A stretch of 64,000 nt of DNA. It comes from Dehalococcoides mccartyi (GTDB lineage Bacteria; Chloroflexota; Dehalococcoidia; UBA2979). The stretch spans positions 128,760 to 192,759 of the forward strand of contig CAMBFG010000006.1 of the NCBI GenBank assembly GCA_945865925.1, given 5' to 3'. The notes under the pieces were generated by a model. The model did not search any database. It was not told where the DNA came from and saw nothing but the letters and a program-made list of their open reading frames with translations. The translations under genes and the position numbers were made by a program. Below are positions 1 through 64,000 of the stretch, piece by piece (position 1 is the first letter of the stretch; each line of letters starts with the position of its first letter).

Positions 1-75
1 TCGCAATCCGGTGGGCTGGACGGCATCCTCGAGCGTGTGAACGCGTTCCTGGCCACCGCCGACATCAAGCGGTAG
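1..75 (+). CDS. C-terminal end of a truncated gene
   Basis: The reading frame is open from base 1 and ends at TAG 73-75, giving the last 24 residues of a protein (ending ERVNAFLATADIKR). The tail looks like an amphipathic helix. The rest lies left of the window, so the product cannot be named. A small membrane-protein gene follows on the same strand after 60 bases. Confidence 0.55.
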   Translation, partial: SQSGGLDGILERVNAFLATADIKR

Positions 76-135
76 GCCGCCGCCACCCTCGCTTCATGCG
101 CCGCTACCATCCCCCCGGAAGCCGGAGGGGCCTGG

Positions 136-303
136 ATGCTGCGCAATCTCGCTGTGATGGCCGGGCTCATCGTCCTCTTCACGCTCCTGGCCGCAGTCGG
201 CCTGATGCCGTCCAACGCTCAGGATCGGACCCTCGTGGCGGCCACGGTCGTGGCATTCGCGATGCTGGCGCTCTCCCAGACGGGCAAGCGCCGTGGCCCG
301 TAG
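136..303 (+). CDS. Small two-helix membrane protein (55 aa)
   Basis: An ATG at 136 is preceded by a strong Shine-Dalgarno, GGAGGGG at 124-130, and opens a 55-residue frame ending at TAG 301-303. The product has two hydrophobic stretches (about residues 6-24 and 33-46), a short polar turn (PSNAQD), and a basic tail (TGKRRGP), so a hairpin membrane protein with a cytoplasmic C-terminus is likely. I recognise no family. It may be co-transcribed with the truncated gene upstream. The good ribosome site and the clean hydrophobic pattern are the main support. Confidence 0.6.
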   Translation: MLRNLAVMAGLIVLFTLLAAVGLMPSNAQDRTLVAATVVAFAMLALSQTGKRRGP

Positions 304-369
304 CCCTCGCGCGCTCGCTGGGCCCCCGCACGGAGTACCGCTCCTCCATCGTGCCATTGCGGTGGTGCG

Positions 370-398
370 TAGACGCTCCCTCAGGTCGCCGGTAGGAT
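370..398 (+). promoter_or_regulatory. Candidate sigma70-type promoter for the ferredoxin gene
   Basis: TAGACG (370-375) and TAGGAT (393-398) are separated by 17 bases. They resemble the TTGACN/TANNNT pairs seen at other sites in this window, with one mismatch in the -35. The predicted transcription start is about 405, giving a leader of some 57 bases to the GTG at 463. Confidence 0.4.
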
Positions 399-462
399 TC
401 GGCGTGACCCCGCCTGAGGCAGGGGCCGTTCTCCGCACCGCGCGGACGGAAGGGCTCGGCTC

Positions 463-1635
463 GTGACGTTCGTCATCACGGACCCCTGTATCGACACTCA
501 GGATCAGTCGTGTGTCTCTGTCTGCCCGGTGGACTGCATCCACTTCGAGGAAGGCAAAGACGCCATCCTCTACATCAACCCCGCGGAATGCATCGACTGC
601 GGCGCCTGCCAGCCAGCCTGCCCCGTGAGCGCGATCTTCCCTGAGGCTGACGTGCCCGCCGACCAGGCGCGCTTCATCGAAATCAACTCGTTGTGGTTCG
701 ACGACCCGGACGCTGCCCGCTCGCGCCTCGGCGGTGGCACGCCCGCTCCGGCGGCCGCGCCCGTCGCCGCTGCCGCTGCGCCTGCCCAGGCCGCGCCGGT
801 GGCGTCCTCGGATGCCGCGCCTGCCGTTGAGGCTGCACCGGCTGCGGCGCCCGCACCGCCCACCGCCGCCGCTCCGAAGGCCGCCGCTGTTGCTCCTCGC
901 CTCGCGGTCGCGCAGGTCGAAGCAGGCGGCGGACATGCGCCCGACGTGTCGACTTACCGCCTGCCGCCGGTGCTGGGCGTCGTGTCGCTGGTGCTCTTCG
1001 CCCTCGCCTTCTGCGCGATGGTGATGGTGCCGGGGCCCGCGATGCTGAAGTTCGGTGACTTCCACGTCGGCGCCACGATCGCGCTGCTGGCGCCGGTGTG
1101 CGGATTGCTGCTGCTGATCTTCGTGGCCTCACAGTGGAGCGTGTTCTCGCTGTTCGCCGCGAAGGGGGGCCGTCGCGAGTCGAAATGGCGCCGGACGAGC
1201 GTCGAGTGGCGCCGCAATGAGGAGTCACGTCGCTACAACCTCGTGCAGGTGGTGGAGCAGATCGCGGCTGAGCGGTTCGCCTACCCGGACGCGAAGAACC
1301 CGGACCTGCGGACCTTCGTGAACCTCCCGGAGCCGACGCTTGGCATCGAGCCGCGTGGTACGGGCGAGAAGTTGTTCCCCGACATCGTCGCGGTGGCGGT
1401 CCCGGGGAACTACCCGGTCGCCCTCGCGCAGGTGGAGTCGCGCGAGACCGTGACGCGCGAGCAGGCGATGCACGTGTGGGCGCCGCTGGAGAACCAGCAG
1501 ACGACGCTCTACCTGTACGTCCCCGCCGGTTCGCTGGGCCGCGCGAAGGATTACGCGAAGGCCGCCGGCATCAAGAAGGCGAAGTTCCGCACCTGGCGCT
1601 GGACGCCGAACGGGATGGTCGTCAAAGAGGCGTAG
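463..1635 (+). CDS. Membrane-tethered seven-iron ferredoxin fusion protein
   Basis: The N-terminus (about residues 1-85) is a 3Fe-4S/4Fe-4S ferredoxin: C9-x7-C17-x3-C21-P and C25, then C43-x2-C46-x2-C49-x3-C53-P, the FdxA pattern. An Ala/Pro-rich linker (about 86-160) follows, then two transmembrane helices (about 168-190 and 200-228) and a soluble basic C-terminal domain of about 160 residues that I do not recognise. Ordinary ferredoxins of this type are about 107 residues, so the membrane anchor and C-terminal domain are unusual additions. The GTG start is supported by GGAAGGG upstream and by the conserved MTFVIT opening. The likely role is electron transfer held at the membrane; the partner is unknown. 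A convergent hairpin terminator follows. Confidence 0.85.
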   Translation: MTFVITDPCIDTQDQSCVSVCPVDCIHFEEGKDAILYINPAECIDCGACQPACPVSAIFPEADVPADQARFIEINSLWFDDPDAARSRLGGGTPAPAAAPVAAAAAPAQAAPVASSDAAPAVEAAPAAAPAPPTAAAPKAAAVAPRLAVAQVEAGGGHAPDVSTYRLPPVLGVVSLVLFALAFCAMVMVPGPAMLKFGDFHVGATIALLAPVCGLLLLIFVASQWSVFSLFAAKGGRRESKWRRTSVEWRRNEESRRYNLVQVVEQIAAERFAYPDAKNPDLRTFVNLPEPTLGIEPRGTGEKLFPDIVAVAVPGNYPVALAQVESRETVTREQAMHVWAPLENQQTTLYLYVPAGSLGRAKDYAKAAGIKKAKFRTWRWTPNGMVVKEA

Positions 1636-1659
1636 GGCCTCGCGACTCGCGTCCAACTG

Positions 1660-1688
1660 ACGAGGCCCGGCCACCCGCCGGGCCTCGT
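1660..1688. terminator. Convergent hairpin terminator
   Basis: A perfect 12-bp inverted repeat (1660-1671 with 1677-1688) has a 5-base loop. It sits between the end of the ferredoxin gene on the plus strand and the end of the transporter gene on the minus strand, so it can serve both. There is no long U tract, as at other hairpins in this window. Confidence 0.7.
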
Positions 1689-1720
1689 TGTGTGACGGGC
1701 AGGTGCGTGGGTCAACGCCG

Positions 1721-2653
1721 CTAGGAGTCCGGCCCACCGATCCATTTGAAGTACTGGCCGAGGTCCGGCAGTGACGCATCCGCGCCGAGGAGGAAGGCCA
1801 CTCCGAGCACGAGGCTGAACACGGCGGCGACCAGGCCCGCGGCGGCGTAGAGCCACTGGCGACGCTGGCTGGATATGAAGCCCGTCGTCGTGGCAACCGT
1901 CACGATTGAGTTCGAGATCAGCAGGCCAACGACGAACGCGAGCAGCACCACGATCGCGCTCGCTCGGCTGGTGGCACCAACGACCGACGCGATCACGAGG
2001 GCCTGCGTGCCGGTCTCCGCGCCGACGCCGTGAATCAGGCCGACTCCGAATGCCGTGCGCGCTCCGTACTGCCCTTCGTGTGGATGATCGTGGTGTGGCC
2101 GCTTGAAGAGCCTCGCCATGAGCAGGCCATAGCCGCGCCGGACACCGGCGAACACCAGCATCCATCGACTCCGGAGGTGAAACTCCCCACCGCGGGCGTA
2201 CTGGTAGAGCGAGAAGAACAGGTAGATGGCCAGGGCGATGAGGGTGACCCCGACTACCCGCCCCATCACCGGATCGATCCAGTCCGGGAGGAACTCGGAA
2301 GCCAGGATTGCCAGCAGCCCCAGCACCGTGACGACGGCGGCGTGCCCAAGTGCGTAGAGGCTCCCCAGCAGGAACGGCCGGCGCTGCTCATCGAAGTAGC
2401 GGCGCAATGGGCCGCCGGAGACATCCCGGTCGATGACGAGCGTCTGGGCGGTCACGTGCTGGTTCGAGGTGTGCTGCGACCCCTTGCGGGCGACGCCGCC
2501 GGAGGTGGTGCTGGTGATGTCCGTGATCGCCGCGATGTGATCCCAGTCGATGCCGTGGCGAATGCCGAGGGCCAGCGCACCACCGACCAGCACCCCGGTC
2601 CCGCCGAGTGCCCCGGTCAGCAGTGCGTCGAGGGATGGGGCGTCAATGGTCAA
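1721..2653 (-). CDS. NiCoT/NicO-family nickel or cobalt permease
   Basis: The 310-residue membrane protein carries the NiCoT signature HX4DH as HGIDWDH near residue 30, with a second conserved stretch, GLIHGVGAETGT, in the middle. About seven hydrophobic segments and a His-rich cytoplasmic loop (KRPHHDHPHEG) fit a divalent metal importer of the cytoplasmic membrane. The frame stays open upstream to 3034, but that part is compositionally a shadow. The TTG at 2653 follows an AGAGG ribosome site and starts just before the first helix. Substrate choice (nickel or cobalt) cannot be read from sequence, and no nickel enzyme is visible nearby. Confidence 0.8.
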   Translation of the reverse strand: MTIDAPSLDALLTGALGGTGVLVGGALALGIRHGIDWDHIAAITDITSTTSGGVARKGSQHTSNQHVTAQTLVIDRDVSGGPLRRYFDEQRRPFLLGSLYALGHAAVVTVLGLLAILASEFLPDWIDPVMGRVVGVTLIALAIYLFFSLYQYARGGEFHLRSRWMLVFAGVRRGYGLLMARLFKRPHHDHPHEGQYGARTAFGVGLIHGVGAETGTQALVIASVVGATSRASAIVVLLAFVVGLLISNSIVTVATTTGFISSQRRQWLYAAAGLVAAVFSLVLGVAFLLGADASLPDLGQYFKWIGGPDS

Positions 2654-2738
2654 GGTGGGCCTCTTGTTGCGACGATTCGCAGGAAGGAATGATAAGCCGC
2701 CGTGCAATGTCGGCAGGCTGGTCGGGGCAGTGGGGGCG

Positions 2739-3188
2739 CTAGGTGCCCTGCTCGGCGCGCCAGCGCAGGATCCACTCGGTGTGCTGGGCCTCGTGGGTGC
2801 TGGGGAGGGCCGCCTCGCCGTAGCGTGAGGCATCGAGGCCGAGCGGTGAGGCCGAGGCGATCGCGTCGAGGAGACGCCGATGCGAGGTCGCGAGTTCCCA
2901 GCGCACCTGAGCGAGCGAAAGGTCGCGGCGGAGGTCGTAGGCGAGGCCGCTGTACTCGTGGTCGCGGCCCGGCATGTGCCAGGCGGTCTGGTGGCCGGCG
3001 GAGATGCGCTCGACCTCGCTGGCGCGGAGGTCATCCCAGAGCGCGAGGTGAGCGAGATGGTCCTTCACGGACCAACCGTCGAGGGTGGGTTCGACCAGCC
3101 GCGCCTCGCTCAGCCCATCGATGGCTGCTAGCAGCGCCGCGCGCATCTGGCGGAAGTGGTCGAGCAGGGCATCGCGGTCTTCGGGCAT
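2739..3188 (-). CDS. DinB/YfiT-like four-helix protein
   Basis: The 149-residue product has the DinB layout: an early GWSVKDHLAHLALWDD segment with the first metal-binding histidine, and a late HEAQH motif (HxxxH) for the other two. Such proteins bind a divalent metal and often act as thiol-dependent transferases or stress proteins. The ATG at 3188 lies one base beyond the stop of the AlkD-like gene (TGAGATG), so the two are translationally coupled. The longer open frame to 3401 overlaps that gene and is not used. Confidence 0.8.
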   Translation of the reverse strand: MPEDRDALLDHFRQMRAALLAAIDGLSEARLVEPTLDGWSVKDHLAHLALWDDLRASEVERISAGHQTAWHMPGRDHEYSGLAYDLRRDLSLAQVRWELATSHRRLLDAIASASPLGLDASRYGEAALPSTHEAQHTEWILRWRAEQGT

Positions 3189-3189
3189 C

Positions 3190-3909
3190 TCACTCGTCCT
3201 CGTCTGGCGCGTGCTTGAGGGCCTCGCGGCGCGAGAGCGGGCTGAGGCGAGTGCCGAGGCGGTCGACGTATGCGACGACCCACGGCATGTCGTGCTTCGC
3301 GTATTCGCGCAGCGCCCAGCCGATCGCCTTGCGGATGAAGAAGTCCCTGTCGGCGAGGTTCGCCTCGATCGCGTCGCGCAGGAGGTCGAGGTCGGTGTCA
3401 CCTCGATGCCCCAACTGGCAGATGATCGAGACGCGGCGCTTCCAGAGGACGGGGTCGCTGATCCAGCCTCGCAGGGTCGGTGTCACCTCGGCGCGGTGGC
3501 GTTCGAGGATGTCGCCGATGCGGTGCGAGGACTCGTCCACGACGTCCCACCACGCGCCGGTGACCACCATCTCCTCGAAGAGCGGCAGCGAGGCGGGCGC
3601 ATGCCGGTGCGGCGTGCGCCCCGCGAGGTTGAGCGCGGCGTACCACTCCTCGCGGTAGGTGGCCTCGCGGAACAGTGCGAGTGCGGTGTCGCGCCACGCC
3701 TCGACGCTCACGAGCGGGTGCTGCTTCGCGAGCGCGCCCATCTCGCGCTTCAGGATCGGCGCGGGGACACCGAGGTACGGCATCGCCGACTTCATGTACG
3801 CCTGCATCTTCGGAGCACGCTCGACGTCAGCGACGCTCGCGAGGGCACTGCGGACGGCCTCGATCAGTGCGCGGTCAGCGTGCCGGAGCACGGACGGGCG
3901 CGGGCTCAT
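3190..3909 (-). CDS. DNA alkylation repair protein, AlkD-like HEAT-repeat family
   Basis: The 239-residue protein matches the AlkD/AlkC HEAT-repeat glycosylase family in length and in conserved stretches such as YREEWYAALN, WWDVVDESSH, and DFFIRKAIGWALREYAK near the C-terminus. Family members excise bulky N3- and N7-alkyl purines from DNA. It overlaps the DUF488-like gene by four bases (ATGA) and is coupled to the DinB gene downstream, suggesting a small damage or stress operon. Confidence 0.85.
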   Translation of the reverse strand: MSPRPSVLRHADRALIEAVRSALASVADVERAPKMQAYMKSAMPYLGVPAPILKREMGALAKQHPLVSVEAWRDTALALFREATYREEWYAALNLAGRTPHRHAPASLPLFEEMVVTGAWWDVVDESSHRIGDILERHRAEVTPTLRGWISDPVLWKRRVSIICQLGHRGDTDLDLLRDAIEANLADRDFFIRKAIGWALREYAKHDMPWVVAYVDRLGTRLSPLSRREALKHAPDEDE

Positions 3910-4247
3910 GCCAGGTCAGCCGCCGCTACGCGGATCACGTCCGCGAGCACCTCGAGGGCGCGCGCCTCGTCCTCGTCAGCGGCCAGGAGGGTGACGCCGT
4001 TCGCCATCGCCATGCGTGCCGCCCACTGCACGAGGTGGGCGCGGGAGGCGAGGGCCTCGCGGTACTGCGTCGCGATCTCGCTGGTGCTGCCCGCGCTCAG
4101 CGACTCGGGCGTGGGGCCGAGGGCGGGCTCCCACTGGTCGACGTTGCCTCGTGCGCCTCGAGGCCAGCGGTGGGAGACGAGCACGCGCGTGTAGGGCACG
4201 TCCGGTGGCGCGCCCACGGAGCCGATAGCGATGCGCGGTTCGGCCAT
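3906..4247 (-). CDS. DUF488-like protein
   Basis: The 113-residue protein resembles DUF488 in its RVLVSHRWPRG stretch (family form RVLVDRLWPRG), a central W-E-P-x-L-G-P-T-PES region, a Tyr-Arg motif and a C-terminal VTLL strand. The biochemical function of the family is not established. The ATG at 4247 lies two bases past the stop of the tandem-DinB gene, with AAAGGG inside the end of that gene as the ribosome site, and the stop overlaps the next start by four bases. Confidence 0.7.
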   Translation of the reverse strand: MAEPRIAIGSVGAPPDVPYTRVLVSHRWPRGARGNVDQWEPALGPTPESLSAGSTSEIATQYREALASRAHLVQWAARMAMANGVTLLAADEDEARALEVLADVIRVAAADLA

Positions 4248-4249
4248 CG

Positions 4250-5248
4250 CTAACCCTTTGCGCTGCGGGCGAGGGGGCCCGGAAGGCTGAGGCTCGGCAT
4301 GCCCGCGAGGGAGCCGAGGGCCTGCAGTTCACCCGCGTGGTAGAAGACGTGCGCCGCCGACCGCGCCAGTTGTGCGCCGATCGGGTGCTGGTTGCCGCGA
4401 TACGTGAGCGTGCCCGCGAGGTCCGCCGGGGTGAGCGATTCGAGGTAGGGCGTGACCGCCTCGATGGTGCGGTCAAGCGACTCGCGCGCATCGTCCCAGT
4501 TGGGGACGCTGCGAGGCGCGCCGGGGCCGACGTTCGCGGCCTCCAGCCAGGGGTCGCGCATGCCGCGCATCCCGAGGTTCCAGAGCAGGTCTTCGCGGTT
4601 CGCGACATGCGCCACGATGAACGAGCCAGCGTTCAGCCGTGCGAACGCGCCCACCTGCGCGGGCACGGGCAGCGCGTCTGCGACTCGGCGTACCTCGTCC
4701 AGCCCGTCGAGCAGCATCGGTACGAGCGACGTCGAGGACGTGTCGGCGGCATCGATGTGCTGGCAGCGCGCCAGGGGGCCGGGGAGCGAAAGGTCGGGCA
4801 TCCCGACGAGCGAGCCCGCGACGGTGAGGTCGGCGGCGTGGACGTAGATGTGCGCGACGCTGCGGCGCACGAGGTAGCCCTTCGTGAGGCCCTGGTTCGC
4901 ATACGGAGAACCATCGAGGAGGGCGAGTTCGCGCAGCGAGCCGCCGTCGAGAACGGTGGTGTATTCACGCATCCGCTTGATCGCCTCGCGGAACGTATCG
5001 ATGCCCTCGCGGTAGGCGGTGTCGTCCGGCTGCGTCCGGCGGACGAGGTTGGGTTGCTCGGCAATCGGTCCGCTGATCCAGAGATCCTGTGTGCCCGCGA
5101 CGTGCGCCATGACGCCACCGGGCGCGCTTAACGGGCCAATGTGGCCCTCGCGGCCGGGTGCGGGGATCGCCTCCGCGGTCGCCAGAAAGGCGTCCTCGGC
5201 GTCGAGGAGCAGGCGGACGGGCAGGGGCATGGTGGGCGCGTCGGGCAT
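4250..5248 (-). CDS. Tandem-duplicated DinB-like protein
   Basis: The 332 residues consist of two homologous halves. Each half has a DinB-like histidine in an AHVA motif (H49; H214) and a late HxxxH pair (H133/H137; H300/H304), and each ends in nearly the same block, GSLVGMPDLSLPGPLAR (145-161) and GSLAGMPSLSLPGPLAR (312-328). The protein is therefore a fused internal dimer with both metal sites kept. The ATG at 5248 has no clear ribosome site but lies seven bases after a TAGACT box, so translation may be leaderless. The gene heads the minus-strand set that runs to 2739. Confidence 0.8.
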   Translation of the reverse strand: MPDAPTMPLPVRLLLDAEDAFLATAEAIPAPGREGHIGPLSAPGGVMAHVAGTQDLWISGPIAEQPNLVRRTQPDDTAYREGIDTFREAIKRMREYTTVLDGGSLRELALLDGSPYANQGLTKGYLVRRSVAHIYVHAADLTVAGSLVGMPDLSLPGPLARCQHIDAADTSSTSLVPMLLDGLDEVRRVADALPVPAQVGAFARLNAGSFIVAHVANREDLLWNLGMRGMRDPWLEAANVGPGAPRSVPNWDDARESLDRTIEAVTPYLESLTPADLAGTLTYRGNQHPIGAQLARSAAHVFYHAGELQALGSLAGMPSLSLPGPLARSAKG

Positions 5249-5255
5249 GGCTTCG

Positions 5256-5261
5256 AGTCTA
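5256..5261 (-). promoter_or_regulatory. -10 box placed for leaderless transcription
   Basis: TAGACT on the minus strand ends seven bases before the ATG at 5248. Transcription starting at the usual distance would begin at or within a base or two of the start codon. No good -35 element is visible. The same arrangement recurs at 32218-32223. Confidence 0.4.
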
Positions 5262-5301
5262 GCGGGACGCCTCGGGCGGTTGGAGCGCCCTCGGGCGGGC
5301 G

Positions 5302-5484
5302 CTAGGCGGCGCGGCGGCGGAAGGTGCCGCCCCGGGTGACGATCGCGGGCGGGGCGAGGTGCGGGAACTGCGCCGGCGACAGCACGATGTCACGAGCGCC
5401 AGCGGTGGCGCCCTCGATGTACTGGCGGAGCAGGGTGACGGCGGCCGCGCCGAGCATGATGCCGAGGACGGTGGCGAAGAGCAT
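5302..5484 (-). CDS. Small one-helix membrane protein (60 aa)
   Basis: An ATG at 5484 follows AGGGGG at good spacing and opens a 60-residue frame. Residues 1-20 (MLFATVLGIMLGAAAVTLLR) form a membrane helix or uncleaved signal anchor; the rest is polar with a basic end (FRRRAA). I recognise no family. Its promoter region is unusually well organised, with a perfect TTGACA, a TATTCT and two palindromes, so it appears to be a repressor-controlled gene. Confidence 0.6.
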   Translation of the reverse strand: MLFATVLGIMLGAAAVTLLRQYIEGATAGARDIVLSPAQFPHLAPPAIVTRGGTFRRRAA

Positions 5485-5500
5485 TCTGGTACCCCCTGAA

Positions 5501-5559
5501 CGGAACGCTTGTTCGTTCCGAACACCAGAAGAATAGAACGCTCGTTCTGAGCCTGTCAA
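5501..5559 (-). promoter_or_regulatory. Promoter with two TetR-type operator palindromes
   Basis: On the minus strand, TTGACA (5559-5554) and TATTCT (5535-5530) are 18 bases apart. The palindrome AGAACG-CT-CGTTCT (5535-5548) fills the spacer. A second palindrome with perfect 7-bp arms, CGGAACG and CGTTCCG (5501-5520), lies just after the predicted start near 5523. The two centres are 31 bp apart, about three helical turns, so two repressor dimers could bind the same DNA face. The GAACG/CGTTC half-site is typical of TetR-family operators. No regulator gene is adjacent. Confidence 0.7.
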
Positions 5560-5611
5560 CCCCCTGGAGGCTGGGCTACTGCGAACGGGCGGCTCGGCGA
5601 CGCGTTACAGA

Positions 5612-5623
5612 GATGTATACATC
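5612..5623. promoter_or_regulatory. 12-bp perfect palindrome, GATGTATACATC
   Basis: The only notable element in the 177-base gap between the TTGACA at 5559 and the protease gene is this perfect 12-bp palindrome. It contains TATACAT, which could act as a -10 for the protease gene, and may be a protein-binding site. No matching -35 is evident. Confidence 0.35.
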
Positions 5624-5736
5624 GGGGGCTCCTCATCTCAAACTTATCGCAGGGCGATCCTCATCGCCGGGCGTTCGCGCGTGCTCTGGTAGGCGAGCGG
5701 CTGGCTGATTCGAAGAAATGGTTCATTGCCCTCGGG

Positions 5737-6660
5737 GTGGCGGTGCTCCTGAGCGGAACGGTCATCGCGACCGTGAATGCCGCGGGACCGACCTACCTGA
5801 GCGATTGCACAGGCACGGCCTCACCACCGGCCTGCGGCACTCCCATCGCTCGGTGGGACATGTCCCACGGGACGATCCCCTTCTGCACGTCTCAGGCCGG
5901 CCGACCTGCTGGCATTGGCGCCGTTCAGTTCGAGGAGTCCGTCCGCGCCGCCGTCGCGACCTGGAATGCGGCAGGCGCACAGATCGTGGCGACCTATGCC
6001 GGAGACTGCGCCAGCAGCCCCGAGGTTCTGGGTGCCGCTCGCAATGAGGTTTGGTTCGATATGACCGGGACGACGCTCGGTGCGACCGAGGGGGCGAGGA
6101 CCGAGGCTCAGATGAACCTGTCGCCAAGCGTGAACCCGACCACTCGGACCATCGTCGAGGCTGACATCATTATCGGGCCGCTCGTGGGGGCTCTGGATCC
6201 GACCTGCTTCAGCGATGTGGTCGTCCATGAGATGGGGCATGCGCTCGGATTGGGCCATAGCGCCGACATGGGCGATGTGATGTACCCCGTCCTGCGTTCG
6301 GCCGTTGGCGGCGGCTGCACGGCGACGCCGTCAGCACAGGAGTACGAGGCACTTCGATCGCTCTACGGCGCTGCATCGGCCCCGGCTGTTCCATCGCACC
6401 CTGCGACTACGGCACCAGCGGCACTCGCGAAAACGGACTTCGGTGAGGGACGCCTGGCGCTGGCGCTGTTCCCAGGTGGCACTCTGGAACAACTGGAGGT
6501 CTGGGCCCGCGCCGCCGATGCCACTGGGCTGGCTCTGCCGGATGCCCGCGGAGTCCTTCGAGTCCTGGTGCTCGGCGCTCCGTCGTTCGTGAACGCGGAC
6601 TTCCGTGCGTCGTTCCCCAACGGCTGGGACATGGTTACGCCCGTGATTCTTTCGCGTTAG
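5737..6660 (+). CDS. Secreted matrixin-like zinc metalloprotease
   Basis: The protein has HEMGHALGLGH at residues 164-174 (HExxHxxGxxH: three zinc ligands and the catalytic Glu), followed by the DVMYP Met-turn, the hallmarks of metzincin/matrixin proteases. A hydrophobic N-terminus with an Ala-rich cleavage region (VNAAG) indicates secretion. An Ala/Pro linker leads to a C-terminal domain of about 90 residues of unknown type. The GTG at 5737 gives a short signal without positive charge; the same frame reads DSKKWFIALG just upstream, as a full signal peptide would, but only a CTG (5701) is available there. The real start may therefore be 36 bases earlier. Confidence 0.8.
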   Translation: MAVLLSGTVIATVNAAGPTYLSDCTGTASPPACGTPIARWDMSHGTIPFCTSQAGRPAGIGAVQFEESVRAAVATWNAAGAQIVATYAGDCASSPEVLGAARNEVWFDMTGTTLGATEGARTEAQMNLSPSVNPTTRTIVEADIIIGPLVGALDPTCFSDVVVHEMGHALGLGHSADMGDVMYPVLRSAVGGGCTATPSAQEYEALRSLYGAASAPAVPSHPATTAPAALAKTDFGEGRLALALFPGGTLEQLEVWARAADATGLALPDARGVLRVLVLGAPSFVNADFRASFPNGWDMVTPVILSR

Positions 6661-6757
6661 AGGATTCAGCCAGCACGAGACTGGTCTGGTGTGAAAACCA
6701 ACTCGGGATCATGCGGCGCCAGCCGCGTGATCCCGTTCCCATGATCGGACCGCCTGA

Positions 6758-7048
6758 CTACTGGCCTGACCGCACTCGACTCAGGCGGCGCGCTGCCACG
6801 CCCACCATCGCGATGCCTGCGATCAGCAGGCCTGCGGCCCCAAGGCCCGGCTCCCGTTCGTCTGAGAACCCGTCGGTACCGGTACCGGTCCCTGGCCGGA
6901 GTCGGTCCGCCCGATGGCACATTGGGTGGCGGGATCTGGATGAGTGTCACCGTCGGGGTGAGACCTCGGTCGACGGAACGCCTGTTGGCGGTACCCCAGT
7001 CGGCGGAGTGACCGCGGGCGTCCCCGGCGTCGGAATCAGGATCGGCAC
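6758..7048 (-). pseudogene. Remnant of a PTP-rich surface protein with C-terminal anchor
   Basis: The 433-base stretch between the protease and serS holds pieces of one protein in three minus-strand frames. First comes a Pro/Thr-rich part (VPILIPTPGTPAVTPPTGVP), then LTPTVTLIQIPPPNVPSGG in a second frame, then a GTGTGT spacer, the membrane helix GLGAAGLLIAGIAMVG and a basic tail ARRLSRVRSGQ in a third, ending at TAG 6758-6760. This order (linker, helix, Arg tail) is that of a cell-surface anchored protein. The frame breaks indicate decay, or assembly errors. The N-terminal domain is missing. Confidence 0.5.
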
Positions 7049-7093
7049 AACTGATGAGTGGAACCGTTCGTCCGGCGGACCAGATCGCGTGTC

Positions 7094-8431
7094 CTACTTC
7101 GGGGGCTGGAGCGCCGTCTGGCCGCCGAGGTAGGGGCGGAGTGGGGCGGGGAGTTCGACGGTGCCGTCTTCGAGAGCGTGGGTTTCGAGGAGGGCGGCGA
7201 GGGTGCGGGGGAGGGCGACGCCGGAGCCGTTGAGGGTGTGCAGGTGGCGGACGCGGCCGTCTGCGCCTCGGTACCGGAGGTTCGCGCGGCGGGCCTGGAA
7301 GTCGAGGAAGTTGGAGACGGACGAGACCTCTAGCCACTCCTGCGCGCCGGGCGCCCAGACCTCGATGTCGTAGGTCATCGCGGAGGCGAAGGTGAGGTCA
7401 GCGGATGCGAGGCGGATTACGCGGTAGCGGAGGCCGAGGGCGGCGACGATCTCGACGGCGTGGCCGAGCAGGCGCTCGAGGGCGTCCCAGGAGTCGTCCT
7501 CCTCGGTGAACTGGACCATCTCCACCTTGTCGAACTGGTAGCCGCGCTTGATGCCTCGGACGTCACGGCCAGCGGAGAACTGTTCGTGGCGGAAGCAGGC
7601 GGTGTAGGCGACGTGGTGCAGTGGGAGCGTCGCCACGTCCATGATCTCGTCGCGGTACATGTTGGTGACGGGGACCTCGGCGGTGGGGATGAGCCAGAGG
7701 TCGGTGCCCTCGGCGCGGAACATCGTGTTCGCGAACTTCGGCAGTTGGCCGGTGCCGACGAGGGCGGCCTCCCGCACGAGGAACGGCGGGTAGATCTCCT
7801 CGTAGCCCTGTTCGCGATGCACATCGAGCATCCACGCGATGAGCGCGCGCTGGAGCCGTGCGCCGTCGCCACGCAGGAAGTAGAACGGCGCGCCGGAGAC
7901 CTTCGCCCCGCGCTCGAAGTCGATGTAGCCCGCGTCGACGCCGATCTCCCAATGCGGTTTGCGGTCAGCCTCGATGGCGGGGGTGGCGACGCTGTGTACC
8001 GGGACGGGCGGATCGACGCGGCGCTGTGAGCCGTCGCGCCCGTCGCCTTCGAGGACGATCACGGCGTCCGGCTCGCCGCCGATGGGGACGTTGGCGTGGG
8101 GGATGTTCGGCATTTGCAGCAGCAGTGCGTCGAGGTCGGTCTCCACCTCGCGCAGTTCGCCCTCGCGGGCGTCGAGGTTGGTGGCGACGGCGCGCTGGGC
8201 CTCGATCAGTTGTTGGCGCTCGGCGGGATCTTTGGCAGCGCCGATCGCCTTGCTGGCGTCGTTGCGTTCTTTGCGCATCCCTTCGACCTCGATGAGGAGG
8301 GCGCGACGGCGCTCGTCGGCGGTGAGGATGGCGTCGAGGGGGGCGTCCGAGTGGCGGTCGGCGAGGGCGCCGCGGACCTCGTCCGTGCGTTCGCGGATGA
8401 CCTGGATGGCGAGCACGGCCTGCTCCTTCAC
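7094..8431 (-). CDS. serS: Seryl-tRNA synthetase
   Basis: This class II synthetase charges tRNA-Ser in the cytoplasm. The 445 residues comprise the N-terminal coiled-coil tRNA-binding arm (about 1-115), motif 2 (FRHEQFSAGRDVRGIKRGYQF) and a C-terminal motif 3 region (GSGVALPRTLAALLE). The length is normal. The GTG at 8431 has GAGGG seven bases upstream and begins a typical short first helix; the frame open to 8968 upstream overlaps the Nudix gene and is not used. The gene lies 34 bases downstream of the Nudix gene and may share its transcript. Confidence 0.95.
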   Translation of the reverse strand: MKEQAVLAIQVIRERTDEVRGALADRHSDAPLDAILTADERRRALLIEVEGMRKERNDASKAIGAAKDPAERQQLIEAQRAVATNLDAREGELREVETDLDALLLQMPNIPHANVPIGGEPDAVIVLEGDGRDGSQRRVDPPVPVHSVATPAIEADRKPHWEIGVDAGYIDFERGAKVSGAPFYFLRGDGARLQRALIAWMLDVHREQGYEEIYPPFLVREAALVGTGQLPKFANTMFRAEGTDLWLIPTAEVPVTNMYRDEIMDVATLPLHHVAYTACFRHEQFSAGRDVRGIKRGYQFDKVEMVQFTEEDDSWDALERLLGHAVEIVAALGLRYRVIRLASADLTFASAMTYDIEVWAPGAQEWLEVSSVSNFLDFQARRANLRYRGADGRVRHLHTLNGSGVALPRTLAALLETHALEDGTVELPAPLRPYLGGQTALQPPK

Positions 8432-8465
8432 GGTAACCCTCGATGGGTCCCTCGAAGGGCCGAGC

Positions 8466-8915
8466 CTACCCCGCAGCCGCGATTGCCGCGAGGCCGAGTT
8501 CGCGCACGTCCGCGTTGACTTCGGGAGAGTCGAGGGCGGCGGCGTCGAACCAGGTCCAGTCGTGGCCATCGTCCGGGAGGATGGGGTCGGCCACGAGAGG
8601 CCGGGTGAAGTAGACGAAGTCGATGTGCTGGTGGGGCTCGTCCAGGCCGCCGTCCTTCGGGATGTCGTAGACGCCGATCTTTGCGGGCGCGAGAAGGTGC
8701 GCCGGTGGCTCTGCGACGAATCGAGGCCCGGTCGGGAGGACCTCGACGGCGAGCCCGGACTCCTCCAGCACCTCGCGTAGGACGGCCTGGATGGGGTCCT
8801 CGTCGGCCTCGATGTGCCCACCGGGGGGGAGCCAGATGCCGAGGCGCGGGTGCCGGTGGAGGGCAGTGCGGCCGCCGATCGAGACGAAGCCACTGACGGT
8901 GAAATGGCGGTGCAT
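8466..8915 (-). CDS. Nudix hydrolase
   Basis: The 149-residue protein has a perfect Nudix box from G33 to L55 (G33, E39, R47-E48, E51-E52, G54), which binds magnesium and cleaves nucleoside-diphosphate-linked substrates. The fold otherwise shows the usual W-L-P-P-G-G start of the box and a late WFDAAAL element. Substrate cannot be predicted. A GAGGAG ribosome site precedes the ATG at 8915. Confidence 0.85.
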   Translation of the reverse strand: MHRHFTVSGFVSIGGRTALHRHPRLGIWLPPGGHIEADEDPIQAVLREVLEESGLAVEVLPTGPRFVAEPPAHLLAPAKIGVYDIPKDGGLDEPHQHIDFVYFTRPLVADPILPDDGHDWTWFDAAALDSPEVNADVRELGLAAIAAAG

Positions 8916-8951
8916 GAGGCTCCTCGTGGGGTGGCCGGAGCGTACCCCGCA

Positions 8952-8990
8952 CAGATTCCAGATGCCATCTCAGATTCCCCCCGCAGATTC
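8952..8990. repeat. Three direct copies of CAGATTC
   Basis: CAGATTC occurs at 8952-8958, 8971-8977 and 8984-8990 in the 188-base divergent gap between the Nudix gene and the M23-like gene. Spacings are 19 and 13 bases. This could be an activator or repressor binding cluster; nothing else in the gap stands out. Confidence 0.4.
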
Positions 8991-9103
8991 GTTATGGCGT
9001 CACAGCGAACGTATCCCGGCGAGGTGCCGTTCCCTTAATGACCTCGGTGGGCGCCAGGGGGCGCGTACCGGTCATCACCAGCGCGAAAGCGCGAGGAGTC
9101 CAC

Positions 9104-10048
9104 ATGCGTCCATATCGTTTGGCGCTGCTTCCGGCGGCGGTCGTCTTTACGCTGCTGATTGCCCTCGTCGTCCCGTTCGCCACTCGCGATGCGGAAGCCG
9201 CGCCGCTCGGGCTGAAGCTCCCGGCGCTCGCTGGGACGCAGTGGAAGGCCGCCTCGGGCTACAACACCGCGACCCACCTCGGCGTTGACCCGTACGCGCT
9301 CGACCTCGTGCGTGCCGATGGCGCACCTACGGCCGGGTCGCCGGTGCTCGCGCCGGTCAGCGGGACGCTCGGCGGCGGTGGCACGTCGCAGGACTGTGCG
9401 TGGATCCGCGCCTCCGAGGTGACCGTCCTGATCTGTCACATCATCACGGAGCCGTACGCGCGCAACGCAACCATCGTCCAGGGGCAGCTCCTCGGCACCG
9501 TCGCGCCGGAGGGCCAGAAGGGCAACAACGGCCTGGCGCACATCCACCTCGCGGTGAACCTCGGCGGCAGCAGCGGCACCTCTCTCCCCTTCGACGGCGA
9601 CTACACCCTCGATGGCGTCCGCTTCCCGGCGACGACCGAGGCGAACGCGTACAGCGGTGCCCCGATCGTGACCTCGACGAACACGGCGATTGCCGGTGCC
9701 CCGGCGACGGCGACGCCGACGCCGCGAGCCACCTCGACCCCCCGAGTCACGACGCCGACGCCGACCTCGGTGCCGACCGTCGCGGCTTCGGCCACACGAG
9801 GGCGAATCGTGTCAGGCGTGGTGCAGACACAGGGCATCAGCCTCGTGATGTTCGGCGGCGGTACGAGTGCTGAACTGGTCTCCGGCGCGGGTTGTGGGAC
9901 GACCTCGGCGACCTTCTGGGTCACGACCGGCGGCCGCTTCGTCGGCTACATCCCGGCAGCACTGGTCCCCCAGGTGAACGCGGAGTGGGACGCGCTCTTC
10001 GCGACCGGCATCCCGGCGAACACGCCGATGATCGTGCGCTGTCGGTAG
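9104..10048 (+). CDS. Secreted M23-like peptidase domain protein
   Basis: The 314-residue protein starts with a signal peptide (MRPYRLALLP plus a hydrophobic stretch, cleavage after AEA near residue 32). An LytM/M23-like domain follows with HLGVD (H58, D62) and HIH (H146-H148) in the places of the zinc ligands, so peptidoglycan hydrolysis is possible. A Thr/Pro linker (about 200-235) leads to a C-terminal domain of about 75 residues of unknown function with two cysteines. The ATG at 9104 is preceded by GAGGAG; the earlier in-frame ATG at 9038 lacks a ribosome site. A hairpin terminator follows. Confidence 0.75.
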   Translation: MRPYRLALLPAAVVFTLLIALVVPFATRDAEAAPLGLKLPALAGTQWKAASGYNTATHLGVDPYALDLVRADGAPTAGSPVLAPVSGTLGGGGTSQDCAWIRASEVTVLICHIITEPYARNATIVQGQLLGTVAPEGQKGNNGLAHIHLAVNLGGSSGTSLPFDGDYTLDGVRFPATTEANAYSGAPIVTSTNTAIAGAPATATPTPRATSTPRVTTPTPTSVPTVAASATRGRIVSGVVQTQGISLVMFGGGTSAELVSGAGCGTTSATFWVTTGGRFVGYIPAALVPQVNAEWDALFATGIPANTPMIVRCR

Positions 10049-10070
10049 GCCAAAGATCGAGTCCTGACGC

Positions 10071-10100
10071 CAAAGCGCCGCCCGCGAGGGCGGCGCTTTG
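10071..10100 (+). terminator. Hairpin terminator with GNRA loop
   Basis: A perfect 13-bp stem (10071-10083 with 10088-10100) closes a GCGA loop, 23 bases after the stop of the M23-like gene. The tail lacks a U tract, but the position and stem strength favour a terminator. Confidence 0.75.
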
Positions 10101-10198
10101 ACATGCATCCGCGACGCCTCCCGTCGCCCTCGTTGTCTGTCCGCATCCCTCGCCCGCCTACGGTGGGATCGGAGTATGGGGGATTTGCGAGGATCGCG

Positions 10199-11749
10199 AT
10201 GGACGGCAGTCAGCCTCGAGCGGTGAGTTTGTGGACGGCGCGCGGGGGGCCGGCGCATGCGCCGTTGCGCGGAGACACCACCGTTGACGTCGCGATCGTC
10301 GGCGGGGGGATCGTGGGGATGACGGCGGCCTCGATCCTGCGGGCGCACGGGCGGCGGGTGGCGGTGATCGAGGCACGCTCGATGGGGCGACAGACGACCG
10401 GCGGGTCGTCCGCCAAGATCACGGCGCAGCACAGTCTGATCTACAGCCGCCTCCGCAGCACGTTCAGCGACGCGACGGCTCGGGTCTACGCCGACGCGAA
10501 CGCGGCTGCCGTCGAGTGGATCGGCGAGCGTGTCGCCCGGCTCGGCATCGACTGCTCGTACGAGCGGCATCCGGCCTACGTGTTCACCAACGACGCCGGT
10601 CGCGTCGACGAGCTGCGCGAGGAGGCAGAGACTGCGGTCGGCCTCGGGCTCCCGGCGCGCTTCGTGGAGTCGGTGCCGCTGCCGGTGCCTGCTGTTGGTG
10701 CGGTGGTGTTCGATGGCCAGGCGCAGTTCGACCCGTATGCGTACCTCCTCGCGGAAGCGCTGCGGTTCGTCGACGAGGGCGGGCTGCTGTACGAGAACAC
10801 CCGGGTCACCGACGTTGACACGTCGGGTGCCCTCGCCCGCGTGGTCACGGACCGCGGGGTGGTGTCGGCGCACGATGTGATCCTCGCGACGAACCTGCCG
10901 ATCCTCGACCAGGGGCACTACTACACGAAGGCCTTCCCGATCGCGCACCTCGCGATCGCCACACGCCTCGAGGGTGACGCGCCGGACGGGATGTTCATCA
11001 CGGTCGACCAGCCGACGCACTCGCTGCGCTGGCATCGCGACGCGCTGGACCGCCTGTGGATGCTGGCGCTGGGGCCGCGATTCCGCACGGGCTCTGAGGA
11101 CACAGACGAGGGGTTCCGCGACCTCGAGGCGTGGGCGCGGACGTACTTCCCGATCAAGTCGGTCGAGTACCGCTGGTGGAACGAGGACTTCCAGTCCGCC
11201 GACGGCATCCCGTACGTCGGCCGGCTGACCTCGGATGTCGACCACCTGTACGTCGCGACGGGGTTCAGCGGCTGGGGGATCAGCAACGGCGTGGTTGCCG
11301 CGCAGATCCTCGCGGACACGATCGAGGGACGTCCGAACGCCTGGGCCAAGACCTTTGACTCGACGCGCCCGCTGCCGCTCCGTGCCGCTGGCGACCTGGT
11401 GAAGGGAAACCTCCCATCGGCGAAGGCGTGGGTGGGCGACCGGATCGGATCGCGGCAGTCCCTCGACCTCGCGACGATCCGGGCAGGCGAAGGCCTCGTC
11501 GTGGACGTCGAAGGGAAGGCGACGGCCGTGTCGCGCGACGCGGCAGGCGCGATCCACGCGGTGTCCGCTGAGTGCTCCCACCGTGGGTGCATCCTCGACT
11601 GGAACGGCGCGATGCGGACGTGGGACTGCGGGTGCCACGGGTCCTCGTTCGACCCGGACGGCCAGGTGCTGCGCGGGCCGGCGGTCAACAACCTCGAAGC
11701 GATGAACGTCACAGATGCAGCGACACCGCAAGGCGTCTCCACGACCTAA
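10199..11749 (+). CDS. FAD-dependent oxidoreductase fused to a Rieske domain
   Basis: The 516-residue protein begins with a DAO-type FAD domain (VAIVGGGIVGMTAASIL dinucleotide fold near residue 30, then a GGSSAK stretch). It ends with a Rieske 2Fe-2S domain whose ligands read CSH and, 16 residues later, CGCH. This architecture is known for a family of glycine/D-amino-acid-oxidase-like proteins with a C-terminal Rieske cluster. It probably oxidises an amine or amino acid and passes electrons to the cluster; the substrate is unknown. The ATG at 10199 has GAGG eight bases upstream. Its stop overlaps the convergent HAD-gene stop by three bases. Confidence 0.85.
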   Translation: MDGSQPRAVSLWTARGGPAHAPLRGDTTVDVAIVGGGIVGMTAASILRAHGRRVAVIEARSMGRQTTGGSSAKITAQHSLIYSRLRSTFSDATARVYADANAAAVEWIGERVARLGIDCSYERHPAYVFTNDAGRVDELREEAETAVGLGLPARFVESVPLPVPAVGAVVFDGQAQFDPYAYLLAEALRFVDEGGLLYENTRVTDVDTSGALARVVTDRGVVSAHDVILATNLPILDQGHYYTKAFPIAHLAIATRLEGDAPDGMFITVDQPTHSLRWHRDALDRLWMLALGPRFRTGSEDTDEGFRDLEAWARTYFPIKSVEYRWWNEDFQSADGIPYVGRLTSDVDHLYVATGFSGWGISNGVVAAQILADTIEGRPNAWAKTFDSTRPLPLRAAGDLVKGNLPSAKAWVGDRIGSRQSLDLATIRAGEGLVVDVEGKATAVSRDAAGAIHAVSAECSHRGCILDWNGAMRTWDCGCHGSSFDPDGQVLRGPAVNNLEAMNVTDAATPQGVSTT

Positions 11750-12405
11750 CCCAGCGCTTCCCCATCCAACCACCCGACTCTGAACGCCTCGAGGCTCTCG
11801 ATGACGGCGTGGGCGTGGGCCTGCGGCGGCGGGACGAAGGTCGCTTGCCTCGACTGCACGACGCGCATTCCCGCAGCGAGGGCGGCCTCGATGCCGTGGA
11901 CGGAGTCCTCGATGACGAGACAGTGTTCGGGCAGGACGCCGATGACTCGCGCAGTGTGGAGGTAGATGTCCGGGGCGGGTTTGCCGCGACCGACATCGGA
12001 GGCGCTGACGACGAGCGGGAAGTAGTGGCGCAGGCCGGTGGCGGTGAGGGTGAGTTCGATTGCGCGGTGGCCTGACATGGATGCCACGGCGATCGCGAGG
12101 CCTCGTGCCAACGCGGCTTCGATGACCTCGACCGCACCGGGGAACGCGGGTAGGCCCTGACCGAGCGTTTCGAAATAGGCGGGGATGATGTGCGTGTCGA
12201 TGAGGTCGAGCGGGAGGCCGTAGGTCGCGGCCAGCCAGTCTTCGAGGCCGTCCGTCCCAATGAAGCGTTCGTAGTCCTCAAGCGTCATCGGGTGCGGTGT
12301 GATCGCTGCCGCGGTCGCCTGGAAGAAGATCGGCTCGGTGTCGGCGAGTACGCCGTCCATGTCGAAGATGAGGGCGCGCACCGTATGAGGGCGCACCTCG
12401 GGCAT
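11746..12405 (-). CDS. HAD-superfamily phosphatase, beta-phosphoglucomutase-like
   Basis: The 219-residue protein has the HAD motifs: I FDMDGVLADTEP (nucleophile Asp in DMDG), II ASMSG, III GRGKPAPD with the conserved Lys, and IV VIEDSVHG. The helical cap after motif I places it with the beta-phosphoglucomutase/phosphatase subgroup acting on small sugar phosphates. The ATG at 12405 is two bases past the stop of the SRPBCC gene, so it is the last gene of the lysS set. Confidence 0.85.
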   Translation of the reverse strand: MPEVRPHTVRALIFDMDGVLADTEPIFFQATAAAITPHPMTLEDYERFIGTDGLEDWLAATYGLPLDLIDTHIIPAYFETLGQGLPAFPGAVEVIEAALARGLAIAVASMSGHRAIELTLTATGLRHYFPLVVSASDVGRGKPAPDIYLHTARVIGVLPEHCLVIEDSVHGIEAALAAGMRVVQSRQATFVPPPQAHAHAVIESLEAFRVGWLDGEALG

Positions 12406-12407
12406 CG

Positions 12408-12869
12408 TTAGGCCTCGGACGCCTGTGCGGCGAGGGCTTCGGCTTCCAGCAGGTGCTTCAGGTTCCACAGCGAGTCACGCAGGGCCTGGGTGCGGTGCGC
12501 TCGATGCACCATCACCTCGCCGACGGTACCGATGAGGCCCGCCGCCGCGCGGTAGGCCACGTCGACGGTCAGATGGACCTCGTGCGCGCCTTCGACGTGC
12601 ATCGCCCAGGTCACGGAGTCGAAGGCGCCGGCACCGTCGCGCACGTAGAGGATCGAGCGCGCCTCGGACCCGTCGCGACGGAGGCGCACGGCCTCGTTCC
12701 TTCCGGGGAGGGCGAGGACGAACGCGCACGAGTCGGAGTCGGCGGTGTAGCGCTGGAAGTGGGGGGACAGCCACTCGTCCTGCGTCGAGGGGTCGGAGAG
12801 GCGGCGGTGGATGGCGGCGACGGGGACGTGGATGTGGACGTCCTCGCGGATCGTGACGGGGGCGGGCAC
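12408..12869 (-). CDS. SRPBCC-fold protein
   Basis: The 153-residue protein looks like a START/polyketide-cyclase-type helix-grip protein: an opening REDVHIHVPVAAIHRRLSDP segment, a central W-L-S-P turn, alternating beta strands and a long C-terminal helix (RDSLWNLKHLLEAEA). The fold binds a hydrophobic ligand; none can be named. The GTG start at 12869 shares a base with the lysS stop (TAGTG), so translation is coupled to lysS. Confidence 0.65.
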   Translation of the reverse strand: MPAPVTIREDVHIHVPVAAIHRRLSDPSTQDEWLSPHFQRYTADSDSCAFVLALPGRNEAVRLRRDGSEARSILYVRDGAGAFDSVTWAMHVEGAHEVHLTVDVAYRAAAGLIGTVGEVMVHRAHRTQALRDSLWNLKHLLEAEALAAQASEA

Positions 12870-14377
12870 TACTGCGCCTCGGGTGGAGCGTCCTCGGTGG
12901 TGGCGGTCTCGCGAGGTCGTTCGCGCAGGGCGGGGAACAGCAGCACCTCGCGCAGCGAGTGCTCGCCGGTGAGCAGTTGCACGAGGCGGTCGATGCCGAT
13001 GCCGAGGCCGCCCGCGGGTGGCATGCCGTGTTCGAGGGCGGTGAGGAAGTCCTCGTCGGCGCTTTCGGCCTCGTCGTCACCGTCAGCGCGCTTCGCGGCC
13101 TGCTCTTCCATGCGCGAGCGCTGGTCGACGGGGTCGTTCAGTTCGGAGTAGGCGTTCGCGATCTCGTAGCCGAGGGCGAACAACTCGAAGCGCTCGACGG
13201 CATCGGGATCGTCGGTCTTCTTCTTCGCGAGCGGGGAGAGCGCGGTCGGGTAGTCGAAGACGAAGGTCGGCTGGATTAACTTCGGCTCGACGAACGTCGA
13301 CATCAGCGCGTCGAGGATCGTGCCCCACGACGCGCCCTCGGTGATCGGGACGCGGCGCTCGCGTGCGAGGGCGGCCAGCGCCTCGGTGGTCGGGTAATCG
13401 CGGTAGTCGATGCCGGTGTGTTCGAGGAGTGCCGCGCGGTACGTCGTGCGCGCAAACGGGGGTGCGAGCGAGACGTCCGGGCTGTCGGCGTGGACGAGGT
13501 TGGTGCTCCCCAGCACCTCGACGGCCACGCTGGAGATCAGCGCTTCCACCATCCGCGCGACGTCCTCGTAGTCCGCGTACGCCTCGTAGGACTCGAGGAG
13601 CGTGAACTCCGGGTTGTGGCGGAAGGAGACGCCTTCGTTGCGGAAGACACGGCCGATCTCGAAGACCTTCTCGAAGCCGCCGACGAGGAGGCGCTTGAGG
13701 TGGAGTTCGAGGGAGATGCGCAGGAAGAAGTCGCGGTCGAGGGCGTTGTGGTGGGTCGTGAACGGCCGTGCCGCCGCGCCACCCGCCTGGTCCTGCAGGA
13801 CCGGCGTCTCGACCTCCAGGAAGCCACGGTTGAGGAAGAAGCGCCGGACCGCGCTGACGATCTGCGACCGCTGCGTGGCGATGACCATCGATCGCTCGTT
13901 GGCGAGGAGGTCGAGGTAACGCTGGCGGGCGCGCGTCTCGGGGTCCTTCAGCCCAGCCCACTGGTCGGGAAGCGGCAGGAGGGTCTTCGTGATGACTCGC
14001 CAGGCCGTGACGGCCACGGTGACCTCGCCCGTGCGCGTGCGGAAGAGCGTGCCGCCGACCTCGAGGAAGTCGCCGAGGTCGACGAGCGAGAGCGCCTCGA
14101 AAGTGTCGAGGTGGTCGCGCCGGAAGTGGAGCTGGATGCGCCCGGTAGCGTCACGGACGTCGAGGAAGGCGGCCTTGCCCATTATCCGCTGGGCGGTGAC
14201 GCGACCGACCACGGAGACCTCGATGGTGCCCTCGGGCTCGCCAGCGTCGACGAAGGCGGCGCCGGCCTGCGCCGCGGTGTGTGTGCGCGTGACGCGCGCG
14301 GGGTAGGGGTCGCCCGCCTCCAGGAGACGAGCGCGCTTGTCGAGGCGCTGCTGGAAGAGTTCGCGCTCAGATGGCAT
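12869..14377 (-). CDS. lysS: Lysyl-tRNA synthetase, class II
   Basis: The 502-residue enzyme charges tRNA-Lys. It has an N-terminal OB-fold anticodon domain (about 55-160), motif 2 (FEIGRVFRNEGVSFRHNPEF) and motif 3 (GGLGIGIDRLVQLLTG) near the C-terminus. The length is normal for the family. The ATG at 14377 begins MPSERELFQQRLDK as in other LysS proteins; a further open frame to 14467 would run into the divergent ArsR promoter and is unlikely. Two small genes downstream are coupled to it. Confidence 0.95.
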   Translation of the reverse strand: MPSERELFQQRLDKRARLLEAGDPYPARVTRTHTAAQAGAAFVDAGEPEGTIEVSVVGRVTAQRIMGKAAFLDVRDATGRIQLHFRRDHLDTFEALSLVDLGDFLEVGGTLFRTRTGEVTVAVTAWRVITKTLLPLPDQWAGLKDPETRARQRYLDLLANERSMVIATQRSQIVSAVRRFFLNRGFLEVETPVLQDQAGGAAARPFTTHHNALDRDFFLRISLELHLKRLLVGGFEKVFEIGRVFRNEGVSFRHNPEFTLLESYEAYADYEDVARMVEALISSVAVEVLGSTNLVHADSPDVSLAPPFARTTYRAALLEHTGIDYRDYPTTEALAALARERRVPITEGASWGTILDALMSTFVEPKLIQPTFVFDYPTALSPLAKKKTDDPDAVERFELFALGYEIANAYSELNDPVDQRSRMEEQAAKRADGDDEAESADEDFLTALEHGMPPAGGLGIGIDRLVQLLTGEHSLREVLLFPALRERPRETATTEDAPPEAQ

Positions 14378-14442
14378 ATGGGTAGTAACGCATACGCCGG
14401 GGAGAGGCGCATTCCCGCGCTCCGGGAGGTGGCAGTGGTGCA

Positions 14443-14471
14443 TTGACATGCAACCAAAAAGTTGCATATTG
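14443..14471 (+). promoter_or_regulatory. arsR-family promoter with overlapping operator
   Basis: TTGACA (14443-14448) and CATATT (14465-14470) are 16 bases apart. The inverted repeat ATGCAAC-(6)-GTTGCAT (14448-14467) covers the entire spacer, so a bound repressor would block RNA polymerase. The predicted start lies within a few bases of the ATG at 14479, which has no ribosome site, implying a leaderless message. Autoregulation by the encoded ArsR protein is the simplest reading. Confidence 0.7.
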
Positions 14472-14478
14472 TTGCTCC

Positions 14479-14793
14479 ATGGATGAGGTGTTCAAAGCGC
14501 TGGCGGACCCAGGCCGCCGAGAGTTGCTCGACCGCCTGTTCGCTGACAACGGACAGACGCTCACCGATCTGTGCGAAGGCATGGGCATGTCGCGACAGGC
14601 GGTCACGAAGCACCTGACCATCCTCGAGGCCGCCAACCTCGTTGCCACGGTCCGTGTCGGGCGCGCGAAGTACCACTACCTGAACCCCGTGCCGATCCAC
14701 GACATTCAGGAGCGGTGGGTCGGAAAGTTCGAGCGTCCTCGGCTTCGCGCGCTGAGCAACGTGAGAAGTCGAGCGGAGGAAGTCAATGGCTGA
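14479..14793 (+). CDS. ArsR-family winged-helix repressor
   Basis: The 104-residue protein has the ArsR/SmtB-type DNA-binding domain: ALADPGRRELLDRL opening helix and the recognition helix MSRQAVTKHLTILEAA, followed by the beta wing. It lacks the ELCVCD-type metal site, as expected of the subgroup paired with AHSA1-domain proteins. The gene overlaps the next one by eight bases. I chose the ATG at 14479 since the one at 14443 would start inside the -35 element. Confidence 0.9.
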   Translation: MDEVFKALADPGRRELLDRLFADNGQTLTDLCEGMGMSRQAVTKHLTILEAANLVATVRVGRAKYHYLNPVPIHDIQERWVGKFERPRLRALSNVRSRAEEVNG

Positions 14794-15238
14794 TCGACCG
14801 GCATTCGTCTACGTCATCTATATCAAGAGCACAGCGGAGGCGGTCTGGCACGCGCTGACCGATGCTGCCGTCACGGCGGAATACTGGGGTCACAGCAACG
14901 TCTCCGACTGGCAGCCAGGTTCCCGGTGGGAACATCAACGCACGGACGGGACCCGGATCGCCGATGTCGTCGGCACGGTCGTCGAGGCTTCACCGCCGAC
15001 ACGGCTGGTGACGACGTGGGCAGCGCCTGACGCGACGGGGCCTAGTGCTGTTTCCCGGGTCACCTTCGATCTCAAGGCATATGGAGAGATCGTGCGACTC
15101 ACGGTGATCCACGATGATCTCGCCGACGAGGCCGAGCGCGAGGCCGCAGCCGGGGGATGGGCAGCGGTGCTGTCCAACCTGAAGTCCTTGATCGAAACGG
15201 GAAGCCCGCTGCCGCAGGAGCCGTGGCTCATGCCGTAG
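14786..15238 (+). CDS. AHSA1/SRPBCC-domain protein partnered with ArsR
   Basis: The 150-residue protein is an AHSA1-type helix-grip protein (VYVIYIKSTAEAVWHALTDA opening, then EYWGH, and a C-terminal GGWAAVLSNLKSLIE helix). Genes of this type are often found in two-gene operons with ArsR repressors, as here, and are thought to bind or sense a small hydrophobic molecule. The ligand is unknown. The start overlaps the arsR stop by eight bases, with GGAGG in that gene as ribosome site. Confidence 0.85.
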   Translation: MADRPAFVYVIYIKSTAEAVWHALTDAAVTAEYWGHSNVSDWQPGSRWEHQRTDGTRIADVVGTVVEASPPTRLVTTWAAPDATGPSAVSRVTFDLKAYGEIVRLTVIHDDLADEAEREAAAGGWAAVLSNLKSLIETGSPLPQEPWLMP

Positions 15239-15300
15239 TCATGCATCGACCGATGCCGGTGGCGGGGTGCTCCACTGGCATGCAACTGCACCCGCGTTGC

Positions 15301-15777
15301 CTACTGGTGGATGGTCGTGATCGTGAGTTCGAGGTCGCCGGCGGGGGCCTGGATCATGACCTTCTCGCCCTTTTTCTTGCCGAGCAGGGCGCGGCCGACC
15401 GGGGACTTGTGCGAGATCCGCCCCTGTGTGGGGTCAGCCTCGGTGGGTCCGACCAACTGGTACTTGCGGGCCTTGCCGTCTTTGCCCTTGACGGACACGG
15501 TGGAGCCGACCTGGACGGTCTTTGACTTGGCGGCAGAGACCTCGTCGATGATCGTTGCGGACTCGAGGATGCGCTCGACCTCGGCAATGCGGCCTTCGAG
15601 GAAGGCCTGCTGGTTCTTGGCGTCCTCGTACTGGGCGTCCAGTTGGTCCGGGCCGAGTTCCTGGGCTTCGCGGATCGTCTCGGCAACTTCCGCACGTTTC
15701 ACGGTGCGCAGTTCCAGCAGTTCTTCTTCGAGCCGGATGAATCCTGCCTTCGTGAGCAGGACGGGTTCGTCAGTCAT
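15301..15777 (-). CDS. greA: Transcription elongation factor GreA
   Basis: GreA rescues backtracked RNA polymerase by stimulating transcript cleavage. The 158 residues hold the N-terminal coiled coil (about 1-78; its tip keeps acidic residues in AQYEDAKNQ) and the C-terminal FKBP-like domain (about 85-158; GPTEADP and ISHKSPVGRALLGKK). The length is normal. The ATG at 15777 follows GGGAG. The gene has a leader of about 90 bases with a strong hairpin and a promoter overlapped by a palindrome. A second, diverged GreA-like gene occurs at 37671. Confidence 0.95.
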   Translation of the reverse strand: MTDEPVLLTKAGFIRLEEELLELRTVKRAEVAETIREAQELGPDQLDAQYEDAKNQQAFLEGRIAEVERILESATIIDEVSAAKSKTVQVGSTVSVKGKDGKARKYQLVGPTEADPTQGRISHKSPVGRALLGKKKGEKVMIQAPAGDLELTITTIHQ

Positions 15778-15804
15778 GGGAAACTCCCTGCGGCCCGCAG
15801 CCGC

Positions 15805-15840
15805 GAAGCAGAAGCCCGGCGCCCTCACGGGCCGCCGGGC
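15805..15840 (-). terminator. Leader hairpin (putative attenuator) of greA
   Basis: On the minus strand, GCCCGGC (15840-15834) pairs with GCCGGGC (15820-15814), with an inner GCCC/GGGC stem and a GTGA loop. It is followed at once by TTCTGCTTC (15813-15805). This is an intrinsic-terminator shape located inside the transcribed leader, about 30 bases before the greA start, so it could attenuate greA. Confidence 0.6.
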
Positions 15841-15876
15841 GAGAGATCGACTAGGAGCGAGGCTCCGTCACTAAGG

Positions 15877-15911
15877 ATGCTAGCGGATGCTCTGTTTGCC
15901 TCGCAAACAGA
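15877..15911 (-). promoter_or_regulatory. greA promoter with 21-bp palindromic operator
   Basis: On the minus strand TTGCGA (15906-15901) and TAGCAT (15882-15877) are 18 bases apart. A near-perfect palindrome, TCTGTTTGC-GAG-GCAAACAGA (15911-15891), has perfect 9-bp arms and covers the -35. It could be the site of an unknown repressor or activator, shared with the divergent protease gene. Confidence 0.6.
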
Positions 15912-16090
15912 ACTGTACCTGCCAACTGTGAGGAATCTGTGAAGCCGGGCCCGTCGAATCTCAGTGGTAGACTCAGTGCCGGCGGGGTGCCGGGCATACG
16001 GCCCGCGCGGGAGCGTGCCCCATCTCCATCCTTCCCGACCTCGAATCGCCGCCGCCTCTTCCTCCACCGCCGCCGCGTCCCACGCGAGGC

Positions 16091-17212
16091 GTGGGGATGC
16101 CCGTACTCGTTATGGTGAGCGTGCTTGCGGTTGCCTTCGGGGCGGTGGCGGGTGGACTCGCGGGGCGGGCGACAGGGGGCGGCAGTTCGCCTGGTGCTGT
16201 CGCGGGTGTCTCTACTGCGACGCCCGCGCCGACGCCCTTCGCGCCGCAGGGCGGTGCGGGGATGACGAGGGCCGCCGAGCGCGCGCTCGCCTCGGTGGTG
16301 GCGGTGATCGCGGAGTTGCCGCCCTCGGTGGACTCCTCGGGTGGCCGCACGGAGCAGACGAACGCGGGCACCGGCATCGTCCTGGGCGAGGACGGCCTGA
16401 TCCTCACCAACTTCCATGTGGTCAGCGGTGCTTCGCGCGTGCGCGTCCTGCTGCCGAGTGGCGAGTCGCGCGAGGCGACGTTCATCGCGGACGACTCGCC
16501 GTATCAGGACATGGCGTTGCTCTCGATCCCGGCGGGGGGGTTGAAGGCGGCGGTGCTGGGGTCCTCGGCGGCGCTGCGCCCCGGTGAGCCGCTGATCGCG
16601 ATCGCGAGCGGTGTGAATTCGGTCCAGAACCAGGTGAAGGCCGGCGTGGTCTCGGCGACGAACGTGGAACTCGTGCGGCCCGGACTGATCCTCAAGGGGA
16701 TGATCCAGACCGACGCGGCCGTGAACCACGGCGACTCCGGCGGCGCCCTGGTCAATGCGAACGGCGAGGTGGTCGGCGTGCTGACGACGATCGTCCGCGC
16801 TCAGCCGAGCGGCGACATCGTGGAGGGTGTCGCCCTGTGCCACGCGATCGACGACCTGAAGCCGGTGATCGAGGCGATCCGCAGCACCGGTTCGAACCCG
16901 CGCCCGCGCATCGGTATCGAGCGGTTCAACACGCACCATCGCCTGCTGACGGCAACCGAGGCCGCGCAACTGCGGATCCGGCCGAGCGAGGGCGTGGTCG
17001 TGACGCGTGTCGAACCCGCGAGCCCGGCCGAGGCCGCCGGGATCCGTCCCGGGGACGTGATCCTCGGCATCGGGAACGCGCGGATGTCGCAGACTGAGCC
17101 GTTCGTCAACCTGCTGGCAGCGGTCGGGACGAATGAAGTGCGCCTGACGGTGGTGCGCGACGGCCAGGCGCGGCCGATCGCGGTGACGCCCCGGCCGGTC
17201 CGTCGGTCGTAG
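16091..17212 (+). CDS. HtrA/DegP-like S1C serine protease with PDZ domain
   Basis: The protein has one N-terminal membrane helix (about residues 4-24), an Ala/Pro linker, a trypsin-like domain with H109 (TNFHVV), D140 and S216 (NHGDSGGAL), and a C-terminal PDZ domain (about 280-370; EGVVVTRVEPASPAEAAGI). It is likely a membrane-anchored quality-control protease outside the cytoplasmic membrane. GTG 16091 and ATG 16097 are the only standard starts, yet the same frame upstream (16022-16090) reads a plausible proline-rich cytoplasmic tail without a start codon until a stop at 15968. The gene is 10 bases from the next. Confidence 0.85.
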   Translation: MGMPVLVMVSVLAVAFGAVAGGLAGRATGGGSSPGAVAGVSTATPAPTPFAPQGGAGMTRAAERALASVVAVIAELPPSVDSSGGRTEQTNAGTGIVLGEDGLILTNFHVVSGASRVRVLLPSGESREATFIADDSPYQDMALLSIPAGGLKAAVLGSSAALRPGEPLIAIASGVNSVQNQVKAGVVSATNVELVRPGLILKGMIQTDAAVNHGDSGGALVNANGEVVGVLTTIVRAQPSGDIVEGVALCHAIDDLKPVIEAIRSTGSNPRPRIGIERFNTHHRLLTATEAAQLRIRPSEGVVVTRVEPASPAEAAGIRPGDVILGIGNARMSQTEPFVNLLAAVGTNEVRLTVVRDGQARPIAVTPRPVRRS

Positions 17213-17222
17213 GGGGCGGACT

Positions 17223-19079
17223 ATGCCGGCTCGCCCACGCCTCGTCCCGCCCGAACGGCCCCGCTTCGACGCTGGTGCCGAGGACGACGGCTTCCCCCAT
17301 GACAACGACCTTGCTCGCACGGGAGGCAGACCGCCTCGCCGGCCACGCAGCGTCGATGACGACGGCGGGCACGAGGATGCGGGGCTCTTCCGGATGCTGG
17401 GCGTGCTGGTGCTCGTGGCGGCGGTCGTCGTCGCCCTCGTGCTCCCGGCGTCACCGATCCGCGTGATCGGTCGCGGCGGGGGTGAGGAGTCCGCGGGCCA
17501 GGGCGTCAATGCGCGGTCGCGTGGCGATCTGCCTGCGCTTCCGGGTGGCCTGAGCGCGGTGAGCCGGCTGTACGACCTGGCCGTGCCCAACGACTTGAGT
17601 GGCACACAGATGATCGAGGTCGCGCTGAGCGGACACCTCGACGACGGCAACAACCTCGCGTTCTACGCATACGAAGACGAGCGGTGGAAACGGCTCGCGG
17701 TCGCGACGCTCACGGCGGACGGGAAACACGCGTCCGGCGAGTTGCCGTACCCACCGAAGTCGGTCGCGGTGCTGCGTTCGACGGCGACCGCGCGCTCACT
17801 TGGCCTGATCGTGAGCGCGGGGCAGACGCCTGAAGCGCGCACACTCGCCGGGGCCTCGGTGATCGCCGTGCGCGGGGCTGTGCTGGGCAAGGACGCGAAG
17901 ACGGTGACGCTGCGCCAGGGGGGACTGGCACCGGCGGTCAAGGCCGCCGGTGGCAAGCCGGTGTACTTGCTGGTCGAGCCCGGAACCGATGTGAGCGACG
18001 TCGGGTCGCAGTTGGGTGGCGACCTCGCGACCTCGATGGTGGCCGCGGCGAAGGCATCCGGCGCAGCGGGCGTACTGGTCGATCTCGGCGCGTTGCCGAA
18101 GGAGCAGCGCGAGGGCGTCTCGCGGTTCGGCGCGGAGTTGGGTGCCCGGCTGCGCGCGGAACGCCTCGGCTTCCTGGTCGCGGTGCCCGCGTCGGGTCGT
18201 GACGGCGGTGCGTATGACTGGAAGGCACTCCTCGGCGTGGCGGATGGCCTGTGGCTGATGCCGCGGTTGGACGCGGTCACGTACTACGGCGACGTGGACG
18301 CGACACTCGATGGTGCGCGCGACGCGGGTGTCGACATGGCTCGGGTGGCGCTCGTACTCGACCGGCGGTCGCAGGAGACCGTGCCGGGGCAGCGCTCGAT
18401 GTTGTCGCGCAAGGAAGCGCTCACCCTCGCGAGCGCCATCCAGCGCGGCGCGGACAGCGGCACCGGCGGCACTTCCACGACGGTCAATCTGAGTGTGCCG
18501 TTCCTTGCGGGGAGTGGCGGGGGCCTGCGCTGGGACGAGGGCGCGAAGGCGGTGGGATACCAGTTCTCCGAGGGCGGCAAGCCACACGCCGTGTGGATCG
18601 AGAACCGCTTCTCCGCGGCGTTCCGGCTTGACCTCGCCAGCCGCGCCGGCCTCGGCGGGGTGGTCGTCGATCAGGCCGAGGCGGACGAGACGCTGGCGGA
18701 CGTGGCGGATGCCGCGACAGCGTTCGCGCAGGGGTCACCGCCGAAGTTGGAGCGCCCGTTCGGGCCGTACCTCGTCCCGTGCTGGGAAGCGCGCGGCGGC
18801 GGGACGATCGACGGCGCCTCCGCATGCTGGGCGCAAGATCACCCGGCGCTTTCCGCGGTGTGGCGCGCCCCGAAGGCGGGAGGCGCGTACACGGTCCGGC
18901 TCGTCGTGTCGGACGGCGTCGCGTTCGTGGGGCAGGAACTGTCGATTCGCGTGACGTCGAGCGGGCAGGCGGAGGCTGGTGGGGATGCGACGGCGACACC
19001 GACCGGCCCGCGTTCGACTCCCGGGCAGTCGACGGCGACACCTACGGGTGGACGGCCGCCCGGCCCGGCGGGGAACTAG
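17223..19079 (+). CDS. Membrane-anchored GH18-like pseudoenzyme
   Basis: This 618-residue protein has an acidic/basic cytoplasmic tail, a membrane helix (about 60-78), and a large outer part. The central region resembles the GH18 barrel of YaaH-type spore-germination and cortex-lytic proteins: AGVLVDLGALP in place of the catalytic DGxDxDxE strand, then LGFLVAVPAS and ADGLWLMPRLD. The catalytic Glu position is G289 while D287 is kept, so hydrolysis is unlikely and sugar binding more plausible. A C-terminal Ig-like module and a Thr/Pro-rich tail follow. It is co-directional with the HtrA-like gene and rsmD, with a gap of only two bases to the latter. Confidence 0.65.
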   Translation: MPARPRLVPPERPRFDAGAEDDGFPHDNDLARTGGRPPRRPRSVDDDGGHEDAGLFRMLGVLVLVAAVVVALVLPASPIRVIGRGGGEESAGQGVNARSRGDLPALPGGLSAVSRLYDLAVPNDLSGTQMIEVALSGHLDDGNNLAFYAYEDERWKRLAVATLTADGKHASGELPYPPKSVAVLRSTATARSLGLIVSAGQTPEARTLAGASVIAVRGAVLGKDAKTVTLRQGGLAPAVKAAGGKPVYLLVEPGTDVSDVGSQLGGDLATSMVAAAKASGAAGVLVDLGALPKEQREGVSRFGAELGARLRAERLGFLVAVPASGRDGGAYDWKALLGVADGLWLMPRLDAVTYYGDVDATLDGARDAGVDMARVALVLDRRSQETVPGQRSMLSRKEALTLASAIQRGADSGTGGTSTTVNLSVPFLAGSGGGLRWDEGAKAVGYQFSEGGKPHAVWIENRFSAAFRLDLASRAGLGGVVVDQAEADETLADVADAATAFAQGSPPKLERPFGPYLVPCWEARGGGTIDGASACWAQDHPALSAVWRAPKAGGAYTVRLVVSDGVAFVGQELSIRVTSSGQAEAGGDATATPTGPRSTPGQSTATPTGGRPPGPAGN

Positions 19080-19081
19080 CA

Positions 19082-19642
19082 GTGCTACGAGTGATCGGCG
19101 GAAGCGCTCGCGGTGTGCTGCTGCGGATGCCTGCCCGCGCGGGGACGCGCCCGACCTCCGGACGGCTGCGCGAGGCGCTGTTCTCCATGCTCACGAGCGC
19201 GGGGGCCGACGGTGCGCGCGTGCTCGACCTCTACGCGGGCAGCGGCGCGCTGGGGATCGAGGCCATCTCCCGATGGGAGGGCCATGCGACCTTCGTCGAG
19301 TCCGACGCGCGCGCCGCAGCGGTGGTGCGGGAAAACCTTCACCGAGCGAAGTTCGACGAGCAGGCGGAGGTCGTGGTGGCGCGGGTGGGGCGTTGGCTGG
19401 CGATGGGCGGTGAGCCGTACACGCTCGTACTCGCTGATCCACCCTATGATGACGGCGCCTCGTGGGCCGCGATCGAGCAGACTGTCGCGGGCGCGCTGAC
19501 GCCAGACGCGATGATCGTCGTGGAACATGACGCCCGGCTCACACCGCCGGAGACCCTGGCAGGGCGCGAGTGCTGGCGTGACCGCCGGCAGGGCGCCGGT
19601 GCGGTGGCGATCTATCGTGCTCGAGCGGAGGAGGCTGCATGA
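19082..19642 (+). CDS. rsmD: 16S rRNA (guanine(966)-N(2))-methyltransferase
   Basis: The 186-residue protein has the RsmD opening LRVIGGSARGVLL, a PTSGRLREALFSML stretch, the SAM-binding VLDLYAGSGALGIEA motif, and the catalytic DPPY motif in LADPPYDD. It methylates G966 of 16S rRNA in the 30S subunit. The GTG at 19082 is chosen because it directly precedes the conserved N-terminus; the open frame to 18779 lies in the upstream gene. It overlaps coaD by four bases, the usual rsmD-coaD pairing of bacteria. Confidence 0.93.
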   Translation: MLRVIGGSARGVLLRMPARAGTRPTSGRLREALFSMLTSAGADGARVLDLYAGSGALGIEAISRWEGHATFVESDARAAAVVRENLHRAKFDEQAEVVVARVGRWLAMGGEPYTLVLADPPYDDGASWAAIEQTVAGALTPDAMIVVEHDARLTPPETLAGRECWRDRRQGAGAVAIYRARAEEAA

Positions 19643-20115
19643 CCGTCGCGCTGTACGCGGGACGTTTTGACCCCGTGACCAACGGCCATCTGGACGTGGT
19701 GGCCCGCGCGGCCTCGATCTTTGCCGAGGTCGTCGTGGGCGTGGCGGCCAGCCGGTCCGCGATCTTCACGATCGAAGAACGCACCTCGATGTTCGAGACG
19801 GCTGCACGGAACGCGGGCCTGACGAACGTGCGCTTCGCCGCGATCACCGGATTGACGGTGGACGAGGCGCGCAAGCAAGGCGCCAGTGTGATCGTGCGCG
19901 GACTGCGCGCGGGCGACTTCGCCTACGAGTTCGACATGGCGCTGATGAACCGCGACATGGCCCCGGACGTCGAGTCGGTCTATCTGATGACGGCGCTGGA
20001 GCATCTGTTCGTCTCCGGGACACGTATCCGCGAACTCGCCTCGTTCGGGCGGGACGTCAGCAAGTTCGTGCCGCCCGGGGTGAATGACGCGTTGCGCAAA
20101 AAGTTCCAGTCCTGA
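19639..20115 (+). CDS. coaD: Phosphopantetheine adenylyltransferase
   Basis: CoaD makes dephospho-CoA from 4'-phosphopantetheine and ATP, the fourth step of CoA synthesis. The 158 residues show the nucleotidyltransferase motif GRFDPVTNGHLDV (family T/H-x-x-H as NGH), IVRGLRAGDFAYE and the C-terminal FVSGTRIRELASFG motif (family SSTxVR). The length is normal. The start overlaps the rsmD stop (ATGA). Confidence 0.95.
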   Translation: MTVALYAGRFDPVTNGHLDVVARAASIFAEVVVGVAASRSAIFTIEERTSMFETAARNAGLTNVRFAAITGLTVDEARKQGASVIVRGLRAGDFAYEFDMALMNRDMAPDVESVYLMTALEHLFVSGTRIRELASFGRDVSKFVPPGVNDALRKKFQS

Positions 20116-20145
20116 TCGCACGCCCGCGCGGGCGAGGAGGCTGCC

Positions 20146-21138
<993 letters not shown>

Positions 21139-21160
21139 CAGCGAGGCGTCAGCACGGGCC

Positions 21161-21895
21161 TCAGCGCCACGCGCGGTCGAGGGCGTCCTTCGTCAGCCGT
21201 CGTGTCGCTACCTCGGACTCGCCCCGCAGGAGTGCGATGCCGTGCGCTCGGCCGGGGAGCAGCAGCGCGCGTGACGGGTCCAGATGCGCGTTCCGGGTGA
21301 TCTGTTCCAGCGACTCGCGTGCGCTCAGGTCTTCGCGTGCCGCCACGATGGTGAGGCGCGGACCGATTGCCGCACACGCCTCGAGCGCTTCGAGGTCAGC
21401 GAAGTCGGCCGGGAGTGATAGCCCCACTACACTGACGTCTGGCTCCTCGCGGGCGACGAGGGCGGCGACGGTGCCGCCCATGCCCGCGCCGACGATGGCG
21501 ATGCGCTCGTAGCCGCGCGCTCGCGCGAACGCGACGACGACCCGGACATCGTCCGCCATGAACCCGAAGTCCTGGTGGTCGCCGCCGGAGTCGCCGTGCC
21601 CGCGCAGGTCGAGCGTCAGCGCGGACGGGTCGCCCGCGACGCCAGCGGCCGCCTCCGGCCACCAATCGCGCTGGGTGCGGTGATACTCGTGCAGGTAGAT
21701 GACCAGCCGGCGTCGATCACGCACCCAGAGGCGGGCGTCCAACGGGCGGTCGTCCGAGGCGCGCACCGTGACCGCCTCGGCACCCGGGGCGGCCGCTCGC
21801 TGGTTCCGCTCGGGAAGATCGAGGCATCCCGCCGCCGTGAGCAGTACGACCAGCGCAGCGAGGGCGACCAGCGTCCGCCTCGCAGCGCTGCTCAC
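21161..21895 (-). CDS. Lipoprotein alpha/beta hydrolase lacking the nucleophile
   Basis: The 244-residue protein has a lipoprotein signal (TAAGC, lipid Cys24), then an alpha/beta-hydrolase fold (VIYLHEYH oxyanion region, LTLDLRGHGDSGG, and a late PGRAHG with the histidine). The nucleophile elbow reads G136-A-G138-M-G, with Gly in place of Ser, so ordinary esterase chemistry is not possible. The codon there is GGC, two changes from a serine codon such as TCC but one from AGC. It overlaps leuS by four bases (GTGA), so it is translated with it. Confidence 0.75.
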   Translation of the reverse strand: MSSAARRTLVALAALVVLLTAAGCLDLPERNQRAAAPGAEAVTVRASDDRPLDARLWVRDRRRLVIYLHEYHRTQRDWWPEAAAGVAGDPSALTLDLRGHGDSGGDHQDFGFMADDVRVVVAFARARGYERIAIVGAGMGGTVAALVAREEPDVSVVGLSLPADFADLEALEACAAIGPRLTIVAAREDLSARESLEQITRNAHLDPSRALLLPGRAHGIALLRGESEVATRRLTKDALDRAWR

Positions 21896-24378
21896 CGGCC
21901 CACGAAGTTCAGCAGCCGCCCGGGCACGTAGACCGCGCGCTGCACCTCGATACTGGCGAGCGCCTCCGCGAGGCGGGGATCCGCCATCGCGGCGGCGCGC
22001 GCCGCGGTCTCGTCGGCGCCCGCGGGCACATCGATGCGGCCTCGCACCTTGCCGTTGACCTGCACGACCAGCGTGACGGTGTCGCGTTCGATCAGCGCGG
22101 GGTCGAAGGCGGGCCACGGCTGACGATGGACCGACTCGCTGCTGCCAGCACCACCAAAGCGGGCCCACAGTTCTTCCGCAATGTGCGGACACGCGGGCGC
22201 GAGCATGAGCGCGAGGGTACGCACGGCCTCGTCCCAGGCGTCGCCATCGGCGGTGCCGGCGTCACGCAGACGCTGGAGTTCGTTCGTCAGTTCCATGAGT
22301 GCGGCGATCGCGGTGTTGAAGCGCTTCGCCTCGAAGTCCTCGCCCACCTTCTTGAGGGTGGCGTGCACGAGCTGACGCAGTGCGCGGCCGCCGACGGCAT
22401 CGACGGCGCGCGTGGGCGGGTCGACGGCGACGGTCCACGCGCGGTTCAGCCAGCGCGAGACGCCGACGATGCCGTCGACGTCGTACGGGCCACCCTGATC
22501 CCATGGGCCCAGGAACATCAGGTAGGCGCGGAAGCAATCCCCGCCCCACTTCTTCACCTGGTCGTCCGGCGCGACGACGTTGCCCTTCGACTTCGACATG
22601 CGTCGACCGTCCGGGCCGAGGATCTGGCCCTGCGCGAAGTACCGCGTGAACGGCTCGTCGCCGGGGACGAGGCCGAGGTCACGCGCGACCTTGTAGAAGA
22701 AGCGCGCGTAGAGCAGGTGCATCGTCGCGTGCTCGGAGCCGCCGGTGTACTGGGCGACGGGCAGCCATGCCTCGGCGGCCTCGCGGCTCATCGGCGCCGT
22801 CTCGTTGTGCGGGTCGATGTAGCGCATGAAGTACCACGAGGAGCACATGAAGGTGTCCATCGTGTCGGTCTCGCGTTGCGCGGGCTTGCCGCACTGCGGG
22901 CACGTCGTCGCGACGAACTCGGGCGACAGCGCGAGGGGCGACTGGCCCGTCGGGCGGAACTCGACGTTGTACGGCAGCTCGATCGGCAGTTGCTCCTCGG
23001 GCACCGCGACCTCGCCACAGTCCGGGCAGGTGACGATCGGGATGGGCGCGCCCCAGTACCGCTGGCGGCTGATCAGCCAGTCGCGGAGGCGGTACTGCAC
23101 CTTCGTGCCGCCCCAGCCCTGCGCTTCGAGGTACGCCGCGATGGCGCGCTTGGCCTCGACCGAGGGGAGGCCATCGAACTGCTTCGAGGCGACGAGGGTG
23201 CCGGGGGCCGTCCACGCCTCGGCGAGCGGTTGCCCGTCCCACTCGGGCGGCGCGATCACGACCTTCACCGGCAGGCTATAGCGGGCGGCGAAGGCGAAGT
23301 CGCGTTCGTCGTGTGCGGGGACGGCCATCACTGCCCCGGTGCCGTAAGACGCGAGGACGTAGTCCGCAATCCAGATCGGGACGCGGTCGCCCGTGAGGCG
23401 GTTGGTGCAGTACGCGCCCGTGAACACACCGACCTTCTCGCGGTCGGTGGCAAGGCGCTCGATCTCCGTCGCGTGCGCGGCGCGCTCCTGGTAGGCGCTG
23501 ACGGCCTCGGCCTGCTCGGGCGTGGTCAGCAGCGGGACGAGCGGATGCTCAGGCGCGAGCACCATGAAGGTGACGCCGTGCAGCGTGTCCGGCCGCGTCG
23601 TGAACACGCGGATCTCGGCGGTGCCGTCGGACGCTGGCTGTTCGAGGGCGAACGAGGCCTCGGCGCCCTCGGAGCGGCCGATCCAGTTGCGCTGCATGAC
23701 CTTCACGTGGTCGGGCCAGTCGAGGGCTTCGTTGTCCAGCAGTTCCTCGGCGTAGTCGGTCGTGCGGAAGAACCACTGCGCCATGAAGCGTTGCTCGACG
23801 ACGCTGTCGCAGCGGTCGCACAGGCCGTCCTTCACCTGCTCATTGGCGAGCGTGGTGTTGCAGGAGGGGCACCAGTTAGCGGGGGCAGCCTTCTTGTAGG
23901 CGAGACCGCGCTTGAACATCTGGACGAACCACCACTGCGTCCAGCGGTAGTAGTCCGGGCTGGAGGTGTTGACCGTCCGCTCCCAGTCGAAGATCGCGCC
24001 CATCGACCGCATCTGCCCGCGCATGCGCACGATGTTGGCGTCCGTCCAGTCCTTCGGATGGATGCCGCCCTTGATCGCGGCGTTCTCCGCCGGCAGCCCG
24101 AAAGCGTCGAAGCCCATGGGGAACAGCACGTTGTATCCGCGCATCCGGTAGTACCGCGCGAGCGTGTCCGAGGGCGCCATGGCCCACCAATGGCCGACAT
24201 GGAGGTCGCCCGAGGTGTAGGGGAACATCGTGAGGTGGTAGCGGTTGGGGCGACCTTCGATGTGGTCGGGGACGCGGTAGAGGTTGTCCTGCTCCCAGCG
24301 GTCCTGCCAGCGGGCTTCGATCTCGTTGGGTTGGTAGCGCTCGGCGCGTGCGCGGTCGCTGGTCTGTTCGGTGGTCAT
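21892..24378 (-). CDS. leuS: Leucyl-tRNA synthetase
   Basis: The 828-residue class I synthetase charges tRNA-Leu. It has the HIGH-type motif GDLHVGHWWAM near residue 50, a zinc-knuckle region with CPSC and CDRC, a CP1 editing domain (about 220-420) and the KMSKS motif as RMSKSKG. The length is normal. The ATG at 24378 is preceded by GAGGG; the longer frame to 24453 lies in the leader and is rejected. A promoter at 24555-24584 gives a leader of about 170 bases. The lipoprotein gene is coupled downstream. Confidence 0.96.
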   Translation of the reverse strand: MTTEQTSDRARAERYQPNEIEARWQDRWEQDNLYRVPDHIEGRPNRYHLTMFPYTSGDLHVGHWWAMAPSDTLARYYRMRGYNVLFPMGFDAFGLPAENAAIKGGIHPKDWTDANIVRMRGQMRSMGAIFDWERTVNTSSPDYYRWTQWWFVQMFKRGLAYKKAAPANWCPSCNTTLANEQVKDGLCDRCDSVVEQRFMAQWFFRTTDYAEELLDNEALDWPDHVKVMQRNWIGRSEGAEASFALEQPASDGTAEIRVFTTRPDTLHGVTFMVLAPEHPLVPLLTTPEQAEAVSAYQERAAHATEIERLATDREKVGVFTGAYCTNRLTGDRVPIWIADYVLASYGTGAVMAVPAHDERDFAFAARYSLPVKVVIAPPEWDGQPLAEAWTAPGTLVASKQFDGLPSVEAKRAIAAYLEAQGWGGTKVQYRLRDWLISRQRYWGAPIPIVTCPDCGEVAVPEEQLPIELPYNVEFRPTGQSPLALSPEFVATTCPQCGKPAQRETDTMDTFMCSSWYFMRYIDPHNETAPMSREAAEAWLPVAQYTGGSEHATMHLLYARFFYKVARDLGLVPGDEPFTRYFAQGQILGPDGRRMSKSKGNVVAPDDQVKKWGGDCFRAYLMFLGPWDQGGPYDVDGIVGVSRWLNRAWTVAVDPPTRAVDAVGGRALRQLVHATLKKVGEDFEAKRFNTAIAALMELTNELQRLRDAGTADGDAWDEAVRTLALMLAPACPHIAEELWARFGGAGSSESVHRQPWPAFDPALIERDTVTLVVQVNGKVRGRIDVPAGADETAARAAAMADPRLAEALASIEVQRAVYVPGRLLNFVGR

Positions 24379-24548
24379 GGTGCCCTCGTGTGGTGGTCGC
24401 CAGCCCTGTTGGGTGGCGGTGATGTCGGCGCGTTGGTGCGGGCCGGGCGACATCGCGCGAGGCGCGACGCCGCCTAGGTAAGGAGGAGGCGCGCACCCTC
24501 GAGGGCGCCACCAGGGCAGGAGGTGAGGGCCGGCCGCGTGTTCATCGT
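24379..24548 (-). promoter_or_regulatory. Long leuS leader, possible T-box-like element
   Basis: From the predicted start near 24548 to the leuS ATG there are about 170 transcribed bases. They include a palindromic CCCTCGAGGG hairpin (near 24497-24506) and, close to the gene, AGGGCTGGCGACCACC, which resembles the T-box core AGGGTGGNACCRCG with an extra base at two places. I cannot fold it here, so the identification is weak. Confidence 0.25.
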
Positions 24549-24554
24549 GCTCAC

Positions 24555-24584
24555 AGTATCCCGAGGCCGCACGAGGCGCGTCAA
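24555..24584 (-). promoter_or_regulatory. leuS promoter
   Basis: TTGACG (24584-24579) and GATACT (24560-24555) on the minus strand are 18 bases apart, matching the promoter form seen at greA, coxB and nadE. The predicted start is about 24548. Confidence 0.6.
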
Positions 24585-24600
24585 TCCGGGGCTGGCGCGC

Positions 24601-24774
24601 TCAGGCGACCACAATCAGCGCGACCACGAGCGGTACACCGAGGCTCGTCAGGAGGAGGAGCCGCACTGCGTGCCGCAGTCGGGTCGCCGGGTCGGGCGTG
24701 CGGAGGGCGAGCCTCGCCTGGTAGGCGACGGCGAGGGTGTACGCGACGAAGAGGGTGATGAGGACGGGAAGCAT
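24601..24774 (-). CDS. Small two-helix membrane protein (57 aa)
   Basis: A 57-residue frame from ATG 24774 to TGA 24601 encodes MLPVLITLFVAYTLAVAYQA, a short basic loop (ALRTPDPATRLRHAVR), then a second hydrophobic helix ending LIVVA. The two-helix hairpin with a charged loop is a clear membrane-protein pattern and is unlikely to arise by chance. No strong ribosome site is visible. It lies between the sugar-dehydrogenase gene (21 bases downstream of its stop) and the leuS promoter. No family is recognised. Confidence 0.55.
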   Translation of the reverse strand: MLPVLITLFVAYTLAVAYQARLALRTPDPATRLRHAVRLLLLTSLGVPLVVALIVVA

Positions 24775-24795
24775 GCGCGGAGCGTAGCCCGCCGA

Positions 24796-26145
24796 TCAGG
24801 GGGAGGCGAGCGTGGCGATCGGCCTCCCCTGACGGAGGATGTAGATCCGGCCGGCGGAGTCCGTCGCCATCGAGGTCATGTTGTTCAGGCCTCGCGCGAC
24901 GATCACGGGCTCCCCGCCATCGAGGGGGAGTGACCACAGTTCACCCGAGCAGTAGTCGGCGTAGAGGTAGGTCGAGGCCACCTCGGGGACGGCGACGCCT
25001 CGGTAGGCGGGGCCACCGGTGACGGAACAGCGGCCGCCGGTGTGCGTGTACTGCGTCACGGGGAGGACGAGGCCGGTGCGGTTGCAGGTGGAGGCGCCGT
25101 AGCAGCGGTCGCCTTCCATGATCCTCCAGCCCATGTTGTCGCCTCGACGGACCGTACTGATTTCCTCGACCTCACCCTGGCCGACGTCGGCGACCCAGAG
25201 CGTGCCTGTCGCGCGGTCAAACGCCATGCGCCAGGGGTTACGCAGGCCGAACGCCCAGACCTCACCCTTCGCGCCCTGACGGTTGACGAACGGGTTGTCC
25301 TGAGGGACGCGGTAGGGCTCGCCCGCAGAGGTGTTACGCACATCGATGCGGATGATCTTGCCAAGCAGCGTGCCGAGGTTCTGGCCGTTGCCCTGTGGGT
25401 CCCCGCCAGATCCGCCGTCACCGAGGCCGAGGTACAACAGCCCGTCCGGGCCGAAGCGGATCGCGCCACCCTTGTGGTTCGGGAACGGCTGCGGCTGTTC
25501 CAGTACCACCAGTGCGCTGGCCTTGTCGATCACGCCGTTCGCGCCGGCGGTGAACCTCGACAGCACGGTACGGCGCGGGCTGCGCGCGGCGTAGTAGACC
25601 CAGACGCTGCGATTGGAGTCGAACGCCGGGTCGAGGGCGACGGAGAGCAGGCCCTCCTCATTCCCGTCGGTCGATACGCGGTCGCGGATGTCGAGGATGG
25701 TGTCGGTCGCGCCGCCGCTTGTCACACGCAGGATCGTCCCGACTTGCTCCGCGACGAAGTACCCGCCGGGGTACTCGCCGAGTTCGGTGGGGCGGTCGAA
25801 GTTGCGGCCACCGAAGGCGTTGACGGTGGTGACGGTGCGCGGCGGGTTCGCACGCGGCGTGGCGAGCGGTGCTGGTGTGCCAGTGGCCGTCGAGGTGGCG
25901 CCGGGCGTCGTGCCTGCGGGCGCCGTGCCGGTTCCGGTCGGCGTAGTCACGGAACCCTCGGTCTTCGGGGCGGCCGTCGCGCCGCCGGTCGCTGCTGTCG
26001 AGGTGGCGCCGCCGGAGCCCGTGCCATCGGTCGCGCCGGACCCGCTGCCGTCCTTCGCATCGCCATCGCCGCAGGCGAGCAGCGCGAGGGCGAGCGCGGT
26101 GGCCAGGCTGACGGCGGTGGCTCGGACGGTCGGACGGAGGCGCAT
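24796..26145 (-). CDS. PQQ-dependent sugar dehydrogenase-like lipoprotein
   Basis: The 449-residue protein has a lipoprotein signal (LALLAC, lipid Cys near residue 25), a Gly/Ser/Thr/Pro linker of about 80 residues, and a soluble glucose/sorbosone dehydrogenase beta-propeller (FDRPTELGEYPGGYFVAEQ, LLSVALDPAF, YLGLGDGGSGGDPQG, GLRNPWRMAFDRATG). The family oxidises aldoses with PQQ or is a PQQ-less homologue. PQQ genes are not in this window. The ATG at 26145 follows AAGGAG; the frame open to 26415 is a shadow of the divergent gene. Confidence 0.85.
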   Translation of the reverse strand: MRLRPTVRATAVSLATALALALLACGDGDAKDGSGSGATDGTGSGGATSTAATGGATAAPKTEGSVTTPTGTGTAPAGTTPGATSTATGTPAPLATPRANPPRTVTTVNAFGGRNFDRPTELGEYPGGYFVAEQVGTILRVTSGGATDTILDIRDRVSTDGNEEGLLSVALDPAFDSNRSVWVYYAARSPRRTVLSRFTAGANGVIDKASALVVLEQPQPFPNHKGGAIRFGPDGLLYLGLGDGGSGGDPQGNGQNLGTLLGKIIRIDVRNTSAGEPYRVPQDNPFVNRQGAKGEVWAFGLRNPWRMAFDRATGTLWVADVGQGEVEEISTVRRGDNMGWRIMEGDRCYGASTCNRTGLVLPVTQYTHTGGRCSVTGGPAYRGVAVPEVASTYLYADYCSGELWSLPLDGGEPVIVARGLNNMTSMATDSAGRIYILRQGRPIATLASP

Positions 26146-26165
26146 GCGGGCTCCTTCGGGAGACT

Positions 26166-26195
26166 GATATCCATGTAACCACGCGAGGCGTCCAA
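26166..26195 (-). promoter_or_regulatory. Candidate promoter of the sugar dehydrogenase gene
   Basis: TTGGAC (26195-26190) and GATATC (26171-26166) on the minus strand are 18 bases apart, in the 109-base divergent gap. The predicted start near 26159 leaves a leader of about 14 bases that includes the AAGGAG ribosome site. Confidence 0.45.
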
Positions 26196-26254
26196 ACGTG
26201 CGGTGGCGATGCAGACAGCCCGCCTCCGTGCGACGCTCAGGCGGCACAGCGAGC

Positions 26255-27433
26255 GTGGACAGGGAGCGCTGGTTGCCGGACCTCGATGCTGACTTCGTGG
26301 TGGTGGGTGCGGGCGTCGTCGGACTGGCGATCGCCGAGCGCCTCGCCGCCCGCGGCACGGTCGTCGTGGTCGAGCGGAACGAGGCGGCGGCGCGAGAGAC
26401 CTCGGCGCATAACACGGGGATCGTCCACGCGGGGTTCCTCTACGAGACGGGCAGCCTGAAGCACCGCCTCTGCCTCGAAGCCAACCCGCTCGTCTACGAA
26501 TGGTGCGAGGCGCACAGCGTCCGCGTTGCGCATACCGGCAAGTTGGTCGTCGCCCTCGCCACCGAGGACCTCGACGGCCTCGAGCGCGTGGAGGCGCGCG
26601 CACGCGCGAACGGCGTCTCCGGCATCCGTCGCCTGACGGGCATCGAGGCGCGTGCGCTGGAACCGCACATCGCTGCCGTCGCCGCGCTCTCCTCGGAGAC
26701 TTCGGGCATCATCGACCAGGCCAGCTTCGCGAAGAGCCTAGAGTCCGCCGCGCGCGATCGAGGCGTGCTGTTCGCCTTCCGTCACACCGTCATCGCGGTC
26801 GAACACGCCGAGGGTTCAATGACCGTCCACCTGCGCGACGCGGAGGGCACAGAGTCGTCACTGCACGCGGGTGTCCTCGTGAACTCCGCCGGCCACGGCG
26901 CACCCTCGATCGCCGCGCTCGCCGGCCTGCCCCTCGACGGTGACACCGTCCGAGGTCTGCCACCGCTACGCCAGCGTGTGAACCGAGGCCGTTACTACGA
27001 CCTCGTCACTCCCGAGTTCAGCCGCGCGGTCTCGCGGCCGGTGTACCCAATCCCCTCGGGCGCCGCCGACGTGCAGCGGCACCAGGCGCAGGCAGGCGGC
27101 GCGGGGATGCACCTGAGCGTAGACATCGATGGCGTGGCGCACCTCGGCCCTGACACAGAGTGGCTGCCTGACGGCACGCCCCTCGACTACCGCGTGGACG
27201 ACGCCCCGCGCGCCGCCTTCCTCGCTGCCGGACGTCGCTTCCTGCCCGCCCTACGTGACGAGGACATCGCCCCCGGTCAGGTCGGCTACCGACCGAAGAT
27301 CGAGGCGACCGGCGATACCCCGCCGGACTTCCTGATCTTCCGCGACGGCGCGTACGTCCACCTCGGCGGCATCGAGTCGCCCGGCCTGACCTCGGCGCTC
27401 GCCATCGCGCGATACGTCGATGGGTTGGTATGA
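26255..27433 (+). CDS. L-2-hydroxyglutarate oxidase-like FAD protein
   Basis: The 392-residue DAO-superfamily protein has the FAD fold DFVVVGAGVVGLAIAERLA near residue 15, the ETSAHNTGIVHAGFLYETGS stretch and the ending YVHLGGIESPGLTSALAIA that mark the LhgO/L2HGDH group. It probably oxidises L-2-hydroxyglutarate or a related 2-hydroxy acid with electrons passed to quinone or oxygen. The GTG at 26255 is preferred to the upstream frame opening at 26198, which overlaps the divergent promoter region. The true acceptor is not visible in sequence. Confidence 0.85.
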   Translation: MDRERWLPDLDADFVVVGAGVVGLAIAERLAARGTVVVVERNEAAARETSAHNTGIVHAGFLYETGSLKHRLCLEANPLVYEWCEAHSVRVAHTGKLVVALATEDLDGLERVEARARANGVSGIRRLTGIEARALEPHIAAVAALSSETSGIIDQASFAKSLESAARDRGVLFAFRHTVIAVEHAEGSMTVHLRDAEGTESSLHAGVLVNSAGHGAPSIAALAGLPLDGDTVRGLPPLRQRVNRGRYYDLVTPEFSRAVSRPVYPIPSGAADVQRHQAQAGGAGMHLSVDIDGVAHLGPDTEWLPDGTPLDYRVDDAPRAAFLAAGRRFLPALRDEDIAPGQVGYRPKIEATGDTPPDFLIFRDGAYVHLGGIESPGLTSALAIARYVDGLV

Positions 27434-27479
27434 AGGTGATCCCGCGGTCTCCCGTGGGCTGTGATTGATGGAGGTCGTG

Positions 27480-28061
27480 ATGGCGAAACTCATCGTGTCG
27501 GAGTTCATCACGATGGATGGCGTGATTCAGGCGCCAGGTGGCGAGGACGAGGACCTCGACGGTGGGTTCAAGTATGGCGCGTGGACGCTGCCGTACTGGG
27601 ATGACGCCATGGGCGAGAGCCTGAGCGCGCTGATGGGGAGTGCGAGCGCGCTCCTCCTCGGCCGGCGCACGTACGTGACGCACGCCGAGGCCTTCGAGCC
27701 GATGCCGGCGGGCGATCCGTTCGGGGACTTGATGAACCCACTCAAGAAGTACGTGGTCTCGCGGACGCTCGACAAGCCGTTCTGGCGAAACACGACGGTT
27801 ATCCGCGACAACGTGATCGAGTCAGTGCGGGCAGTCAGGGCCTCGACTGACGGGAACATCGTGACGGACGGCAGCAGTCAACTGGTCCACGCGCTGCTCG
27901 CGGCCGACCTCGTCGACGAACTGCACCTGCTGCTCTATCCGTTGATGCTTGGCAGCGGTAAACGCCTCTTCGCGGACGGTGTCCACTCGGCCTTCACGCT
28001 GAAGTCCGCGACGCCGTATGCGACTGGCGTCGTGGGGCTCGACTACGTCCGTCAGCGGTAA
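27480..28061 (+). CDS. Dihydrofolate-reductase-fold protein (RibD C-terminal type)
   Basis: The 193-residue protein has the RibD_C/DHFR-like pattern: LIVSEFITMDGVIQAPGG opening, ALLLGRRTY, YVVSRTL, and the late DELHLLLYPLMLGSGKRLF. Such stand-alone proteins are NADPH-binding reductases of unknown substrate and are common in soil bacteria. The ATG at 27480 has GGAGG five bases upstream (27470-27474); the ATG at 27465 lies before that site. Confidence 0.85.
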   Translation: MAKLIVSEFITMDGVIQAPGGEDEDLDGGFKYGAWTLPYWDDAMGESLSALMGSASALLLGRRTYVTHAEAFEPMPAGDPFGDLMNPLKKYVVSRTLDKPFWRNTTVIRDNVIESVRAVRASTDGNIVTDGSSQLVHALLAADLVDELHLLLYPLMLGSGKRLFADGVHSAFTLKSATPYATGVVGLDYVRQR

Positions 28062-28070
28062 CTGAGTCGC

Positions 28071-28880
28071 CTACAGCCGCGCCGCGACCCAGGCTTCGAG
28101 GTCGGCCATCACCTGCGGGTGCTCAGGCTCGTTGAAGATCTCGTGCTTCAGGCCGTCGTAGAGGCGCAGGCTCCTGTCCGCGGAGCCGACGTGCTGGTGC
28201 AGGGTGGTGCTGCGCTCGCCGTCGGGGACGCCCGTGCCGGCCATGATCAGGATCGGCAGCCGGATATCGCCCGCGCGCTCCTGAATCGCGAGGCGCATGG
28301 GCGCCATCGCCTCATCGCGGGCGACGGGGATCGGGCCCCGGTAATTCAGCGGGTCGGCGTCGTAATCGATGGCCACCCGCGGGTCGCGCGCGAGGAACCC
28401 GGTGGCGAGGGGCGGGCGGGTGTTGGTGCCGGGCATCGCCTCAGGTGTCGGAGGGAGCGGGGTGCCAGGCTTCGCGATGCCGCCGCCCGAGAGCACGAGG
28501 CCCGCGAGTTCCGCCTGGTGGTTGAGCACGTAGCCGAGGCTGATCGCGGAGCCCATGCTGTGCCCCACGAGGAAGATCTTCTGGCCGGGCTGCTCTTTCT
28601 GCACGAGGTCGAAGAACGTCTTGAGGTCGTCCAGGTACTGCTGGTACGAATCGATCTCGACGCGCGCGCCGTCCGACTTGCCGTGCCCTCGATGGTCGAG
28701 GGCGTAGACCGCGTAGCCGTGCGGGACTACGGCGTTGACGAGGTTCATGTAGCGGCCGCTGTGCTCGGCGAAGCCGTGCGCGACGAGGAGGACGGCCTTC
28801 GGGGCGCCCTCGGGCAGCCACGACTGCCAGTAGATCTTGAACGCCTTCGCGCCTGTGAACGTGCTCTCGGTGTGCTTCAT
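28071..28880 (-). CDS. Monoacylglycerol lipase-type alpha/beta hydrolase
   Basis: The 269-residue enzyme has HGFAEHSGRY (oxyanion), the nucleophile elbow GHSMGS and the ending DGLKHEIFNEPEH with the catalytic histidine, all typical of monoacylglycerol lipases or lysophospholipases. It likely hydrolyses monoacylglycerols in lipid turnover. AGGGGGC precedes the ATG at 28880. It is convergent with the DHFR-like gene (gap 9 bases). Confidence 0.88.
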   Translation of the reverse strand: MKHTESTFTGAKAFKIYWQSWLPEGAPKAVLLVAHGFAEHSGRYMNLVNAVVPHGYAVYALDHRGHGKSDGARVEIDSYQQYLDDLKTFFDLVQKEQPGQKIFLVGHSMGSAISLGYVLNHQAELAGLVLSGGGIAKPGTPLPPTPEAMPGTNTRPPLATGFLARDPRVAIDYDADPLNYRGPIPVARDEAMAPMRLAIQERAGDIRLPILIMAGTGVPDGERSTTLHQHVGSADRSLRLYDGLKHEIFNEPEHPQVMADLEAWVAARL

Positions 28881-28929
28881 CGCTGCCCCCTCGCTGCCTC
28901 GGTGCGGGCGGATGGTAGCGGCTCGGGCG

Positions 28930-29805
28930 CTAGAACGAGGCGACCTGCGGGATGACCTGGGTGCCGAGGCGCTTCACGAAGTCGAGGGCGTGCGGCCCGA
29001 CCGGCATCACGACCGCCTCCTGCACGCCCATCGCGGCGTACTCCCGCATCTCCTCGACGAAGGTTTCCGCGTCACCCTGGGCGAGGGTCTGGTTGTTGTA
29101 GAGGATGGTCTTGCGGATGCTGGCGTAGTTCCGCCCCTCGCGTTCGCAATGCGCGCGCAGCACATCGAGTTTGTGCGCGACGACCGCGGGGTCTCGGGCG
29201 AACAGGTTGCACGCGTCGCCGTACTGCGCCACCAGCCGGAGCGTCTTCTGCTCCCCGCTGCCGCCGATCATGATCGGTGGGTGCGGCTGCTGGAGCGGGC
29301 GCGGCGAGCAGAGCGTCTCGCCCAACTGGTAGTAGCGGCCCTCGAACGAACCGTTGTCGTCGCTCCACATCTGCAGGCAGATGCGCAGCGTCTCCTCCAG
29401 GCGGCGGAAGCGCTCGCCCACCCGGGGGAACTCGACGCCGAGCCCTCGATGCTCGCGCTCGTACCACGCGGCGCCGATGCCGAGTTCGGCGCGCCCCTCG
29501 GAGAGCACGTCGAGCGTCGACACGATCTTCGCGAGTAGGCCGGGATGCCGGTACGTGACGCCGGAGACGAGCGTGCGCAGGCGGACGGTCCTGGTCTTCG
29601 CCGCGATGAAGCCGAGGGTGGCGTACGCCTCCAGCATCGGATCCTCGACCGGCGCGAACCCCTGCATCTGGAAGTAGTGGTCCATCACCGATACCGAGGT
29701 GCAGCCCACCTCCTCGGCGGTCGCTGCGAGACGCGCGAGGTCGGCGGCGATCCTCGGCGGGCCGCCGGGCCACTGGAAGCTCGGGATGTGGATGCCGATG
29801 TCCAT
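28930..29805 (-). CDS. LLM-class F420-dependent oxidoreductase
   Basis: The 291-residue protein has the luciferase-like monooxygenase barrel: DIGIHIPSFQWPGG opening, TSVSVMDHYFQM, and ELGIGAAWYEREHRGLGVEFP, with PIMIGGSGEQKTLRL, the pattern of the subfamily that uses F420. The reaction is hydride transfer or oxidation with an F420 or flavin cofactor; the substrate is unknown. It lies 29 bases beyond the aldo/keto reductase gene and may be in its operon. Confidence 0.85.
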   Translation of the reverse strand: MDIGIHIPSFQWPGGPPRIAADLARLAATAEEVGCTSVSVMDHYFQMQGFAPVEDPMLEAYATLGFIAAKTRTVRLRTLVSGVTYRHPGLLAKIVSTLDVLSEGRAELGIGAAWYEREHRGLGVEFPRVGERFRRLEETLRICLQMWSDDNGSFEGRYYQLGETLCSPRPLQQPHPPIMIGGSGEQKTLRLVAQYGDACNLFARDPAVVAHKLDVLRAHCEREGRNYASIRKTILYNNQTLAQGDAETFVEEMREYAAMGVQEAVVMPVGPHALDFVKRLGTQVIPQVASF

Positions 29806-29834
29806 CGGTGACTCCTCGGTGCTCTGTGCGAGCG

Positions 29835-30827
29835 CTAGCGGACGGCGTCGCCGTGACGGTAGTCCGCCGTGATTTCGTCGAGCCGCGTCTTCACGTCGGC
29901 GGGCAGCGGCGCCTCGACCGCTGCGAGCGAGTCATCGAGTTGCTCCGCACGGCTGGCGCCGATGATCGGTGCCGTGATCGCTGGGTGCGCGAGCACCCAG
30001 CGCAGCGCCATCTGCACCATCGGAATGCCCGAGTCCTTCGAGACACCCTTGATCGCCTCGACCGTGTCGAACTCGCGGTCATGCCAGTAGCGCGACTGGT
30101 AGTTCTGAGCCGCGTTGCCGAGGGTGAAGCGTGTGCCCTCCAGCGGGCCGGAGGCCTGACTGTGCTTGCCAGTGAGCAGGCCACCCGCCAGTGGGTTGTA
30201 GGGGATGACGCCGATGCCCTCCTCCTCGCAGAGCGGGAACAGTTCGCGCTCGAACTCGCGGAAGAGGAGGTTGTAGCGCGGTTGCACACTGTCGAAGCGC
30301 GCGAACCCCGCGGCCTCCTGCTTGCCGATCGCCCTCGCGAGCCGGAACGCGAGCCAGTTCGAGACGCCGATGTAGCGCGCGCGTCCCGATCGCACGACGT
30401 CCTCGAGGGCGCGCACGGTCTCGTCCAACGGCGTGTTCGGGTCGTAGCCGTGCAGTTGGTACAGGTCGATGTAGTCCGTGCGCAGCCGCTTCAGGCTCGC
30501 GTCGACGGCGTCGAGGATGTGCTTGCGGTTCCCGCCGCCCTCCCAGCGCCGCGGCCCCATCTGCCCGTGACACTTGGTGGCGAGGATGAACTCGTGGCGC
30601 TTGCCCTCGAGCCACTTGCCGACGATCTCCTCCGTGCGCCCGGCCGTCTGCGGCCCGCCCCCGAGCGGGTACACGTTGGCGGTGTCGAGGAAGGTGATGC
30701 CGCCGGTCGCCGCGCGGTCCAGGATGCCGAACGAGGTCGCCTCGTCGCACTGGAGGCCGAAGGTCATGGTGCCGAGGCAGAGCCGGCTGACCTGCAGCCC
30801 CGTCCGCCCGAGTCGTGTGTGTTCCAT
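29835..30827 (-). CDS. Aldo/keto reductase
   Basis: The 330-residue barrel enzyme has the catalytic residues in order: Asp and Tyr in FLDTANVY, Lys in ATKCHG and His in DLYQLHGYDP, plus a late NADPH-binding IIGASRAEQL. It is similar to the YajO/IolS-type reductases that act on aldehydes or ketones. The substrate cannot be named. The gene lies between the fluoride channel gene and the LLM gene. Confidence 0.9.
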   Translation of the reverse strand: MEHTRLGRTGLQVSRLCLGTMTFGLQCDEATSFGILDRAATGGITFLDTANVYPLGGGPQTAGRTEEIVGKWLEGKRHEFILATKCHGQMGPRRWEGGGNRKHILDAVDASLKRLRTDYIDLYQLHGYDPNTPLDETVRALEDVVRSGRARYIGVSNWLAFRLARAIGKQEAAGFARFDSVQPRYNLLFREFERELFPLCEEEGIGVIPYNPLAGGLLTGKHSQASGPLEGTRFTLGNAAQNYQSRYWHDREFDTVEAIKGVSKDSGIPMVQMALRWVLAHPAITAPIIGASRAEQLDDSLAAVEAPLPADVKTRLDEITADYRHGDAVR

Positions 30828-30888
30828 CGAGTGCGCCGCCTTCTAGCGCGCCCCCGCTCCCTGAGGTTCAGGCGAGGCCGCGCGAAGG

Positions 30889-31263
30889 TTACAGACTACG
30901 CCCGAGTGCCAGTCCGCCCGCCGCTGCACCAATCCCCAGCACCACCGTCCCAACGACGTACGCCACCGCCAGCGCCGAATCCCCCGCCTCGACGTGCGCA
31001 ATCGCGTCGTACGCGAACGCCGAGAACGTGGTGAACCCGCCGAGGATCCCCGTGGTCAGCCCGAGCGTCACCCACCTCGGAGTCTCGGTGAACCTCGACT
31101 CCACCGCCCCCAGCACGAACCCAATCGCCAGCGCCCCCACGAGGTTCACCGCGAACGTCCCCGCGCCCCCGACGGCGACCCTCGATCCCACGGTCGTGGC
31201 GACCCAGTACCGGGCGAGGCTGCCGGCGGCGCCGCCGAGTGCGATGGCAATGGGGATGGGCAT
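30889..31263 (-). CDS. crcB: Fluoride ion channel CrcB/FluC
   Basis: The 124-residue protein has four hydrophobic helices and the family motifs GGAAGSLARYWV, GTFAVNLVGALAIGF (with the central Asn) and GGFTTFSAF. FluC works as an antiparallel dimer exporting toxic fluoride. Only one copy is present here, which fits a homodimer. I see no fluoride riboswitch in the 20 bases between the tRNA terminator and the start, so constitutive expression is likely. Confidence 0.9.
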   Translation of the reverse strand: MPIPIAIALGGAAGSLARYWVATTVGSRVAVGGAGTFAVNLVGALAIGFVLGAVESRFTETPRWVTLGLTTGILGGFTTFSAFAYDAIAHVEAGDSALAVAYVVGTVVLGIGAAAGGLALGRSL

Positions 31264-31277
31264 GGCCGAAATCTACA

Positions 31278-31301
31278 CGAAGAACCCCGCAGGAGCGGGG
31301 T
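31278..31301 (-). terminator. Terminator downstream of tRNA-Ala
   Basis: On the minus strand ACCCCGC (31301-31295) pairs with GCGGGGT (31290-31284) around a TCCT loop and is followed by TCTTCG. It lies 15 bases past the 3' end of the tRNA gene and before crcB. Confidence 0.75.
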
Positions 31302-31315
31302 CTGTGATGTGCTGA

Positions 31316-31391
31316 TGGTGGACCCGAGGGGGCTCGAACCCCTGACCTCGACACTGCCAGTGTCGCGCTCTTCCAGCTGAGCTACGGGCCC
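31316..31391 (-). tRNA. tRNA-Ala (anticodon GGC)
   Basis: The 76-base sequence folds as a full cloverleaf with CCA encoded. The acceptor stem GGGCCCG/CGGGTCC has the G3-U70 pair that defines alanine tRNAs. The anticodon stem-loop is CGACA-CTGGCAG-TGTCG, giving anticodon GGC (reads GCC), and the T arm is AGGGG-TTCGAGC-CCCCT. A weak -10 (TACACT, 31412-31407) lies 15 bases upstream. Confidence 0.97.
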
Positions 31392-31433
31392 GGAAGCAAC
31401 CTATCGAGTGTACGAGTGCCCTCGCGCCTCGGT

Positions 31434-32210
31434 CTACCGCGCGGGGCTCGAGGGCTCTGGGCGGGCGTCGAGGAGCGCGAGCAGGCGGCGCGGGTGGTTG
31501 GTGGTGATGGCGTCCACGCCGAGGGCCACCATCCGCGCGAGGTCTTCCGGGGCGTCGACGGTCCAGCAGGCGACTTCCAGGCCGAGGTGATGGGCGAGGG
31601 TGATCGCCTCGGGCTTGAGGGCGCGGAACGTCGGGTTGATCGCGCGGACGCCGAGGGCGGCGGCGAGGCGGATGCGGCGCGCCAGTTCGTCCGGTGGCAG
31701 CACGTCGTGGGTGAGGTCGAAGAAGACGGGGACGTCCGGGAGGAGGCGCTGCGTCAGCCGCACCTCGGCCTCGGTGGACGGGGTGAACAGCGAATACGGC
31801 TCCGCGTGCAACGAGCGGATCAGCGCGGCGACCTCACCCTCGATGCCGCGCGCGGGGATGTCTACCTCGATGACGATCTGAGGCGTCCCGTCCGCTCCGA
31901 GGACAGCGGCGTACGCCTCGGCCAGCGTGGGGATCGGCTGTGGCTCGTGGCTCTGGGGTGCGCCCGTCCGGATCGCGCTCAGTTCCTCGTACGTGACGTC
32001 CAGGATGGCGCGCGGGTCGCCGGTCGTCCGCTCGAGCGTCTCGTCGTGCAGCAGCACCAGCACGCCGTCGCGCGTCGCGCGCACGTCCACCTCGACGACG
32101 TCGCAGCCGTCCTCGATAGCGCGCGCGATGCCGAGCAGGGTGTTCTCGGGCGCATTGCCCTCGTTCGTGCGGTGCGAGATGACGAGAGGGTGATGGGGGT
32201 GGGGCAGCAT
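31434..32210 (-). CDS. Glycerophosphodiester phosphodiesterase
   Basis: The 258-residue protein has the GDPD layout: an early HR motif (VISHRTNEG), PENTL, EVDVRATRDG, LLHDETLERTT with the second catalytic His, and a C-terminal WTVDAPEDL. It splits glycerophosphodiesters into glycerol 3-phosphate and an alcohol, with calcium or magnesium. The Gly of the usual HRG is Thr here. The ATG at 32210 is seven bases past a TAGACT box and lacks a clear ribosome site, suggesting leaderless translation. The upstream frame to 32639 is a shadow. Confidence 0.85.
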   Translation of the reverse strand: MLPHPHHPLVISHRTNEGNAPENTLLGIARAIEDGCDVVEVDVRATRDGVLVLLHDETLERTTGDPRAILDVTYEELSAIRTGAPQSHEPQPIPTLAEAYAAVLGADGTPQIVIEVDIPARGIEGEVAALIRSLHAEPYSLFTPSTEAEVRLTQRLLPDVPVFFDLTHDVLPPDELARRIRLAAALGVRAINPTFRALKPEAITLAHHLGLEVACWTVDAPEDLARMVALGVDAITTNHPRRLLALLDARPEPSSPAR

Positions 32211-32217
32211 GGGCCGA

Positions 32218-32223
32218 AGTCTA
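32218..32223 (-). promoter_or_regulatory. -10 box placed for leaderless transcription
   Basis: TATAGACT on the minus strand ends seven bases before the ATG at 32210, exactly as at 5256-5261. No good -35 is seen. Transcription would begin at or near the first base of the start codon. Confidence 0.4.
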
Positions 32224-32271
32224 TACTCGCGCCCGCGACGCCTCCTTACGAGGCGATGACGGGAGCACGCG

Positions 32272-33465
32272 ATGGCCGGGCCACTCGATGGTGTGAAGGT
32301 AGTGGACCTCTCGCGGCTGGCGCCGGGGCCGTTCGCCTCGATGGCGCTGGGTGACCTCGGCGCGGACGTGCTGCTGGTGGAGGCGCCGGCCGGGGCGATC
32401 CGCGGTGGCGCGACGGGTGCGGCCAACGTGGATGCCGAGGCCGCTGCGCGACGCCGTGCGCACAACCCCCTCGGGCGTAACAAGCGCTCGATCGTCGTCG
32501 ACCTGCGACAACCCGAGGGCGTCGAGATCGTGCATGCGCTCGCAGCGCAGGCGGACGTATTCCTCGAGGGCTTCCGGCCCGGCGTCACGGAACGCCTCGG
32601 CGTGGGGTACGAGGCGATCAGCAAGACCAACTCGCGCATCGTCTACGCCTCGTTGTCGGGGTACGGGCAGACGGGGCCGTACTCGAACATGGTGGGGCAC
32701 GACATCAACTACATCGCGGTGGGTGGGTCGCTTTCGATGATTGGCCACGCCGGTCAGAAGCCAGCGGTCCCGCAGAACACGATCGCGGACTACGCGGGCG
32801 GCGGTCTGATGACTGCCTTCGCGATCGTCTCCGCGCTCTACGCGCGTATCTCGACGGGCCGTGGGCAGTACCTCGACATGTCGATGTCGGACGGCGTGCT
32901 CTACCTCCTCGCGAGCCAGACGGGCGGGGTCCTCGCAGGTGGGCAGCCGCCGAGGCCGGGGATGCCGGGGCTCGGCGGTGGTTCGCCGCACTACACGGTG
33001 TACGAGTGCGCGGACGGCAAGTACCTCTCGATCGGCTCGCTGGAGCCGCAGTTCTGGGCGGCACTGTGCCGCCTGAGCGGTCGCGAGGACATGCTCGAGG
33101 CCGAATTCGATGCCTCGAAGCACGCCGAGTTTGGCGCGCACCTCGATGCGTTCTTCAGGACGAAGACGCGCGACCAGTGGTTCGCCGAACTGCGCGACAT
33201 CGAGTTGTGTGTCGCGCCCGTCCTCGATGTCGCGGAGGCGCTCGCGGACGAACACCAACGCGCGCGCGGCATGGTGGTCGAGATCGACGACGCCGTCACG
33301 GGCCACGTACGGCAGGTTGGCATCGGCCCGAAGTTCTCGGACACGCCGGGCAGCGTACGAAGCACCGCGCCCGCTCCTGGCGCGCAGACCGACGTTGTCC
33401 TGAGTGACCTCGGCTTTAACGCGATGCAGATCGCGAGTTTGCGGGAGCGGAATGTTGTCAGGTAG
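32272..33465 (+). CDS. Family III (CaiB/BaiF) CoA-transferase
   Basis: The 397-residue protein has the family motifs LDGVKVVDLSRLAPGPFASM near the start, RNKRSIVVDLRQPEG, the DMSMSDG stretch with the catalytic Asp, and VNRPHV-like features later (here KYLSIGSLEPQFW). It moves CoA between acyl-CoA and free carboxylates. The substrate is unknown and no neighbouring pathway genes point to one. GGGAG precedes the ATG at 32272. Confidence 0.9.
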   Translation: MAGPLDGVKVVDLSRLAPGPFASMALGDLGADVLLVEAPAGAIRGGATGAANVDAEAAARRRAHNPLGRNKRSIVVDLRQPEGVEIVHALAAQADVFLEGFRPGVTERLGVGYEAISKTNSRIVYASLSGYGQTGPYSNMVGHDINYIAVGGSLSMIGHAGQKPAVPQNTIADYAGGGLMTAFAIVSALYARISTGRGQYLDMSMSDGVLYLLASQTGGVLAGGQPPRPGMPGLGGGSPHYTVYECADGKYLSIGSLEPQFWAALCRLSGREDMLEAEFDASKHAEFGAHLDAFFRTKTRDQWFAELRDIELCVAPVLDVAEALADEHQRARGMVVEIDDAVTGHVRQVGIGPKFSDTPGSVRSTAPAPGAQTDVVLSDLGFNAMQIASLRERNVVR

Positions 33466-33612
33466 TTGTGATATCGGCGTGCGATTCGAGTTTGTAGACC
33501 TGTTATTCTGAGTGCAGAGATTGCTTCCAATCTGACTTGCGTTCGTCCCGAGCGCTGTTTCCGAAGCGCGCCCAGGCCCCCCGCCTGATCGCCCCACTCA
33601 GTGGGGGCGCTG

Positions 33613-35400
33613 ATGACCCCGATCCCACTCCTCCGTGTGCTGATTCTCGAAAACGACGACGCTGAGTACCTGCGGCTGGTCGCGGCGCTTCAGATCACCG
33701 GTCGCGAGGTGACCGTTGCTCGCGCCTCGGACGTCACTCAGCTCCTCGAAATGCAAGACAGCCCGCACGACCTCATCATTGCCGACCGTTCGATCCCGCC
33801 GTTCGATACGGATGCCGGTATCCGCACGATGCGCGAACGAGGCGTAGAGACACCAATCGTTGTGGTCGCGAGCAGTCTTGACGGCGCGGCGGCGTTCCAG
33901 TGGATCCAGGCTGGCGCGGCTGACTATCTGATCAAGGATCGCCTCGCGCGCCTCGGCCCGGCTGTCGAGCGGGCCTTCGCCGAGCGCGAGTTGCGTATCG
34001 AGAAGGCCGGAGTCGAGGCCCGGCTCACCTACATCACCAACTATGACGAAGTGACCGGGCTGCTGAGGCCGTCGTTGCTCCAGGATCGACTGGTGCGGAT
34101 GTTCCCGATTCTCAGGCCGGACGAGCGACTCGCGGTGCATTTCCTCGACCTCGATGCGTTCAAGGACGTCAACGACACGATGGGGCACGCGGCGGGCGAT
34201 GAGGTCTTGCGGCTGGTTGCACGCCGGTTGGAGTTGGCCGTGGGACGGGAGGAGTCGATTTCGCGCCTCTCCGGAGGGAAGTTCGCGGTGCTTCAACGGC
34301 GAGCCGCTGGCCTGGGCCCCATCGTCAGCCTCGCGGATCGCCTCGTCGAGTCCTTCCGATCACCGTTCGAAGTCGATGGCCGCACCGTCTTCGTCACGGC
34401 GTCCTGCGGTGTGGCCGTGTACCCCGAGGATGGACGGGATGTCGAGACACTGTTTCGGGTTGCGGACATCGCGATGTATGCGGCGAAGGATCGCGGCCGG
34501 AACCGTTTCGAGTTCTTCCGCGCTGAGTTCGCTGAGTTGGCCCGGATACGTGTCGCCCTGACGCATGACCTTCGCCAGGCGATCGCCGACAAGGCAATTG
34601 GTGTGGCGTTTCAGCCGATCGTTCGAGCGTCGGATGGCGTGGTCGTGGGAGTCGAGGCACTCGCGCGCCTCACGACGTTGGCGCGGGGAGCGGTGGGCCC
34701 TGCGGAGTTCATACCGATCGCGGAGTCAGCGGGCCTGATCGCGGACATCGGGCAACAGGTGCGCCAGATCTCCTTCGCCTGGCTGCGGCAGTGGCTGGAT
34801 GCCGGCCACAACATCACGATGAGCCTGAACATCTCGCCACTGGCGCTCAGGGGACCGGGGCTTGCTGAACAACTCACCGAGCAGGCGAAGGGATTCGGGA
34901 TACCCGCTTCCAATGTGACGGTTGAGATCACCGAGAGTGCGATCATCGGAGAGTTCGAGGGGGCGCTTGCGTTGCTCGGTGGCCTCCGGGCCGAAGGGTA
35001 CGGCGTCGCCGTCGATGACTTCGGGACGGGATATTCCATGCTCACTTCGGTTCATCAGTTTCCGCTGACCTCGATCAAGATCGACAAGGAGTTCGTCGAC
35101 GATCTGCAGTCGGACGAACGCAGCCGGGTGATCGCCAAGATGGCGACTGACCTCGGACACGGCCTCGGTCTGACGGTGGTCGCCGAGGGCATCGAAACCG
35201 CCGAACAGCGCGACATCCTGCTGGCCCTCGGTGTGGACGAGTTCCAGGGCTACTTCTTCGCACGCCCCATGCCCGGCGAGGAGATCGGCGCCTACCTCCA
35301 GGCACACCGTGCCGAGGGACCCGTCGACACCCAGCGCAAGCACGACTGGATCACGAGGCGGCTGAAGCCCCTCAGAGACGGACCATCCGGATGCGTATAA
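33613..35400 (+). CDS. REC-GGDEF(degenerate)-EAL cyclic-di-GMP phosphodiesterase
   Basis: The protein (595 aa from ATG 33613) has an N-terminal receiver domain (LILENDDAEYL, phospho-acceptor Asp in IIADRSIP, Lys in LIKDRL), a GGDEF domain whose active site reads SGGKF (residues 220-224) and is probably not a cyclase, and a C-terminal EAL domain with EAL (348-350), NIS, EITES, DDFGTGYS, KID and AEGIE all intact. It is therefore a response-regulator-controlled cyclic-di-GMP phosphodiesterase. A GTG at 33601 could also start it, but GGGGG sits just before the ATG. Its end overlaps the next gene by 10 bases. No histidine kinase is adjacent. Confidence 0.88.
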   Translation: MTPIPLLRVLILENDDAEYLRLVAALQITGREVTVARASDVTQLLEMQDSPHDLIIADRSIPPFDTDAGIRTMRERGVETPIVVVASSLDGAAAFQWIQAGAADYLIKDRLARLGPAVERAFAERELRIEKAGVEARLTYITNYDEVTGLLRPSLLQDRLVRMFPILRPDERLAVHFLDLDAFKDVNDTMGHAAGDEVLRLVARRLELAVGREESISRLSGGKFAVLQRRAAGLGPIVSLADRLVESFRSPFEVDGRTVFVTASCGVAVYPEDGRDVETLFRVADIAMYAAKDRGRNRFEFFRAEFAELARIRVALTHDLRQAIADKAIGVAFQPIVRASDGVVVGVEALARLTTLARGAVGPAEFIPIAESAGLIADIGQQVRQISFAWLRQWLDAGHNITMSLNISPLALRGPGLAEQLTEQAKGFGIPASNVTVEITESAIIGEFEGALALLGGLRAEGYGVAVDDFGTGYSMLTSVHQFPLTSIKIDKEFVDDLQSDERSRVIAKMATDLGHGLGLTVVAEGIETAEQRDILLALGVDEFQGYFFARPMPGEEIGAYLQAHRAEGPVDTQRKHDWITRRLKPLRDGPSGCV

Positions 35401-35951
35401 AGACTTGGCTGACAGCGATGCCCACACTCGCGACGGTGGGGGTCGTGCTCTTCCTCGTGCTGGCGGTGAGCAGCGGGCTCCTGATGTGGGGCGCGAACTT
35501 TGGCAAGGCGATGGTGCATGACCAACTGGCGGAGCAGCGCATCACCTTCCCGCCCGCAGGAAGTCCAGGCCTAACCCCGGCGCAGTTCCCCGGCCTGCAG
35601 CAGTACGCGGGGCAGCCCGTGGACAGTGGCCCGAAGGCGAAGGCATACGCCGACGAGTTCATTGCCGTACACCTCGACAAGTCCGGCGGCGGCAAGACCT
35701 ACTCCGAGGTGAGTGCGGCCTCGCAGGCCGCACCCGGCGACGCGGCCCTGGCAGCGCAGGTGCAGACGCAGTTCCGAGGCGAGACGCTGCGTGGCCTGCT
35801 GCTCTACGCGTGGGGCTGGTCCGTCGTCGCCTCAATTGCTGGCTGGGTATCGATCGCGGCGGCGGTCGGTGCGGTCGCGGTGCTCGTCGGCCTGATCGCC
35901 GGCTTCGTCGCCCACGAGCGCGACGGACGTCGGGCGCCCGCGCAGGCGTGA
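35391..35951 (+). CDS. Membrane protein with two transmembrane regions, coupled to the EAL gene
   Basis: The 186-residue protein has an N-terminal membrane helix (about 8-34), an outer soluble segment of about 90 residues (Ala/Gln-rich, ADEFIAVHLDKSGGG), and a long C-terminal hydrophobic region (about 130-170) that can span twice. I do not recognise the family. The start overlaps the end of the EAL gene by ten bases, so the two proteins are made together and may act together. Confidence 0.7.
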   Translation: MRIKTWLTAMPTLATVGVVLFLVLAVSSGLLMWGANFGKAMVHDQLAEQRITFPPAGSPGLTPAQFPGLQQYAGQPVDSGPKAKAYADEFIAVHLDKSGGGKTYSEVSAASQAAPGDAALAAQVQTQFRGETLRGLLLYAWGWSVVASIAGWVSIAAAVGAVAVLVGLIAGFVAHERDGRRAPAQA

Positions 35952-35961
35952 GCGAGTCACG

Positions 35962-36627
35962 CTAGGGCGTCGCGCCTTCGACCACGACGACGCCCTGCGA
36001 GGTGACGGCTTCCCAGATCGACTCGGCTACGAAGGGGCCGGGGGCGATCGCGTGATCGCCGCTCGCGAGCAGCGACATCACCACACACCACACACCGAAG
36101 CCCACGAGGTTCGCTGCCAGGACGCCTCGACCCGGCCGGCCCGCAACTCGTGCGAGGGCGGCCTGCGTCGCCGCGACCCACCCACCGATCGCGAGGATGC
36201 CGACGCCAAAGGAGATCGCAGGGATTGCCATGCCCAACGCGAGGAACAGCGGCCAGCACGCCAGCCCCGCCTCGCGGAGCAGCCGGTCGACCGGCACCAT
36301 CGTGCGGCCGAGGCGCTGGACGACGGCGATCGAGATCACCAGCCAGGCGATCCAGAGCGCGAAGGAGAACGGCACGCCGACGGTCAGTGTCGTCGTCAGC
36401 GTTGTCCGTGGGTCGCCGAGGCCCGAGGTCAACCACCAGAGCCAGCCGCCAAATGCCAGCGCCACCATTCCCGCGAGCGCGAACACGAGGGCGAACGGCA
36501 TCTGCACCAACGCATCGACGTTGGCGATCCGGCGGCGGCGGCGTGACGGCGGGGCAGGCGTCGCCTGATCGCCCTCGACGGGTGCAGGGCGCGCCGTGTC
36601 TACGGCGTCCGGTTCGGGGTAGCGCAT
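35962..36627 (-). CDS. Multi-pass membrane protein of unknown function
   Basis: The 221-residue protein has a disordered basic N-terminus (RRRRR near 30-35) and five or six hydrophobic helices from about residue 45 to 205, with a short polar end. I recognise no family. A GGAGGA ribosome site precedes the ATG at 36627, and TACAAT (36672-36667) upstream is a candidate -10. It lies downstream of rsmG on the same strand with a 75-base gap. Confidence 0.65.
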   Translation of the reverse strand: MRYPEPDAVDTARPAPVEGDQATPAPPSRRRRRIANVDALVQMPFALVFALAGMVALAFGGWLWWLTSGLGDPRTTLTTTLTVGVPFSFALWIAWLVISIAVVQRLGRTMVPVDRLLREAGLACWPLFLALGMAIPAISFGVGILAIGGWVAATQAALARVAGRPGRGVLAANLVGFGVWCVVMSLLASGDHAIAPGPFVAESIWEAVTSQGVVVVEGATP

Positions 36628-36702
36628 CGGCCGTTCCTCCGCACGAGGTGGCCGGGGAGTGCGCAGATTGTACCCGCACCGGCTGGTCGAGAGTGTGGGC
36701 CG

Positions 36703-37443
36703 CTACAGCGGCTCGCGTGACGGGATCCCCGCCCGCCTCGGGTAGCGCCCATCCAGGCGGCCGGTCCGCCGGATGACGATGACGCGCTGCGGCGGGACCC
36801 CCTCGGGCAGCGGCAGGTCGAGGGGGTCCCGCAGGTCGCCGCCGAGGGCCTTGAGCGCTCCGCCGGAGGCGGCGAGTTCGTCGCCGGCGCGGCTGCCCTT
36901 CGGAGCGACGAGCAGGCCGCCGTCCTTCAACAATGGGAGGGCGTACTCGATCAGCACCGGCAACGGTGCGAGCGCGCGCGCGGTCACGAGGTCGAAGGTG
37001 GCGCGCAGCATCGGCCCCCGCCCGGCGTCCTCCGCGCGTGCCCCGACGACTTGCGCGTGTTCCAGCGCGAGCGCCTCAACGACTGTGCGAAGAAACTCGG
37101 CGCGGCGTCCGTGCGACTCCACCAGGACGAGGTTGAGCCCGGTCTCTGCGATCGCCATCGGGACACCGGGGAAGCCACCGCCGGACCCGAGGTCGGCGAT
37201 GCGCTGCCTCGATCCCTCGGCGACGATGCCGGCGCTGCGCAGGGCGGCAAGCAGCGCGAGCGGCTCCGCGAAATGGCGGCGCTGGATCTCCTCGCGATCA
37301 GTCAGGCTGGTAATGCCGGCGCGTTCGTTCCACTCCTCGACTAGGTCGAGGTAGCGAGCGAAGCGCTCTCGCGCGGGCTCGTCGAGGTGGACGCCCAGAC
37401 GTGCGGCCGCGGCGGTGAGGGGAGCGAGGGGATCGGCGGTCAT
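36703..37443 (-). CDS. rsmG: 16S rRNA (guanine(527)-N(7))-methyltransferase
   Basis: The 246-residue protein has the RsmG opening (RYLDLVEEWNERAGITSLTDREEI), the SAM-binding IADLGSGGGFPGVPMAI and a TARALAPLPVLIEYALPLLK stretch, all typical of the family. It methylates G527 of 16S rRNA. GGGAGG precedes the ATG at 37443. No mnmG or parAB genes, common rsmG neighbours, are seen. Confidence 0.95.
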   Translation of the reverse strand: MTADPLAPLTAAAARLGVHLDEPARERFARYLDLVEEWNERAGITSLTDREEIQRRHFAEPLALLAALRSAGIVAEGSRQRIADLGSGGGFPGVPMAIAETGLNLVLVESHGRRAEFLRTVVEALALEHAQVVGARAEDAGRGPMLRATFDLVTARALAPLPVLIEYALPLLKDGGLLVAPKGSRAGDELAASGGALKALGGDLRDPLDLPLPEGVPPQRVIVIRRTGRLDGRYPRRAGIPSREPL

Positions 37444-37508
37444 GGGTTGGCCTCCCGGGCCGGTGGGGTGGGCTGCGGGCCGGGCGACCGGCGGGATGCC
37501 ATAACGCG

Positions 37509-37539
37509 TTGACAGGCCATCCCCGTCATCTTCTAGACT
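37509..37539 (+). promoter_or_regulatory. Promoter of the second GreA-like gene
   Basis: A perfect TTGACA (37509-37514) is followed by TCTAGA (17-base spacing) or TAGACT (37534-37539, 19-base spacing). The predicted start is within a few bases of an ATG at 37546 that opens a 21-codon frame. Confidence 0.6.
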
Positions 37540-37545
37540 CTACGC

Positions 37546-37611
37546 ATGAGGTTCCAGCCGTCGTGCTGGAGGTCGTCGCATTCCCGAATGCGGCGACCGC
37601 GCCCGAGATGA
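37546..37611 (+). CDS. Possible 21-aa leader peptide (uORF)
   Basis: ATG 37546 lies six bases after the TAGACT box and opens a 21-codon frame ending at TGA 37609-37611, rich in Arg and Ser (MRFQPSCWRSSHSRM and a basic end). It could be a leaderless leader peptide upstream of the GreA-like gene at 37671. There is no independent support, and the main gene has its own ribosome site. Confidence 0.25.
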   Translation: MRFQPSCWRSSHSRMRRPRPR

Positions 37612-37670
37612 CCCGAAGCACCCCTGCCCGCCCCTGCTGGCGAGGCGACCGAGCGCGAGCGGAGACCCCC

Positions 37671-38471
37671 GTGGCGGAGAGCGTGACGGCGTCTGAGGCC
37701 CTGGAGCACTTTGCTGGCTCCCTGGCGAACGAACCGGAGAAGGCGGAAGTGGAACTTCCCGCCGTCCGGGCCTTTGTCGCGTCCTTTGGCCCCACTCGCC
37801 CGATGGCGGAACTGCGGGGCGGGGATGTCACCACGTACGTGAAGACGAAGACGGACGGTGAACCGGCGACCATCGAGCCGCTGCGGGCCTTCCTCGCCTA
37901 CTGCTCACGCCTCGCGTTCACCCCGGAGAACCTCGTACCCGCGCTCGGCATCGGACTGACCGGCGGCGGCGCCCGAGGCGGCCAGGGTGCAAATGCCGAA
38001 CTTGGTGGCGCGGCCTTCTACGTGACGCTCGATGGCCTCCGGCACATCGAGGAGCAACTCGCGATGGAGAAGGGCAAGCGCCCGATGATCGCGCAGAAGT
38101 TGCACGACGCGATGGCGGACAAGGACTTCCGTGAGAACGCGCCGCTCGACGCTGCCCGCGACGAACAGGGCCAGCTCGAAGCGCGCATCCGTGATCTCGA
38201 AAGCCGTCTGCGTAACGCCGTGATCATCGACGAGCAGGCGAAGCGCGGGCGCGCAAACGTTGGCTCGGTCGTCAAACTCGTGAACCTGGAGACGAAGCGC
38301 GAGCAGACGTTCAAGCTGGTGAGCGCGACCGAGGTCGATCCGTCGCAGGGGAAAATCTCGATCCAGTCGCCGGTAGGCGTTGCCGTGATGAACCGTGGCA
38401 CGGGCGACGAAGTCACCGTGAACGCGCCGTCCGGGCCGGTCGTGTTCAAGATCCTCGAAATTCAGGGCTAG
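37671..38471 (+). CDS. GreA-like protein with recombinase-type N-terminal domain
   Basis: The 266-residue protein has two parts. Residues 1-100 resemble the SAM-like core-binding fold of tyrosine recombinases (EALEHFAGSLANEPEK, VRAFVASFGPTRPMAELRGGDVTTYVK). Residues 105-266 are a GreA/GreB domain with coiled coil (YVTLDGLRHIEEQL, AMADKDFRENAPLDAARDEQ) and FKBP-like end (VDPSQGKISIQSPVG). It may act on RNA polymerase in the secondary channel, with the extra domain giving DNA or partner contact. The GTG at 37671 follows GGAGA; earlier starts (37509) overlap the promoter. Confidence 0.7.
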   Translation: MAESVTASEALEHFAGSLANEPEKAEVELPAVRAFVASFGPTRPMAELRGGDVTTYVKTKTDGEPATIEPLRAFLAYCSRLAFTPENLVPALGIGLTGGGARGGQGANAELGGAAFYVTLDGLRHIEEQLAMEKGKRPMIAQKLHDAMADKDFRENAPLDAARDEQGQLEARIRDLESRLRNAVIIDEQAKRGRANVGSVVKLVNLETKREQTFKLVSATEVDPSQGKISIQSPVGVAVMNRGTGDEVTVNAPSGPVVFKILEIQG

Positions 38472-38523
38472 TCCTCGTTCCGCATCGCGAGCCTCTGCGG
38501 GGGTTCGCGGGTATCCTCGGGAC

Positions 38524-39471
38524 ATGGACGCGCAGACAGCATCAACATTCGTCATCGAGGCGCACAACCTCGTGAAGCGCTACGGCGACGTGACGGCGCT
38601 GGCCGGCGTATCCGCCGAGGTGCAGCGCGGCGAAATCTTCGGCATCCTCGGCCCTAACGGTGCGGGCAAGACCACGCTGGTCGAGGTCCTCGAAGGGCTG
38701 ACGCGTCCCACGGAGGGCACGGCGCGTGTCCTCGGCGTCGAGGTTACCCAGGACCCGGTCGCCGTGAAGGCACGTATCGGTGTGCAGTTGCAGGCCGCCT
38801 CGTACCACCAGTTCCTGACGCTGCGCGAAATCCTCGAGCTGTTTGGCTCGTTCTACCCGAAGCGGATCCCCGCGATGGAGCTGCTGGAGCGTGTCCACCT
38901 TGCGGAGCGTGCCGGTGCGCGGATCGGGACGCTGTCCGGGGGCATGAAGCAGCGCTTCAGCATCGTGGCGGCGCTGGTGAACGATCCGGAACTCGTGTTC
39001 TTCGACGAGCCGACGGCCGGCCTGGACCCGGACGCACGCCTCGACCTGTGGGAGATCGTGCGCCAGGTGCGTGACGCCGGTGCGACCGTGGTGCTGACCA
39101 CGCACTACATGGAGGAAGCACAGGCGCTCTGTGATCGAGTCGCCTTCATGAACGCCGGCAAGATGGTCGCGCTCGACACCCCCGCTGGCCTCATCCGCTC
39201 GCTGAACGCCCCCTATCGAGTCATGGCCACCAGTGCGACCCCGCTGTCCGAGGCGGGCGTCCGGGGCCTCCCCGGCGCCGCCGAGGTAGAGGTCGCCCTC
39301 GGTGCGGACGGCCACATCGTGCGGCTGCGTGCGCAGGACGCGCCGGCGGTCACGGCGGCGCTCACCGCGCTCGCTGACCGCGAGGGTGTGCGGCTGGTCG
39401 ACCTCGCGGTGCAGCCGGCCTCACTGGAGGATGTGTTCATGAACATCACCGGACGGAAGTTGAGCGGATGA
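38524..39471 (+). CDS. ABC transporter ATP-binding protein
   Basis: The 315-residue subunit has Walker A GPNGAGKTT, the signature LSGGMKQR, Walker B LVFFDEPTAGLDPD and the H-loop TTHYMEEAQ. It resembles the ABC-2 type (DrrA/CcmA-like) export systems. It pairs with the permease gene, overlapped by four bases (ATGA). The ATG at 38524 is six bases past TATCCT (38512-38517) without a ribosome site, a possible leaderless start. Confidence 0.92.
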   Translation: MDAQTASTFVIEAHNLVKRYGDVTALAGVSAEVQRGEIFGILGPNGAGKTTLVEVLEGLTRPTEGTARVLGVEVTQDPVAVKARIGVQLQAASYHQFLTLREILELFGSFYPKRIPAMELLERVHLAERAGARIGTLSGGMKQRFSIVAALVNDPELVFFDEPTAGLDPDARLDLWEIVRQVRDAGATVVLTTHYMEEAQALCDRVAFMNAGKMVALDTPAGLIRSLNAPYRVMATSATPLSEAGVRGLPGAAEVEVALGADGHIVRLRAQDAPAVTAALTALADREGVRLVDLAVQPASLEDVFMNITGRKLSG

Positions 39472-40541
39472 CCCGGATCCTCTTCTCGTCCTCGTTGAAG
39501 ATGCTGACGCGCGACAAGCAGGCATTGTTCTGGGCGCTGATCTTCCCGCTCATCTTCCTGGGCGTGTTCAAACTCTTCTCTGGCGACGCCGCGGGCACCA
39601 CACGCCTCATCGTCTCCGTCGACACGACAAGTGAGCGCGGCCGCTCGCTTGTCGATGCGCTTTCACAGGTGGGCTTCCTCGAGGTGGAGGTGCGCCCCGG
39701 ACTCGACGAGGACTCCGCCCGCGTCCTCCTGCTGGACGACGAGGCCGACGCGGCCCTCGTGGTGGACCCGGCAGCGCCCAACACCCCGGCCAACGCCGTG
39801 CTGCTGATCGGCGTCAGCGACCCGATCGGGCGGCAGGTCACGTCGGCTGCAATCGCCTCGGTGGTTGACCGCGTGAACCTGGTCCTGACGAAGGTGCCCG
39901 TCCCGATCTCGATGACCACGCGACCGGTCGAATCGAAGACGACATCGTTCTTCCAATTCGTCGCGCCCGGCATCCTCGGCATGGGTCTGATGAGCTTCGC
40001 GACGATTGGCCTTGCCGGATCACTCTCGCGCTATCGCGAGGAAGGTGTGCTGCGCCGCATCCGCGCGACGCCGCTGGCGCCGTGGCGGTTCTTTAGCAGC
40101 GTGCTGGCCGCCCACCTCGTGATCACCGGTGTGCAGGTCGTATTCCTGACGTTGATCGCGCAGATGCTGGGTGCGGACCTGTTCTCCGGTGGCATCTGGG
40201 CGCCGCTCATCGCGATCTTCGGGACGATCTCGTTCCTGAACATCGCGGTCATCCTCGCGGGGCGGGTGACCGGCCGCGGCGCGGTCGAGGGCGCGGCCAA
40301 CGCCGTCACCCTGCCGATGATGTTCCTCTCCGGCTCGTTCTTCCCGGTCAGCTCGCTACCCGAGGTGATGCAGACGGTCGTGAAGGTGCTGCCGCTGACG
40401 CACATGCTCGACGCGCTGCGAGGCGTGACGATCGAGAGCGAGTCGATCACCGAGCAGTGGCCGTCGCTGCTGGTGTTGCTGGCGTGGGCATTGGTCTCGT
40501 TCGCTGTGGCGCGCGTCTCGTTCCGCTTCGAGGACGCATAG
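39468..40541 (+). CDS. ABC-2 type transporter permease
   Basis: The 357-residue protein has an N-terminal helix, a long outer loop (about 45-160), and five C-terminal helices (about 165-350), the ABC-2 permease layout (LPMMFLSGSFFPVSSLPEVMQ motif). It exports an unknown compound, perhaps a lipid or drug, powered by the ATPase encoded just before. Convergent with ctaB. Confidence 0.9.
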   Translation: MTRILFSSSLKMLTRDKQALFWALIFPLIFLGVFKLFSGDAAGTTRLIVSVDTTSERGRSLVDALSQVGFLEVEVRPGLDEDSARVLLLDDEADAALVVDPAAPNTPANAVLLIGVSDPIGRQVTSAAIASVVDRVNLVLTKVPVPISMTTRPVESKTTSFFQFVAPGILGMGLMSFATIGLAGSLSRYREEGVLRRIRATPLAPWRFFSSVLAAHLVITGVQVVFLTLIAQMLGADLFSGGIWAPLIAIFGTISFLNIAVILAGRVTGRGAVEGAANAVTLPMMFLSGSFFPVSSLPEVMQTVVKVLPLTHMLDALRGVTIESESITEQWPSLLVLLAWALVSFAVARVSFRFEDA

Positions 40542-40562
40542 CCCTGCGAGGGCTGACCGCCG

Positions 40563-41474
40563 CTAGCCGAGCAGCATCCGGTCCGCCACCATCGCCGCGA
40601 ACAGCAGCGCGAGGTAGGACGTGGAGTAGCGGAACATCGCCCGGGTACCCTCGATGCCCTGGCCGCGCATGATCCGCCATGACATCACCACGAAGCCGAC
40701 TCCGCCGATGGTCGCGACGGCGAAGTAGATGCCACCCATGCGAGCGACAGCCCCGAAGATCAGCGTGATGAGCAGCGTCAGGGCGCTGTAGAGCAGCGTC
40801 TGCCGCTTGGTCTCGCGTTCGCCCATCACCACCGGCATCATCGGCACGTTGACCGCGCGGTAGTCGTCCGCGAGGCCGAGTGCGAGCGCCCAGAAATGCG
40901 GCGGCTGCCAGAAGAACACGATCGCGAAGAGCAGGGCGCCCTCGATGGTGACAGAGTTCGTGATCGCCGCCCAGCCGATGAGCGGTGGGAGTGCGCCCGC
41001 GATCCCGCCCACGACGGTGTTCTGTACGGTGCGGCGCTTGAGGAACATCGAGTACACGAAGACGTAGAAGGCGAACGCGCCGAGGGCCAGGCCGGCCGCC
41101 CACTCGTTCACCGTGAACAACAGCCACGGCCCCGAGGCCATCCCGAGGGTCCAGCCGAAGATCGCGGCGTGCTTCGCGGGCACGCGTCCGCTGGGGATCG
41201 GTCGCTTCCGCGTCCGCGTCATCAGGCCGTCGATGTCGCGGTCGATGTACATGTTGACGGCGCCAGCGCCGCCCGCGGCCAGCATGCCGCCGAACAGCGT
41301 CGCGAGGACGAGCCCCCAGCCCGGCCAGCCGTCATCTGCCAGCACCATTGCGGGCACCGTGGTGATCAGCAGCAGCAGCATGATCGAGGGCTTCGTGAGG
41401 ACGAAGTAGTCACGCGCCGTCTGCTTCCACGCGGGCACAGCCGGTGCCACCTCCGCGCGCCCCACGCTACTCAT
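40563..41474 (-). CDS. ctaB: Protohaem IX farnesyltransferase
   Basis: CtaB (CyoE) attaches a farnesyl group to haem b to make haem O, a step to the haem A of the oxidase encoded by coxA. The 303-residue protein has many helices and the prenyltransferase motif N-x3-D-x3-D as NMYIDRDIDG, plus RPIPSGR and DDYRAVNVPMM. The ATG at 41474 overlaps the ccmD stop by four bases, so the gene is the last of the cytochrome assembly operon. The frame to 41684 is a shadow. No ctaA (haem A synthase) lies in this window. Confidence 0.92.
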   Translation of the reverse strand: MSSVGRAEVAPAVPAWKQTARDYFVLTKPSIMLLLLITTVPAMVLADDGWPGWGLVLATLFGGMLAAGGAGAVNMYIDRDIDGLMTRTRKRPIPSGRVPAKHAAIFGWTLGMASGPWLLFTVNEWAAGLALGAFAFYVFVYSMFLKRRTVQNTVVGGIAGALPPLIGWAAITNSVTIEGALLFAIVFFWQPPHFWALALGLADDYRAVNVPMMPVVMGERETKRQTLLYSALTLLITLIFGAVARMGGIYFAVATIGGVGFVVMSWRIMRGQGIEGTRAMFRYSTSYLALLFAAMVADRMLLG

Positions 41475-41653
41475 CGACCAGCGCCGGTGCGAGGCGGCGT
41501 ACCCGTCGCCTCGGCTTCTTCGAGGCGGTCCTCGAGGCGTTCGACCTCGCGGCTCAGGGTGCGGATGCGGGCCTGGAGCAGGAGCAGGTAGACGAATAGG
41601 CCGGCCCAGAAGACAGCGAACCCGGCGAAGAGATATCCGAGCTGCCCGTCCAT
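41471..41653 (-). CDS. ccmD: CcmD-like haem exporter accessory protein
   Basis: The 60-residue protein has one helix (GYLFAGFAVFWAGLFVYLLLL) and a charged coil (RIRTLSREVERLEDRLEEAE). CcmD stabilises the CcmABCE complex that loads and releases haem at CcmE. Its position right after ccmC fits. The ATG at 41653 shares a base with the ccmC stop (TGATG); the GTG at 41656 is an alternative. GAGGAGG lies upstream. Confidence 0.8.
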   Translation of the reverse strand: MDGQLGYLFAGFAVFWAGLFVYLLLLQARIRTLSREVERLEDRLEEAEATGTPPRTGAGR

Positions 41654-42363
41654 CACGCCTCCTCGCGGCGGTCGACCGCCGCACGCAGCCCCAGCAGGCG
41701 CTGGCCCAACCGTTCGGTGTCAGTTCGTAAGGCGATGAGCCAGACGGTAAGGAGGAGGATCGCGATCGTCGAGATCAGAAGGACGAGCCCCATTGATCCG
41801 GGCAACTGCGGGTCCAGACGTGCCACGATCGGCTGTGGGTGCAGCGTTCGCCACCAGCGTACCGACATCATGATCAGTGGCACATCGAGGCTACCCACGA
41901 TGGCATACACGGCGGAGTAACGAGCCGATTGCTCGTCGTCGGGGTCGGATACGGTACGAGCGAGGAGGTAGGCGATGAGAATGAGAAAGAGCACCAGAGT
42001 CGAGGTTAGGCGCGCGTCCCATTGCCAATAGACGCCCCACGTTGGCTTACCCCATAGGGAACCCGTGGCGAGGGCGAAGCCGGAGAATAAAACACCGACG
42101 CCCGCAGCACCCCGTGCAGCGGCGTCCCAGCGCATGTCACGCTTCCACAGCACCATGATCGAAGCGGCGAACAGCACAGCTACAGCGAGGTACATGGCGA
42201 AAGCGCTCGGGATGTGGATGTACATCAGCCGTTGCACATCGCCCTCGACTAGCTCGCGCGGTGCTGCGACGACCGCGCCCACGAGCATCGCGAGGATGCC
42301 GATGCCGGTCAGTGGCGGTAGAACGACCCAGCGAAGCCGGTAGAGACGCTGTGCGGCGCTCAT
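41653..42363 (-). CDS. ccmC: Haem exporter protein CcmC
   Basis: The 236-residue protein has six helices and the tryptophan-rich WWD-type segment WGKPTWGVYWQWDARLTS (about residues 101-118), with conserved His residues in YIHIPSAF and nearby. CcmC handles haem and transfers it to CcmE on the outer face. The ATG at 42363 overlaps the ccmB stop by four bases. Confidence 0.92.
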   Translation of the reverse strand: MSAAQRLYRLRWVVLPPLTGIGILAMLVGAVVAAPRELVEGDVQRLMYIHIPSAFAMYLAVAVLFAASIMVLWKRDMRWDAAARGAAGVGVLFSGFALATGSLWGKPTWGVYWQWDARLTSTLVLFLILIAYLLARTVSDPDDEQSARYSAVYAIVGSLDVPLIMMSVRWWRTLHPQPIVARLDPQLPGSMGLVLLISTIAILLLTVWLIALRTDTERLGQRLLGLRAAVDRREEA

Positions 42364-43016
42364 CGTTCGACCGCCAGCGGAAAGAGGATGACCGCGGTCA
42401 GCGTGCTCCACAGCGCGAACACTCCGAGGAGCATCACCCACGGCGCTTCGCCACCGAAGAGGCCGAGCGTGTCTCCGGTGGCCCGTACGGCGGCGATCAA
42501 CATTGGGACGAGGAGGGGCAGGGCCATTACTGGGAGGAGGACGGCACGCGTGCGGGGCCCGCTCCCCAGCGTCCCCAGTAGCGTGGTCAGTGAGACGTAT
42601 CCGGCCGTCCCCAGCATCACAATCGCCACCAGTTCAGGGGTCAAAAGCGGTTCATCGAACAGGATAGTCGCGGCAATCAGCAGGGCAAACTCGATCACCA
42701 CGAGCGCGATCAGGTTCGAGAGCAGTTTGCCGAGGAATACCACCGTCGGACTCACTGGCGAGAGCAGCAGCGCGTCGAACGTGCCCTCCTCCGCCTCCCG
42801 CTGGAATCCAGCGCCCGAGGCGAACACACCCGCGAACAGGAACGTCGTCCACAGGACGCCCGGGAGCAGCGGGCGCACGTCGGTGGTGGCAAGGTCAAAC
42901 GCGAAGGAATAGACGAGGACGGAGATTGCGGCGAAGGCGGCAGCGGTCAGCCACCCGGCACGGTCCCGCCACGCGAGCCGCAGGTCCTTCACCAGCACCG
43001 CCAGGACGGCGCTCAC
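42360..43016 (-). CDS. ccmB: Haem exporter protein CcmB
   Basis: The 218-residue protein has six hydrophobic helices, the CcmB opening VLVKDLRLAWRDRAGWLTA and the conserved FQREAEEGTFDALLLSPVSP stretch. It forms an ABC complex with CcmA that releases holo-CcmE. It overlaps ccmA and ccmC by four bases each. Confidence 0.92.
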   Translation of the reverse strand: MSAVLAVLVKDLRLAWRDRAGWLTAAAFAAISVLVYSFAFDLATTDVRPLLPGVLWTTFLFAGVFASGAGFQREAEEGTFDALLLSPVSPTVVFLGKLLSNLIALVVIEFALLIAATILFDEPLLTPELVAIVMLGTAGYVSLTTLLGTLGSGPRTRAVLLPVMALPLLVPMLIAAVRATGDTLGLFGGEAPWVMLLGVFALWSTLTAVILFPLAVER

Positions 43017-43705
43017 GCGCGCGCCTCACTCACGGCGACCGGACTGACGGTGTCTTCCGCCAGCCGCCCGCGGTCGAGGCGCACCAGGCCGTCCGCCCAC
43101 GCTTCGATGCGGTCGACGCGATGCGTAGCGGCAAGCACGGTCACGCCCGGCGCGCGCAGCATCACCTCGTCCAGCAGCGCGATGCCTTCCGGGTCGAGCC
43201 CCGTCTCCGGCTCGTCGATCAGCAGCACCGAGGGTCGGTGGATCAGCGCTCGCGCGATCGCGAGCCGCTGGTGCGTCCCGCGCGAGAGGATCGAGGTCGA
43301 CTCGTGGCGACGCCGCCAGAGTCCGAGCAGGCGCAACAACTCTTCGATGCGCGATGGAGCATCCGGCACGTCATACAGCCGTGCGAAGAACTCCAGGTTC
43401 TCCAGCGGCGTCAGCGCCTCGTACAGCATCGGACTGTGGCGGAGGACGCCGAGCGAGCGGCGCAGCGGCGCGCTCTTGCCTCGCAGGTCGTGACCGGCGA
43501 TCGAAGCCTCGCCGCTCGTCGGGTGGACGAGGGTGGCGAGGAGCGACAGCAGTGTCGTCTTCCCCGCACCGTTCGAGCCGATGAGCGCGACCTTCCGTCC
43601 AGCGGGGATGCGGATCGACACCTCGTGTACGACATCGACGCCCGCGTAACGCCGCGTCAGCGCGCGCGTCTCGATGGCGTACGGGGCGACCTCGCTGGCG
43701 GTCAC
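43013..43705 (-). CDS. ccmA: Haem exporter ATP-binding protein CcmA
   Basis: The 230-residue ABC ATPase has Walker A GSNGAGKTT, a signature LSRGTHQRL with Arg in place of the second Gly, Walker B LLIDEPETGLDPEG and the H-loop ATHR. It powers release of haem-loaded CcmE with CcmB. The GTG at 43705 overlaps the stop of the 340-residue secreted protein (GTGA). The longer frame to 44746 is a shadow. Confidence 0.92.
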   Translation of the reverse strand: MTASEVAPYAIETRALTRRYAGVDVVHEVSIRIPAGRKVALIGSNGAGKTTLLSLLATLVHPTSGEASIAGHDLRGKSAPLRRSLGVLRHSPMLYEALTPLENLEFFARLYDVPDAPSRIEELLRLLGLWRRRHESTSILSRGTHQRLAIARALIHRPSVLLIDEPETGLDPEGIALLDEVMLRAPGVTVLAATHRVDRIEAWADGLVRLDRGRLAEDTVSPVAVSEARA

Positions 43706-44724
43706 GCGGGGACGGCTCGGCGTCGCCAGATCAGCGCGCCGGCAGCCGCGATGGCAACCGTCACCGCGACGGCGGCGATCGAGGCGCCGGGTTGTTCCGT
43801 CAGCGGATGGTGCTGGATCGTCCCGCCCACCCCGTCGATGTCGACGAGCAGCGACTGGCCCGCCTCGATCGACGCGGGAGTACGGACAACATGGAGCACC
43901 GTGCGGGCATCGTCCTTCAGCACCTGGTCGTCCACCTGCTCTGCCGGAGCGACCGCCCGGATCCCCCGCGCGAACTCGCGAGGCACGCGCGCGACCACGG
44001 ACTGCGCGGGGATCGGCACCGTCACGCGCAGCCGGTAGCGGTCGCGCGCCGGATCGTACTTCACGAGGTAGGACGTGATGATCGAGGTGGCCTCGCCCGG
44101 CCGGATCGGCGTGGTGACTGACAGGACGCCGTTGGCGAAGGTGGCACTGCCCTCTTCCTCGGTCGCCTCCGTGGCGCCCTCCGGTGCCGGCAGGCGCAGC
44201 GTGACTCCCGAGGCGCCGCCGGTATACGTGCGGTCGCCCGTGACGGCGACGACATCCTCGCGCAGCACGCCCATCTCGCCCGTGCCTCGGTCGAGGCCCA
44301 CGACCGTGACGATGGTCTGGATCAGTGTCAGCACATTGGCCTGGTCCGTGGTCGCGTGGATCGTGAAATCGCGTGTCGCCGCACGCTCGGTGCCCGTGAA
44401 GCGCACCGGGTCGCCGAAGTAGTTCACCCGCTGGTACGTCACACGCGGGACATAGGTGCGAGTCGCGCTCGCCGGCACGCTGACCTCGTACTTGCCGCTC
44501 ACCACGAACGCCTTCACGCTCCCCGTCGCCTGCGCCCCCTCGAGGATGATCAGTTCCACTTCGACGGCGCCCTCGAAGGTTGCGCCGGCGCTTGCCATCG
44601 TCACGCTGCCGCGTACGACCCCCTCGCTCGCCGGTTGCTGCGCGAGCGCGCGCGGGGCAAGCACCGCTGATCCGCCCACCAGCAGCGCCACCAAGACAGC
44701 GGCGAGGCTCACGCGGCGGCTCAC
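43702..44724 (-). CDS. Unknown secreted, membrane-anchored protein inside the ccm operon
   Basis: The 340-residue protein has a signal peptide (RRVSLAAVLVALLVGGSAV, cleavage after ALA near residue 28), an all-beta outer region of about 280 residues, and a C-terminal helix (IAAVAVTVAIAAAGALIW) with basic end. The first beta part (about 38-100) resembles carbohydrate-binding or Ig-like modules. I do not recognise the family. It overlaps ccmA and the ccmI-like gene by four bases each, so its role is likely tied to cytochrome c assembly. Confidence 0.7.
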   Translation of the reverse strand: MSRRVSLAAVLVALLVGGSAVLAPRALAQQPASEGVVRGSVTMASAGATFEGAVEVELIILEGAQATGSVKAFVVSGKYEVSVPASATRTYVPRVTYQRVNYFGDPVRFTGTERAATRDFTIHATTDQANVLTLIQTIVTVVGLDRGTGEMGVLREDVVAVTGDRTYTGGASGVTLRLPAPEGATEATEEEGSATFANGVLSVTTPIRPGEATSIITSYLVKYDPARDRYRLRVTVPIPAQSVVARVPREFARGIRAVAPAEQVDDQVLKDDARTVLHVVRTPASIEAGQSLLVDIDGVGGTIQHHPLTEQPGASIAAVAVTVAIAAAGALIWRRRAVPA

Positions 44725-44999
44725 GCGAGGTCCCCATCGATCGCACGCAACGCCTCGGTCACCTCGCGCAGGCGGGGGCCGAGGGCGCGCCGGCCTTCGA
44801 GGCGGTCAGCCGCGCTGATGCGACCAGCGGAGGCGTCCTCGTCGAGTTCGCGCAGCGCGAGCAGCAGGTTGTCGCGCTCACCGGTGAGTTCGCCGGCCTC
44901 GCTGTCGGTGTGCACATCGAGGGCGTCACCACGCCGTGGCCACACGATGAAGCCGCTGGCAGCGATCGCGAACAACGCGAGGACAGCCCATTCGGTCAC
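44721..44999 (-). CDS. CcmI-like short membrane protein
   Basis: The 92-residue protein has one N-terminal helix (EWAVLALFAIAASGFIVW) and a helical charged region (ERDNLLLALRELDEDASAGRIS, LEGRRALGPRLREV) that matches the N-terminal part of CcmI/CycH. The usual TPR part is missing. CcmI delivers apocytochrome to the haem ligation complex. The GTG at 44999 overlaps the ccmH stop (GTGA). Confidence 0.75.
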   Translation of the reverse strand: MTEWAVLALFAIAASGFIVWPRRGDALDVHTDSEAGELTGERDNLLLALRELDEDASAGRISAADRLEGRRALGPRLREVTEALRAIDGDLA

Positions 45000-45511
45000 G
45001 GGCGAGCCTCCGGAGATCTGTCGTCGGCATCCGCGATCTGCGCGTCGAGCCACGCGTCGTCGGGGACGTCGGCGCCCGAGGGTGTCGAGGGCGGTACGGG
45101 CGACTTCGGACGGCGCGCGTTCAGCAGGAACCACCCGCCCGCGACACTGACGAGCAGCAGGGACACACCAACCCAACCGAACAGCACGAGGTTGAACCCC
45201 TCGCGCGGGAGGTCGGCGCGGACGCGGGCGCCGTAACGCTGCTCGAAGTACAGGATGATGTCGTCCGCGCTCGACCCCGCGACCAGCCGTTCGCGGATGA
45301 TCCGCTTCATGTCCGCGCAGATCGCCGTCGCACAGACATCGAGGCGCTCGTTCGTGCAGATCGGGCAGAGCAGTTGGCGCTCGATCGCCTGCGCCTGCGC
45401 TTCGAGGCGCGGCTCGACGGCTGGCGGCACCTGCGCCGCGGCCGGTGACGCCTCGAGCATCGCGCCCGCGAGGACCGCGACGGCCAGCAGCAGTGCGAAG
45501 CGATGCCTCAT
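44996..45511 (-). CDS. ccmH: Cytochrome c maturation protein CcmH
   Basis: The 171-residue protein has a signal peptide, a CPIC pair in QLLCPICTNERLDVC (family LRCxxCQ form), the conserved AICADMKRIIRERL helix and YGARVRADLPREGFN, then one C-terminal helix. CcmH is the thioredox component that reduces apocytochrome c before haem ligation. Four-base overlaps join it to ccmF and the ccmI-like gene. A third Cys follows the CPIC pair, and the Q after the second Cys is Thr. Confidence 0.9.
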   Translation of the reverse strand: MRHRFALLLAVAVLAGAMLEASPAAAQVPPAVEPRLEAQAQAIERQLLCPICTNERLDVCATAICADMKRIIRERLVAGSSADDIILYFEQRYGARVRADLPREGFNLVLFGWVGVSLLLVSVAGGWFLLNARRPKSPVPPSTPSGADVPDDAWLDAQIADADDRSPEARP

Positions 45512-47520
45512 ATCGCTCCGCCTGCCTCAGTCGTGGCCGAGAGAGCAGGCGCCGTTGCCCGCTGGCGTGCCCTCGACGGGCCGTAGGCGAGCAGTCCTCC
45601 GGCGGTGTAGATGCCGCCCCCGATCCACAGCCACATGATCAGCGGGTTCACGAAGGCATGGACCTCGGCGACCCCGTCCTGGTTCCATCCCTGCACGAAC
45701 AGGTAGAGGTCGCGCGTCAGGCTCTCATCGAGGGCCACGATGCCCGTCGGCTGCTCCGGGAAGTTCGAGAAGAACCGCCGTCCCGGCCGCATGAGTGCGA
45801 CCTCGTCGCCGTCCTTCGTCACGCGGACGTCCGCGTACACCTCGAGCTCGATCCCGTTGACGCGAGGTTCGCTGGAGGTCAGGCGCTCGTAGGTGAAGGT
45901 GTACCCGCGCGCCTCGAACGACTCGCCAGGCGCGAGGACGGCGCGCGCCTGCTCCCGGTAGATCGTCGACCCCACCACGGCGACCGCCATCACCGCGACG
46001 CCGATGTGGACGAGGTACCCCCCGTACCGCCTCGAATCCCGCCCGAACAGCGAGGGTGCCGCGCGCACAGGGGAGGTGCCCCGCGCCCGACCGAGGGCGC
46101 GCGCGCCGGCCACGAACTCGCGCAGCGTGACGAGGGCAACGGCGACCGCCGCGCTCGTCGTAGCGAGGGCGCGCGGGTCGCGCATCCCGAGGGCGAACAG
46201 CGCGACAGCCACGACCGCGGTCGCGGCGAGCGGCACGAGCGCCCGCCGCCGGAGCATCCCCGGAGCGCCTCGACGCCACGGGAGCAGGGTGCCGAAGGTG
46301 ATGAGCGCCAGCATCGCGATCAGCAGCGGCCCCATCACCTCGTTGAAGAACGGCGGGCCGACCGTGATGCGCGCGTCACGGACGAGTTCAGAGAACACCG
46401 GGAACAGCGTCCCGCCGAGGATCACGAGGGCCATCGCGATCATCAGGTAGGAGTTGAGGATCAGCCCGGTCTCACGCGAGGCGAGCGAGTCGATCTCGCT
46501 CACCGCGTGGAGCCTCGGCAGCCGCCACACTATCAACATCAGGCTCGCACCGATGGTCGCGCCGAGCAGCACAAGGAAGTACGGGCCGACCTCGGACTGT
46601 GCGAACGAGTGGACCGAGGCCACCAGCCCCGAGCGCACGTTGAACGTGCCGAAGACCGCGAGGCAGAACGCCGCCAGCACGAGGACGACGTTCCAGGTCT
46701 TTAGCATGCCTCGACGTTCCTGGACGATCAGGGCGTGCAGGAACGCGATGATCGGCAGCAGCGGCAGGATTGCGGAATTCTCCACCGGGTCCCAGCCCCA
46801 GTACCCGCCCCATCCAAGCACCGTGTACGCCCACCACCCGCCGAGGAAGTTCCCGATGCTCAGCACGAGGAACGAGGTCAGCGCCCACCCTCGAGCATGC
46901 CGTACCCACGCGCCGTCCAGCCGCCCGGAGAGCAGTGCGGCGGCGCCGAGGGTGAACGGGATGACCGTGGAGACGAGGCCGGAGAGCAGGAACGGCGGGT
47001 GTACCAGCATTCCCGGGTCAACGAGCAGGGGGTTGAGCCCCTGTCCGTCGGCCGGCGTCACCGGGCTGACTCGGAAGGGCGAAGCGAAGAAGACGAGGGC
47101 GAACAGGAACGTCGCGATCACGACGCCGAGGGTCGCCACGGCGTGCGGCGCCCCCCACGGGATCCGCGGCACCGTGATGACGACGAAGGCCGCCATGAAT
47201 AGCGACATCGACCACGTCCAGAACAGCAGGGAACCCGGCTGTCCGCTGTAGAGCGACGCCCATTTCATCGCCGTCTGCATCTCCGAGGACGACACCGAGG
47301 CCACGTGTGCGATCGAGAAATCGTTGGTGAGCAGCGCGTACCCGAGCGTGACCGTCGCCGTCGTCGTCAGCAGCGCTACCGCGAGGATGGCGCGCCGCCC
47401 AGCGAGCACGAGCGCGCGATGGCCGAGGCGGTGGCCGATGATCGAGGCGCCAGCCGCGAAGAGGGCCGCCCCCAGTGCCGTCAGCAGCGCAGAGGCACCG
47501 ACCGTCGCGACGACGTTCAC
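45508..47520 (-). CDS. ccmF: Cytochrome c haem lyase subunit CcmF
   Basis: The 670-residue protein has about 15 helices and the WWD region GGWWAYTVLGWGGYWGWDPV (haem handling), with His-bearing loops on the outer side. CcmF joins haem from CcmE to the CxxCH motif of apocytochromes together with CcmH. The length is normal for System I. The GTG at 47520 lies one base before the ccmE stop. Confidence 0.93.
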   Translation of the reverse strand: MNVVATVGASALLTALGAALFAAGASIIGHRLGHRALVLAGRRAILAVALLTTTATVTLGYALLTNDFSIAHVASVSSSEMQTAMKWASLYSGQPGSLLFWTWSMSLFMAAFVVITVPRIPWGAPHAVATLGVVIATFLFALVFFASPFRVSPVTPADGQGLNPLLVDPGMLVHPPFLLSGLVSTVIPFTLGAAALLSGRLDGAWVRHARGWALTSFLVLSIGNFLGGWWAYTVLGWGGYWGWDPVENSAILPLLPIIAFLHALIVQERRGMLKTWNVVLVLAAFCLAVFGTFNVRSGLVASVHSFAQSEVGPYFLVLLGATIGASLMLIVWRLPRLHAVSEIDSLASRETGLILNSYLMIAMALVILGGTLFPVFSELVRDARITVGPPFFNEVMGPLLIAMLALITFGTLLPWRRGAPGMLRRRALVPLAATAVVAVALFALGMRDPRALATTSAAVAVALVTLREFVAGARALGRARGTSPVRAAPSLFGRDSRRYGGYLVHIGVAVMAVAVVGSTIYREQARAVLAPGESFEARGYTFTYERLTSSEPRVNGIELEVYADVRVTKDGDEVALMRPGRRFFSNFPEQPTGIVALDESLTRDLYLFVQGWNQDGVAEVHAFVNPLIMWLWIGGGIYTAGGLLAYGPSRARQRATAPALSATTEAGGAI

Positions 47521-47521
47521 G

Positions 47522-47986
47522 CTACCGGCCGACAGGGGCGGGGGTGGGCGACGCCAACCCCTTCAGGATGTCGGAGGAGATCGAACCGGGGACCGCCGTG
47601 CCCGCCATGAACTCGTTCTCGTGCTTGATCACGACGGAGGAGGCATCCAGATGCCCCGCGCGGTCGGATTTGCCCTCGATCACCACGAACGCGTACGGGC
47701 CGAAGAGGTTGGGGACGACGCCCGTGTAGGTGATCGACATCCGCTCGTCGTGCTCCCCCGCAATGTCGAAGGCAACCGACTTGCCGTCCTGCACGATCGT
47801 CTCGGGCACCACGCGCCCGCCGACACGCCAGCGGGCGTCCGTCTGCTTCCCGATCTGCTGGGCGAACTCCTCGGGGGTGACGTAATACGAGACGGAGGAA
47901 GAGGCCGCTTTGAAGGCGAGGAGCCCGATGGCCGCCGTGGCGACGACGAGCAGCAGCACGAGGCGGGCGCGGCGGCTGGTGAGCAT
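47522..47986 (-). CDS. ccmE: Cytochrome c maturation haem chaperone CcmE
   Basis: The 154-residue protein has one N-terminal anchor helix and an OB-fold beta barrel (VGGRVVPETI, DIAGEHDERMSITYTGVVPNLF). CcmE binds haem covalently through a histidine in the motif HDENY; here it reads H122-E-N-E-F126, keeping the His but replacing the Tyr by Phe. The ATG at 47986 shares a base with the upstream stop (TGATG). The gene sits between the thioredoxin-like gene and ccmF. Confidence 0.9.
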   Translation of the reverse strand: MLTSRRARLVLLLVVATAAIGLLAFKAASSSVSYYVTPEEFAQQIGKQTDARWRVGGRVVPETIVQDGKSVAFDIAGEHDERMSITYTGVVPNLFGPYAFVVIEGKSDRAGHLDASSVVIKHENEFMAGTAVPGSISSDILKGLASPTPAPVGR

Positions 47987-48540
47987 CACGACTTCCCGCC
48001 CGGCGCGATCTCGTCCAGGAGCCCTCGGAGGGTGCGCTCGTCCATCGGGCCGCTGTACTTGGTGCGCACGGCACCGCCTGGTGCGACGAAGAAGGCGGTT
48101 GGCAGCCCCTGCACGCCGTACTCAACGTACACGGCACGTGCCTCGTCCGCGACGACCGGGAAGGTGAGGCGGTACTGGCTCACGAACTGCCTCGCGTCTT
48201 CCGGCTGGTCCCACATGTTCACACCAAGGAAGACATAACCACGGTCGCGGTACTCGCGCCAGAGGGACTCGATGATCGGCGCCTCGGTCTGGCAGGGGAC
48301 GCACCAGGAGGCCCAGAAGTACACGAACACCGGCTGCTGGTTCTCCCGAGCGAAGTCGAACGTCTCGCCATCGAACCGCGTGAGCGTGAACGGGGGCGCC
48401 GAGGTCAGCGCGCCGTCCTCGCGTCCAGTCGCCGTACCGCCGACGCCTCGCTGGAGTGCCACGCCGAGGGCCACGACCAGCAGAAGGATCCCCGTGCCCG
48501 CGACGAGTGTGATGAGGAGGGCGGGCCGCGGGCGAAGCAT
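47986..48540 (-). CDS. Thiol-disulphide oxidoreductase, CcmG/ResA-like
   Basis: The 184-residue protein has an N-terminal membrane helix (LLITLVAGTGILLLVVALGV) and a thioredoxin fold with WCVPC, followed by a GVQGLPTAFFV cis-Pro loop. It reduces apocytochrome thiols or CcmH on the outer face. It heads the cytochrome assembly operon, divergent from coxB. Confidence 0.9.
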   Translation of the reverse strand: MLRPRPALLITLVAGTGILLLVVALGVALQRGVGGTATGREDGALTSAPPFTLTRFDGETFDFARENQQPVFVYFWASWCVPCQTEAPIIESLWREYRDRGYVFLGVNMWDQPEDARQFVSQYRLTFPVVADEARAVYVEYGVQGLPTAFFVAPGGAVRTKYSGPMDERTLRGLLDEIAPGGKS

Positions 48541-48673
48541 CAGGGGTACGAGGCTAGGTGTCCGCGTGGCATGACTTCAACAGGTGACGTTTGTCGGTGC
48601 CACGGGGATGCGCGTGGACTCCTTCCGGGGGCCTTCTGGATTCACGATCGGGGCGCGATCGAGGGCTTCGCGC

Positions 48674-48702
48674 TTGACCCTTCAGCGGGTGGCGGCTATC
48701 AA
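48674..48702 (+). promoter_or_regulatory. coxBACD promoter
   Basis: TTGACC (48674-48679) and TATCAA (48697-48702) are 17 bases apart in the 256-base gap between the ccm operon and coxB. The predicted start near 48709 leaves a leader of about 88 bases. Nothing else in the gap stands out. Confidence 0.6.
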
Positions 48703-48796
48703 GGGTGGGCTGCGGGGGTGTCCCGGGCTCATCGTGCGCGCCTCGCGCAGTGATGGAGCCGCGAGAGCGCGGTCGAGACAGGTACGGGGGGACGCT

Positions 48797-49837
48797 GTGG
48801 GCAGGTCTGGACCCGGTCGGATCATCGCGATCGCCTTCTCAAGTGTCGTAGTCGGCGTCATTTCCTGGCTCTGTTACCTCGCTTTCGTCGACTCGGCCGA
48901 CACGCCGCAGAGCACCTGGCGTCCGATGTCGGATAACACGCACAACATCCACACGGTCTACGAGATCGTCTTCTGGCTCGCCGCCATCGTGTTCGTCTTC
49001 ATCCTCATTCTGACCCTCGCCTTCACGCTGATGTTCCGCGAGAAGGAGGGCACCACCGCCCAGCAGTTCCACGGCAACTCGAAGCTCGAGGCCGTCCTGC
49101 TGGCCGTCCCGGTGCTTATCGTGGTCGCGATGATGGTGCCGTCCTTCAAGGCCATCGCCCAGAACACCGCCGACCCGCCAGAGGGTGCCCTCGAAGTCAT
49201 CGCCATCGGCCACCAGTGGTGGTTCGAATTCCAGTACCCGGAACTCGGTGTGACCACCGCCAACGAGTTGCACGTCCCTGTCGGCCGGGCCGTGAGCGTC
49301 AAACTGAAGTCTGCGGACGTCATCCACTCGTTCTGGGTGCCACAGTTGGTCGGCAAGGTCGACATGATGCCGGGTCACGAGAACCACTTGTGGTTCACCC
49401 CGGACACCGCCCGAGACGACGCCTACCTCGCGCAGTGCGCGGAGTTCTGTGGCGCCTCCCACGCGAACATGCGCTTCCGCGTCTTCGTGGACACCGAGGT
49501 GAAGTTCGACGCCTGGACGAAGGCGACGCTCGCTGACGCGGCGAAGCCCGCCACTGACATCGTGAAGGCCGGCGAGCAGCAGTTCACGCTGTCGGGCTGC
49601 GTCGGGTGTCACACGGTGCAGGGGAATGCGATTGCCGTCGGCAAGCTCGGGCCGAACCTGACACACGTCGGCTCGCGTACGACGATCGCCTCTGGCGTGC
49701 TGGCGAATACCCCGGACGGCCTGCACAAGTGGTTGAGCAACCCACCGGCCGTGAAGCCGGGTTCGAAGATGCCCAACCTGGGCTTGAGCGAAGACCAGAT
49801 CCAGAAACTGACGGCGTATCTGGGCAGCCTGAAGTAG
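48797..49837 (+). CDS. coxB: Cytochrome c oxidase subunit II with fused cytochrome c
   Basis: The 346-residue subunit has two N-terminal helices, the QWWFEFQYP segment, a CuA site (H in VIHSFW, then CAEFCGASHANM), and a C-terminal cytochrome c domain with CVGCH and a late Met in KMPNLG. It accepts electrons from cytochrome c and passes them to subunit I. The C-terminal haem domain defines a caa3-type oxidase. The GTG at 48797 is preferred by GGGGGG at good spacing; the frame open to 48584 crosses the promoter. Confidence 0.93.
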   Translation: MGRSGPGRIIAIAFSSVVVGVISWLCYLAFVDSADTPQSTWRPMSDNTHNIHTVYEIVFWLAAIVFVFILILTLAFTLMFREKEGTTAQQFHGNSKLEAVLLAVPVLIVVAMMVPSFKAIAQNTADPPEGALEVIAIGHQWWFEFQYPELGVTTANELHVPVGRAVSVKLKSADVIHSFWVPQLVGKVDMMPGHENHLWFTPDTARDDAYLAQCAEFCGASHANMRFRVFVDTEVKFDAWTKATLADAAKPATDIVKAGEQQFTLSGCVGCHTVQGNAIAVGKLGPNLTHVGSRTTIASGVLANTPDGLHKWLSNPPAVKPGSKMPNLGLSEDQIQKLTAYLGSLK

Positions 49838-49923
49838 GGATGGCCCTGCACCTGGTGCGCCCACTGGCGCACGCGATGAGCATCTGGCGGCCGACGGCGT
49901 GCCGCATGGTTGGAGGACGGTAG

Positions 49924-51726
49924 ATGGCGACTGCTGTCGGGACCCTCGGCCACACGCGCGAGGAGAGCACTGTCTGGAAGTGGATGACTACGGTCGACCA
50001 CAAAAAGATCGGCGCCCTCTACCTCATCACGGGCTTCACGTTCTTCCTGGTCGGTGGCATCGAGGCCACGCTCGTCCGCACGCAATTGGCCGTGCCGAAC
50101 GGCACCGTGCTGGACGCCGGCCTCTACAACCAGTTGTTCACGATGCATGCCCTGACGATGATCTTCCTCGCGATCATGCCCATGGGCGCCGCGTTCTTTA
50201 ACTACTTCATCCCGCTGCACATCGGCGCGCGCGACGTCGCGTTCCCCCGCCTCAACGCCCTGTCCTACTGGGTGCTGCTCTCAGGCGGCCTCATCCTGAC
50301 TTCGTCGTTCTTCTTCGGTGAGGCGCCGAACGCCGGCTGGTTCGCGTACGCCCCACTGACGGAAAAGGAGTTCGCCCCAGACAAAGGGCTGGACTTCTAC
50401 ACCGTTGGCCTCTTCATCGCCGGCCTGGCGTCGCTGATGTCCTCGCTGAACTTCGCCGTGACGATCATCAACATGCGCGCGCCGGGCATGACGATGATGC
50501 GGCTGCCGGTCTACATGTGGATGACCCTCGTGGTCGCGTTCCTGCTGATCCTGTCGCTGCCGGTCATCACCGTCGCCCTGGTCCAGCTGTACTTCGACCG
50601 CAACTTCGGCACCAACTTCTTCACCCCGGGCGCCGGCGGTGACCCGATCCTCTGGCAGCACCTGTTCTGGGTCTTCGGCCACCCGGAGGTCTACGTCCTC
50701 ATCCTGCCCTCGATGGGCATTGTGTCCGAGGTCCTGCCCGTGATGTCGCGCAAGCCGCTGTTCGGCTACACGGCCATCGTCATGGCTGGTGCCTCCATTG
50801 GCGTCCTCGGCTTCGGCGTGTGGAGCCACCACATGTTCACCACGGGCCTCGGCACCGTGCCGCAGTACGTCTTCTCCGCGAGCACGATGGCGATCGGCGT
50901 CCCGACCGGCATCAAGGTGTTCAACTGGCTGGGCACCATGTACGGCGGCAACATCAAGATGACCGTGGCGACGTACTACTCGATCGCCTTCGTCGCGCTG
51001 TTCACCATCGGCGGTATCTCCGGTGTGATGCACGCCTCGCCTTCAGTGGACGGCCAGCATCAGGACTCGTACTTCGTCGTCGCGCACATCCACTACGTGC
51101 TGTTCGGCGGCGCGATCATGGGTATCTTCTCGGGCCTCTACTACTGGTTCCCGAAGATGACCGGACGGCTGCTGGACGAAACGCTGGGCAAGATCGGCTT
51201 CTGGTTCATCTTCATCGGCATGAACCTCACCTTCTTCCCCATGCACTTCCTCGGGCTCGCCGGCATGCCGCGACGTATCTACACGTACGACGCTGGCTTG
51301 GGCTGGGAGACGTGGAACTTTGTTGCGACGATCGGCGTGTACATCATCGTTGTGGGTGTCGCGCTATTCCTCGTGAACGTCTTCAAGACGTTCCGCAAGC
51401 CGCCTGACGCTGGCGACGACCCGTGGGGTGGTGCAACCCTTGAGTGGGCCACGACCTCCCCGCCGCCCGAGCACAACTTCGACGTCGTGCCGGTAGTCCG
51501 TGACCGCGACCCGGTCTGGTACAACCGCGACCACGGCATCGTGACCCCGGAAAAGCCCGCGCACCTGCACATCCACATGCCGCCGCCGTCCTACTTCCCG
51601 CTGGTGTTGGGGATCGGCATTCTGTTAATCGGCGTCGGCGCCCTGTCGAGCCTCGCTATCACGGCGCTCGGTGTGGTCGTCGTCTACTACGCATTGTGGG
51701 GCTGGGCCCTGGAGCCCACGGAGTAG
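49924..51726 (+). CDS. coxA: Cytochrome c oxidase subunit I
   Basis: The 600-residue subunit has 12 or more helices and the haem-copper ligands: MHALTM (haem a), WVFGHPEVYVLILP (CuB His with the cross-linked Tyr and the A1-type Glu), SHHMFT, and HIHYVLFGG (haem a3/a). It is the oxygen-reducing, proton-pumping core of an A-type oxidase. GGAGGA precedes the ATG at 49924. It lies 86 bases past coxB. Confidence 0.96.
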   Translation: MATAVGTLGHTREESTVWKWMTTVDHKKIGALYLITGFTFFLVGGIEATLVRTQLAVPNGTVLDAGLYNQLFTMHALTMIFLAIMPMGAAFFNYFIPLHIGARDVAFPRLNALSYWVLLSGGLILTSSFFFGEAPNAGWFAYAPLTEKEFAPDKGLDFYTVGLFIAGLASLMSSLNFAVTIINMRAPGMTMMRLPVYMWMTLVVAFLLILSLPVITVALVQLYFDRNFGTNFFTPGAGGDPILWQHLFWVFGHPEVYVLILPSMGIVSEVLPVMSRKPLFGYTAIVMAGASIGVLGFGVWSHHMFTTGLGTVPQYVFSASTMAIGVPTGIKVFNWLGTMYGGNIKMTVATYYSIAFVALFTIGGISGVMHASPSVDGQHQDSYFVVAHIHYVLFGGAIMGIFSGLYYWFPKMTGRLLDETLGKIGFWFIFIGMNLTFFPMHFLGLAGMPRRIYTYDAGLGWETWNFVATIGVYIIVVGVALFLVNVFKTFRKPPDAGDDPWGGATLEWATTSPPPEHNFDVVPVVRDRDPVWYNRDHGIVTPEKPAHLHIHMPPPSYFPLVLGIGILLIGVGALSSLAITALGVVVVYYALWGWALEPTE

Positions 51727-51766
51727 CGACGCCCTTCATCAGCGCGACACACACGAGGAGCAGACG

Positions 51767-52360
51767 ATGGCCGCAGCCCACGCAGAACCCCAGCACAACA
51801 CCACGACCGGGATCGACAACCGGAAGATGTTGATGTGGGTCTTCCTCGCGTCGGAGTGTCTCTTCTTCGGCTCGCTGATCTCCACCTACCTAATCTTCAA
51901 GGGCGACTCCATTACCGGCCCACTCCCGCATGACGTCCTCGATATCCCGCTGACGTCGACCTCGACGTTCGTGCTGCTGATGTCGAGTCTCACCATGGTG
52001 CTGGCGGTGTTCGGCGCGCAGCACAACCGGCTCGGCCTGATGAAGGGGATGCTCCTCGCGACCATCGTGCTCGGCCTCGCCTTCCTCGGCTTCCAGGTGT
52101 TCGAGTTCCGGACGTTCGGCCACGAGGGTCTGAACCTCACGACGAACCAGTTCGGCGCGACGTTCTTCGTCCTGACTGGCCTGCACGGCACACACGTCGG
52201 CGTCGGCGTCCTCTACCTGGCCTCGCTGCTGGTGGCCTCTGGCCGCCGTAACGGGCTGGGCAAGGAAGTCGCCCTGCACGTCGACATTGCGGGGCTGTAC
52301 TGGCACTTCGTCGACATCGTCTGGATCGTCATCTTCACGCTGATCTACCTCATCCCGTAG
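51767..52360 (+). CDS. coxC: Cytochrome c oxidase subunit III
   Basis: The 197-residue protein has five helices and the family features FLASECLFFGSLIS (with the conserved Glu), GLHGTHVGVGV and YWHFVDIVWIVIF. It stabilises subunit I. The ATG at 51767 follows GAGGAG; the frame to 51671 is a shadow of coxA. Confidence 0.95.
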   Translation: MAAAHAEPQHNTTTGIDNRKMLMWVFLASECLFFGSLISTYLIFKGDSITGPLPHDVLDIPLTSTSTFVLLMSSLTMVLAVFGAQHNRLGLMKGMLLATIVLGLAFLGFQVFEFRTFGHEGLNLTTNQFGATFFVLTGLHGTHVGVGVLYLASLLVASGRRNGLGKEVALHVDIAGLYWHFVDIVWIVIFTLIYLIP

Positions 52361-52395
52361 ACCGGGACCGCACGGCTCGAGGATCGGAGACACCG

Positions 52396-52758
52396 ATGGC
52401 GATGGAACACGAGATGCACCACGGCGACGAGCACCCGTCGTCGACGATCCGTCAGTATGTGATGACCGGCATCCTCCTGACCGCGATCACGGCCGTGGAA
52501 CTCTTCCTGTCCTACTCCTCACTTCCGCATGGGCTCATGATCACGCTGCTGATCGGGCTGTCGGCCGTGAAGTTCGCCATCGTCGTCGCGATCTTCATGC
52601 ACCTGAAGTTCGAGAACCGCCTGCTCACCCGGCTGTTCCTCTTCGGCCTCGTCCTCGCGACCTGCATCATGATTGCTCTGCTCTCGCTCTTCTGGAACGA
52701 CACCACGGACGCCGTCGGCGGCATCCCCGAGGGCCAGCAGACCGCCCCCAAGCACTAG
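52396..52758 (+). CDS. coxD: Cytochrome c oxidase subunit IV
   Basis: The 120-residue protein has three helices (about 18-38, 45-65, 75-98) and the VKFAIVVAIFMHLKFENR stretch of CyoD/subunit IV proteins. It is an accessory membrane subunit of the oxidase. It ends the operon at a strong hairpin terminator. Confidence 0.9.
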   Translation: MAMEHEMHHGDEHPSSTIRQYVMTGILLTAITAVELFLSYSSLPHGLMITLLIGLSAVKFAIVVAIFMHLKFENRLLTRLFLFGLVLATCIMIALLSLFWNDTTDAVGGIPEGQQTAPKH

Positions 52759-52780
52759 CCACCGTCTGAGACGCACACAC

Positions 52781-52806
52781 GAAGGCCCGTCACGCGACGG
52801 GCCTTC
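52781..52806. terminator. Bidirectional hairpin terminator after coxD
   Basis: A perfect 11-bp stem (52781-52791 with 52796-52806) closes an ACGC loop and is followed by TGCTTGTGTG. It lies between coxBACD (plus) and the two ctaG genes (minus). Confidence 0.85.
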
Positions 52807-52824
52807 TGCTTGTGTGTCCGGTGC

Positions 52825-53712
52825 CTAGCTCTCGGCGGGTGGGGCGTCCTCGGCCTGGAACCACCCGAGGAAGATCGCGCCCGCGGCCGCCAGCATGATG
52901 ATCGTGCCCGGGACCCACATCACGAGGCCACCGATCTGCTGATCCCGGAGCGGCGTCCAGTCCACGATCCGCGAGATATGCCCGTACTCCTGGTACAGCG
53001 GCAGAGAGGCGAACACGATGAACGCCGCCGCCCCGTCCTTCAGTGCCCCCACCACGACGAGATAGAGCACCCGTGGCATCGCCTCCAGCCGAGGTCGGTG
53101 CGGGGCAGCCTCGATGACGTTCCACCAGAACAGCGTCGCCGCGAAGGCGAACGAGGCGTGCTGGAACACGTGCAGCGACGGCTGACGGAGCGCCGCGTCG
53201 TACCACCCGGGTACGAGGTGCCACACCCATACCGTCCCGATGAAGACGAGGGCAGCGGCTCCCGGGCTCGTCAGCCCTCGGTAGGCGCTGCTACCGAGGC
53301 GGCTCCCGGCGATCGGCCGGACGACACCCTGGCGCAGCCAGTGAGGCATCCCGCGTAGCAGGGGCGTCGCGGGCGCACCCAGCAGGATCCCGGGGACGGC
53401 GAGCATCATCACGATCTCGTGCTGGACCATGTGGAACGTCAGATGGTGGGCCGCGAGCCGGTCGAGTGGCGACTCCTGCGCGAGCACGAGCAGTGCGACC
53501 CCCGCGAGGAATATTCCCGTCCGCCAGCGCGGATGTGGCCTCGACCGTTCGGGCCACTCGCGCAGGCCGCGCAAGTACCACCACGTCAGCAGCGCCACCG
53601 GTATCAGGAACGTGGGGTCGAGGCGCCAGACCTGCCACCACACGCGCCCATCGGGGGCCACCTCGTGGGCGACACGCAGTGCCTCGGCTGCGCCCGGGAG
53701 CAGCAGCAGCAT
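52825..53712 (-). CDS. Cytochrome oxidase assembly factor CtaG-like (second copy)
   Basis: The 295-residue protein has seven hydrophobic helices with the caa3_CtaG features HLTFHMVQHEIVMMLAVPGILLGAP and late GLVMWVPG. CtaG of the caa3 type is required to insert copper or haem into subunit I in Bacillus. It is clearly homologous to the next gene; the two are a tandem duplication with two bases between. Confidence 0.88.
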   Translation of the reverse strand: MLLLLPGAAEALRVAHEVAPDGRVWWQVWRLDPTFLIPVALLTWWYLRGLREWPERSRPHPRWRTGIFLAGVALLVLAQESPLDRLAAHHLTFHMVQHEIVMMLAVPGILLGAPATPLLRGMPHWLRQGVVRPIAGSRLGSSAYRGLTSPGAAALVFIGTVWVWHLVPGWYDAALRQPSLHVFQHASFAFAATLFWWNVIEAAPHRPRLEAMPRVLYLVVVGALKDGAAAFIVFASLPLYQEYGHISRIVDWTPLRDQQIGGLVMWVPGTIIMLAAAGAIFLGWFQAEDAPPAES

Positions 53713-53714
53713 CG

Positions 53715-54671
53715 CTAGCCGGTGCTGCCTGCGGTGGCCCGCGATGCCGCCTGCGAGGCTGCCAGGGCGTCCTCGGCGGCCTCCTTCGCGAGTTGCTCGT
53801 CATTCCCGCGCTTGAACCAGAAGCCGAGGATGATGCCGGCCGTGATCAGGTTCAGCAGTTCACCGAACGGTACCCACATCAGCAGCCCCGCGAGTTGCTG
53901 GTCCTCGATCGGTGAGCCAGGCAGGAAGCGGTATACCCGCTCGTACGTGGGGTAGAACGGCTCGTCCGCGAAGACGATGAACGCCGCCAGGATGTGCTTC
54001 GGGATCATCGCGCCGTAGAAGTACAGGATCCGTGCCAACGGTGGGATGCGAGAGTGCAGCGGCTTCGGGTCGATGATGTTCCACCAGAAGATCATCGACA
54101 CCAGCAGGAACGAGGCGTGTTGGAGGTTGTGCAGCCAGTCCTCGTTCAGTGCCCGGTCGTACAGGCCCGGGTACAGGTGCCAGCCCCACTGCGACATCGC
54201 GAACAGCGCCATCGCCACGATCGGGAACGTCACCACTCGATACACCGCGCGCGCGACGACGTTCCCTGCCACCGGCCGTACGACGCCCTGCCGCAGCCAT
54301 CGAGGTATCCCGCGCAGCATCGGTGTCGTGGGTGCGCCGAGCAGGATCAGCGGCGGCACGATCATCATCACCACGTTGTGCTGGATCATGTGCATCGAGA
54401 ACTGGTGCTCGCCCAGCCGGTCGAGGGGTGACTCAAACGCCAGCACCAGCACGATCAGCCCGGCATAGTACGAAGCCACCCGCCACGACGAGTGCTCGCG
54501 TGAGCGCTCCGGCCAGCGGCGCAGCCCTCGGGCGTACCAGAAGCCGACCAGCGCGATCGGGATCAGCAGCAGGGGGTCGAAGTTCCACGCCGTCCACCAC
54601 CGGGCGCTCTCGTTGATGACGTCGTGGGCCGCCCACTCGAAGCCGGTGGGGGCGAAGTCGGGGCTGGCCAT
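53715..54671 (-). CDS. Cytochrome oxidase assembly factor CtaG-like (first copy)
   Basis: The 318-residue protein has seven helices and HQFSMHMIQHNVVMMIVPPLILLGAP, PHW-like RWLRQGVVRPV, HLYPGLYDRAL, FWWNIIDPKPL and LLMWVPFGEL, matching the caa3_CtaG family. Homology with the neighbouring gene is clear along the full length. GGGAGG precedes the ATG at 54671. It is convergent with the cox operon. Confidence 0.9.
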   Translation of the reverse strand: MASPDFAPTGFEWAAHDVINESARWWTAWNFDPLLLIPIALVGFWYARGLRRWPERSREHSSWRVASYYAGLIVLVLAFESPLDRLGEHQFSMHMIQHNVVMMIVPPLILLGAPTTPMLRGIPRWLRQGVVRPVAGNVVARAVYRVVTFPIVAMALFAMSQWGWHLYPGLYDRALNEDWLHNLQHASFLLVSMIFWWNIIDPKPLHSRIPPLARILYFYGAMIPKHILAAFIVFADEPFYPTYERVYRFLPGSPIEDQQLAGLLMWVPFGELLNLITAGIILGFWFKRGNDEQLAKEAAEDALAASQAASRATAGSTG

Positions 54672-54773
54672 GGCGTCCTCCCGGTGGGTGCCCCCTAGTC
54701 TCGGGCACCGCCCCCCGAGGCGCACGCGAGCGGGGGCCGGTCAGATTCGCCGCCCCTCGCGCGCTTCCCCTCG

Positions 54774-54836
54774 TTGACGCCGCCTCTACCCGCCGTCTAG
54801 CATCGAGTCCGGGTACTTTGCGTAGTAAGTACGCAA
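54774..54836 (+). promoter_or_regulatory. nadE promoter with two nested palindromes downstream
   Basis: TTGACG (54774-54779) and TAGCAT (54798-54803) are 18 bases apart; the predicted start is near 54810. Directly after it lie two overlapping dyads: GTACTT-(8)-AAGTAC (54813-54832) and TTGCGTA-(5)-TACGCAA (54818-54836). A repressor bound at +3 to +27 would block transcription of nadE, as NAD-responsive regulators do elsewhere. Confidence 0.65.
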
Positions 54837-54877
54837 TCACCTCCGGCCATCGGGCCGCCCCGCCGAAAGGCCCTCCG

Positions 54878-56608
54878 ATGCAGACGCTTCGCGTGGCGCT
54901 CGCCCAACTGAATACGACCATCGGCGACCTCGAGGGCAACCGCTCGAAGATCCTCGAAGCCGCCCGCCGCGCCGCCGCCCAGGACGCTGACGTCGTCGCG
55001 TTCTCCGAACTCGCCATCACCGGCTACCCGCCGGAGGACCAGCTGCTCCGCTCCGCGTTCATCGAAGAGGCCGCGCGCAGCCTCCAGGCGCTCGCCGCGG
55101 AGGCGAAGGGGCTGCCGCCGCTCATCGTCGGCTGCGTCGAGTTCGACCAGCACCTCTACAACGCCGCCGCCGTCGTCCACGGCGGACGTGTCGTCGCGAC
55201 CTACCGCAAGCAGAAACTGCCGAACTACGGTGTCTTCGACGAGGAGCGCTACTTCCAGCCGGGCGCGGAGACTCTCGTCGTCACGATCGCCGGGGTGCCC
55301 GTCGGCATCACGATCTGCGAGGACGCCTGGTACCCCGGCGGCCCGATCACAGACCTTGCGATCGCCGGTGCGGCGGTCATCGTCAATATCAACGGCTCGC
55401 CGTTCTACTCCGGCAAGGCCCGCGACCGCGAGCGCATGCTGGCCACGAGGGCTGCCGACAACACCGTCGCACTCGCCTACGTGAACCAGGTCGGCGGTCA
55501 GGACGAACTCGTCTTCGACGGGAACTCGATCGTCTTCGACGCCTCCGGCGAGATCATCGCCCGCGGCGCATCGATGGAAGAAGACCTGCTGATCACAGAC
55601 ATCCTCGTGGAGGAGGTCCTGCAGCGGCAGTTGCACGAGTCCCGCCTGCGCCGCCTCCGAGGCGTCGCCGAGCCCTCGACCCCCGTCCGCCGCATCGAGG
55701 TCACCCCACAGGCGGAGTCCGCCCGGGCGCCGCGCCGCAATGTCGTTGCCCCGCTCGCCAACACCGTGGCGGAGACCTACCGCGCGCTCGTCGTCGGCAC
55801 GCGCGACTACGTCCAGAAGATCGGCTTCGAGCACGCCTTCATCGCGCTCTCCGGCGGCATCGACTCCGCCATCGTTGGCGCGATCGCCGTCGACGCCCTC
55901 GGTGCCGATCACGTCACCGGCGTGTCGATGCCCTCGCGCTACTCCTCGGAAGGTTCGATCTCGGACGCCGTCGATCTGGCGCAACGGCTGGGGATCCGGC
56001 TCGTCTCCCTCCCGATCGAGGCGGTCCACCAGGCCGCCCTCGACACGCTGGAGCGTGAGTTCGGTGCCGATGACCTCGGCGTCGCCGGGGAGAACGTCCA
56101 GAGTCGGGCGCGCGGCATGCTGGTGATGGCGATGTCCAACCACCGCCCGAGGTCGCTCGTACTCACCACGGGCAACAAGTCCGAGTACGCCTGCGGCTAC
56201 GCCACGATGTACGGCGACATGGTGGGCGGCTTCGCGGTGATCAAGGACGTGCCGAAGACGCTCGTCTGGGAACTCGCGCGCCACCGCAACACCCTCGGCG
56301 CGGTCATCCCCGAGAACTCCATCGAGAAGCCCCCCAGCGCGGAACTGCGCCCCAACCAGTTGGACTCCGACTCGCTCCCCGCCTACGAGGTGCTCGACCC
56401 CATCATCGAGGCCTACGTGGAAGACGACCTCTCGCTCGAAGCGATCGTCTCGCGCGGCAACGACGAGGCGACCGTGAAGCGGGTGATCGACATGATCAAC
56501 CGCAACGAGTACAAGCGCCGTCAGGCCCCCCCGGGCGTGAAGATCACCCCCCGCGCCTTCGGCCGCGACCGTCGTCTCCCCCTCGCGACTCGCTATCGGG
56601 GCTACTAG
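54878..56608 (+). CDS. nadE: NAD+ synthase (glutamine-hydrolysing)
   Basis: This 576-residue enzyme makes NAD from nicotinate adenine dinucleotide, ATP and glutamine. The N-terminal nitrilase/glutaminase domain has Glu in SELAITGYPPED, Lys in YRKQKLPNYGVFDE and Cys in ITICEDAWYPGG. The C-terminal synthase domain has the pyrophosphate loop LSGGIDSA and STGNKSEYACGY-type residues (TTGNKSE). The ATG at 54878 follows GAAAGG. It is under the double-palindrome promoter. Confidence 0.96.
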   Translation: MQTLRVALAQLNTTIGDLEGNRSKILEAARRAAAQDADVVAFSELAITGYPPEDQLLRSAFIEEAARSLQALAAEAKGLPPLIVGCVEFDQHLYNAAAVVHGGRVVATYRKQKLPNYGVFDEERYFQPGAETLVVTIAGVPVGITICEDAWYPGGPITDLAIAGAAVIVNINGSPFYSGKARDRERMLATRAADNTVALAYVNQVGGQDELVFDGNSIVFDASGEIIARGASMEEDLLITDILVEEVLQRQLHESRLRRLRGVAEPSTPVRRIEVTPQAESARAPRRNVVAPLANTVAETYRALVVGTRDYVQKIGFEHAFIALSGGIDSAIVGAIAVDALGADHVTGVSMPSRYSSEGSISDAVDLAQRLGIRLVSLPIEAVHQAALDTLEREFGADDLGVAGENVQSRARGMLVMAMSNHRPRSLVLTTGNKSEYACGYATMYGDMVGGFAVIKDVPKTLVWELARHRNTLGAVIPENSIEKPPSAELRPNQLDSDSLPAYEVLDPIIEAYVEDDLSLEAIVSRGNDEATVKRVIDMINRNEYKRRQAPPGVKITPRAFGRDRRLPLATRYRGY

Positions 56609-56620
56609 GGCGTTCGAGGG

Positions 56621-57028
56621 CTACGGCTCGGGTTCGTCGTCCTCGATCAGCGAGGGGTCGAGGCCATCCGCCTCGATGCGCTTGGTGACGACCGCCGTGA
56701 GCGTGTCGAGCGCGGTCAGCTCGATCCACGTCTCGAACGCGCCGCGTACTTCCGCGAACGCATCCTCGATCTCCGCCTCGAACTGCGGGCGAGTCATCGA
56801 GGCGTTCCGCGCTGTGCTGAGTTGCTCCACGAGCCGCTCAATCTTCGGTGAGACCTGCGCGAACATCTGTAGCGCCGCGTCGTCCTCGGCGGTGGCCGCG
56901 CGGTCGCGCATGATCTCGAGCGCTCCCGCCACCCACGCCAGCGCGCCGAGCATGGTCCCGGCGTCGCGGCGCGTGAGGTTCAGCCGCACCGGCTGAGGCC
57001 GGTCGAGCCGCCCCTCCGGCGAGGTCAT
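56621..57028 (-). CDS. Unknown helical protein coupled to the ROK-like gene
   Basis: The 135-residue protein is mostly alpha helical (about 20-45 and 50-115) with an acidic end (LIEDDEPEP). I recognise no family. It has no signal peptide or membrane segment, so it is cytoplasmic. The ATG at 57028 overlaps the stop of the ROK-like gene by four bases, so it is made with it. Confidence 0.6.
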   Translation of the reverse strand: MTSPEGRLDRPQPVRLNLTRRDAGTMLGALAWVAGALEIMRDRAATAEDDAALQMFAQVSPKIERLVEQLSTARNASMTRPQFEAEIEDAFAEVRGAFETWIELTALDTLTAVVTKRIEADGLDPSLIEDDEPEP

Positions 57029-57825
57029 TCGAGGCGTTCCGTACGGTCGCCCTCGTATGCCAGGGTCTCGGCCGCCCGCAGCGCGCCCAGCAGCGCCCCC
57101 CCGTCGCCGAGTGCCGGCCGGACGACACGCGCACCCGGCGCGACCTCGTCCAGCACACCCTGCAGCACCGGCCCCAGCGCGTTCACATGCGCGTCCTCCC
57201 CATCGAGGATCACGACCACCGGGTCCACGAGCGCGGCTAGGTCTGCGAGCACTCCCGTCACCTGCTCCAACACGTCGCCTTCGAGGGGCAGCGACGGGTC
57301 GAGTTCCGGGAGGGCGGGCAGCGACCCCGCGCGGTTGCCCGCACCCGCGAGGATGCGGCCGTTGGAGAGGACTGCTGCCTGCGGGATGCCGCGTAGGCTG
57401 ACGTACAGCGCGTCCATCGTGCCGTCCGCGGCACCCGCGCTCCACTCGCCTCGCAGGGCGGCCTGCACGCGGTTCAGCGCGACCACGGGGGCGTCGATAT
57501 GGCGGCGGATGGCGTCGACGACGTGCAGGCCATCCCACTCCGTCTGGCCGTTGCTCTCGACGAGGATGCCGGCCACCGGGTCCACGAGGCCGGGGCACGC
57601 GATCGCGATCGCCTGTGCCCAGCGCTTCTGCCCCTCGCGTGCGAATGCGGTGGCAATGCGCCCACCGACCTCCCATGCCCACGCGGCCTCGTTCGGCAGC
57701 GGGCCGAGGTCGACCGTGTCGCGCTCGATCACCTCGCCGTCGCTGTCCACGAGGACGATGCGCAGCGCGGTCGCCGTGAAGTCCACGGCGACGAGGACTG
57801 GCTCCGGCAGGTCCTCGGACGTCAC
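57025..57825 (-). CDS. ROK-like protein without catalytic motifs
   Basis: The 266-residue protein aligns with ROK-family sugar kinases: D15-FTATALRIVLVD replaces the phosphate-binding DIGGTK, ACPGLVDP matches the VPGP region, and N118-R-V-Q replaces the N-D-x-N motif that holds the catalytic Asp. The zinc-binding CxCGxxGC is absent and the late GDGGALLGALRA matches the ASKHA end. It is therefore likely not a kinase. Substrate binding or regulation is possible. The GTG at 57825 overlaps the DegT-like stop (GTGA). Confidence 0.65.
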   Translation of the reverse strand: MTSEDLPEPVLVAVDFTATALRIVLVDSDGEVIERDTVDLGPLPNEAAWAWEVGGRIATAFAREGQKRWAQAIAIACPGLVDPVAGILVESNGQTEWDGLHVVDAIRRHIDAPVVALNRVQAALRGEWSAGAADGTMDALYVSLRGIPQAAVLSNGRILAGAGNRAGSLPALPELDPSLPLEGDVLEQVTGVLADLAALVDPVVVILDGEDAHVNALGPVLQGVLDEVAPGARVVRPALGDGGALLGALRAAETLAYEGDRTERLE

Positions 57826-58904
57826 AGCGCCCACCTCTCCACTTTGCGGATCGCCTGTGCCACCAGGTCCATGTCCTTCGAGGTCAGCCCGGCGTGCAGC
57901 GGCAGCGCGATCATCTCGCGCGGCAGCCGGTTCGCCGCCAGCGTCCGATCGTCCGTCATCGAGGCGTCCGTCGCCAGCGAGGGCCCCAGCGCCGCTTCGA
58001 CCGGCACCCCCTCTGCCTGCAGCACCGCCAGCGTCTCTTCGAGCGAGCGCTTCCACAGCATGCTGCGCAACCGGAACACATAGCGGTCGTACCCGTGGTG
58101 GATCCATCGTCCGTGCGACATCGAGGCCACACCGCGCATCCCGCGCAGGTTGAACGTCAGCTCCCAGGCCAGTTCGCGGCGTGCCCGCAGCGCGTCCTCG
58201 CTGCCCCGCCACTCCGCGAGCGCCACCCGAGCGACGGCCTCCTCGATCGGCGCACCCTCGGCGCGCACGCGCGCTGCCAGCGTCTCGTCCCGCAGCACGA
58301 GGAGCGCCCCGCCATCGACGCCCACCGCGATGCCGCCGGAGAGCAGATGCGGCGCACCCAGCGCGAATACCGCCGCGCGACCGATCGAGCCCGCGGCCGC
58401 CCCTCGGTACGACGCACCGACGGCCTCTGAGCACTCCTCGATCAGCGTGCAACCTCGCTCGCGCGCCACCGGCAGCACGGTTTCGAGGACGGGCGCATGC
58501 CCGAACGGGTACGCAACGACCACCGCGGCCGTCTCCGGCGTCGCCACCGTCGAGAACCCGCGCGCCGAGATCGCCGCCGTGTCCGCGTCACCCTCGGCGG
58601 CCACCACGGTCAGCCCAGCCGCCTCGACCACCGCGACCCACGAGGTCGCCCCGAGTGCCGGCAGCACCACCTCGCGTCGCCCCGTGACTGTCACCTGGAG
58701 CGCCCACCGTCGCGCCTCAGCCGCCGAGGCAAGCGCGATCACCGTCGACGCGTCGAGGCCCAGCCCAGCGGCAAACTCCGCCTCCAGCGCACGCACCGGT
58801 GCAGCGTCGGTGGCGGGGGCGACGGTGGGCGGCTCCGGCCATGCGCCGAGGCGGGCGGGCTCACCGCCGTCGATGGCGAGGGGCGCAGCGGTGTCGTTGG
58901 TCAA
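57822..58904 (-). CDS. DegT/DnrJ-like protein lacking the PLP lysine
   Basis: The 360-residue protein has the sugar aminotransferase layout: VVLPALGATSWVAVVEAAGLT, LIEECSEAVGASYRG, then VFALGAPHLLSGG where family members carry F-x-F-x-x-x-K. The Schiff-base lysine position is His186, so normal aminotransferase or dehydratase chemistry with PLP is unlikely. The TTG at 58904 follows GGGGAGA. It heads the three-gene operon and is divergent from folP. Confidence 0.7.
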   Translation of the reverse strand: MTNDTAAPLAIDGGEPARLGAWPEPPTVAPATDAAPVRALEAEFAAGLGLDASTVIALASAAEARRWALQVTVTGRREVVLPALGATSWVAVVEAAGLTVVAAEGDADTAAISARGFSTVATPETAAVVVAYPFGHAPVLETVLPVARERGCTLIEECSEAVGASYRGAAAGSIGRAAVFALGAPHLLSGGIAVGVDGGALLVLRDETLAARVRAEGAPIEEAVARVALAEWRGSEDALRARRELAWELTFNLRGMRGVASMSHGRWIHHGYDRYVFRLRSMLWKRSLEETLAVLQAEGVPVEAALGPSLATDASMTDDRTLAANRLPREMIALPLHAGLTSKDMDLVAQAIRKVERWAL

Positions 58905-59027
58905 CAGATCTCCCCGTACCGTCCAGTCTTCCCGCAGGCGGCCGAAGGGCGAGCGTACGGGCGCACCGGGACGCCCGCAACGCGAACCGAGGCGGGCCGA
59001 CGCGTATCCTCGATGGCCGGAGGGGCC

Positions 59028-59876
59028 ATGCTGCTGCACCTGCGCGACCGCACCATCGATGTGACCCATCGCACAGCGGTGATGGGCATCCTGAACGTCT
59101 CGGACGACTCCCCGATCGCCTTCTCGCGTGTCGGCGCCGGCGAGGCCCTCGACCGCGCGGTCACCCTCGCCCGGGCCGGCGCTGAGATCGTCGATATCGG
59201 CGCGCACTCCACGCGTACCGGCGGCCGCGACCTCACACCCGATGAGGAGGCCGCCCGCGTCGTCCCGGTCATCGAGGCGTGCGTGCGCGAGGGCCTGCTG
59301 ACCTCCGTCGACACGTGGACGCCCGCGGTTGCCCGTGCGGCGGCCGAGGCAGGCGTCCACCTCCTGAACGACGTCACTGGCGTCACTGACCTCGCGATGC
59401 TCACCGTCGCTGTCGAGTACCACCTACCCGCCTGTGTCATGCACATGCGCGGCGAACCGAAGCACCATCGCGAGGTCGACCAGTCTTACGCCGACATCAG
59501 CGCGGAGGTCACCGCCTTCCTCGTCGAGCAGGCGCGCGTCCTCGACGCTGCGGGCGCAGGCACGCCGTGGCTCGACCCCGGCTTCGGCTTCGGGAAGTCC
59601 GCCGCCGACAACCTCGCGATGCTGGACGGCCTGCCGAGGCTCGTCGAGACGGGTTACCCCGTACTCGTCTCAGCGTCGCGCAAGGGCTTCCTCGCCGAAC
59701 TGATGGGCCTCGGTGACCGCCAGGACGTCGAGGGCCTGTTGGAGGCCACGATCGGCTTCAACGTGCTCGCCGCCGCTGCCGGCACGCATGTCGTCCGTGT
59801 CCACGATGTCGCTGAGGTCGCTCGGGCGCTGAGTGTCGTGAACGCGTTCCGACGCCAGCGCGCCGGACTCGTGTAG
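59028..59876 (+). CDS. folP: Dihydropteroate synthase
   Basis: The 282-residue barrel enzyme couples p-aminobenzoate to the pterin pyrophosphate in folate synthesis. It has MGILNVSDDSP (usual form NVTPDSF), DIGAHSTRTGG, SVDTWTPAVARAAAEAG, LNDVTG, DPGFGFGKS and the C-terminal SASRKGFL. Divergence in the first loop is mild; sulphonamide-related residues cannot be judged. GGAGGGG lies just before ATG 59028; an in-frame ATG at 59013 is an alternative. Confidence 0.88.
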   Translation: MLLHLRDRTIDVTHRTAVMGILNVSDDSPIAFSRVGAGEALDRAVTLARAGAEIVDIGAHSTRTGGRDLTPDEEAARVVPVIEACVREGLLTSVDTWTPAVARAAAEAGVHLLNDVTGVTDLAMLTVAVEYHLPACVMHMRGEPKHHREVDQSYADISAEVTAFLVEQARVLDAAGAGTPWLDPGFGFGKSAADNLAMLDGLPRLVETGYPVLVSASRKGFLAELMGLGDRQDVEGLLEATIGFNVLAAAAGTHVVRVHDVAEVARALSVVNAFRRQRAGLV

Positions 59877-59903
59877 GCCCGCGAGACGCTGAGGGGGCCT
59901 CGG

Positions 59904-60164
59904 CTAGCGGTTGGAGACGGGCGTCAGGTTCCGCGGTGCGGTCGGCGCGTATGGGAGCGCGAGTGCCGCCGACAGCAGCGCGGGCGCCCGACCCGCGAGG
60001 ACCGCGACCGCGATCACGGCTGGCAGATACGCCACCGCGAGACTCGACTTAGGCAGCAGGGCGTGGAGCAGCGCCACCACTGGCGTCGCGATGGCGACAG
60101 CGCCGGCCGCGAGTGCGAACCGCATGCTGCCGCGCGGCGGATGGGTCCAGAAGCGCTCGATCAC
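59904..60164 (-). CDS. Short DUF4118-like membrane protein
   Basis: The 86-residue protein has two or three helices (about 13-37, 41-57) with LPAVIAVAVLAGRAPALLSA, which resembles the DUF4118 membrane domain of KdpD-type sensor kinases. The kinase part is missing, so it is a stub or a stand-alone small protein. It follows the MoaD-like gene by five bases and is the last gene of the molybdenum hydroxylase operon. Confidence 0.55.
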   Translation of the reverse strand: MIERFWTHPPRGSMRFALAAGAVAIATPVVALLHALLPKSSLAVAYLPAVIAVAVLAGRAPALLSAALALPYAPTAPRNLTPVSNR

Positions 60165-60169
60165 AGGTA

Positions 60170-60490
60170 TCAGTGTGCGCCTGAGCGCCTCAATCTGCGC
60201 TCAACAGGCTTCGGAATCACGACGCAGGCGCCCCCAGCGATTGCCGGGATGAGAAAGATCTCCGCGCCCTCGCGTACCGGCTCCAGTGGGTCGTTCTCCG
60301 TCACCTCAGAGTCGATCGCCACGGCGATCTCGCCGCGCAGCGCACCCTCGTCGAACAGCACCCGCGCGAGCGCCGGCGCCTCCGCCGCGAGGGCATCGAG
60401 GACGCGCTGGAGCGTGTGGCCGGCGACCTCAATGGTCGCGCGGCCGTCCGTCAGGTCGCGCCAGTGGGCGGGGATATGCACGGTGGCCAT
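60170..60490 (-). CDS. MoaD/ThiS-like protein with C-terminal tail
   Basis: The 106-residue protein has a ubiquitin-like MoaD/ThiS fold (VHIPAHWRDLT, LFDEGALRGEIAVAIDSE, LEPVREGAEIFLIPAIAGG). In the family the chain ends in Gly-Gly for adenylation and thiocarboxylation; here the GG (86-87) is followed by 19 residues. The protein would need cleavage to be a sulfur carrier, or does something else. It lies between a molybdenum enzyme and a DUF4118 gene. Confidence 0.7.
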   Translation of the reverse strand: MATVHIPAHWRDLTDGRATIEVAGHTLQRVLDALAAEAPALARVLFDEGALRGEIAVAIDSEVTENDPLEPVREGAEIFLIPAIAGGACVVIPKPVERRLRRSGAH

Positions 60491-60507
60491 CGTGTCCGCC
60501 TGACCGT

Positions 60508-62796
60508 CTACTCGCGGGGGAGTAACTCGTCCAGGATGCGCGTCGGCGTCACGGGCGTGTGGTAGAAGTTCACGCCGATGGCGTCCCGCAGCGCGTTCCG
60601 GATCGCAGCCATCGGCGGCACGATCGGGGCCTCGCCCACGCCTCGCACGCCGTAGGGGTGGCCGGGGTTCGGCACCTCCACCAGGATCACCTCGATCGGC
60701 GGCAGGTCGTTCGCCACCGGCATCCGGTAGTCCAGGAACGAGCCGTTTCGCAGGCGGCCCTGATCGTCGTACCAGTACTCCTCCTGCAACGCCATGCCGA
60801 TGCCCTGAACCGCGCCGCCCTGGATCTGGCCCTCCACGTACGCGGGGTGGATCGCCGTGCCCACGTCCTGCACCGCCGTGTAGCGCAGCACCGTCACCTT
60901 CCCTGTGTCGCGGTCCACCTTCACGTCCGCGATGTGCCCCGCGTACGCCGGCCCCGTCGTGTTCTTTCGCGACGACACTGTGACCGCCACGTGGCCGCCC
61001 GTCGTCGGGAACCGCTTGCAGATCTCGTCGAAGGTGAACTGCTGCGCTTTGCCGTCCTTGTCAGTGCCCGTGATCACGGCGTCGTTGCTGTACGTGACCG
61101 TCGAGGCGTCCACACCCCAGATCCGCGCCGCGCGCTCCACGAGGCGCTTGCGGATCTCCTGGCCCAGTTCGTACGCCACCCAACCGCCCGCGAATGTCGT
61201 CCGGCTGCCGCCTGTCACGGCCGTGTAGCCGACAGAATCCGTGTCGGTGACCTGCGGCTTGATCTGTTCGTACGGCACGCCCAGCGACTCTGCCAGTTGC
61301 ATCGCCAGCGACGCCCGCGTCCCGCCGATGTCGACCGACCCGAGGATCAGCGAGACCGAGCCGTCTGGGTTCACCGTGGCACTCGAGGTCGACTCCATGC
61401 CGCCGTTGAACCAGAAGCCGAGTGCTACGCCCCGCCCGGTGTCCTCGCCCTGTAGTTCTGAGTTGTAGTGGGCGCTCTCTCGGATTGCCGTGATCACCGC
61501 TTTCGCACCGATGCGCGGCAACGGTGCGCCCGCACTGTTCGTCGTGCCTTCCTCAGGCGCGTTCTTCTCTCGGATCACCATCGGATCGATATCGAGCGCC
61601 CGGGCGATCTCGTCCACTACCGACTCGACCGCGTACTCCGAGGCCGGCGCACCCGGGGCGCGGTAGGCGGCGGTCTTCGGCGTGTTCGTCACCACGTCGA
61701 AGCCGTCGATGCGCTGGTTCGCGAGGTTGTACGGGGCGAGCGCGCACATGACGCCCGCGCCGACCGCCGAGCCGGGGTAGGCGCCCGCGGCGTAGCAGAG
61801 CTCGACGTCCGCTGCGACGAGCGTGCCGTCCTTCTTCGCACCGATCTTCACGCGGTTCCACGTCGCCGCCGTCGGCCCGGTCGCCTGGAAGACCGCCTCG
61901 CGCGGCATCCACATTTTCACCGGCCGCCCGGTCTGCTTCGACAGCAGCGCTGCGACGGGTTCGAGGTAGACCGGGATCTTCCCGCCGAAGCCGCCACCGA
62001 TCTCCATCGGCACGACCTTGATCCTGGCGACGGGCTGCTGCAGCAGCGTGGCGACCTGTTCGCGTACGGCGAAGGAGCCCTGTGTCGACGTCCAGACCGT
62101 GATCTGCCCGTCCTGGTTCCAGTACGCCGTGCCGTTCTGCGGCTCGATGTAGCCTTGGTGAAACTGGCTCGTCGTGAACTCACGCTCGATGACGATGTCC
62201 GCCTCGGCGAAGCCGGCGGCGATGTCACCCTTCTCGACGCGCATGTGCATCGCGATGTTCGTCTCGCGGTCCGTTGGCGTGTCCACGCCGCGCGCGCGCA
62301 CGTTCGTGCGCAGGTCGCTGTGCAGGATCGGCGCTGTGCCGAGCATCGCCTCCTTCACGTCGATGACGAAGGGCAGCACCTCGTACTCGACCTCGATCAG
62401 CGCGAGGGCTTCCTCAGCGATGTGCCAGTCGATGGCAGCGACCGCCGCCACGGCGTGGCCGTGGTACAGCGTCTTGTCGCCCGCGAGGACGTTGTCCACG
62501 AGCCATTTCGGGTTCGCGGTCCCCTCACCGAGGTCGAGCGTGCCCGACTCCTGCCGCGGGAAGTCCGCGTTCGTCACGATCGCCTTCACGCCCGGCAGCG
62601 CGAGCGCCTTCGAGCTGTCGATGCGCACGATCCGAGCGTGGGCGTGCGGTGCGCGCAGGATCGATCCGAACAGCATCCCTTCGAGGACGATGTCTGCGCC
62701 GTAGGCAGCGCGTCCCGTCACCTTGTCCACGCCGTCCGGGCGGATGGGGCGGGTGCCGATGACCTTGTAGACGGGCTTCTCCGGTGTGGCGACCAT
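60508..62796 (-). CDS. Molybdenum hydroxylase large subunit (xanthine dehydrogenase family)
   Basis: The 762-residue subunit binds the molybdopterin cofactor: VTGRAAYGADI opening, EIGGGFGGK, TAAYRAPGAP where CO dehydrogenase would have AYxCSFR, GLGFWFNGG-like region and the catalytic Glu in RGVGEAP near the end. It is a xanthine/aldehyde-oxidase-type hydroxylase rather than CO dehydrogenase. The substrate is unknown. AGGAGG precedes ATG 62796. It is followed by a MoaD-like gene. Confidence 0.92.
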   Translation of the reverse strand: MVATPEKPVYKVIGTRPIRPDGVDKVTGRAAYGADIVLEGMLFGSILRAPHAHARIVRIDSSKALALPGVKAIVTNADFPRQESGTLDLGEGTANPKWLVDNVLAGDKTLYHGHAVAAVAAIDWHIAEEALALIEVEYEVLPFVIDVKEAMLGTAPILHSDLRTNVRARGVDTPTDRETNIAMHMRVEKGDIAAGFAEADIVIEREFTTSQFHQGYIEPQNGTAYWNQDGQITVWTSTQGSFAVREQVATLLQQPVARIKVVPMEIGGGFGGKIPVYLEPVAALLSKQTGRPVKMWMPREAVFQATGPTAATWNRVKIGAKKDGTLVAADVELCYAAGAYPGSAVGAGVMCALAPYNLANQRIDGFDVVTNTPKTAAYRAPGAPASEYAVESVVDEIARALDIDPMVIREKNAPEEGTTNSAGAPLPRIGAKAVITAIRESAHYNSELQGEDTGRGVALGFWFNGGMESTSSATVNPDGSVSLILGSVDIGGTRASLAMQLAESLGVPYEQIKPQVTDTDSVGYTAVTGGSRTTFAGGWVAYELGQEIRKRLVERAARIWGVDASTVTYSNDAVITGTDKDGKAQQFTFDEICKRFPTTGGHVAVTVSSRKNTTGPAYAGHIADVKVDRDTGKVTVLRYTAVQDVGTAIHPAYVEGQIQGGAVQGIGMALQEEYWYDDQGRLRNGSFLDYRMPVANDLPPIEVILVEVPNPGHPYGVRGVGEAPIVPPMAAIRNALRDAIGVNFYHTPVTPTRILDELLPRE

Positions 62797-62828
62797 GGCG
62801 ACCTCCTCGTGCCCCGACCGGGCGCGGG

Positions 62829-63320
62829 CTACTTCTTCAGGGTGCGCATCTGCTCCGCGGCGGCCTGCACCGCCAGGATGATCTTGTCGTAGCCCGTGCA
62901 GCGGCAGAGGTTGCCGGCGAGCCAGAACCGCACTTCGTCGTCCGTCGGCGCGGGGTTCTCTGCGAGCAGGGCCGTCGATGACATCAAGAAGCCCGGCGTG
63001 CAGATGCCGCATTGCAGGGCGGCCTCCTCCAGGAAGCACTGCTGCAACGGTGCTAGCCCCTCCGGGGTCGCGAGGCCCTCGACGGTCCGCACGGTCGAGC
63101 CTTCGATCTCCGCCGCCATCACGCAGCACGAGTTCACCAGGCGGCCATCGAGGATCACGGCGCAGGCGCCGCAGTTGCCGTTGTTGCAGCCCTCTTTGAC
63201 GCCCTTGAGGTTCAGCCGCTCGCGCAGTGCCTCGAGCAGGGAGTCCCGCGAGTCCGCGAGGAATGTGCGTTCCTCGCCGTTGATCGTGGAGGTAATGACC
63301 AGTCGTTCGCTTGTCGCCAT
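62829..63320 (-). CDS. Molybdenum hydroxylase 2Fe-2S subunit
   Basis: The 163-residue subunit has two iron-sulfur domains: the plant-type CNNGNCGACAVI and the helical CGICTPGFLMSS with CRCTGY. It passes electrons from the molybdenum centre to the FAD subunit. GAGGAG precedes ATG 63320. The gene lies between the FAD and large subunit genes, as in this family. Confidence 0.95.
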   Translation of the reverse strand: MATSERLVITSTINGEERTFLADSRDSLLEALRERLNLKGVKEGCNNGNCGACAVILDGRLVNSCCVMAAEIEGSTVRTVEGLATPEGLAPLQQCFLEEAALQCGICTPGFLMSSTALLAENPAPTDDEVRFWLAGNLCRCTGYDKIILAVQAAAEQMRTLKK

Positions 63321-63336
63321 GTCGGACTCCTCGTGC

Positions 63337-64000
63337 CTAGTTCGCCCGCGCGTGCTCGACGGCGGCGCGGATCACGCGCTGCACGAGCACATCGGCGAGG
63401 TGCTTGCGCTGCTTCACCGTGCCCCGCATGTCATCGATCGGTGTGGCCGTCTCCTTCGCTGCAGCGCCCGCTGCCGCGATCGTCTCGTCCGTCAGCCGGC
63501 GTCCCACCAGCGCTTCGGCTGCCAGAGGCACCATCAGCGGCGTCGCGGCGACTGCCCCGAGGCTGAAACGGGCCGCTGTGACCACGTCGCCCTCGATCGT
63601 GAGCGCGCACGCGGCGTTGACGACGGCGATGTCCATCTCGTTGCGCGGGATGAACCGCTCCCAAGCGTTCCCGCTATGCGCCGCCGGCTGCGCGAAGTGC
63701 AGCGAGACGATGAACTCGCCCGGCTGCAGGACGCTTCGTCCGGGTGCCGTGCAGAATGCGTCCACGCGCACCTCGCGACGCCCGTTCGGGCCGGCGACCT
63801 GCGCGACGCCGTCCAGGACCATCATCGCCGGGATCGAGTCGGCCGCCGGAGAGGCGTTGCCGAGGTTCCCGCCGAGCGAGGCGCGCCCCTGAATTGCCTT
63901 CCCGCCAATGACGTGGGCTGCCGCGCGCAGGGCGGGGTAGACCCGCTGCACATTCGCGTCGCCGTAAATCTGGTACAGCGGCACCGCCGCCCCCACCGTC
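63337..64000 (-). CDS. Molybdenum hydroxylase FAD subunit (partial)
   Basis: The frame is open to the right edge, so the N-terminal FAD-binding part is missing. The visible 221 residues include the FAD domain (AIQGRASLGGNLGNASPAADSI) and the CO-dehydrogenase flavoprotein C-terminal domain (AVVNAACALTIEGDVVTAARFSLGAVAATP). It transfers electrons from the iron-sulfur subunit to NAD or another acceptor. It is the first gene of the operon seen here; the true start lies beyond 64000. Confidence 0.9.
   Translation of the reverse strand, partial: TVGAAVPLYQIYGDANVQRVYPALRAAAHVIGGKAIQGRASLGGNLGNASPAADSIPAMMVLDGVAQVAGPNGRREVRVDAFCTAPGRSVLQPGEFIVSLHFAQPAAHSGNAWERFIPRNEMDIAVVNAACALTIEGDVVTAARFSLGAVAATPLMVPLAAEALVGRRLTDETIAAAGAAAKETATPIDDMRGTVKQRKHLADVLVQRVIRAAVEHARAN

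Follow-up and report, generated by a model that had tools for sequence, protein, structure and literature searches.

Conservation of a ROK-like pseudokinase, with a helical and often a DegT-like partner gene, across one order of Dehalococcoidia

Two of the proteins analyzed here have their closest described relatives in the ROK sugar kinases, such as N-acetylmannosamine kinase (2yhw) and glucokinase (2qm1), and in the DegT/DnrJ/EryC1/StrS aminotransferases, such as perosamine synthase (3bn1). ColD and E1 are active PMP-dependent 3-dehydratases that carry a histidine at the position of the PLP lysine. MecR2, a XylR-derived anti-repressor, binds MecI directly, and one of its variants has no DNA-binding domain (PMC3406092). 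FolP2 is a second DHPS of high-GC Gram-positive bacteria, and an E. coli folP mutant was not complemented by the folP2 gene of M. leprae (PMC1971073). Proteins resembling these systems were found side by side in a stretch of DNA of 64,000 nucleotides, which is called the window below. Three genes of the minus strand form the operon under study (Table 1). Their coordinates, their order and the overlap of four bases at each junction were correct in an earlier note on this DNA, and the TTG start of the DegT-like gene agrees with the starts of its orthologues. The operon probably acts in binding or regulation, and not as a pair of enzymes.

Table 1. Coordinates of the operon, its neighbors and the DUF2520 genes (positions in the window, unless a locus is named).
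Feature	Position	Strand	Remarks
DegT-like pseudo-aminotransferase	57822..58904	-	360 aa, TTG start; PF01041, E 3.8e-25
ROK-like pseudokinase	57025..57825	-	GTG start; PF00480, E 4.4e-13; constant member of the system
Helical protein	56621..57028	-	135 aa; predicted three-helix bundle
GTGA, overlap of DegT-like stop and ROK-like start	57822..57825	-	Sequence and overlap survey
ATGA, overlap of ROK-like stop and helical start	57025..57028	-	Sequence
His186 codon, PLP-lysine column	58347..58349	-	Alignment against a genuine aminotransferase
Arg codon, ROK catalytic Asp column	57469..57471	-	Alignment; D in genuine ROK proteins
DHPS-like gene, altered pABA loops, divergent neighbor	59013..59876	+	TIGR01496, E 9.7e-71; ATG at 59013 or 59028
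nadE (glutamine-dependent NAD synthetase), convergent neighbor	54875..56608	+	NF010588, E 7.4e-210; conserved position
DUF2520 gene, L079 (g7)	8911-9936
DUF2520 gene, L069 (g4)	5632-6888
DUF2520 gene, L073 (g5)	3924-4886
DUF2520 gene, L064 (g17)	6046-6954

Among 215 sampled genomes of the class, orthologues of the ROK-like protein were confined to one uncultured order of Dehalococcoidia (Chloroflexota), which is represented there by a single family, f1. They were recovered at E 3.5e-49 or better, and the next match (1.6e-21) was an ordinary ROK protein. The class-sample matches from outside the order were ordinary ROK proteins, one example being G231 with an intact VENDAN, and in a wider search of genome contigs beyond the order the remaining matches were weak. 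Orthologues were drawn from searches of 44 genomes of the order. The ROK-like gene was present in 39 of them, in every one of the 17 genera and in all 15 good assemblies, and was single copy in most of the 39. The gene and its adjacency were also kept in reduced genomes of 1.1–1.2 Mb. By reading the locus in each genus concerned, the DegT-like gene was found to be missing in six genera (g2, g4, g6, g7, g14, and g15) and the helical gene in four (g2, g10, g11, and g12). Each absence is explicable by a single change on the ROK tree, whose backbone is weakly resolved and in which g2 sits on a very long branch. Since the DegT-like and helical genes are absent from several genera, a fixed complex of three is not supported, and the former picture of three partners locked together has to be given up; only the ROK-like gene is constant.

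The usual gene order was cytochrome oxidase genes, nadE, the helical, ROK-like and DegT-like genes, and the divergent DHPS-like gene, and the synteny of the three-gene operon with nadE was kept across the order. A 4-base overlap was available between the ROK-like and helical genes at 24 of 26 orthologous loci, and between the DegT-like and ROK-like genes at 16 of 23. Because these overlaps and the synteny with nadE recur across loci, the arrangement is more than chance. The earlier note had also suggested a link to cell-wall or nucleotide-sugar metabolism. The flanks do not support this: nadE and cytochrome oxidase genes border the operon at one end and the DHPS-like gene at the other, and no nucleotide-sugar genes were present in the conserved neighborhood of the operon.

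Several further genes were observed around these loci. In g7, g4, g5, and g17 the DHPS-like gene is separated from the operon by a Rossmann-type gene (DUF2520), which points the same way as the DHPS-like gene. In g17 the DegT-like gene is closely preceded by a small HTH_3 regulator gene (L064, 7139-7399), which has a relative in g13. In the window, two tandem CtaG-like frames (52825-54725, minus strand) accompany the cytochrome oxidase genes, the first matching Caa3_CtaG and the second clustering with the first. A ThiS/MoaD-like gene stands beside a long frame that, read by eye, resembles the molybdenum subunit of xanthine dehydrogenase-type enzymes (60170-63129, minus strand).

The DHPS-like protein passes the DHPS model TIGR01496 with 238 bits against a cut-off of 162.6, and differs from the usual pattern in its loops. 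Loop 1 reads xxDSPxxxS instead of TPDSFS, with DSP and S34 invariant; loop 2 is without STRP in the operon-adjacent copies, and DTW or DSW stands in place of DTxK. The motifs DPGF, SRK, and RVHDV are retained almost throughout. The gene adjoins the operon in nearly all of the loci read, G008 being one genome without it there. Most f1 genomes also carry a stand-alone DHPS with canonical loops elsewhere. In the good assemblies G027 (g10) and G029 (g12) the only other DHPS match was a frame of some 900 codons, a length that fits MetH, and in these two genera the DHPS-like protein could be the working DHPS. Within the class sample, DHPS of the adjacent type reached E below 1e-75 in two families only, f1 and f20, and in f20 no member of the trio was found near the gene. 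In f20 (L237, L238, and L239), including genus g36, the DHPS-like gene was seen by eye to come after an apparent pyruvate dehydrogenase E1-E2-E3 operon and to be followed by FmdB-like zinc-ribbon and thioredoxin-like genes.

This neighborhood bears on the view that the genes are independent and merely stand in an inherited order, the ROK-like and helical pair having a role of its own that is unlinked to the DHPS-like or DegT-like protein. We consider this unlikely. Conservation extends over the whole stretch that begins with the cytochrome oxidase genes and ends with the DHPS-like gene, and it takes in genes without any plausible link; the existence of the DHPS-like gene in f20 without the trio agrees with independence and counts against a tie of the module to the DHPS-like gene. 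However, the 4-base overlaps have been kept through deep divergence, and adjacency has been kept in the reduced genomes. As for a DHPS-like partnership of the proposed module, the evidence is adjacency, which could itself be gene order inherited within one order.

The ROK-like protein combines a degenerate active site with what is predicted to be a complete ROK fold. The PF00480 (ROK) match covers its first half only. An AlphaFold2 model based on 30 orthologues reached a pLDDT of 92.9 and a pTM of 0.90; its best VIA match was 2yhw (245 residues at rmsd 3.2, Z 25.6), and further ROK kinases and repressors ranked next. As had been noticed earlier, the GGT, the N-D-x-N site and the zinc motif are gone. 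The DxGGT phosphate motif reads DFTAT in the window and is without glycines in the orthologues, NDxN reads NRVQ, and about 56 columns, including the zinc-motif segment, are missing in comparison with genuine ROK proteins. Orthologues with the catalytic Asp restored were sought and none was found among 35, the column holding Arg in 32, Glu in two, and His in one. DxGGT, the catalytic Asp and the zinc motif are all intact in a genuine ROK paralogue encoded by the same genome. New invariant residues have appeared in the ROK-like family (WxWE..GGR, H106, R116, and E255; A6 numbering). A ROK repressor of the NagC/Mlc type was rejected, since only about 10 residues precede the first ROK strand and there is no N-terminal HTH domain.

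Assignment of the DegT-like protein to the DegT family follows from the PF01041 (DegT_DnrJ_EryC1) profile, which scored above its cut-off and supports a family relationship at the level of sequence. His186 indeed occupies the column of the PLP lysine, which is Lys in a genuine aminotransferase. No orthologue with the lysine restored was found among 22, in which the column holds His in 15, Leu in four, and Arg, Gln, or Asp in the others. The only well-conserved lysine of the family, K354, is present in 19 of 22 and has six residues between it and the end of the protein at most. The phosphate-binding and fSf positions vary, and the C-terminal half has acquired new invariant residues (RR..AW, MxH, YDRY, W284, and EG). 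The column of the Asp that contacts the pyridine ring of PLP is still D or E, and binding of PLP or PMP is therefore possible. The other two PF01041 matches in the genome of the window were SelA and a beta-eliminating lyase. A heterodimer with a genuine DegT enzyme was rejected, as none was found in this genome (assembly 92% complete), and this absence counts in favor of a non-catalytic module.

The same residues could be read as the mark of repurposed enzymes: remodelling of the former active sites would have given the proteins a different chemistry, and they would be catalytic, although neither as a sugar kinase nor as an aminotransferase. The new invariant residues of the ROK-like family and of the DegT-like C-terminal half fit this reading, as do the near invariance of the Arg that replaces the catalytic Asp and the retention of D/E where the PLP ring is contacted. 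Against it, no Lys, Asp, or His arrangement characteristic of the parent families has stayed invariant, the phosphate-binding positions vary, and the invariant residues could equally form an interface. Repurposing is a rather doubtful account. A more specific catalytic role, that of a PMP-dependent 3-dehydratase of the ColD/E1 type with His in place of Lys, was considered for the DegT-like protein. As ColD and E1 are active with His, His186 alone is no proof of inactivity, and a dehydratase-like relative within the order also has His at this column. Nevertheless, the seven orthologues with L, R, Q, or D argue against a His mechanism shared by the whole family, and the candidate was rejected on this variation; together with the variable phosphate-binding and fSf positions and a conserved neighborhood lacking nucleotide-sugar genes, it makes such a role very improbable.

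The helical protein gave no Pfam or NCBIfam match above cut-off. Its model is a three-helix bundle (pLDDT 85.9, pTM 0.69), with which Foldseek returned nothing below E 0.001. The best VIA match was a region of Wzc at Z 11.7, a value that unrelated helical bundles also reach and that is under the level meaningful for such folds, and no convincing fold relative emerged.

The three genes are maintained under purifying selection. Within the genus, dN/dS calculated by the Nei-Gojobori method was 0.07–0.14 for the ROK-like gene, 0.12–0.16 for the helical gene and 0.13–0.21 for the DegT-like gene, compared with 0.06–0.12 for nadE, whose ratios were obtained from the computed dN and dS. These values, together with the fact that the missing residues were restored in no orthologue, indicate maintained pseudoenzymes and not decaying genes. 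That the trio consists of decaying pseudogenes is barely credible and was rejected: the loss of catalytic residues and the patchy DegT-like and helical genes would suit decay, but the frames are open at dN/dS of 0.07–0.21, the ROK model is confident and retention extends to the reduced genomes, so that for the ROK-like gene decay is already contradicted. The proposal that selection keeps binding without catalysis stands in part: family signatures are present, with the ROK fold also predicted, catalytic residues are absent from all orthologues compared and selection is purifying. Ligand sensing or scaffolding, as proposed in the earlier note, is a candidate role.

The explanation that we tentatively favor is an order-specific, non-catalytic module of the ROK-like and helical proteins, joined in part of the order by the DegT-like protein, and possibly a regulatory or scaffold partner of the DHPS-like neighbor. 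Alignment and structure prediction show that a ROK sugar kinase, stripped of the phosphate loop, the catalytic Asp and the zinc segment, became a stable ROK-fold protein. Gene order and overlaps show it to be co-translated with the helical protein, across the conserved 4-base overlap of stop and start, and in most lineages a DegT-family protein that lacks the PLP lysine belongs to the co-translated set. Overlaps of four bases often join the genes of interacting proteins, and on this ground we infer that the ROK-like and helical proteins may associate in a complex; its dead active site would serve as a ligand- or protein-binding surface, and the DegT-like protein would be an optional subunit. 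Less certainly, the conserved divergent arrangement hints that the module may be co-regulated with the adjacent DHPS-like enzyme and act as its scaffold or allosteric partner. The boldest form of this explanation is improbable: an undescribed order-wide regulatory complex of the ROK pseudokinase with the helical protein as its three-helix adaptor and, optionally, the pseudo-aminotransferase, which together would govern a DHPS paralogue repurposed to make a product other than folate.

If the favored explanation is true, a ROK pseudokinase would belong to the core proteins of a whole bacterial order and be made together with a helical partner and, optionally, a pseudoenzyme of the DegT family; no such case was found in the literature searched. 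The order would then offer a natural experiment in which one partner is fixed and the others are gained or lost. Moreover, the remodelled DHPS common to two families of Dehalococcoidia would give a testable lead, either to a changed step of the folate pathway or to a different reaction of pterins.

Compared with the known systems, the DegT-like protein resembles the DegT/DnrJ/EryC1/StrS aminotransferases in a family match over both halves (3bn1, E 6.1e-17), and differs from them in the absence of the PLP lysine from all 22 orthologues. It shares with ColD and E1 the His at the lysine position in the window, in contrast to which only 15 of the 22 orthologues have it. The DHPS-like protein is comparable to FolP2 in being an additional DHPS paralogue that, in many genomes, accompanies a canonical one, but its similarity to DHPS 2 of M. 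tuberculosis (2vp8, E 1.6e-27) is only distant and its neighborhood is another. With the ROK sugar kinases the ROK-like protein has in common the predicted complete fold, and it is set apart by the lack of DxGGT, the Arg in place of the catalytic Asp and the deletion of the zinc segment. MecR2 (4ija) belongs to other organisms and other genes, and no partner repressor is known here, so that the analogy is functional only; however, it has the ROK fold (Z 22.6 to the ROK-like model) and acts through protein contact, and may thus serve as a precedent for a ROK-fold protein working in this manner.
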